A stretch of DNA of 20,481 nucleotides from a virus. A program made the position numbers and the translations under genes. Numbering within the stretch: position 1 is the stretch's first letter; each line of letters opens with the position of its first letter. The stretch lies in the IMG/VR virus record IMGVR_UViG_3300022538_000221, positions 1 to 20,481 of that record. One strand, written 5' to 3'. This document shows, piece after piece, positions 1-20,481 of this stretch. The notes under the pieces were generated by a model. The model did not search any database. It had not been told where the DNA came from and worked only from the letters and a program-made list of their open reading frames with translations.

Positions 1-1
1 C

Positions 2-109
2 AACCGGGTTTATATTTATAAATACCGGGTAATTATCGACGAAGAGAATAAAAATAGGGCCTATCACGTAAAGATGGCAAGACTTAAAAGCGAAAAAGCG
101 TTGAATTAA
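2..109 (+). CDS. C-terminal end of an upstream gene (partial)
   Basis: An open frame runs in from the left edge and stops at TAA 107-109, giving 35 residues that are basic and lysine-rich (ending in KSEKALN). No start codon with a ribosome site lies inside the window, so this is most likely the tail of a gene that begins upstream. The family cannot be recognised from this fragment. About 30 bases of AT-rich DNA separate it from the next small frame. Confidence 0.45.
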   Translation, partial: NRVYIYKYRVIIDEENKNRAYHVKMARLKSEKALN

Positions 110-139
110 CTTGATTTTTATAACGAACTGGTTTATATT

Positions 140-220
140 ATGACTTTTGATGAGTGGGTTTTAACTTTTTTGGTTATTTACATAGTTTTGGTTTTGGTAT
201 CTAATACAAAGAAGGGATAG
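140..220 (+). CDS. 26-aa single-span membrane micro-protein (tentative)
   Basis: ATG at 140 opens a 26-residue frame that is almost entirely hydrophobic from residue 6 to 21 (WVLTFLVIYIVLVLV) and ends in a short basic tail (NTKKG). It stops at TAG two bases before the next start, a spacing typical of translationally coupled phage genes. There is no good ribosome site in front of it, so it could be chance. If real, it is a small membrane protein of the putative lysis region; no function can be assigned. Confidence 0.35.
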   Translation: MTFDEWVLTFLVIYIVLVLVSNTKKG

Positions 221-222
221 TT

Positions 223-471
223 ATGGTTTTTGCACTTCCATTAATTCTTGTATTCTTGCTGTCCTGGTTCACGGAACCAGGGCCACTCCCCCATACAAAC
301 ACCCCAAGCGATTGCCGGACTTGTTCCCACAAACTGTCAGCGGAACGGGTCCGGCGTATCAATAGTTCCCACAAGAAAATGATTCGAAAGGCGATAAAAA
401 AATATAAACTTGATACGAAAGGCGGTAAACTAAATGATATCATGGTTAGGAAAAATATTTGGAACCGGTAA
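223..471 (+). CDS. Small protein with N-terminal hydrophobic segment
   Basis: This 82-residue protein starts at ATG 223 after a purine-rich site (GAAGGGA) 5 bases upstream. Residues 2-16 are a hydrophobic stretch without preceding positive charge (VFALPLILVFLLSWF), a possible signal anchor. A CRTC pair follows, then a strongly basic C-terminal half (KKMIRKAIKKYK). Its 3' end overlaps the next gene by 38 bases. The pairing of a short membrane-anchored basic protein with a holin-like protein would suit a lysis cassette, but this is inference from context; no family is recognised. Confidence 0.55.
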   Translation: MVFALPLILVFLLSWFTEPGPLPHTNTPSDCRTCSHKLSAERVRRINSSHKKMIRKAIKKYKLDTKGGKLNDIMVRKNIWNR

Positions 472-898
472 GGCCCTTGAGCAGGGTCTTGGTACCGTGG
501 ACAAGGTGGCCGACGGAGCAATAAGAGGCCTCGATGCGTTATTTTATACAAAAGAGGAGAAATCTGCGGATTCGATTAAAGTGACTGCGATGCGGATGAA
601 GATGGTAACGGATCTTCAGGATCAGTTTGCTCCGAGATCAATTACGCGTCGGATACTGGCGATCATTATTATTGGTTCGACCTTTTTACACTTCCAGGTA
701 ATGATGACTTTGGCGGTGTGTTCGGCACTTTGGCCAAGATTTAGAGAGATCGGGGGCGCTGATGGCGCCATGGTTAATGTATACGAGCGAGCGCTCGCTA
801 CCGCCGGCATATATCTGGTACAAGAGGTCAAGATTGCTACGGTCGTAGTATTCTTTTATTTTGGCTATTACGGTGTAAAAGCGATTCTGAAGAAATAA
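434..898 (+). CDS. Putative holin-like membrane protein
   Basis: The 154-residue protein starts at ATG 434, eight bases after an AAGGCGG site inside the previous gene. An N-terminal soluble part (residues 1-68, with an acidic/basic helix KEEKSADSIKV) is followed by a membrane segment at about 74-98 and a second at about 130-150 (VVVFFYFGYYGV), ending in KAILKK. A cytoplasmic helix, then two hydrophobic segments and a lysine tail recalls the three-segment holins of gene transfer agents and many phages. This is a resemblance of architecture only; a holin would make pores in the inner membrane at lysis. No endolysin is visible in the window, so the role remains unproven. Confidence 0.55.
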   Translation: MISWLGKIFGTGKALEQGLGTVDKVADGAIRGLDALFYTKEEKSADSIKVTAMRMKMVTDLQDQFAPRSITRRILAIIIIGSTFLHFQVMMTLAVCSALWPRFREIGGADGAMVNVYERALATAGIYLVQEVKIATVVVFFYFGYYGVKAILKK

Positions 899-901
899 AA
901 A

Positions 902-1477
902 ATGGATCAACAAATTAAAAAAGGTTTCTGTGGATGCGGCTGTGGGCAGAAAACAACGATTGCTAAATATAATCGTCCGCAACGTGGGTGGATTAAAGGA
1001 AAGCCCACAAAGTTTATAAACAGACATCATTTTCGCGGTTTTAATCATCCCAACTGGAAGGGCGGTAAAACATTGAATTCTAACGGATATATACTTGTAT
1101 GGAAGCCTGATCATCCAGGGGCCGATGTCAGCGGATATGTGCGAGAACATATTTTAATTGCAGAAAAAGCACTTGGAAAATTTTTACCGTATGGTGCCGT
1201 TGTTCACCATATCAACGAAAACAGATCAGATAATAAAAATGAAAACTTAATAATTTGTCAGGATGAAAATTACCACAGACTTTTGCATCGTAGAATGCGA
1301 GCGCTAAAAGCATGTGGTCATGCGAATTGGAGAAAATGCCAATTCTGTAAAGAGTATGATGATATTAAAAATTTATTCACAACCAAACAAAATACCTGTT
1401 ATCATAATAAATGTGCAAATAAATATCATAAACAACTAAGAATCCGCAAAAAAACACTTAAAGGGGAAAGGTGTTAA
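902..1477 (+). CDS. HNH homing-type endonuclease
   Basis: A 191-residue nuclease. Residues 8-16 (GFCGCGCGQ) begin the cysteine-rich module that often precedes HNH domains in free-standing phage endonucleases, followed by a GxPTKFIxxHHxRG stretch. The HNH core is clear: REH at 81-83, VVHHINENRSDNKNENL at about 100-116 with the catalytic His pair at 102-103, then YHRLLHRR. A second cysteine set (CQFC near 145 and CYHNKC near 165) probably binds zinc. Such enzymes cut one or both DNA strands and spread into relatives lacking the gene; HNH genes beside terminases can also assist packaging. It sits between the holin-like gene and terS, a common insertion site. Only a weak ribosome site precedes ATG 902. 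Confidence 0.88.
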   Translation: MDQQIKKGFCGCGCGQKTTIAKYNRPQRGWIKGKPTKFINRHHFRGFNHPNWKGGKTLNSNGYILVWKPDHPGADVSGYVREHILIAEKALGKFLPYGAVVHHINENRSDNKNENLIICQDENYHRLLHRRMRALKACGHANWRKCQFCKEYDDIKNLFTTKQNTCYHNKCANKYHKQLRIRKKTLKGERC

Positions 1478-1689
1478 CGAATAAATCAAAAAAAGATCAA
1501 TGCAAATTACAGGAATTACAGGATTTGCGTGATAACGCATTAAACGGGGAGGCGAGACGGGCCGCGCAGGATAAGATCGACAATTTTTTTCTATCTGCCA
1601 AGATGCCGCGCCGCAAACGCCCAGGAGAAAAGCGGGATGACCGCAAAAGAAAAACCAAAAAAGACCGAAAATTTATATACGGAATATAA
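1471..1689 (+). CDS. Small basic protein upstream of terS
   Basis: This 72-residue frame begins with GTG at 1471, overlapping the end of the HNH gene by 7 bases, directly behind an AAGGGGAAAG site. The N-terminal half looks helical (LQELQDLRDNALNGEARRAAQDKI) and the C-terminal third is extremely basic (RKRPGEKRDDRKRKTKKDRK), which suggests nucleic-acid contact. No family is recognised. Because its ribosome site lies within the HNH gene, the HNH insertion, if recent, must have either brought or preserved it. Confidence 0.55.
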   Translation: MLTNKSKKDQCKLQELQDLRDNALNGEARRAAQDKIDNFFLSAKMPRRKRPGEKRDDRKRKTKKDRKFIYGI

Positions 1690-1819
1690 GAAGGCTTTTC
1701 CGGGAAGATGTAAAAGCGAGGCTGAGCTTTTGGAAAGATTGGCCTTTTTATGTCTTATGCCCGAACCAAAAAGAACCGGAATTTTTCTTAATATTACCAA
1801 GTCTGAAGTTGATGATTAA
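1637..1819 (+). CDS. 60-aa hypothetical protein
   Basis: ATG 1637 lies 10 bases behind AGGAG (1622-1626) and overlaps the previous gene by 53 bases. The 60-residue product (MTAKEKPKKTENLYTEYKKA...) has a basic start and a middle part resembling a single helix pair (SEAELLERLAFLCLM). Nothing identifies a function. It ends 18 bases before the terS start, so it probably belongs to the same transcript. The long overlap leaves some doubt over which of the two frames is dominant. Confidence 0.5.
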   Translation: MTAKEKPKKTENLYTEYKKAFPGRCKSEAELLERLAFLCLMPEPKRTGIFLNITKSEVDD

Positions 1820-1837
1820 TTTAAGCCGGGGTTGACA

Positions 1838-2440
1838 ATGGGTTTACAAAAAATAGACAATAAAAAGCTTCTCGATCTGATCGACAGGGAAAAGGTCAGC
1901 CAGTCAGAGGCTGCTCGACAGCTCGGCGTGACCAGGCAGGCGATATCGCAACGTATTATCCTCCTGAGGGGCAAGACCACAAAAGTGACGGTTATGAAGC
2001 CGGTGAAGGATGTTATTGTCCACAAACTCCAAACAAGGGAGCAATTAAGCAAGATTAACGACTATGCGATCGAAATGCTTGATCTACTCATGGCTTGGGC
2101 CAGGGGTGATCCTGAAGCTCTTCAGATTCTTGAATCATCAGAGGTTCAGCGTAAGATCCGAGTGGGAACCGATGAGGACGGTAAGCCTATTTTAAAAAGC
2201 ATCACGGAATGGAAAATTAAGGATCCCAGGGAGCTTGTGGTGAAAATTATGGCCGAGATCCGGAACCAGCTTAAACTTCAATTCGATATAGACCAAACTA
2301 TTTACTCGTTACAGGCAGCTGAGGATTTTCAAAAAACCGTACTTGAAACCATAAGGGAAGTTGCGCCGGATGTTCGGGACAAAATCATTAGAGCCCTTCA
2401 CGACCGACGATCTATTCGAGAAGCTGTTACTATCAATTGA
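1838..2440 (+). CDS. terS: Putative terminase small subunit
   Basis: A 200-residue protein beginning at ATG 1838; the TTG six bases earlier is too close to the GGGG site at 1828-1831 to be the start. Residues 21-40 form a helix-turn-helix (SQSEAARQLGVTRQAISQRI). The rest is mostly charged helix, as expected for oligomerisation and contact with the large subunit. Small terminase subunits recognise the packaging site on phage DNA. The call rests on the HTH, the size and the 71-base overlap with terL; sequence conservation in this family is too low for a motif-based proof. A transcription regulator is the alternative. Confidence 0.72.
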   Translation: MGLQKIDNKKLLDLIDREKVSQSEAARQLGVTRQAISQRIILLRGKTTKVTVMKPVKDVIVHKLQTREQLSKINDYAIEMLDLLMAWARGDPEALQILESSEVQRKIRVGTDEDGKPILKSITEWKIKDPRELVVKIMAEIRNQLKLQFDIDQTIYSLQAAEDFQKTVLETIREVAPDVRDKIIRALHDRRSIREAVTIN

Positions 2441-3956
2441 TCGTGAATTTGACGTTAAGGGTGACATACCTCCGTTTAATAAATGGATAGAGGGCATAAC
2501 TATTGATGGTCATCCATTTCGATGGGAGGGTCATGAATATCTTCGAGAGCCCTACGGTGATGACCATCCGTTCCAGGTCGAGGAAAAGGCAACACAACTT
2601 GGTTTGACAACCAAGGCTATGCTTGGAATGTCTCATGGTGCCAGGTATGGTGGATATGAAGGTATTCTTTATCTTTTTCCGAGCAAAACCGATGTTACAG
2701 AGTTTTCTAAGGGTCGGATTGCACGCCTTATAGAGGATAATCCGGAAACGATCGGGACCTGGATAAAGGATACTGATAGTGCGAATATCAAAAGGATATG
2801 GAATGCGATAGTTTATTTTCGTGGGATGCAGTCAAGAATAGGGTTGAAAAGTATTCCGGTTGATTTGCTTGTACTTGATGAACTTGATGAGGCGCCACCA
2901 AAAAGAATTGATATGGCGTTTGAGCGTATGGGGCATTCGGAATTTGGGGTAATTTGGATGCTTTCGAATCCGACCCTACCGGATTATGGCATCAACAAAA
3001 TGTTTCAACTAACAGATCAGAGGTATTGGCTACTTAAATGCCCGAAATGTAAGCATCGTACCTGTATGGAAGACACGTTTCCAGATTGTTTAATTACCCT
3101 TAAGGATGGTCGTGTTATTCGGGCTTGTACGAAGTGCCACAGCGAACTGGATCCGGCTCGAGGCGAATGGGTAGCTAAACGACCAAGTGTTACCGATAAG
3201 CGCGGTTATCATTACAGTCAGTTATTTAGCGTGTCCAAAATGAATACGCCGGCGGCTATTCTTGAAAAGTATCGGACCACTGACAACCTGACAGATTTTC
3301 ACAACCTAAAGATAGGAAATGCTTATGTTGAAGCTGAAAACAGGTTATCGATTCAAGAGGTCTTGGATCTCTGCTCACTTGACGGTATTGAAACCAGTGA
3401 TGTCGGACCTTGTTATATGGGCGTTGATACGGGTAGTGATCTGCATGTTGTCATTGGTAAAAAGCATTCCTCCTTGTCAGGCAAGATCGTGCATATTGGG
3501 ATTTACAAAGAATGGGGGGAACTTGATAGATTAATGAGGAATTTCAAGGTCTTAAGATGTGTAATCGATGGACAATACGAAACCAGGAATTCCCGGGTAT
3601 TTGCTAACAAATTTGAGGGCAAGATTTTTTTGTGTTATTACAATATTCACCAAAAACATCATTATGCCTGGAACGAAAAAGAGCTTATTGTGTCCTGTAA
3701 CCGGACGGAGAGCCTTGATTCTTCCCACAAAGAAGTGACAGAGGCTACCATAGCGTTTCCGAAACAGTGCAAAGTTATGGATGAATTCGCATCACACCTC
3801 CATAATGTCGCGAAGAAACTTGAAGAGGAAGAGGAAACCGGATCCAAGCGCTGGAATTATGTTAAATTGGGTCTCGATCATTTCCGACATGCTTTTAACT
3901 ATGAGTGCATGGCCAGGCAGAACGCGCCGGATCTTCTTTTCCCAGATTATGCTTGA
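2370..3956 (+). CDS. terL: Terminase large subunit, GpA type
   Basis: A 528-residue packaging motor that uses ATP to drive DNA through the portal and cuts the concatemer. ATG 2370 fits an AAGGGAAG site; a TTG at 2361 is too close to it. The ATPase part has a deviant Walker A with its lysine at the front (KATQLGLTT, K73), as in lambda gpA (KSARVGYS), a Walker B ending in DE (LLVLDE, 166-171) and a coupling motif LSNPT near 198-202. A CPKC (224-227) and CTKC (253-256) pair is the zinc site usual in the GpA family. The RNase H-like nuclease has acidic residues D353 (GVDTG), D400 (VIDG) and a late D near 503 (DHFRHAFNY). Length is shorter than lambda gpA (641) but complete. Confidence 0.9.
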   Translation: MFGTKSLEPFTTDDLFEKLLLSIDREFDVKGDIPPFNKWIEGITIDGHPFRWEGHEYLREPYGDDHPFQVEEKATQLGLTTKAMLGMSHGARYGGYEGILYLFPSKTDVTEFSKGRIARLIEDNPETIGTWIKDTDSANIKRIWNAIVYFRGMQSRIGLKSIPVDLLVLDELDEAPPKRIDMAFERMGHSEFGVIWMLSNPTLPDYGINKMFQLTDQRYWLLKCPKCKHRTCMEDTFPDCLITLKDGRVIRACTKCHSELDPARGEWVAKRPSVTDKRGYHYSQLFSVSKMNTPAAILEKYRTTDNLTDFHNLKIGNAYVEAENRLSIQEVLDLCSLDGIETSDVGPCYMGVDTGSDLHVVIGKKHSSLSGKIVHIGIYKEWGELDRLMRNFKVLRCVIDGQYETRNSRVFANKFEGKIFLCYYNIHQKHHYAWNEKELIVSCNRTESLDSSHKEVTEATIAFPKQCKVMDEFASHLHNVAKKLEEEEETGSKRWNYVKLGLDHFRHAFNYECMARQNAPDLLFPDYA

Positions 3957-3967
3957 AGGAGGATAAA

Positions 3968-4069
3968 ATGATTTGTCCAAGATACAAAAAAAAGATTAGG
4001 GGCGCCAACAAGATCAAGCGCAAGGGCGTGTGGCAGCACAAGCACGGGGTGAGGTATAAAAAGAAATGA
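3968..4069 (+). CDS. 33-aa basic micro-protein
   Basis: ATG 3968 follows a strong GGAGG site (3958-3962). The 33-residue product (MICPRYKKKIRGANKI... ending RYKKK) carries about 15 lysines and arginines and one cysteine. It stops at TGA 4067-4069, which overlaps the ATG of the next micro-gene. A good ribosome site and the tight coupling argue that it is translated. The high charge hints at nucleic-acid or ribosome contact, but function is unknown. Confidence 0.5.
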   Translation: MICPRYKKKIRGANKIKRKGVWQHKHGVRYKKK

Positions 4070-4161
4070 ACTGGTGGTCATTAACCGGCGCCATAGCTGG
4101 TGTCATAATAATTACATGGATTGGCGCGGCCCTTATGCTGATTCGGTGTGGAAATCTTTAA
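4066..4161 (+). CDS. 31-aa single-span membrane micro-protein
   Basis: ATG 4066 overlaps the previous stop in an ATGA. The 31-residue product is one hydrophobic helix (about residues 6-25, LTGAIAGVIIITWIGAALML) between a tryptophan pair (NWW) and a short tail (RCGNL). It is too short for database-style family calls. Position after terL and the coupled start support expression; a role at the membrane is the only inference possible. Confidence 0.45.
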   Translation: MNWWSLTGAIAGVIIITWIGAALMLIRCGNL

Positions 4162-4192
4162 GTGTTACTAAAACCGTAACGGAGGTTATGCC

Positions 4193-4606
4193 ATGACAAC
4201 TGACATAAATTTTAATATAACCGGTATTGAGAATTTAATCGAAGACCTTAAGGCGACCAGGTGTCACTGTAGCAACGTGGCTTGCAACAATAACTGTGCT
4301 TGGGAGGGCAGGAACATATTGCTTCCCCCGAAGTGCTTGCTTCCCAGTGTTTATTTGGGCAAAGAGGGCGAATGCAAGGACAATTTGGTTAAGAAACCGC
4401 ATGGCGAAACGTCCAAGGCCTTGATGACAAAATACCAAAAACACTGGGCGGCCCAAGAGGCCAATGTTGAGGCGAGCGCTAAGGCCCGGGATTTATTAGA
4501 TCGTGTGAGCATCTTTGCAACGAATTATTTAAAGGCAGAGGGCCGTTGCCAAATACCAGAGAGTCTTCTTGATGAAATTAACGATCATCTGGGCAAAGAA
4601 GAATAA
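4193..4606 (+). CDS. Cys-rich hypothetical protein sharing a module with the scaffold
   Basis: A 137-residue protein starting at ATG 4193, seven bases after GGAGG; an ATG at 4188 is too close and stops at once. The N-terminal part carries many cysteines (RCHCSNVACNNNC at about 23-35, then KC and EC), possibly a metal site. Residues 75-91 (KALMTKYQKHWAAQEAN) are identical to a segment of the putative scaffold protein encoded at 16563-17432. The C-terminal helix is amphipathic (SAKARDLLDRVSIFATNYLK). No family is recognised. The shared segment could be a common binding site for a capsid or portal partner, or the residue of a DNA transfer between the two genes. Confidence 0.68.
   Translation: MTTDINFNITGIENLIEDLKATRCHCSNVACNNNCAWEGRNILLPPKCLLPSVYLGKEGECKDNLVKKPHGETSKALMTKYQKHWAAQEANVEASAKARDLLDRVSIFATNYLKAEGRCQIPESLLDEINDHLGKEE
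4414..4465 (+). repeat. 52-bp dispersed coding repeat, copy 1
   Basis: Matches 16901-16952 at 50 of 52 bases in direct orientation. The two differences (A for G) are both third-codon changes, and both copies are read in the same frame, so the encoded 17 residues are identical. Confidence 0.95.
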
Positions 4607-4652
4607 TTCATTTTGTGTTAATGGGCCGTAAACACATTAAGGGGAAATGGAA

Positions 4653-4817
4653 ATGATACCGCACACCTTTAGAAAAAAGAATTCACATGAGGCTCGCCAG
4701 TTAAACAGGGAGGCCAACAGGATGAAAGCACAGATTAACCGGGTTATGAGGCGTCGAGCACGAAAGGGGTACGGGTGTGATCCCAAGGCCCTGCTGCTGA
4801 GGATGATAGATGCTTGA
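4653..4817 (+). CDS. 54-aa basic hypothetical protein
   Basis: ATG 4653 lies 8 bases after AAGGGG; an in-frame ATG at 4647 is too close to that site. The 54-residue product starts MIPHTFRKKNSHEARQLNRE and is one long, very basic helix-like protein (AQINRVMRRRARKGYG). It ends at TGA 4815-4817, overlapping the next start by 8 bases. No family is recognised; the charge pattern is compatible with nucleic-acid binding, which is inference. Confidence 0.55.
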   Translation: MIPHTFRKKNSHEARQLNREANRMKAQINRVMRRRARKGYGCDPKALLLRMIDA

Positions 4818-4980
4818 TTTGAAAAAAGAGCCAACGGTTGAAGAATCTATTTTTGCTGGTCTGACCCATTACAAACAATTCCAGGTCTATAGGCTGGCAG
4901 TTAAGTATTGGTGGCAGGGCGATGACTGGAAGAAGGCTTGGGAGTATGCTCTATCACTTATTGCGGGGTGGAAAAGATGA
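4810..4980 (+). CDS. 56-aa hypothetical protein
   Basis: Starts at ATG 4810 inside the end of the previous gene and stops at TGA 4978-4980, which overlaps the following ATG in an ATGA. The 56-residue product is rich in aromatic residues (VYRLAVKYWWQGDDWKKAWEYA) and appears soluble and helical. The unbroken chain of overlapping starts from 4653 to 6142 argues for one translationally coupled cluster. Function unknown. Confidence 0.55.
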   Translation: MLDLKKEPTVEESIFAGLTHYKQFQVYRLAVKYWWQGDDWKKAWEYALSLIAGWKR

Positions 4981-5135
4981 ATCCAAATGAAATAACAGAA
5001 TTTCAAGTATTTTTTACAAGTTTTTCGGCCTTGATAGCTGGTATTTTTTTGGGATATGCAATGCCTCAATTTGATTTTCTCGAACAGGACGTCATTGAGC
5101 TGGTGAGGAAAATCTGGAGGAGGTGGAAAAGATGA
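4977..5135 (+). CDS. 52-aa single-span membrane protein
   Basis: ATG 4977 is coupled to the previous stop (ATGA) and has a GGGGTGG site upstream; a longer in-frame GTG start at 4938 lies deep in the previous gene and is unlikely. Residues about 10-29 form a hydrophobic segment (QVFFTSFSALIAGIFLGYAM), followed by an acidic linker and a basic, tryptophan-rich tail (RKIWRRWKR). By the positive-inside rule the tail would face the cytoplasm. Family and function are unknown. Confidence 0.6.
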   Translation: MNPNEITEFQVFFTSFSALIAGIFLGYAMPQFDFLEQDVIELVRKIWRRWKR

Positions 5136-5530
5136 AAAAAGCGTACCTAGAGATCACCACATGGAAGGGCACTTTTGTTTGGTATGCGGATCATTATTAC
5201 GGTTCATTGAGGTTTGGTGATGAAAGAATCGATGTAAATTGTAAGCCTACCGGGGGAGATGAACCGTGCGGATTTACTGATGAGGAAAAACTGGTAAAAT
5301 CGGCTACTGAATTATTCAAACAGGATAGCCATGGCTATGAAATCTTGATCAAGGGTAGCAGTCATGTTTGCTTTCCACAAAAAATACTGGTTGGTCCTTC
5401 CGAGATCAAGGCCGAGGCAAATGGATTGTATAATCAATACGTTAATCATGAAGGTGGGTGGAACCATGAAATGAAAAACATATTTGAGAAATGGGATTCG
5501 ATCGTTGGTCCTGTTTGGGAGAATGAATAA
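5132..5530 (+). CDS. 132-aa hypothetical protein
   Basis: ATG 5132 lies behind an excellent GGAGGAGG site and is coupled to the previous stop; the ATG at 5123 sits inside that site. The 132-residue protein has an alternating N-terminal half suggesting beta strands (YLEITTWKGTFVWYADHYYG) and a helical, aromatic C-terminus (FEKWDSIVGPVW). Three cysteines are scattered without a pattern. It ends one base into the next start codon. No family is recognised. Confidence 0.65.
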   Translation: MKKAYLEITTWKGTFVWYADHYYGSLRFGDERIDVNCKPTGGDEPCGFTDEEKLVKSATELFKQDSHGYEILIKGSSHVCFPQKILVGPSEIKAEANGLYNQYVNHEGGWNHEMKNIFEKWDSIVGPVWENE

Positions 5531-5778
5531 TGATTGAAAGCAAATACCTGGAATTCGATAAGGTTTGGGACACCGGCAAGACCGAGATCTGGAACGTTTT
5601 AAAAAAAACCATCGGTTCCGGGCTGGATTCCAGCCATCAGTTTATTTTGGGTCAAATCAAGTGGTATCCGCAATGGCGTCAGTATTGCTTCTTCCCTTCA
5701 CCCCACACCGTATTCAACATCGACTGTATGCGGGATATCATGCGGGTGATTAGAGACTTAATGGATGAGCGGAAATGA
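5530..5778 (+). CDS. Conserved phage protein (WRQYCFFP type)
   Basis: An 82-residue protein whose ATG 5530 shares a base with the previous TAA. The core reads LGQIKWYPQWRQYCFFPSP followed by TVFNIDCMRDI and a C-terminal helix (MRVIRDLMDERK). A short family with the signature LGxIKWYxxWRxYCFFP, then a cysteine and helix, is widespread in phages of many hosts as I remember it, with no known function. It is followed, with ATGA overlap, by the CCDCGLVH gene, another small family of scattered phage distribution. The family assignment is from memory of the motif, not from a search. Confidence 0.7.
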   Translation: MIESKYLEFDKVWDTGKTEIWNVLKKTIGSGLDSSHQFILGQIKWYPQWRQYCFFPSPHTVFNIDCMRDIMRVIRDLMDERK

Positions 5779-5978
5779 AATATAAAAACATGCGAAGTGG
5801 GGAATGGTTTGAGTAGGCGCAGGGTAACAGCATTGCATGCTGTGATTGCGGCCTAGTGCACTGGTTTGAATACAGGATACGGCGCCGAAACCATAAACAG
5901 GTATTAGAGCTAGGGGCGATCGTGGATCGGCGAGCAACCAGCCAGGTACGCAGGCATATGCGAAAGAGGAAGAAATGA
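5775..5978 (+). CDS. Conserved small phage protein (CCDCGLVH) split by in-frame TAG
   Basis: ATG 5775 opens a frame that meets TAG at 5814-5816 after 13 codons (ending SGEWFE) and then stays open to TGA 5976-5978. The part after TAG reads SIACCDCGLVHWFEYRIRRR and ends with RRATSQVRRHMRKRKK. This matches, from memory, a phage family of about 60-70 residues with a GEW start, a central CCDCGLVH and a basic RAT..R tail, so both sides of the TAG belong to one gene. The next ATG overlaps the distal TGA, as in the neighbours, and the preceding start is coupled normally. Either TAG is read through, or it is a nonsense mutation or sequencing error. No ATG with a ribosome site restarts before the motif. 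Confidence 0.72.
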
Positions 5979-6142
5979 GTGAATGCAAAAGATGTGGCAC
6001 ACCCTATTCATATGGGCCTTCATTTCCGGATGGGGATTTTTGCCCGACCTGTTTGATTCTTAGAAACGGGAATAATCCACTGAAGATATTGTTGGGAAAA
6101 AAATCTATCAATTTGTCAAACGTGAGGGATCATGAAAATTAA
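5975..6142 (+). CDS. 55-aa zinc-ribbon-like protein
   Basis: ATG 5975 follows an AAGAGGAAG site and overlaps the previous TGA. The 55-residue product carries two CxxC knuckles, CKRC at residues 4-7 and CPTC at about 23-26, separated by a short loop with GPSFPDGDF, the layout of a small zinc ribbon. A basic, hydrophobic tail follows. Such miniature zinc ribbons in phages may bind nucleic acid or host enzymes, but no partner can be named. The 3' end overlaps the next gene by 11 bases. Confidence 0.62.
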   Translation: MSECKRCGTPYSYGPSFPDGDFCPTCLILRNGNNPLKILLGKKSINLSNVRDHEN

Positions 6143-6338
6143 ATATTTTATACCACTGGTTCTGGAGGTTAAGGTCAGCCATCCCCGGAGTGCTCTCCTG
6201 GTTAATAACGCTGTTGATCATGAGTTCGAAGACGAAATGGACGAAATCAAGAGAAAAATTGACGTGAGAATAGAGGAATACCTGATTTATTGGGCACAAA
6301 CGAACGGGATAGAGGTAACTGCTCGATTTACTAAATAA
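6132..6338 (+). CDS. 68-aa hypothetical protein
   Basis: ATG 6132 lies 4-5 bases behind a GAGGG site in the previous gene. The 68-residue product starts with a short strand-like segment (KIKYFIPLVLEVKV) and continues with a strongly charged helix (FEDEMDEIKRKIDVRIEEYL). It shows no cysteine pattern, signal or membrane segment. Family unknown. Confidence 0.55.
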   Translation: MKIKYFIPLVLEVKVSHPRSALLVNNAVDHEFEDEMDEIKRKIDVRIEEYLIYWAQTNGIEVTARFTK

Positions 6339-6357
6339 AACATGAAAGGAAAACAAA

Positions 6358-6627
6358 ATGAGAAAATTAACTATTATTCAGCCACACAAACCAGATCCTG
6401 AACCCGTTGATCCGATCGAGATTGATGCCAGTCGAATGATTGGGGTGAGGAAAGAAGGCAATAGAATTCGATCTGATGCCTGTATCACGCTCTGTGCTGT
6501 TCGGGAGGTCGGTGAATTTGCCCATGGTGCAATTTGGTTGAACAGTGGGTACGACTGGAAAATCGGAATGGATTCGGAAGGTGTTCTTTGTGCGGTACCC
6601 CTGGAGAGATTGTCAATTGTCAAGTAA
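6358..6627 (+). CDS. 89-aa hypothetical protein
   Basis: ATG 6358 follows GAAAGGAAAAC, a fair ribosome site. The 89-residue protein has a proline-rich start (QPHKPDPEPVDPIEID) and a body of probable beta strands (ACITLCAVREVGEF, GAIWLNSGYDWKIG). Nothing identifies its function. Its last 18 bases contain the first of four TTGTCA repeats, so the 3' end of the gene overlaps a regulatory region. Confidence 0.6.
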   Translation: MRKLTIIQPHKPDPEPVDPIEIDASRMIGVRKEGNRIRSDACITLCAVREVGEFAHGAIWLNSGYDWKIGMDSEGVLCAVPLERLSIVK

Positions 6628-6644
6628 GTTGTCAATAGTTGTCA
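6610..6644 (+). repeat. Four direct TTGTCA repeats
   Basis: TTGTCA occurs at 6610, 6617, 6629 and 6639 within 35 bases, in one orientation and with 7, 12 and 10 base steps. The last copy joins a small inverted repeat GTCA-CAA-TGAC (6641-6651). The cluster spans the end of one gene and the start of the next spacer, in front of the coiled-coil gene. It may be a set of operator half-sites. Confidence 0.6.
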
Positions 6645-6666
6645 CAATGACTACTATTGTTATCAA
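6639..6666 (+). promoter_or_regulatory. Possible sigma70-type promoter
   Basis: The last TTGTCA (6639-6644) matches the -35 consensus at 5 of 6 positions; 16 bases later TATCAA (6661-6666) matches the -10 at 4 of 6. A further palindrome (AAAGTT-GT-AACTTT) lies just downstream in the leader of the gene at 6737. If the TTGTCA repeats are operators, a bound protein would block this promoter. Moderate to weak match only. Confidence 0.35.
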
Positions 6667-6736
6667 GGTACGCTAAAGTTGTAACTTTGCTAACTCCAGA
6701 ATTATTGACAAATAAATAAAACGAAAGGTGAAAACA

Positions 6737-7954
6737 ATGGAAAATATCTTTGAAATAGTTGAGATTTCTGAGCTCCAGGATCGGATTAAATTACTTACCA
6801 AGCGTCTTCACGACAAGGGAGAGTTTATCACAAAACTTAACGGGGAATGTACCGAGCTTCATCAGCGTATCATAACGCTTGGCCGGACCTTCGGGGCAAA
6901 GATCGATTATTGGCGTGATCGGTGTGACAGGAGCGAGATGCCATACCGGAAGCTTAAGGAACAGATCAAGTCACTCACCGAGTGTCTTCACGATAAAAAT
7001 GATTCTGTGACCAAGCCCCAGGATCGGGTTGAGATGCTTGTTTCAACCTGTGATGCTTTTACCGAGGCTATTAAGAAAGTGGAGGAGTGGCGTGATTACT
7101 GGAAAAAAGGATATTCTGAACTCTACACTGAGCTTCAGGATACGGCCAAGGCCTTGTCGGAGGCCAATGAGAAATTACATAAGTTGGCCAGACGCGATGG
7201 ATACAAGGATCTTGAGGAAGAAGCCGCAGTTGCCCAGGAAAGATATGATCGCCTTGTGGGAGATTTTAATAAATGGCGTGTTCGATGTGATAAATTTAAA
7301 GCGTTATGCCAAGATCTTAAGGCGAAAGTCAAGAGGCTCGAGGAAGAGGCTGTGGTTGCCAAGGGTAGCCATGATCTTTTTGCGGAGGAAAAGAAAGATC
7401 TTGATGGCATAGTAGCCACATTGCGTGAACTGAGAGACTGCGATCAGAAGCAGATGGTTGAACGTGAGGAACGGATTGAAGGACTGCTTGAGGATAGGGA
7501 TTTTTGGAGGAAAGCTCATCATCGTGTTAACCAGGAACTTCAGAACCTTAAGTCACACAAACTTGTAGTCGCGGGGACCGAGGATGTTGAGGCTCTTAAG
7601 AAAGAATTAAAGGCTGTACAGACGGGAGCCCAGGCAAGAATTGAATTTCTTACGAAAGGATATAAAGAGATCAAAGCTGAGCTGGAAACCGAGAAAGGTC
7701 ATTCGGATTTTCTTAAGAAATTAGTTAAAGCCCTGGTTGGTGCCGATGCCGGCATACTTACCCTTTATGATGCCCACGAATTCCATAGGAAATATCTTAG
7801 AGACATGGCTGAATTGGAAGCCAAGCGAAATATCTTGGTAAAAAATATCGACATATCAAAAACCGAGCAGGTGATCAGGGACCTGGTCGAAGAGTGTCGA
7901 GACCTTAGAGCACAACTGGCGGCTGCCGAGACCGATGGCAACCCCGGTATGTAA
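6737..7954 (+). CDS. Long coiled-coil protein with internal repeats
   Basis: ATG 6737 follows GAAAGG by eight bases; an in-frame GTG at 6728 overlaps that site. The 405-residue protein is almost entirely charged helix with heptad-like spacing. Internal repeats are visible: IKLLTKRLHDKGEFITK near residue 17 and IKSLTECLHDKNDSVTK near 80; LEEEAAVAQ and LEEEAVVAK; and a recurring tryptophan unit (YWRDRC, WRDYWKKGYSEL, KWRVRCDKF, DFWRKAHHR). There is no signal peptide, membrane span or enzyme motif. A similar tryptophan unit (RDYWAGIYSDL) occurs in the protein at 10686-11903, suggesting a related partner surface. A structural or scaffold-like role is possible; no family is recognised. Confidence 0.8.
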   Translation: MENIFEIVEISELQDRIKLLTKRLHDKGEFITKLNGECTELHQRIITLGRTFGAKIDYWRDRCDRSEMPYRKLKEQIKSLTECLHDKNDSVTKPQDRVEMLVSTCDAFTEAIKKVEEWRDYWKKGYSELYTELQDTAKALSEANEKLHKLARRDGYKDLEEEAAVAQERYDRLVGDFNKWRVRCDKFKALCQDLKAKVKRLEEEAVVAKGSHDLFAEEKKDLDGIVATLRELRDCDQKQMVEREERIEGLLEDRDFWRKAHHRVNQELQNLKSHKLVVAGTEDVEALKKELKAVQTGAQARIEFLTKGYKEIKAELETEKGHSDFLKKLVKALVGADAGILTLYDAHEFHRKYLRDMAELEAKRNILVKNIDISKTEQVIRDLVEECRDLRAQLAAAETDGNPGM

Positions 7955-7955
7955 A

Positions 7956-8073
7956 TTAGCCAGACAGTAGCGCAATGGATGCGCGTTAGGCTTTTGGGTT
8001 GCCAAGCGACTTGGCTTAATGTGCCGCTGCCAGTTCTTAGCTAATCGCGGATACTGGGCGCCGGCACAACCCA
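7956..8073 (+). ncRNA. Candidate structured RNA in intergenic gap
   Basis: The 143-base gap between two genes folds well by eye. Helices: GCGC 7970-7973 with 7981-7984 (loop AATGGAT, like a tRNA D-arm); TGGGTT 7995-8000 with AACCCA 8068-8073; inside it GCCAAG 8001-8006 with CTTGGC 8010-8015 (loop CGA) and GTGCCG 8021-8026 with CGGCAC 8062-8067, extended by CCAGT 8030-8034 with ACTGG 8053-8057. The last three stems form a closed three-way junction. No standard tRNA can be completed. It may be an independent small RNA or a leader element of the gene at 8098. Confidence 0.42.
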
Positions 8074-8097
8074 TTTGATTTATTAGGAGGTATTGAG

Positions 8098-8586
8098 ATG
8101 AATTTTATAGAAGAAGCAGAAAACCGCAAAACGCTTGAAAAAGATCTTTACGATATCGCAAACAAATTGGTTGGCAACGTTGGGCCGGTGGATTGGGATT
8201 TTTTAAAATTCAGATGGCGTGCATTCGCATTTTTTTGTATTCAGCGTAGGTCCCCAGATTATTCAGAGATTGTTGATGTGTGGACGAAATGGATCAAGGC
8301 GTATTGTGACTTTAAAAAACTCCATACACCGGAGTCAGCGTGGTTGATAGAGGATCCAGATCTTACTGTTCGTTGGCTAAAAAAACCCGCCATTGAGTTT
8401 GGTACTGATTTTAAGTATGAAGAAGGCAAGTCGGAACCGCCCGCAGGTCCAGAAAACTTTGACTGGGTTCATATAGTGGCGTATTTAATTATTTACAGGA
8501 CTGACTGCGAGCCCCATGAGACTGTAACAATATGTCCACGTTGTAAAGAAATGGATAAAGCTCTTAAGAGGAGCCAGCCTTCATAA
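8098..8586 (+). CDS. 162-aa hypothetical protein
   Basis: ATG 8098 stands behind a strong AGGAGG site (8084-8090). The 162-residue protein looks soluble and helical, rich in tryptophan and aromatic residues (FLKFRWRAFAFFCIQRR, VDVWTKWIKAYCDFKK). It ends with a single CPRC knuckle near residue 147 and a basic tail. It is downstream of the structured gap 7956-8073, which may act as its leader. No family is recognised. Confidence 0.65.
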   Translation: MNFIEEAENRKTLEKDLYDIANKLVGNVGPVDWDFLKFRWRAFAFFCIQRRSPDYSEIVDVWTKWIKAYCDFKKLHTPESAWLIEDPDLTVRWLKKPAIEFGTDFKYEEGKSEPPAGPENFDWVHIVAYLIIYRTDCEPHETVTICPRCKEMDKALKRSQPS

Positions 8587-8717
8587 TTTAATTTTACGGG
8601 TGGCGGACCGAGGAGAATAGGTTGGGGGACGAGGCAGGATAGTGCGTAGGTTCGCGGCCCTCCAATAATTACACATGACAGTATAACGCATTGTGCGTAA
8701 GAAAGTGAGGTGTAGCG
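8587..8717 (+). other. 131-base G-rich gap with inverted repeats
   Basis: No gene is visible. GGGTGGC (8598-8604) can pair with GCCCTCC (8657-8663) with one mismatch, closing a purine-rich, guanine-rich loop. A 13-base inverted repeat ACGCA-TTG-TGCGT lies at 8686-8698, and GTGCGTA occurs at 8642 and again at 8693. These may be leader structure or an operator for the gene at 8718; no clear promoter is seen. Confidence 0.35.
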
Positions 8718-8882
8718 ATGACCAAGGAAACAGAAAACAATTTAATAGCGTTAATGGAAGAGTGCGTGGTCAACGGTAATGATGGCCAGTCAAGTCTGTA
8801 TGCCTGGTTTATTGAAGAGCGGGACCTGATCATGACCACGCTTGAGGACATACCCGAGGAAGATCGGGGGATAATGAGGTGA
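8718..8882 (+). CDS. 54-aa acidic hypothetical protein
   Basis: ATG 8718 follows GTGAGGTG by seven bases. The 54-residue product is acidic and helical (NLIALMEECVVNGNDGQ, WFIEERDLIMTTLEDIPEEDRG), with no metal or membrane motif. A 15-codon GTG frame overlaps its stop but is too short to call. Small acidic phage proteins are often protein inhibitors or mimics, but nothing here shows that directly. Confidence 0.6.
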   Translation: MTKETENNLIALMEECVVNGNDGQSSLYAWFIEERDLIMTTLEDIPEEDRGIMR

Positions 8883-8918
8883 AAATCAATGACGAAATCA
8901 GACGAAATGGTGAGCTGA

Positions 8919-9173
8919 ATGAATAATACCATAAAAATCGATGAAGCCGATGCGGAAGATGCGATAAAGAAGGGGCGCGAGGAGGCCCCTAAAAGGAAAG
9001 CGGCTGAAAGGTGGCGCGATGATCATTTACCCGGAGGGTTCTATTCCAAAGAGCCATCGACAACGGACAAGTTATTAATTTTGTCAAAGCACTACGGCGA
9101 GATCTGGAGCAACTGGTATCAATTATGGATAGAAATAAGGGCAGGGATATGGACGAGATTAGGGCTGCGTTAA
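8919..9173 (+). CDS. 84-aa hypothetical protein
   Basis: ATG 8919 has a GGTGAG site six bases upstream. The 84-residue protein has a charged helical start (IDEADAEDAIKKGREEAPKR) and a tryptophan-rich second half (IWSNWYQLWIEIRAGIW). It overlaps the next gene by 25 bases (or 49 if the earlier ATG of that gene is used). No family is recognised. Confidence 0.5.
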   Translation: MNNTIKIDEADAEDAIKKGREEAPKRKAAERWRDDHLPGGFYSKEPSTTDKLLILSKHYGEIWSNWYQLWIEIRAGIWTRLGLR

Positions 9174-9772
9174 TACCGCCGATACCGTACAAGCGGATAC
9201 CAGGCTATTGTCTCTTGATGAAGGTTGAGGACGGATTACTCACCTTTACCGCTGAGGCCGGGGACGATAATTGGGTTAAATTAATGTCAATTATGCTTGA
9301 CTTGGAGCGCAGTTTCAGGTATTGTATTCTCTATACCGTTATGGAGTCCCGAGATCGTATAGCAGACTCGTATTTTCGTGATCTTTACAAGCGTGCAAAG
9401 GAGGAAATACCATGGATTAAAATTATGCCGGCGCCCTATGCCAGCGACATTCCACAGGGGATTGCCTTATTTACTGAGACCATGACGCACGGCAAATTTG
9501 TAATGCCCCCCGAATCATCTATCCTTTTCGGGCATATCGGTCAGCTACAAGCCGATGCTCTTCCGGATGACGATTGTTATGCTTTTCATGCCCTAAGGTA
9601 TATCCTCGGTGGTTTGTCAATTCAACCCGTCATTGACGTCAAGCAAGTGGCTGAAGGCAGGATTGCATGGATTAACGCACAAAAGCGTAACAAATTAACG
9701 GGTATGTCAAAAGCGGCCTGGGACGAGCTTGATGTTCTCAAACAAGAACAGAAACGCAAACAGGAGGATTAG
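9149..9772 (+). CDS. 207-aa hypothetical protein
   Basis: ATG 9149 has AAGG eight bases upstream and is preferred to the in-frame ATG 9125, which lacks a site. The 207-residue protein is soluble, with alternating hydrophobic strands (YCLLMKVEDGLLTFTAE) and a DDDCYAFHALRYILGG stretch near residue 150. That stretch loosely recalls the last acidic helix of RNase H-fold terminase nucleases (aspartate, then an A-x-x-Y helix), as in DHFRHAFNY of the TerL here, but the other acidic motifs are not evident. It ends in TAG 9770-9772, three bases before the next start. Function unknown. Confidence 0.65.
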   Translation: MDEIRAALIPPIPYKRIPGYCLLMKVEDGLLTFTAEAGDDNWVKLMSIMLDLERSFRYCILYTVMESRDRIADSYFRDLYKRAKEEIPWIKIMPAPYASDIPQGIALFTETMTHGKFVMPPESSILFGHIGQLQADALPDDDCYAFHALRYILGGLSIQPVIDVKQVAEGRIAWINAQKRNKLTGMSKAAWDELDVLKQEQKRKQED

Positions 9773-9775
9773 CAA

Positions 9776-10720
9776 ATGAAGACAAAATGGAGAGGCAAAA
9801 CGTGCAAAAAAACCTTTTTAATCTTACTCGGCCTGCTCATGTTCGTAGCTGCGTGCTATGCTGAGAACGTTGTAAAGTCCGACGGCGGGAACCCGCTGCT
9901 TCAAAACCTACGTGTTACCCGAACCTGGGCACCAACTGGTAACTGTATCAGTACCCTCGATGCAAAATGGGTTGAACCCGAGATACTTGCTGAGGCCAGG
10001 GCACTTACAACTACTGGTCAATTAACAGTGCTTGTGATTTCTCGGGACATTATGGGCTGGAAGAAGAATGAGGCCCGGGTGTATGGTGCCTCGGATGCCG
10101 AGCACGCAGTCTCAATGTGGGGAAGATCGGAACCAATAAGGGATTTGATCGATCTCGCAATGCCAATCGAGGGATTCATTACCCTTGAATGGTGGGATAC
10201 TTATTCTCAATATCGTATATTATTTGCCAAAGAAACCTCGGACGACATCGACAAGCTTGCGTCATACATTAACGAAATGATTGCAAAAGATGCGATGCCG
10301 AAGGCTACGTCTAAAAAGATTAAGTGGACTGGTGAAAAGATCAGTGAATGGACCCATGTTGGCAAGGCAAATACTTCGAGAGAATGGGCCGATGGCAAGG
10401 GTAATACCATGGCCTATCCAGAGTCAATACTTGGCCCAAATTGGGTTGCATATCTTTCCGCACTTGGTGGCCCACGTCCATTATTTATAGAATATATCAA
10501 ACCTTCAGCCGGCGGTCCCCACCGAGTTGTTCTTGATTCACAACTCTATGGCAACTTGAATCCGTTTATTTATGAGGCCGATACATATAGAGCTGGATCC
10601 AAACTCCCGATTAGGGGGGTGAGCGATCGTTCCGGCTGGTGGCCCAAGGCGATTCCGACCTGCCCCATATGGCCGGATCCAGACAATGAAACAGAATACA
10701 AGGTTAAAACTGGAACATGA
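9776..10720 (+). CDS. Exported protein or lipoprotein of unknown function
   Basis: ATG 9776 follows CAGGAGG closely. The first residues are basic (MKTKWRGKTCKK), followed by a hydrophobic core (FLILLGLLMFVA) and VAAC at 24-27, which fits a lipobox, or alternatively AYA/EN for a plain signal peptidase cut. The mature part (about 285 residues) is rich in tryptophan and aromatic residues with an even mix of strands and helices, and no enzyme motif is recognised. A phage-coded exported protein could alter the infected cell's envelope, for example to block superinfection, or be a virion protein; both are inference. The end overlaps the next gene by 35 bases. Confidence 0.75.
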   Translation: MKTKWRGKTCKKTFLILLGLLMFVAACYAENVVKSDGGNPLLQNLRVTRTWAPTGNCISTLDAKWVEPEILAEARALTTTGQLTVLVISRDIMGWKKNEARVYGASDAEHAVSMWGRSEPIRDLIDLAMPIEGFITLEWWDTYSQYRILFAKETSDDIDKLASYINEMIAKDAMPKATSKKIKWTGEKISEWTHVGKANTSREWADGKGNTMAYPESILGPNWVAYLSALGGPRPLFIEYIKPSAGGPHRVVLDSQLYGNLNPFIYEADTYRAGSKLPIRGVSDRSGWWPKAIPTCPIWPDPDNETEYKVKTGT

Positions 10721-11903
10721 TGTTGCCAGAATATTACGTAAAAACCGGTACGTAGTCCGGGAGGCTGCTATCGAATTATGGCGCCAAGACGTGTCCACTT
10801 TGGATATTGCTCTGGCGCCATGTTTATCAGAAGTTCAACGACTTGACTTAATTGAGGCTGTTGACCGATTAGTCAACAGAGCCAATTTAAGCAACAGAAA
10901 GGAAAAGATTATGAGAATACCAGGAACAAAAATGGACCGATCATGTGGTCCCGAGGGTACGGTTACGGAAGGGGACGGAGGTGGAGAGCACGGTGCTGAT
11001 CCCGATATTGCGGCCCTGAATGCGGACAATCCCGAAGGCGATGTTGGTGACCTAAAGGCTGCCTTCGAGCATCCAAGTGTAGAAGAGGTGGGAGCAGCCA
11101 TCGATAAACAAATCGCGAGCGAAGAAGACACCGCCAGGCTCCACGTCGCCCTCAAGGATCCGCCGGTCCGGGGCGAGGTGCTGGACAACGGAAGGGAGAT
11201 GGGCGGAGATTGTGAGGAAGGTGTGGGATCAATCAATATCAACGACGCTCGCCAGGCCGACCTGGACCAGTGCTGTGGAACGGATCCGTTGAATGATGTA
11301 GCGGACGAAGCAGCCAAGATACATGAAGGATTGCCTGACCAATTCGTACCAGATTTTCCCAAGGACGCCCCGGAGGATCCAGACCGTGAACGCCTCACCG
11401 GTGTCGATTATATCTTGAACGAAAAGGAGAAAAAGGAGAGTCCGGCAAGCAGACTCGCAGCGGCGGCGGACCATCTTTACGATCCGGTGCGTAAGCGTAT
11501 TGGAGATCTTGTAAGAAATCGTGATTATTGGGCTGGTATATATAGTGATTTAAAGAAGGATTATGATCGCCTCAAGAATCCGACATTTCAACCCGATCAA
11601 GAACTGGAGCTCCATTTAAAAGAACAGGACAAACCATCGTGCTGTTCCCGCCCAATCGTACGCGAGGAAGTCTACAAGCTGATCGACGGCGAGCGTGATT
11701 ATCAGGATAATAGTTCCTATACATATGCCGCTGATGATAAATCAAATTGGACGCTGCATGATTGGCTTGTGTCTATCGAGACCCGTGTATGTGGAGCCCG
11801 TGATATAACTGGAAATCCGGACTTTCAGATGGCTAAAATCCGAGAGATTGCTGGTTATGCCGTGGCTGCCATGGAGCATATCCTGGCACCGGCGAGGGTT
11901 TAA
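10686..11903 (+). CDS. 405-aa composite protein with conserved phage C-terminal domain
   Basis: The open frame begins at ATG 10686, without a ribosome site, inside the previous gene. Residues 1-75 are basic and helical; then an in-frame ATG at 10911 has a good AAAGGAAAAG site, so a shorter 330-residue product is likely and may be the main one. The middle (about 76-250) is acidic, glycine-rich and probably disordered (EGDGGGEHGADPDIAAL). A helical unit RDYWAGIYSDLKKDYDRL near 278 resembles repeats of the coiled-coil protein at 6737. The last 85 residues (EEVYKLIDGERDYQDNSS ... IREIAGYAVAAMEHI) resemble a MazG-like phage domain that would act on nucleotides, though the EExxE-type metal site is not clear. 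Assignment is tentative. Confidence 0.7.
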   Translation: MKQNTRLKLEHDVARILRKNRYVVREAAIELWRQDVSTLDIALAPCLSEVQRLDLIEAVDRLVNRANLSNRKEKIMRIPGTKMDRSCGPEGTVTEGDGGGEHGADPDIAALNADNPEGDVGDLKAAFEHPSVEEVGAAIDKQIASEEDTARLHVALKDPPVRGEVLDNGREMGGDCEEGVGSININDARQADLDQCCGTDPLNDVADEAAKIHEGLPDQFVPDFPKDAPEDPDRERLTGVDYILNEKEKKESPASRLAAAADHLYDPVRKRIGDLVRNRDYWAGIYSDLKKDYDRLKNPTFQPDQELELHLKEQDKPSCCSRPIVREEVYKLIDGERDYQDNSSYTYAADDKSNWTLHDWLVSIETRVCGARDITGNPDFQMAKIREIAGYAVAAMEHILAPARV

Positions 11904-11986
11904 CGATTCGTGGTGAGCCTGACTGGGATTTCAGGTTCCTCCCCAGAGTGCTAACCCGGCCAGTCCGGGGAAATCGCTATGATCCG

Positions 11987-12038
11987 ACCCCGGGGAAGCG
12001 GCGGGCAAAAACCTATCCCGCACCCTGGGGTTTTTTTT
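11987..12038 (+). terminator. Strong intrinsic terminator
   Basis: A nine-base-pair stem, ACCCCGGGG (11987-11995) with CCCTGGGGT (12023-12031), one G-T pair, encloses an inner stem GCGGG/CCCGC and is followed at once by eight T (12031-12038). It would end transcription of the gene cluster that finishes at 11903. Two smaller hairpins (CCTGA/TCAGG and CCCGG/CCGGG) lie just upstream. Confidence 0.85.
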
Positions 12039-12063
12039 GTAATACGTCGTATATCAAGTAAAC

Positions 12064-12093
12064 TTGACATCGCAAACAATGTTGATTTAAAAT
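12064..12093 (+). promoter_or_regulatory. Sigma70-type promoter
   Basis: TTGACA (12064-12069, perfect -35) and TAAAAT (12088-12093, 5 of 6 for -10) are 18 bases apart. This is the best promoter match I found in the window and lies 88 bases before the start of the gene at 12181, just after a terminator. Confidence 0.65.
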
Positions 12094-12144
12094 ACCCCAT
12101 AAAAGTTAATCGTGGCTTTAAACCAACAATCTTTTTAATCGTAC

Positions 12145-12157
12145 GATACAATGTATC
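12145..12157 (+). promoter_or_regulatory. Inverted repeat in leader, possible operator
   Basis: GATAC-AAT-GTATC, a perfect 13-base inverted repeat, sits in the leader between the promoter at 12064 and the gene at 12181. Size and place fit a repressor site or a small RNA hairpin; nothing identifies the binding protein. Confidence 0.35.
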
Positions 12158-12180
12158 ACCGATTGAGAAAGGAATGAAAA

Positions 12181-12693
12181 ATGACAACAGATGAATACAA
12201 TAAAGATCCGCTCAACAAATTTAATGGACTTAACAAAAATGATCCAACAGTTTACCAGGTAAGGGCTGCCCGGAAGGGTTTTGATAATGAAATAGATATC
12301 GCCATCATGGGTGTTCGTCCGGATTGCGTGTCGGTTTGTGCGGATCTTGGCATGAAGCTTGTCAAGGACGGCGAAGAAGTTAAGCCGGTACTTACGATAC
12401 CGTTCGAAGCAGCCGTGGACCTCATGACAGACCTATGGAACGCTGGCATCCGACCCGAGGGCGTGGACCTGGCAGACTCCAAGACCTTGCTTGCGGTTCA
12501 GGCTCATTTGAATGATAGCCGGATGTATGCAGTGGCGTTCTGGAACAAGATGACGGGAGGTCAGCCGGCACCTGCGCCAGTACTTGACAAAGATGGCAAG
12601 ATCATCGAATTTCCGGGGCCGGAAGAGCGTCAGAGACGCAAAGAGAAAGATAATCCAAATGAACCAGACGGAGAAGGCCAGGACAAACAGTAA
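12181..12693 (+). CDS. Moron-like independently transcribed gene, unknown function
   Basis: ATG 12181 follows GAAAGGAATG. The 170-residue product has a globular core (about 24-125: IDIAIMGVRPDCVSVCADLGMKL, then LTIPFEAAVDLMTDLWNAGI) and an acidic, proline-rich tail (EERQRRKEKDNPNEPDGEGQ) that looks disordered. No signal peptide, membrane span or catalytic motif is recognised. What stands out is context: a strong terminator and a promoter stand in front, and two terminator-like hairpins follow, so the gene has its own transcript between clusters of coupled late genes. That is the layout of morons, which often alter the host (exclusion, anti-defence), but the function here is unknown. Confidence 0.78.
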   Translation: MTTDEYNKDPLNKFNGLNKNDPTVYQVRAARKGFDNEIDIAIMGVRPDCVSVCADLGMKLVKDGEEVKPVLTIPFEAAVDLMTDLWNAGIRPEGVDLADSKTLLAVQAHLNDSRMYAVAFWNKMTGGQPAPAPVLDKDGKIIEFPGPEERQRRKEKDNPNEPDGEGQDKQ

Positions 12694-12712
12694 GCAAAAC
12701 CTAAGTATTCGA

Positions 12713-12760
12713 GACCAAAACAGGGTGTCAGGTACCGCTCTGGTGGTCTATCTATTTTTT
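12713..12760 (+). terminator. Terminator-like hairpin (first of two)
   Basis: GACCA (12713-12717) pairs with TGGTC (12744-12748), with a possible CAG/CTG inner stem, followed by TATCTATTTTTT. The stem is short and the loop large, so this is weaker than the next one. Confidence 0.45.
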
Positions 12761-12774
12761 CAAAAAAAAACATG

Positions 12775-12818
12775 AGCGTCAACTTCGAGATGTGTGAGGA
12801 GCTGGCGCTTTTTCTTTT
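12775..12818 (+). terminator. Intrinsic terminator (second of two)
   Basis: AGCGTCAACTTC (12775-12786) pairs with GAGGAGCTGGCGCT (about 12796-12809) over 12 positions with one mismatch and two G-T pairs, and is followed by TTTTTCTTTT. It closes the one-gene unit of 12181-12693. Confidence 0.65.
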
Positions 12819-12836
12819 GGAAAGAAGGAGGTTATG

Positions 12837-13043
12837 ATGATTGATATTTTTTTAAGTACAAGGGCACCGACAAATTTGGACTTAATCATAATAGTTTTTC
12901 TGGGCGTTCTTTTGGCAGGGCTTTTCAAAGAGGTTGTTGGATGGGGCCTGGATATAATAACGGATTGGTGGAAATTCCGTATAAGAGGATATTGGTGGAA
13001 ATTCTGGAAAAGAGAACACTGGCTCACAAGGAGGCCGCGATGA
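12837..13043 (+). CDS. 68-aa single-span membrane protein
   Basis: ATG 12837 is five bases after GGAGG; the ATG at 12834 is too close. Residues about 14-30 form a membrane helix (LDLIIIVFLGVLLAGLF), followed by an amphipathic, tryptophan- and arginine-rich tail (DWWKFRIRGYWWKFWKREHW). Its TGA overlaps the next ATG. The tail would bind the inner face of the membrane strongly. No family is recognised; no endolysin is near to suggest a spanin or holin role. Confidence 0.6.
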   Translation: MIDIFLSTRAPTNLDLIIIVFLGVLLAGLFKEVVGWGLDIITDWWKFRIRGYWWKFWKREHWLTRRPR

Positions 13044-13324
13044 CATTTGATCCCTTTGCTTCGATCGCTATTATATGCGTTCTTTTAATAATCCTGCTCA
13101 TTTTACAAGCAATAATGATCAGTAAAACCCTGACCTATAAAGACAAGGTCCAGGGTGAACTCCTAAATAAACTTATGGCTAAGGACTTTAAGGACTACAC
13201 CGAGGGCACGCACCGGATCGACATGGGAATTGCGGCCCTGAAGACAGCGGCGAAGGCACGTAAGATTAAGCCTGCGGATAATTCCGAGAAAGAGGTTGAA
13301 CCGGACGAAGTACCTGTTATCTAA
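13040..13324 (+). CDS. 94-aa single-span membrane protein upstream of portal
   Basis: ATG 13040 has AAGGAGG eight bases upstream and overlaps the previous stop; a longer in-frame start at 12941 would lie within the previous gene. Residues 9-26 are strongly hydrophobic (IAIICVLLIILLILQAIM), and the rest is charged helix ending in an acidic tail (KEVEPDEVPVI). The layout, an N-terminal anchor with a helical cytoplasmic or periplasmic body, is seen in small proteins near phage portal genes, but I cannot name the family. Confidence 0.6.
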   Translation: MTFDPFASIAIICVLLIILLILQAIMISKTLTYKDKVQGELLNKLMAKDFKDYTEGTHRIDMGIAALKTAAKARKIKPADNSEKEVEPDEVPVI

Positions 13325-13334
13325 GGGAGATAGT

Positions 13335-13502
13335 ATGCCAAAATACAAAAAAGGAATGAGAAAGTTCAGCTATTTCAAGCAGGGCACACAGGAAATGCAG
13401 GACCGCCTCGATGCCGCTGATATACCAAAGTATCAGAAACGCAAGGTCGAGCAGGCCCTGAGGGAAAAGCGTAGGAAGCGCAAAAAGGAGCGGGGGAACT
13501 GA
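13335..13502 (+). CDS. 55-aa basic hypothetical protein
   Basis: ATG 13335 follows AAGGGAGA closely; an upstream in-frame TTG at 13296 is inside the previous gene. The 55-residue product is highly basic with a helical C-terminus (KYQKRKVEQALREKRRKRKKERG). The stop overlaps the next ATG (TGATG). Together with the next gene it forms a pair of tiny basic proteins directly before the portal, a position where similar small genes recur in other phages (from memory). Function unknown. Confidence 0.65.
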   Translation: MPKYKKGMRKFSYFKQGTQEMQDRLDAADIPKYQKRKVEQALREKRRKRKKERGN

Positions 13503-13648
13503 TGCCGTATACCAAAACAAAAGTTGATGGTGTCAGGGTTACATCGCCCCATGGCGTAAAGGCTAAGAAAACAACCCTTCGCAAAGCCAATAAACAAATT
13601 CGTTTATTACAGGCTATTAAGCACGGGTGGAAACCTACAGGACGGTAA
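13502..13648 (+). CDS. 48-aa conserved small phage protein before portal
   Basis: ATG 13502 overlaps the previous TGA by one base; GGAGCGGGG lies just upstream. The product begins MPYTKTKVDGVRVTSPHGVK and ends LLQAIKHGWKPTGR, and is basic throughout. I recall small proteins with VTSPHG... and a GWKPTG ending in front of phage portal genes, so the call as a conserved family is fairly safe, although no function is known to me. Its TAA is two bases before the portal start. Confidence 0.65.
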   Translation: MPYTKTKVDGVRVTSPHGVKAKKTTLRKANKQIRLLQAIKHGWKPTGR

Positions 13649-13650
13649 CT

Positions 13651-15819
13651 ATGTTCAAAAAATCAGACAAAGTAAATAACCAGCACCCGCTGGATCCCGT
13701 ACATTTATCACGGACGCTGTTTGACTATACCAAGAACCCGATGTTGCATATGTTACATCGAACCTGGTTTCGTAATATCCTGTATTTTATGGGAGAGCAG
13801 TGGTTTGTTTGGAGTAAGGCGGGAAGTGCTTTTAAGCGTCTTGCACCCAGTAAGCATACCCCGACACCGGTATCAAATTTTATCAGGGATCATGTCCGGA
13901 GCATGAAGGCCCTGATATTGAATAAGGACTTTAAGGTCGTGGTGTGGCCGAACTCTCATGATGTCGAAGACAAAGACGCTGCCATTATAGCCGAGTATCT
14001 TCTGGAGCACATGGACGCCGAGAACGATGAGGAATTTGAGGATGAAAAGGAAGTTGCGGCGCTCTGGACAGTACTCATCGGAAATGCTTTTGACCGGACA
14101 TTTCCCGAGGTAAATGATTATTCCTGGGGTATGGACAAGAGCGGTAACCCGATATCAAAGTCCACAGTTATTACCCAATCGCTGAATCCGTTTAATATTG
14201 GGGTGGATCCGCTTGGCAGGCGATTGCGGGACAAACGGTATATCGCGATTAAGTCTTTGAAGGTTAGGGAGTGGGTTCAGGACACGTTTAAGGTGAAGAT
14301 TTCGCAGGCCGGGGACGATGATCGTCAAATTAACTATGAAAAAAATCTTGCGGTGATGGTTTCGGACGTATCGGCATGGAAGGGTGATGGACTTTCGACT
14401 TTGTCTAAATATGAGGATAAATCAGAAGATCTTGTCATATTTAACGAGTTCGAATACAGGCCCTCTAAAGACTATCCCAAGGGCCGTTATGTCGCTGTAT
14501 GTGGCGGCACAAAGGTGTTCGATCACAAAAGGTTGCCGATACCAACCCAGGAGGACGGACGCTGGAATTATTCAACAACCGATTATCATTACCATTATGT
14601 GCCTGGTCGTTTCTGGAGTGACCCCACAGTTAACGATTTAATAAGTCCACAGAACACGGTAAATAGTATTGACCAGGACCTGGTAAAGAACCGTAAGTCA
14701 GCAGGGAAGCCTTTACTGATTATGCCCAATGATATTGCCTTGACACGCGAGAGCCTGGACGGACAATCATTTCTGGTAGTTACCTACGATGCCCTGACAG
14801 CCGGCGGAGCCGTACCCAAGATTGAGCGAGGCACACCGCTTCCTGCCCAGGTGCTTGAAGAGCGAGCACTTAACCGGGCCGTGGCCCAGGACGCTGCCGG
14901 GGATCCCAAGAACGTTCTCAAGGGCAAGGCACCCACGACCTCGGCCTCCGGGGTTATGGTTGATATTCTTCGGGATGCTGCTGAACAAGGTCATTTTCCT
15001 GATATAAAGCGTTGGTATCGTTCACTAAAACGTACTTATTCAAAACGCCTGATACTCGCGCAGGAAGTCTTTAAGGAAAGTCGAATCATCAAGGTGCCCG
15101 GTAAGGGCTACGGTGCCAGGGTCAGGTCGTTTAAATCCGCTGACCTACGTGGTAACACAGATGTCCGATTAGAACTGGGATCGGGAGTTGCCTCTACCAG
15201 GATGGGACAAACCCAGATGCTGGTGGAACTGACCAAAGCAGGCTTTTTTAGCGCTGAGTCGGATCTGGATCCGGATTACAGACAGGAGTTACTGAGTAAG
15301 ATGGGGCTATCGGGCTTTAAGGACCGAACTAATCTTGATGTCGAAAGGGCTATGGCGGAAAACCATCTTATTGCCACGACCAAGAAAGAGGACATGAATA
15401 CTGAAATAGTCGAAGGTCCGGAAAAGGAAAGACTTGAGATACCTGTAATTAACGGTATATTTCTTGCAATAGCGGATCCAACTGGACAGCTCGAGGAACC
15501 CATGATTATTTCAGAGGATTCGTTGTTTAAGTTCGATAACCATCAGATTCATTACGAAAGCCATCGAAAGTTTATTTTGAGTCCTGAGTTTAGGGAAATG
15601 GATGCGTTGAATCAGGACTTGTTAATCGCTCACACCGATATGCATAAAATGCAAGTTGATGCACAGCTTCAGGCCCAGATGCAGCAAGAGATGGCATTGG
15701 CTGAGGCCGGAAAGAAACCAGAGGGACCAGGTGGGCAGGGTGGTGTCGAGATGCCGAAAGAAGTTCTTGAAGCCCAGTCTCTTGGCGGACCCCGGTCGGC
15801 TGATAATATGACACCGTAA
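13651..15819 (+). CDS. Portal protein
   Basis: ATG 13651 follows an AGGACGG site; the in-frame start at 13627 lies inside the previous gene. The 722-residue protein would form the twelve-subunit ring at one capsid vertex through which DNA passes. Supporting signs: size, the NILYFMGEQWFVWS stretch near residue 45-60 (portals of this type commonly have a G-x-Q-W there), a central wing/stem-like region with PVSNFIRDHVRSMKALIL, and a helical, glutamine-rich C-terminus (MQVDAQLQAQMQQEMALAE) that may be the barrel. It sits before scaffold and capsid genes, as expected. The protein is longer than many portals and resembles the P22-type size class. Homology was judged by eye. Confidence 0.85.
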   Translation: MFKKSDKVNNQHPLDPVHLSRTLFDYTKNPMLHMLHRTWFRNILYFMGEQWFVWSKAGSAFKRLAPSKHTPTPVSNFIRDHVRSMKALILNKDFKVVVWPNSHDVEDKDAAIIAEYLLEHMDAENDEEFEDEKEVAALWTVLIGNAFDRTFPEVNDYSWGMDKSGNPISKSTVITQSLNPFNIGVDPLGRRLRDKRYIAIKSLKVREWVQDTFKVKISQAGDDDRQINYEKNLAVMVSDVSAWKGDGLSTLSKYEDKSEDLVIFNEFEYRPSKDYPKGRYVAVCGGTKVFDHKRLPIPTQEDGRWNYSTTDYHYHYVPGRFWSDPTVNDLISPQNTVNSIDQDLVKNRKSAGKPLLIMPNDIALTRESLDGQSFLVVTYDALTAGGAVPKIERGTPLPAQVLEERALNRAVAQDAAGDPKNVLKGKAPTTSASGVMVDILRDAAEQGHFPDIKRWYRSLKRTYSKRLILAQEVFKESRIIKVPGKGYGARVRSFKSADLRGNTDVRLELGSGVASTRMGQTQMLVELTKAGFFSAESDLDPDYRQELLSKMGLSGFKDRTNLDVERAMAENHLIATTKKEDMNTEIVEGPEKERLEIPVINGIFLAIADPTGQLEEPMIISEDSLFKFDNHQIHYESHRKFILSPEFREMDALNQDLLIAHTDMHKMQVDAQLQAQMQQEMALAEAGKKPEGPGGQGGVEMPKEVLEAQSLGGPRSADNMTP

Positions 15820-15836
15820 GTCGAGAAAATATCGAC
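15820..15836 (+). promoter_or_regulatory. Hairpin right after the portal stop
   Basis: GTCGA (15820-15824) pairs with TCGAC (15832-15836) around an A-rich loop, starting at the first base after the portal stop. There is no T-run, so it is not a classical terminator. Confidence 0.4.
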
Positions 15837-15846
15837 ATATCATGCA

Positions 15847-15867
15847 ATCACGACATAATGTCGTGAT
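15847..15867 (+). promoter_or_regulatory. 21-base palindrome, possible operator or RNA hairpin
   Basis: Arms ATCACGACAT (15847-15856) and ATGTCGTGAT (15858-15867) are perfect inverted copies around a single A. The right arm is the start of a tandem 12-base repeat. Length and symmetry fit a protein-binding site for a dimer; as RNA it would form a stem only with a few bases unpaired at the turn. It is 32 bases before the next start. Confidence 0.6.
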
Positions 15868-15883
15868 AAACGTCGTGATAAAC
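15860..15883 (+). repeat. Tandem 12-base repeat (two copies)
   Basis: GTCGTGATAAAC occurs at 15860-15871 and 15872-15883 with no difference. The first copy overlaps the palindrome's right arm, so the second could offer an additional half-site for whatever binds the palindrome. Confidence 0.75.
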
Positions 15884-15898
15884 GAAAGGAAATTTAAA

Positions 15899-16219
15899 AT
15901 GGTTAACATGATCAGAAAACCCAAGAAAACGAAAAGATCCAAGACGATGGAAACGCCCTACGAGGAACGGGAGCGGTATCCGTACGGCCTTCAGATTAGT
16001 TTTGAATCCGAAGAGTTGAAAAAGCTTGGCCTTGACGTTAAGGATTTTGAGGTCACCGAGAAGGTGAAATTTACGGCCAAGGCCGAAATCACAAGTCTTT
16101 CCTCGAATAAAAATGAGCCCAATGAAGAAAGGCAGAGTATGAGCATCCAGATCACGGATATAGAATTTGATCTTTTGGCAGGGCTTTCATTAAAACAACT
16201 GAAGGCAATTAATGCATAG
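15899..16219 (+). CDS. Putative capsid-associated (staple-like) protein
   Basis: ATG 15899 follows GAAAGGAAATTT. The 106-residue protein has a basic tail (MIRKPKKTKRSK), then RYPYGLQISFESEELKKLGLDV, then beta-rich segments (KFTAKAEITSLSSN, MSIQITDIEFDLL). Small proteins of this shape, with a YP-GL-I motif followed by a K-LG segment and an oligonucleotide-binding-like barrel, lie between portal and capsid genes in many phages and have been described as capsid-stapling or stabilising proteins; the match is from memory. It ends in TAG. The basic start could contact packaged DNA or capsid. Cellular role: head assembly, inferred. Confidence 0.65.
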   Translation: MVNMIRKPKKTKRSKTMETPYEERERYPYGLQISFESEELKKLGLDVKDFEVTEKVKFTAKAEITSLSSNKNEPNEERQSMSIQITDIEFDLLAGLSLKQLKAINA

Positions 16220-16508
16220 GCCTGTAAAACAGACTGTAGAATCCGAGAAAGCCTTGCCATTTGTTTTAAGACTTTTTCCCAGGGGCGACATGACGTTTAT
16301 GTTGCCTTACATGATTCCGATAACCAGTAATATCCGGTCCGTAGAGGTCGATTTTTACGTCCCAACCGGTAAAACCAGGACGTACGGCCAGGAAGAGGGT
16401 CGAATTATTGTGTACGATGAAAAGCTTAAACAAGTGAAAAATCAACTAAACTTGACTGCGTACCAATACAAGTATAAGTATACAATTTGTAATACAGAAT
16501 CCATCTAA
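16212..16508 (+). CDS. 98-aa hypothetical protein of head module
   Basis: ATG 16212 lies inside the end of the previous gene, about seven bases after GAAGG. The 98-residue protein is likely beta-rich (FVLRLFPRGDMTFMLPYM, SVEVDFYVPTGKTRTYG) with a tyrosine-rich tail (TAYQYKYKYTI). It stands between the staple-like and scaffold genes, which suggests a head function, but no family is recognised. Confidence 0.58.
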   Translation: MHRPVKQTVESEKALPFVLRLFPRGDMTFMLPYMIPITSNIRSVEVDFYVPTGKTRTYGQEEGRIIVYDEKLKQVKNQLNLTAYQYKYKYTICNTESI

Positions 16509-16514
16509 ACGTAT

Positions 16515-16547
16515 TTACATTGTTAATTCACGAAATTAACCATGTAA
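16515..16547 (+). promoter_or_regulatory. Hairpin upstream of scaffold gene
   Basis: TTACAT (16515-16520) pairs with ATGTAA (16542-16547), and TTAATT (16523-16528) with AATTAA (16534-16539), with one extra G-C and one mismatch between them and loop CACGA. It lies seven bases after the previous stop and just before the AGAGAGAGG ribosome site. No T-run follows. It may protect or mark the mRNA end, or modulate translation. Confidence 0.55.
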
Positions 16548-16562
16548 GAGAGAGAGGTTAAG

Positions 16563-17432
16563 ATGCCAAGCGACGTAGTAGATACGACACAGCAAGTAGT
16601 GGAAGGTGACGGTAGTTCTGATACGCAAACCACTACAACAGATACAAACGTATCCGAATCAGAGCAAACAAAGACCGGCGACGGTACGGCCACCGACGAC
16701 GGCACAAAAACCGATACCGAAAAAGCGGAGGCTAAAGCTAAAGCCGAAGCCGAGGTCACTGAAAAGCAAGGCGCTTTTATGAGCGATCTTTTGCTTGAAT
16801 ATGACCTCGAAAGCCCGGAAAAACTTGGCGAGTTCATTAAGGACTTGAAAACGTTAAAGAGCAAGGTCGGTGAGGAAGACATCGACGACCTTATCGATAA
16901 CAAGGCCTTGATGACAAAATACCAAAAGCACTGGGCGGCCCAGGAGGCCAATAAGAAAAAAGAGGGCGAAACGCCCGAGGAAACCATCAAACGCCTTGAA
17001 GGCGAAATTGAAGTCAAGAACAAGGCGGACCAGGAAACACAGTTACAGAGCGATGACCTTAAAGAGACCAAAAAGGCTATTGAAGTATTTAACGCCACGG
17101 TCAATAAAACGATTAAGGGCATTGCGAATGTCCCGGAAGAGTACCGAAGTTTTCTGGGCCTGTCCCTGGGAGTTGAAAATCCCATCAACGAAGTCGATTT
17201 AAAGGACCGTGGTAAAATTATTGAGCTTACAAAAAGCGGTGCCAAGCAGTTAATGGACTTCGAACAGGTCATTATCAAGCGGTACATGAAGGGGAAGACT
17301 GAGGTTCCGAAGGTTACGGCAACAACCGATACAAACACCGAACCCGGTGTGAAACCTATAAAGAATTTAGGCGATGCAAGGAAGAAACTGATTGAAGTTG
17401 CTACGGCTGCTTTTCAGAAAAAGAAAGAATAA
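16563..17432 (+). CDS. Putative capsid scaffolding protein
   Basis: ATG 16563 follows a GAGAGAGG site. The 289-residue protein has a low-complexity, threonine- and acid-rich start (residues 1-55), then alternating charged helices (KAEAKAKAEAEVTEKQGAF, ETPEETIKRLEGEIEVKNK) and a basic C-terminus (DARKKLIEVATAAFQKKKE). Position directly before the capsid gene, size and helical charged nature match phage scaffolds, which guide capsid-shell assembly and then leave; the basic C-terminal helix is typical of capsid contact. Residues 114-130 (KALMTKYQKHWAAQEAN) are identical in the small protein encoded at 4193. No protease is visible next to it. Confidence 0.78.
   Translation: MPSDVVDTTQQVVEGDGSSDTQTTTTDTNVSESEQTKTGDGTATDDGTKTDTEKAEAKAKAEAEVTEKQGAFMSDLLLEYDLESPEKLGEFIKDLKTLKSKVGEEDIDDLIDNKALMTKYQKHWAAQEANKKKEGETPEETIKRLEGEIEVKNKADQETQLQSDDLKETKKAIEVFNATVNKTIKGIANVPEEYRSFLGLSLGVENPINEVDLKDRGKIIELTKSGAKQLMDFEQVIIKRYMKGKTEVPKVTATTDTNTEPGVKPIKNLGDARKKLIEVATAAFQKKKE
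16901..16952 (+). repeat. 52-bp dispersed coding repeat, copy 2
   Basis: Second copy of the segment at 4414-4465, 50 of 52 bases the same, inside the scaffold gene and in the same reading frame. The two differences are silent. Confidence 0.95.
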
Positions 17433-17435
17433 TCC

Positions 17436-17454
17436 TTCCCTGTATCGTAGGGAA
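17436..17454 (+). promoter_or_regulatory. Hairpin covering the capsid ribosome site
   Basis: TTCCCT (17436-17441) pairs with AGGGAA (17449-17454) around GTATCGT; a neighbouring CC can pair with the following AGG. The right arm overlaps the AAAGGA ribosome site of the capsid gene (ATG 17469). There is no T-run. It could lower or regulate capsid translation, or shield the mRNA end. Confidence 0.55.
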
Positions 17455-17468
17455 AGGAATTAAATATT

Positions 17469-18791
17469 ATGGCTATTGATTATCATGACTTAGCAAGTAT
17501 CACCGACACCCTAAAGATCGTGTATGGGGAAGGGATCACCAATCAGTTCGCTGACGAGACCCTGACCTATCATCAGTTTCCGAAGTCGGACAAATCCCCC
17601 AAGGGTTTGTACTATGAATTCGGTATCCGGTACAATCGATCTCAGTCCACGGGTGCTCGGTCTGAATCACAAAAAATACCCGATCCTTTGGTTGGAAAAT
17701 TCGCCAAGGGTCAAATTTATCCAAGGTACATGTACGGCTCTATCCGTATGACGGGTCCCGCAATTGAGGCCGCCAAAGGCGACGTCGCGGCATTCGTGGA
17801 TGGCTTGGCTGACTCCGTGGACGACATCTATCAGAGTCTTATGGTTGATCTTAACCGGATGGCATGGGGCGATTCACACGGGTTGCTTTGCACCCTGACT
17901 TCTGCCTCCGAGGCCGTGAATATTACTGCTGCCGCGACTACCTGGATGATCACCGCTGACAACGACGCCGGTATGGATTACCTGATGCCGGGTATGATCG
18001 TTGATTTCCATGAAGGCGCAACCCTGGATGTCAGTACATCGGCGTCCCGAGTTTTTTCCGTTGACTATTCAGCCAAGACTGCGGAAATGGAAGGTAACGT
18101 TGGAACTTACCAGGTCAATCATCCGCTCGCAAACTATGCCTCTTCAAAGGCTGCAACTGCGGTTCTAACCGGTGCAACAGTTTGTAAAATTGGTGCCCGA
18201 GGTACCACGTATGCGTCATCCGATACCCCAGTCGAAATGATGGGATTGAACGGAATTTACGACGACACCACGCTGCTGACCTCTTTCGAAGGCATCAACG
18301 CCGACACATATCCGCAATGGCAGGCAAACGTCATCGGTAACTCCAGTGTAAACCGTGAGCTTTCACTGGATCTTATGCTCCAATGTCTCGACCTGTCCCG
18401 GACACGCGCCGGCAGCAAACCGAGATTGATCCGCTGTGGCCTCGGCCAAAGACGTAAGTATGCCAACCTCCTGCTTCCGGATGTGCGTTTTCAACCCGGA
18501 AAATTAGAGGGCGGGTACGAAACCCTTACCTTTGCTGGTGGGGACGGAAGCGTCGGCATGGTCATCGATCCCATGGCCCAGAAAAACAAAATGTTTTTCG
18601 AGCCCAAGGGAACAATCCAGAAGTACGAAATGACCCCGATCGGATGGGGTAACTTGGACCAACAGATGCACCAGCGTGCAGGCTATGACGAGTGGGACCA
18701 ATTCCTCAGAATTTATACAAATATTGGGACGGAGCAACGTAATAACTTGGTTCTCCTGAAAGATTTAGTGGAACCTGGCCTTTACTCCTAA
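17469..18791 (+). CDS. Putative major capsid protein (HK97-like)
   Basis: ATG 17469 lies about ten bases after AAAGGA. The 440-residue protein follows the likely scaffold and is the right size for an HK97-fold capsid subunit. An N-terminal helical arm (DYHDLASITDTLKIVYGEGI) is followed by an extended E-loop-like region (YYEFGIRYNRSQSTGARSES) and a mixed core; the end RNNLVLLKDLVEPGLYS is compact. No cleaved N-terminal propeptide is needed, since a separate scaffold is encoded upstream. Codon use is richer in C/G-ending codons than in the small genes, as expected for a highly made protein. The fold call is inference from place and size. Confidence 0.82.
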   Translation: MAIDYHDLASITDTLKIVYGEGITNQFADETLTYHQFPKSDKSPKGLYYEFGIRYNRSQSTGARSESQKIPDPLVGKFAKGQIYPRYMYGSIRMTGPAIEAAKGDVAAFVDGLADSVDDIYQSLMVDLNRMAWGDSHGLLCTLTSASEAVNITAAATTWMITADNDAGMDYLMPGMIVDFHEGATLDVSTSASRVFSVDYSAKTAEMEGNVGTYQVNHPLANYASSKAATAVLTGATVCKIGARGTTYASSDTPVEMMGLNGIYDDTTLLTSFEGINADTYPQWQANVIGNSSVNRELSLDLMLQCLDLSRTRAGSKPRLIRCGLGQRRKYANLLLPDVRFQPGKLEGGYETLTFAGGDGSVGMVIDPMAQKNKMFFEPKGTIQKYEMTPIGWGNLDQQMHQRAGYDEWDQFLRIYTNIGTEQRNNLVLLKDLVEPGLYS

Positions 18792-18818
18792 AATCAATTA
18801 GTTACACCGATTGATTTT
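18790..18818 (+). promoter_or_regulatory. Hairpin at the capsid gene stop
   Basis: AAAATCAAT (18790-18798, starting within the stop codon) pairs perfectly with ATTGATTTT (18810-18818) around 11 loop bases. A weak T stretch (TTTT, then AATT) makes it at best a poor terminator; it could stabilise the 3' end of the capsid message. Confidence 0.5.
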
Positions 18819-18867
18819 AATTCGACCCCGAGCAACTTAACGCTTGGACGCTCTGGGTCTCAAACGA

Positions 18868-18915
18868 GCCCCGGATAGCTGAAACAGTGTGTGTCTCGCA
18901 CGCGGCGCCCGGGGC
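18868..18915 (+). promoter_or_regulatory. GC-rich hairpin between capsid and next gene
   Basis: GCCCCGG (18868-18874) pairs with CCGGGGC (18909-18915), with an inner stem GTGTG/CACGC. The stem is as strong as a terminator's, but no T-run follows, so transcription probably continues. It may block an exonuclease or separate the capsid and downstream messages. Confidence 0.55.
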
Positions 18916-18932
18916 CTTAACCGAACCACAGT

Positions 18933-18977
18933 ATCCTCGAAAGAGGGGAAAACTATGATCCTCGCAAGAGGGGAAAA
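18933..18977 (+). repeat. Tandem leader repeat with GNRA-loop hairpins
   Basis: A 20-base unit occurs at 18933-18952 and 18958-18977 with a 25-base period and one difference. Each copy can form CCTC-loop-GAGG (18935-18946 and 18960-18971). The loops are GAAA and GCAA, both GNRA tetraloops, so the only change keeps the loop class. Each copy also carries a GAGGGG ribosome-site-like segment. Confidence 0.8.
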
Positions 18978-18984
18978 GAGGTAA
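18955..18984 (+). CDS. 9-codon leader micro-ORF (tentative)
   Basis: ATG 18955 lies six bases after GAGGGG (the right arm of the first GNRA hairpin) and reads MILARGEKR before TAA 18982-18984, four bases ahead of the next gene's ATG. It spans the second hairpin and the following gene's ribosome site. It may be a coupling device, or a by-product of the 25-base duplication. Confidence 0.4.
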   Translation: MILARGEKR

Positions 18985-18988
18985 TATT

Positions 18989-20008
18989 ATGCCTATTAGA
19001 AAAAGAAACTTAGATAACAGCCTGATCCAGTGGATCATGACCGTGACAGGTCTTGGCCCAGGGATAGGCGAAATCAAATATGTGGCTCCGGCTGCAAGTT
19101 CAACGTCCCAGTACAGAACCCAATTACAGCAAATGGGTGTGGATGACGCCGATATCTTTACCACACCAAAGCTTGCTCATGCCGCAATTGAGGCGCACCG
19201 CAACGATGTTGTTCTGGTCTTTCCGGCTGAGTATTTTGAAACCGGTACGGATCCGTTTACATTCGATACCTATTATGCCCACATGATGGGCCTGCAGCAC
19301 CGGCAAACGACCGTCTGGCATGCTATCGGTGCGGTAATTGCGACCAATGGTACAACCAGTCCGTATGCTATGGAGAGCATCGGAAAAGGTAATCAATATC
19401 ACAATCTTGTCTTTGCAAACATGGGAGCTGCAACGGCGGCCATCTCTGGCCTTAAAGAGAGCTCAAGAAAAACCCTGTATAAGGGGTGTGCCATTTTGGG
19501 GCAACTCGCTACCCTACAGGCACAGAACGCAGATTGTACCTCGTTATGGATCAACACATCGAAAGCAGGTTACGGTGTCGGAAACGGTGTCGTATTTGAA
19601 GACTGCGTGATCGGGTCTTCAGGTGGTCCTACCCGTACCCAACTCAGTGGAACCATTCGTTTCGGACCAACGGGTGTGGCTGCTGCTGGCAGCGGCATGG
19701 AATTCAGAAATTGCCGAATTGAGGGTCGGGCAGAGGACAATGATCCTTGTGCGGTTAAAATCGAAGCTGCCAACTGTGTTGACAGACTTATGCTTTTTGA
19801 TCGATGCGTATTCTACAACTTTTCCGAGAATCATGGCACGGCTCCCGATTACGTTATTAGGGATGCCTGTAATACCACCCATGATATCCTACTCAAAGAT
19901 TGTACCAGGGTGGGTTTTGACGCTTGGACCAACTTGGCTGCGCACTGCTTTATTTCATCTGGTACGACCCAGACCACGGCTGGCGGTGTTGCTGTAGCAG
20001 CGGCCTAA
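18989..20008 (+). CDS. Putative beta-helix protein after the capsid gene
   Basis: ATG 18989 is seven bases after AGAGG. The 339-residue protein has no signal peptide. From about residue 155 it repeats short strand-like units ending in C or N (TLYKGCAILGQ, GVVFEDCVIGSS, GMEFRNCRIEGR, LMLFDRCVFYNF, DILLKDCTRVGF), the look of a right-handed parallel beta-helix with stacked cysteines. The first 150 residues are a separate domain (HAAIEAHRNDVVLVFPAEY, then GLQHRQTTVWHAIGAVIAT). Being directly behind the capsid gene, it may be a decoration, head-fibre or receptor-type protein. The alanine-rich end (VAVAAA) is odd. Fold and role are inferred. Confidence 0.72.
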   Translation: MPIRKRNLDNSLIQWIMTVTGLGPGIGEIKYVAPAASSTSQYRTQLQQMGVDDADIFTTPKLAHAAIEAHRNDVVLVFPAEYFETGTDPFTFDTYYAHMMGLQHRQTTVWHAIGAVIATNGTTSPYAMESIGKGNQYHNLVFANMGAATAAISGLKESSRKTLYKGCAILGQLATLQAQNADCTSLWINTSKAGYGVGNGVVFEDCVIGSSGGPTRTQLSGTIRFGPTGVAAAGSGMEFRNCRIEGRAEDNDPCAVKIEAANCVDRLMLFDRCVFYNFSENHGTAPDYVIRDACNTTHDILLKDCTRVGFDAWTNLAAHCFISSGTTQTTAGGVAVAAA

Positions 20009-20022
20009 AAGGGAGGAATATT

Positions 20023-20274
20023 ATGGCCAGTGTATTTAATAAATGTTGGCGCTGTCAAGGCGTCGGTACTATCCCGATAAGTGATGTCCAAGGTGGTTCC
20101 AATACGTGTAATGTCTGTGGTGGTTCGGGTAAACTGGAAATTGGAGAAATTGATATCGAGAACCTGGAAACCGCCGTTGCCGATATCGCCGGTAAGGTGG
20201 ATGATGTCATTAATAAGCAGGCCGACATCAAGACCAAGCTTGACGAAATTAAAACCGTTGTTGACGCCTTATAA
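20023..20274 (+). CDS. Zinc-knuckle plus coiled-coil small protein
   Basis: ATG 20023 follows GGGAGGA; the longer in-frame start at 19924 is inside the previous gene. The 83-residue protein begins with two DnaJ-type knuckles, CWRCQGVG (8-15) and CNVCGGSG (29-36), which probably bind one zinc ion. The rest (about 40-83) is a heptad-patterned helix (ENLETAVADIAGKVDDVI, KQADIKTKLDEIKTVV). Small phage proteins of this kind, with a C-x-x-C-x-G-x-G pair and a coiled coil, sit in head-tail gene clusters as I remember, with no known role. Confidence 0.72.
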   Translation: MASVFNKCWRCQGVGTIPISDVQGGSNTCNVCGGSGKLEIGEIDIENLETAVADIAGKVDDVINKQADIKTKLDEIKTVVDAL

Positions 20275-20281
20275 ATTATTG

Positions 20282-20310
20282 GGCGGGGTGTAAAAGCCCC
20301 GCCTTATTTA
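20282..20310 (+). terminator. Terminator-like hairpin after the zinc-knuckle gene
   Basis: GGCGGGG (20282-20288) pairs perfectly with CCCCGCC (20297-20303) around eight bases, followed by TTATTTA. The outer TAAAT before and ATTTA after can extend the stem with a bulge. The T-run is interrupted, so termination is likely partial. Confidence 0.6.
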
Positions 20311-20322
20311 CGAGGAACCGCT

Positions 20323-20481
20323 ATGTCCAATACACATAAGTCTTACGGTAAGCAGACGTCAATAAGCCAAAAGGGTAGTATCCGTCAGGGTTTTATCAAT
20401 AATCCCAGACTCGATACCGATAATATTGACTTAAGCGGCCCCATCAATGACGTCCTGAGCTGTGGCCATACCACGAAAAAG
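20323..20481 (+). CDS. N-terminal part of a head-module gene (partial)
   Basis: ATG 20323 follows CGAGGAACC, a fair ribosome site. The frame (MSNTHKSYGKQTSISQKGSI...) stays open for 53 codons to the edge of the window. It is basic and polar, with no motif seen. The gene continues outside the window; its position after the capsid genes suggests a head or head-tail joining protein, which is inference. Confidence 0.6.
   Translation, partial: MSNTHKSYGKQTSISQKGSIRQGFINNPRLDTDNIDLSGPINDVLSCGHTTKK

Follow-up and report, generated by a model that had tools for sequence, protein, structure and literature searches.

Single in-frame stop codons in otherwise intact genes are reported to be widespread in prokaryotes, with the mobilome as the category in which they occur most often (PMC7918605). 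A second group of related systems is formed by the TAG-recoded phages (code 15; crAss-like, Lak and phAss-1 phages), in which in-frame TAGs are numerous and suppressor tRNAs may be present (PMC9523058, PMC8346664, PMC10607447); in phAss-1, TAG occurs in 41 ORFs (PMC10607447). The window analysed here, the whole of a 20,481-base virus record, is a fragment of a tailed phage with genes for a terminase (phrog_675), a P22-like portal and a major head protein. Its best capsid and terminase matches, found in phages of the unrelated hosts Arthrobacter and Vibrio, are ~26% identical and too distant to name a host. As in the genes analysed by Belinky et al. 2021 (PMC7918605), a single stop was found in an otherwise intact, conserved frame, here that of a phage gene; however, those authors required the stop to be present in at least two genomes, whereas in this case it is carried by one contig only. 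With the TAG-recoded phages the window has in common an in-frame TAG within a phage gene, but there is one such TAG, no tRNA was found and TAG serves as a stop. Within the CCDCGLVH family, to which the interrupted gene belongs (e.g. UOF80475.1, MW202691.1), the stop at codon 14 is present in the window's copy alone.

The interrupted frame, located at positions 5775-5978 of the plus strand (as are all the features of this locus given below), comprises 68 codons and yields 67 amino acids if read through. It is translated as MKYKNMRSGEWFE*AQGNSIACCDCGLVHWFEYRIRRRNHKQVLELGAIVDRRATSQVRRHMRKRKK*, where the first asterisk is the TAG at 5814-5816, codon 14 of the frame and the only in-frame TAG splitting a gene in the window. 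Just 5' of this codon, columns 9-13 of the family alignment contain a conserved GEW-type N-terminal motif (GEWFE, residues 9-13; 5799-5813), and the segment directly after the TAG is AQGNSIACCDCGLVHWFEYRI. The CCDCGLVH motif (5838-5861), recognised in the translation and in the family alignment, and the C-terminal RRATSQVRRHMR motif region (5928-5963), which includes the invariant R/T/Q/R/R columns, are both intact, and the frame ends in RRHMRKRKK. The tight ATGA coupling described at both ends of the frame in the initial annotation was confirmed by the ORF coordinates. The ATG at 5775 shares its ATGA with the TGA of the upstream gene (5530-5778), and the TGA at 5976-5978 shares another with the ATG of the downstream gene (5975-6142), which has its own AGAGGAAG leader; PHROGs and Pfam gave no family for either neighbour. 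The absence of a restart site after the TAG also held, as the first ATG, GTG or TTG 3' of the TAG is the GTG at 5856, which encodes the V of GLVH and thus lies inside the CCDCGLVH motif.

Searches with the read-through protein confirmed family relatives in at least 255 IMG/VR stretches, 80 of which were kept, and relatives were also present in 22 bacterial or archaeal contigs and 2 phage records. Judged by these relatives, the frame 5775-5978 is a real gene, belonging to a small, widespread and uncharacterised phage family for which PHROGs and Pfam gave no name at a meaningful score (weak matches, E 0.03-0.19). The proposal of the initial annotation that both halves of the frame match one conserved phage family, interrupted by the TAG, was borne out. 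The nearest N-terminal match, UOF80475.1 (MW202691.1, locus L013), reads SGEWFDYAGAFDLACCECHLVH against SGEWFE*AQGNSIACCDCGLVH in the window. Alignment with five relatives, to which the window's copy is 37-43% identical, revealed that the residue order and spacing of the family (GEW ... CCxCxLVH ... R-T-Q-RR) are kept and that all 11 family-invariant residues 3' of the TAG are intact. The window's copy carries the CC-[DEQ]-C-[GH]-LVH motif, a GEW-like N-terminal motif ~10-12 residues 5' of it and the C-terminal R-x-T-x-Q-x-RR pattern, but its frame is interrupted at 5814. The GEW residues are conserved among distinct sequences (G in 65/93, E in 66/93, W in 77/93), and since position 11 is aromatic in nearly all homologues (W, or F in 11/93), the N-terminus belongs to the family. 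By these sequence features the window's copy is a family member by descent, but not as an intact member. Another member of the family (L021:2001-2260) has a frame that departs from the C-terminal part conserved in the family (VFREVMESGRCCLMRN...), as though by a frameshift, and is another damaged or variant copy. Two CCDCGLVH copies were found in each of the contigs IMGVR_UViG_3300036862_000033 (L022 and L034) and IMGVR_UViG_3300046780_000444 (L057 and L068); since some phage contigs carry two, a phage may tolerate losing one of them.

The codon present in relatives at the site of the TAG was surveyed by extending the matches to their stops with a script, which provided 106 loci representing 93 distinct sequences. 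No stop interrupted the N-terminus and motif in any of these 106 loci, two of which are cut by the contig end. One additional locus (L104), which the script omitted since its match runs up to a TAG, was checked by hand and showed an open frame with an ordinary TAG after the complete protein, which brings the survey to ~107 relatives. The column of the TAG is occupied by Pro in 68/93 distinct sequences, by Val in 10/93, by Glu and Ala in 4/93 each and by Tyr in 1/93, Tyr being the residue of the closest N-terminal relative. The homologue alignment recommended by the initial annotation thus returned a sense codon in every surveyed relative, but the residues that it expected to be common at the site, Q or E, were wrong. 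Degenerate searches detected no IMG/VR contig in which the motif is preceded by GAA- or GAG-TGG-N6-TAG, and no contig encoding the peptide of the window allele with any codon at the site, in scans that may omit the record of the window itself and records very close to it. Since neither the survey nor the degenerate searches revealed a second TAG allele, the TAG is derived and so far unique. With 0 of ~107 surveyed relatives interrupted, the case shows that an in-frame stop may be conspicuous in a conserved phage gene and yet be an isolated event. The gene had no match in the nearest capsid relatives (G001-G008), hence no syntenic allele was readable. The neighbour gene 5530-5778 matched one weak locus and the neighbour gene 5123-5530 none, and the region 4100-8000 matched no phage or plasmid DNA. 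No close (same-species) relative that would show the change to be recent was found in the collections.

The initial annotation had left four options open, namely programmed read-through, host amber suppression, a fresh nonsense mutation and a sequencing error. The sense codons of the homologues, the lack of a suppressor tRNA and of a distinctive structure, and the use of TAG as an ordinary stop shift the weight to the last two, so that a one-off nonsense change or consensus error is strongly favoured, whereas read-through and suppression were left without positive evidence. In our judgement, which was not computed, an isolated nonsense substitution, real in the sampled phage and affecting a small accessory gene, is by a little the better side of an even balance. 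At codon 14, where relatives mostly have Pro or Val, a recent substitution would have created the TAG in an ordinary family copy. The ribosome should then terminate after 13 residues, making the allele null or near-null; the remaining frame would not yet have decayed in the short time since, and the downstream gene coupled to it (5975-6142) could still be translated through its own ribosome-binding sequence. This reading supposes that the base is truly in the phage, that the nonsense change is recent and that the interrupted gene is, probably, dispensable. The 11 intact invariant residues 3' of the TAG are as expected if the change is young. They fit equally a gene still expressed by read-through, and may therefore mean either a young change or a product that is still made.

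The main competitor is a sequencing or assembly consensus error, in which the phage population would carry a sense codon and the contig a wrong base or a minority variant; we judge it a real possibility, albeit one that we would not expect to prove correct. The virus record was seen once and no second contig backs the base, and a single wrong base is enough. A single substitution in these genes has a ~4.6% chance of creating a stop, and for this reason one stop-making consensus error in some 20 kb contig is to be expected among millions. However, the window offers no direct sign of poor quality, since none of its genes besides this one was recognised as disrupted.

Read-through of the TAG by host amber suppression, pyrrolysine insertion or a programmed mechanism, which would provide the full 67-amino-acid protein at a reduced level, is unlikely. 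The retention of every family-invariant residue 3' of the TAG is what this mechanism would produce, TAG is rare as a stop here (2 of 35 genes) and a small hairpin (ACAGCAT-TGC-ATGCTGT, 5827-5843) lies 10 nt 3' of the TAG. However, the fold of this 7-bp hairpin is indistinguishable from chance: its region folds no better than shuffled sequences at three extents (z -0.53, -0.04 and -0.82), and 55 of 200 shuffles folded at least as well in the test with z -0.53. No Rfam match was found in the window and no suppressor tRNA in the window or its relatives, the stop is not conserved in any surveyed relative, the TAG at 9770 is an ordinary stop with an AGGAGG 5' of the next gene, and a 13-amino-acid product ending at the stop makes little sense as a second isoform. 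That the natural host reads through the TAG efficiently enough to be of use, by an amber suppressor or pyrrolysine tRNA, making the CCDCGLVH protein dependent on host decoding, we consider very improbable. If true, the decoding of UAG by the host would gate a phage gene, a situation that would be rare in nature and that has the intact frame as its sole support.

Termination at 5816 followed by a re-start, which would yield the CCDCGLVH part alone from a non-standard start such as the ATT at 5832, is likewise hardly to be expected. This ATT is located 15 nt 3' of the stop with a weak CAGGG 7 nt before it, and the distant member L113 has a shorter N-terminus, but no ATG, GTG or TTG precedes the motif and the GEW part that would be lost is conserved, as indicated by the W or F at position 11. 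ATT is a very rare start codon.

The use of TAG was also analysed throughout the window, where 22 genes out of 35 end in TAA, 11 in TGA and 2 in TAG. Three TAGs had been listed in the initial annotation as ordinary stops, and two of them stood. The TAG at 9770 is followed by an ATG at 9776 preceded by AGGAGG-ATTAGCAA-ATG, with the perfect AGGAGG 8 nt 5' of this ATG, which opens a signal-peptide-like (signal/lipobox-like) start. The gene closed by the TAG at 16217 has homologues in relatives, which cover residues 5-109 of its 125, and a Pfam match that is Gp10-like. The TAG at 218 says little about stop use, as no convincing gene precedes it: a TAA interrupts the frame there 36 codons from the start of the window, and only ~26 amino acids are possible from an ATG. 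The ORFs 9125-9772 and 9776-10720 share one reading frame and are separated only by TAG-CAA, an arrangement that the initial annotation did not mention. Read-through of the TAG at 9770, joining the two ORFs, was considered and rejected on account of the AGGAGG and the signal-peptide-like start, which argue for two genes. TAG is also a normal stop in the head-module relatives G001, G002 and G004 (7/50, 6/22 and 6/18 ORFs, respectively). No tRNA genes were detected in the window, which is part of a genome, or in the contigs of these relatives (64, 21 and 27 kb; ~113 kb), and the search for a suppressor tRNA with a CUA anticodon, proposed in the initial annotation, was accordingly negative. Genome-wide reassignment of TAG (code 15 or a pyrrolysine code), for which the single in-frame TAG is all that speaks, is excluded in practice by codon usage, with one in-frame TAG in ~6,240 codons, none in the terminase, portal or capsid genes, and genes ending in TAG both in the window and in its relatives, in agreement with the initial annotation, which had found such reassignment unsupported.

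Other features were observed in the window. Between 13500 and 18800, the portal and capsid proteins share 45-64% identity with those of G001, G002 and G004, whereas the terminase and the left half of the window have no match in these contigs, which points to a mosaic genome. A 52-nt stretch occurs at 4414-4465 and again at 16901-16952 with 96% identity, both differences being A/G; the copies, which are 12.5 kb from each other, sit in frame in separate genes and both encode KALMTKYQKHWAAQEAN. Judged by its relatives, which show KYQRDWAKQE-like forms at that place, the stretch is native to the gene preceding the capsid gene, probably the scaffold, and in the ORF 4193-4606 it looks like a recently copied patch. 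Finally, two adjoining 27-nt copies, 78% identical, were found at 12953-13006, within the overlapping ORFs 12834-13043 and 12941-13324.
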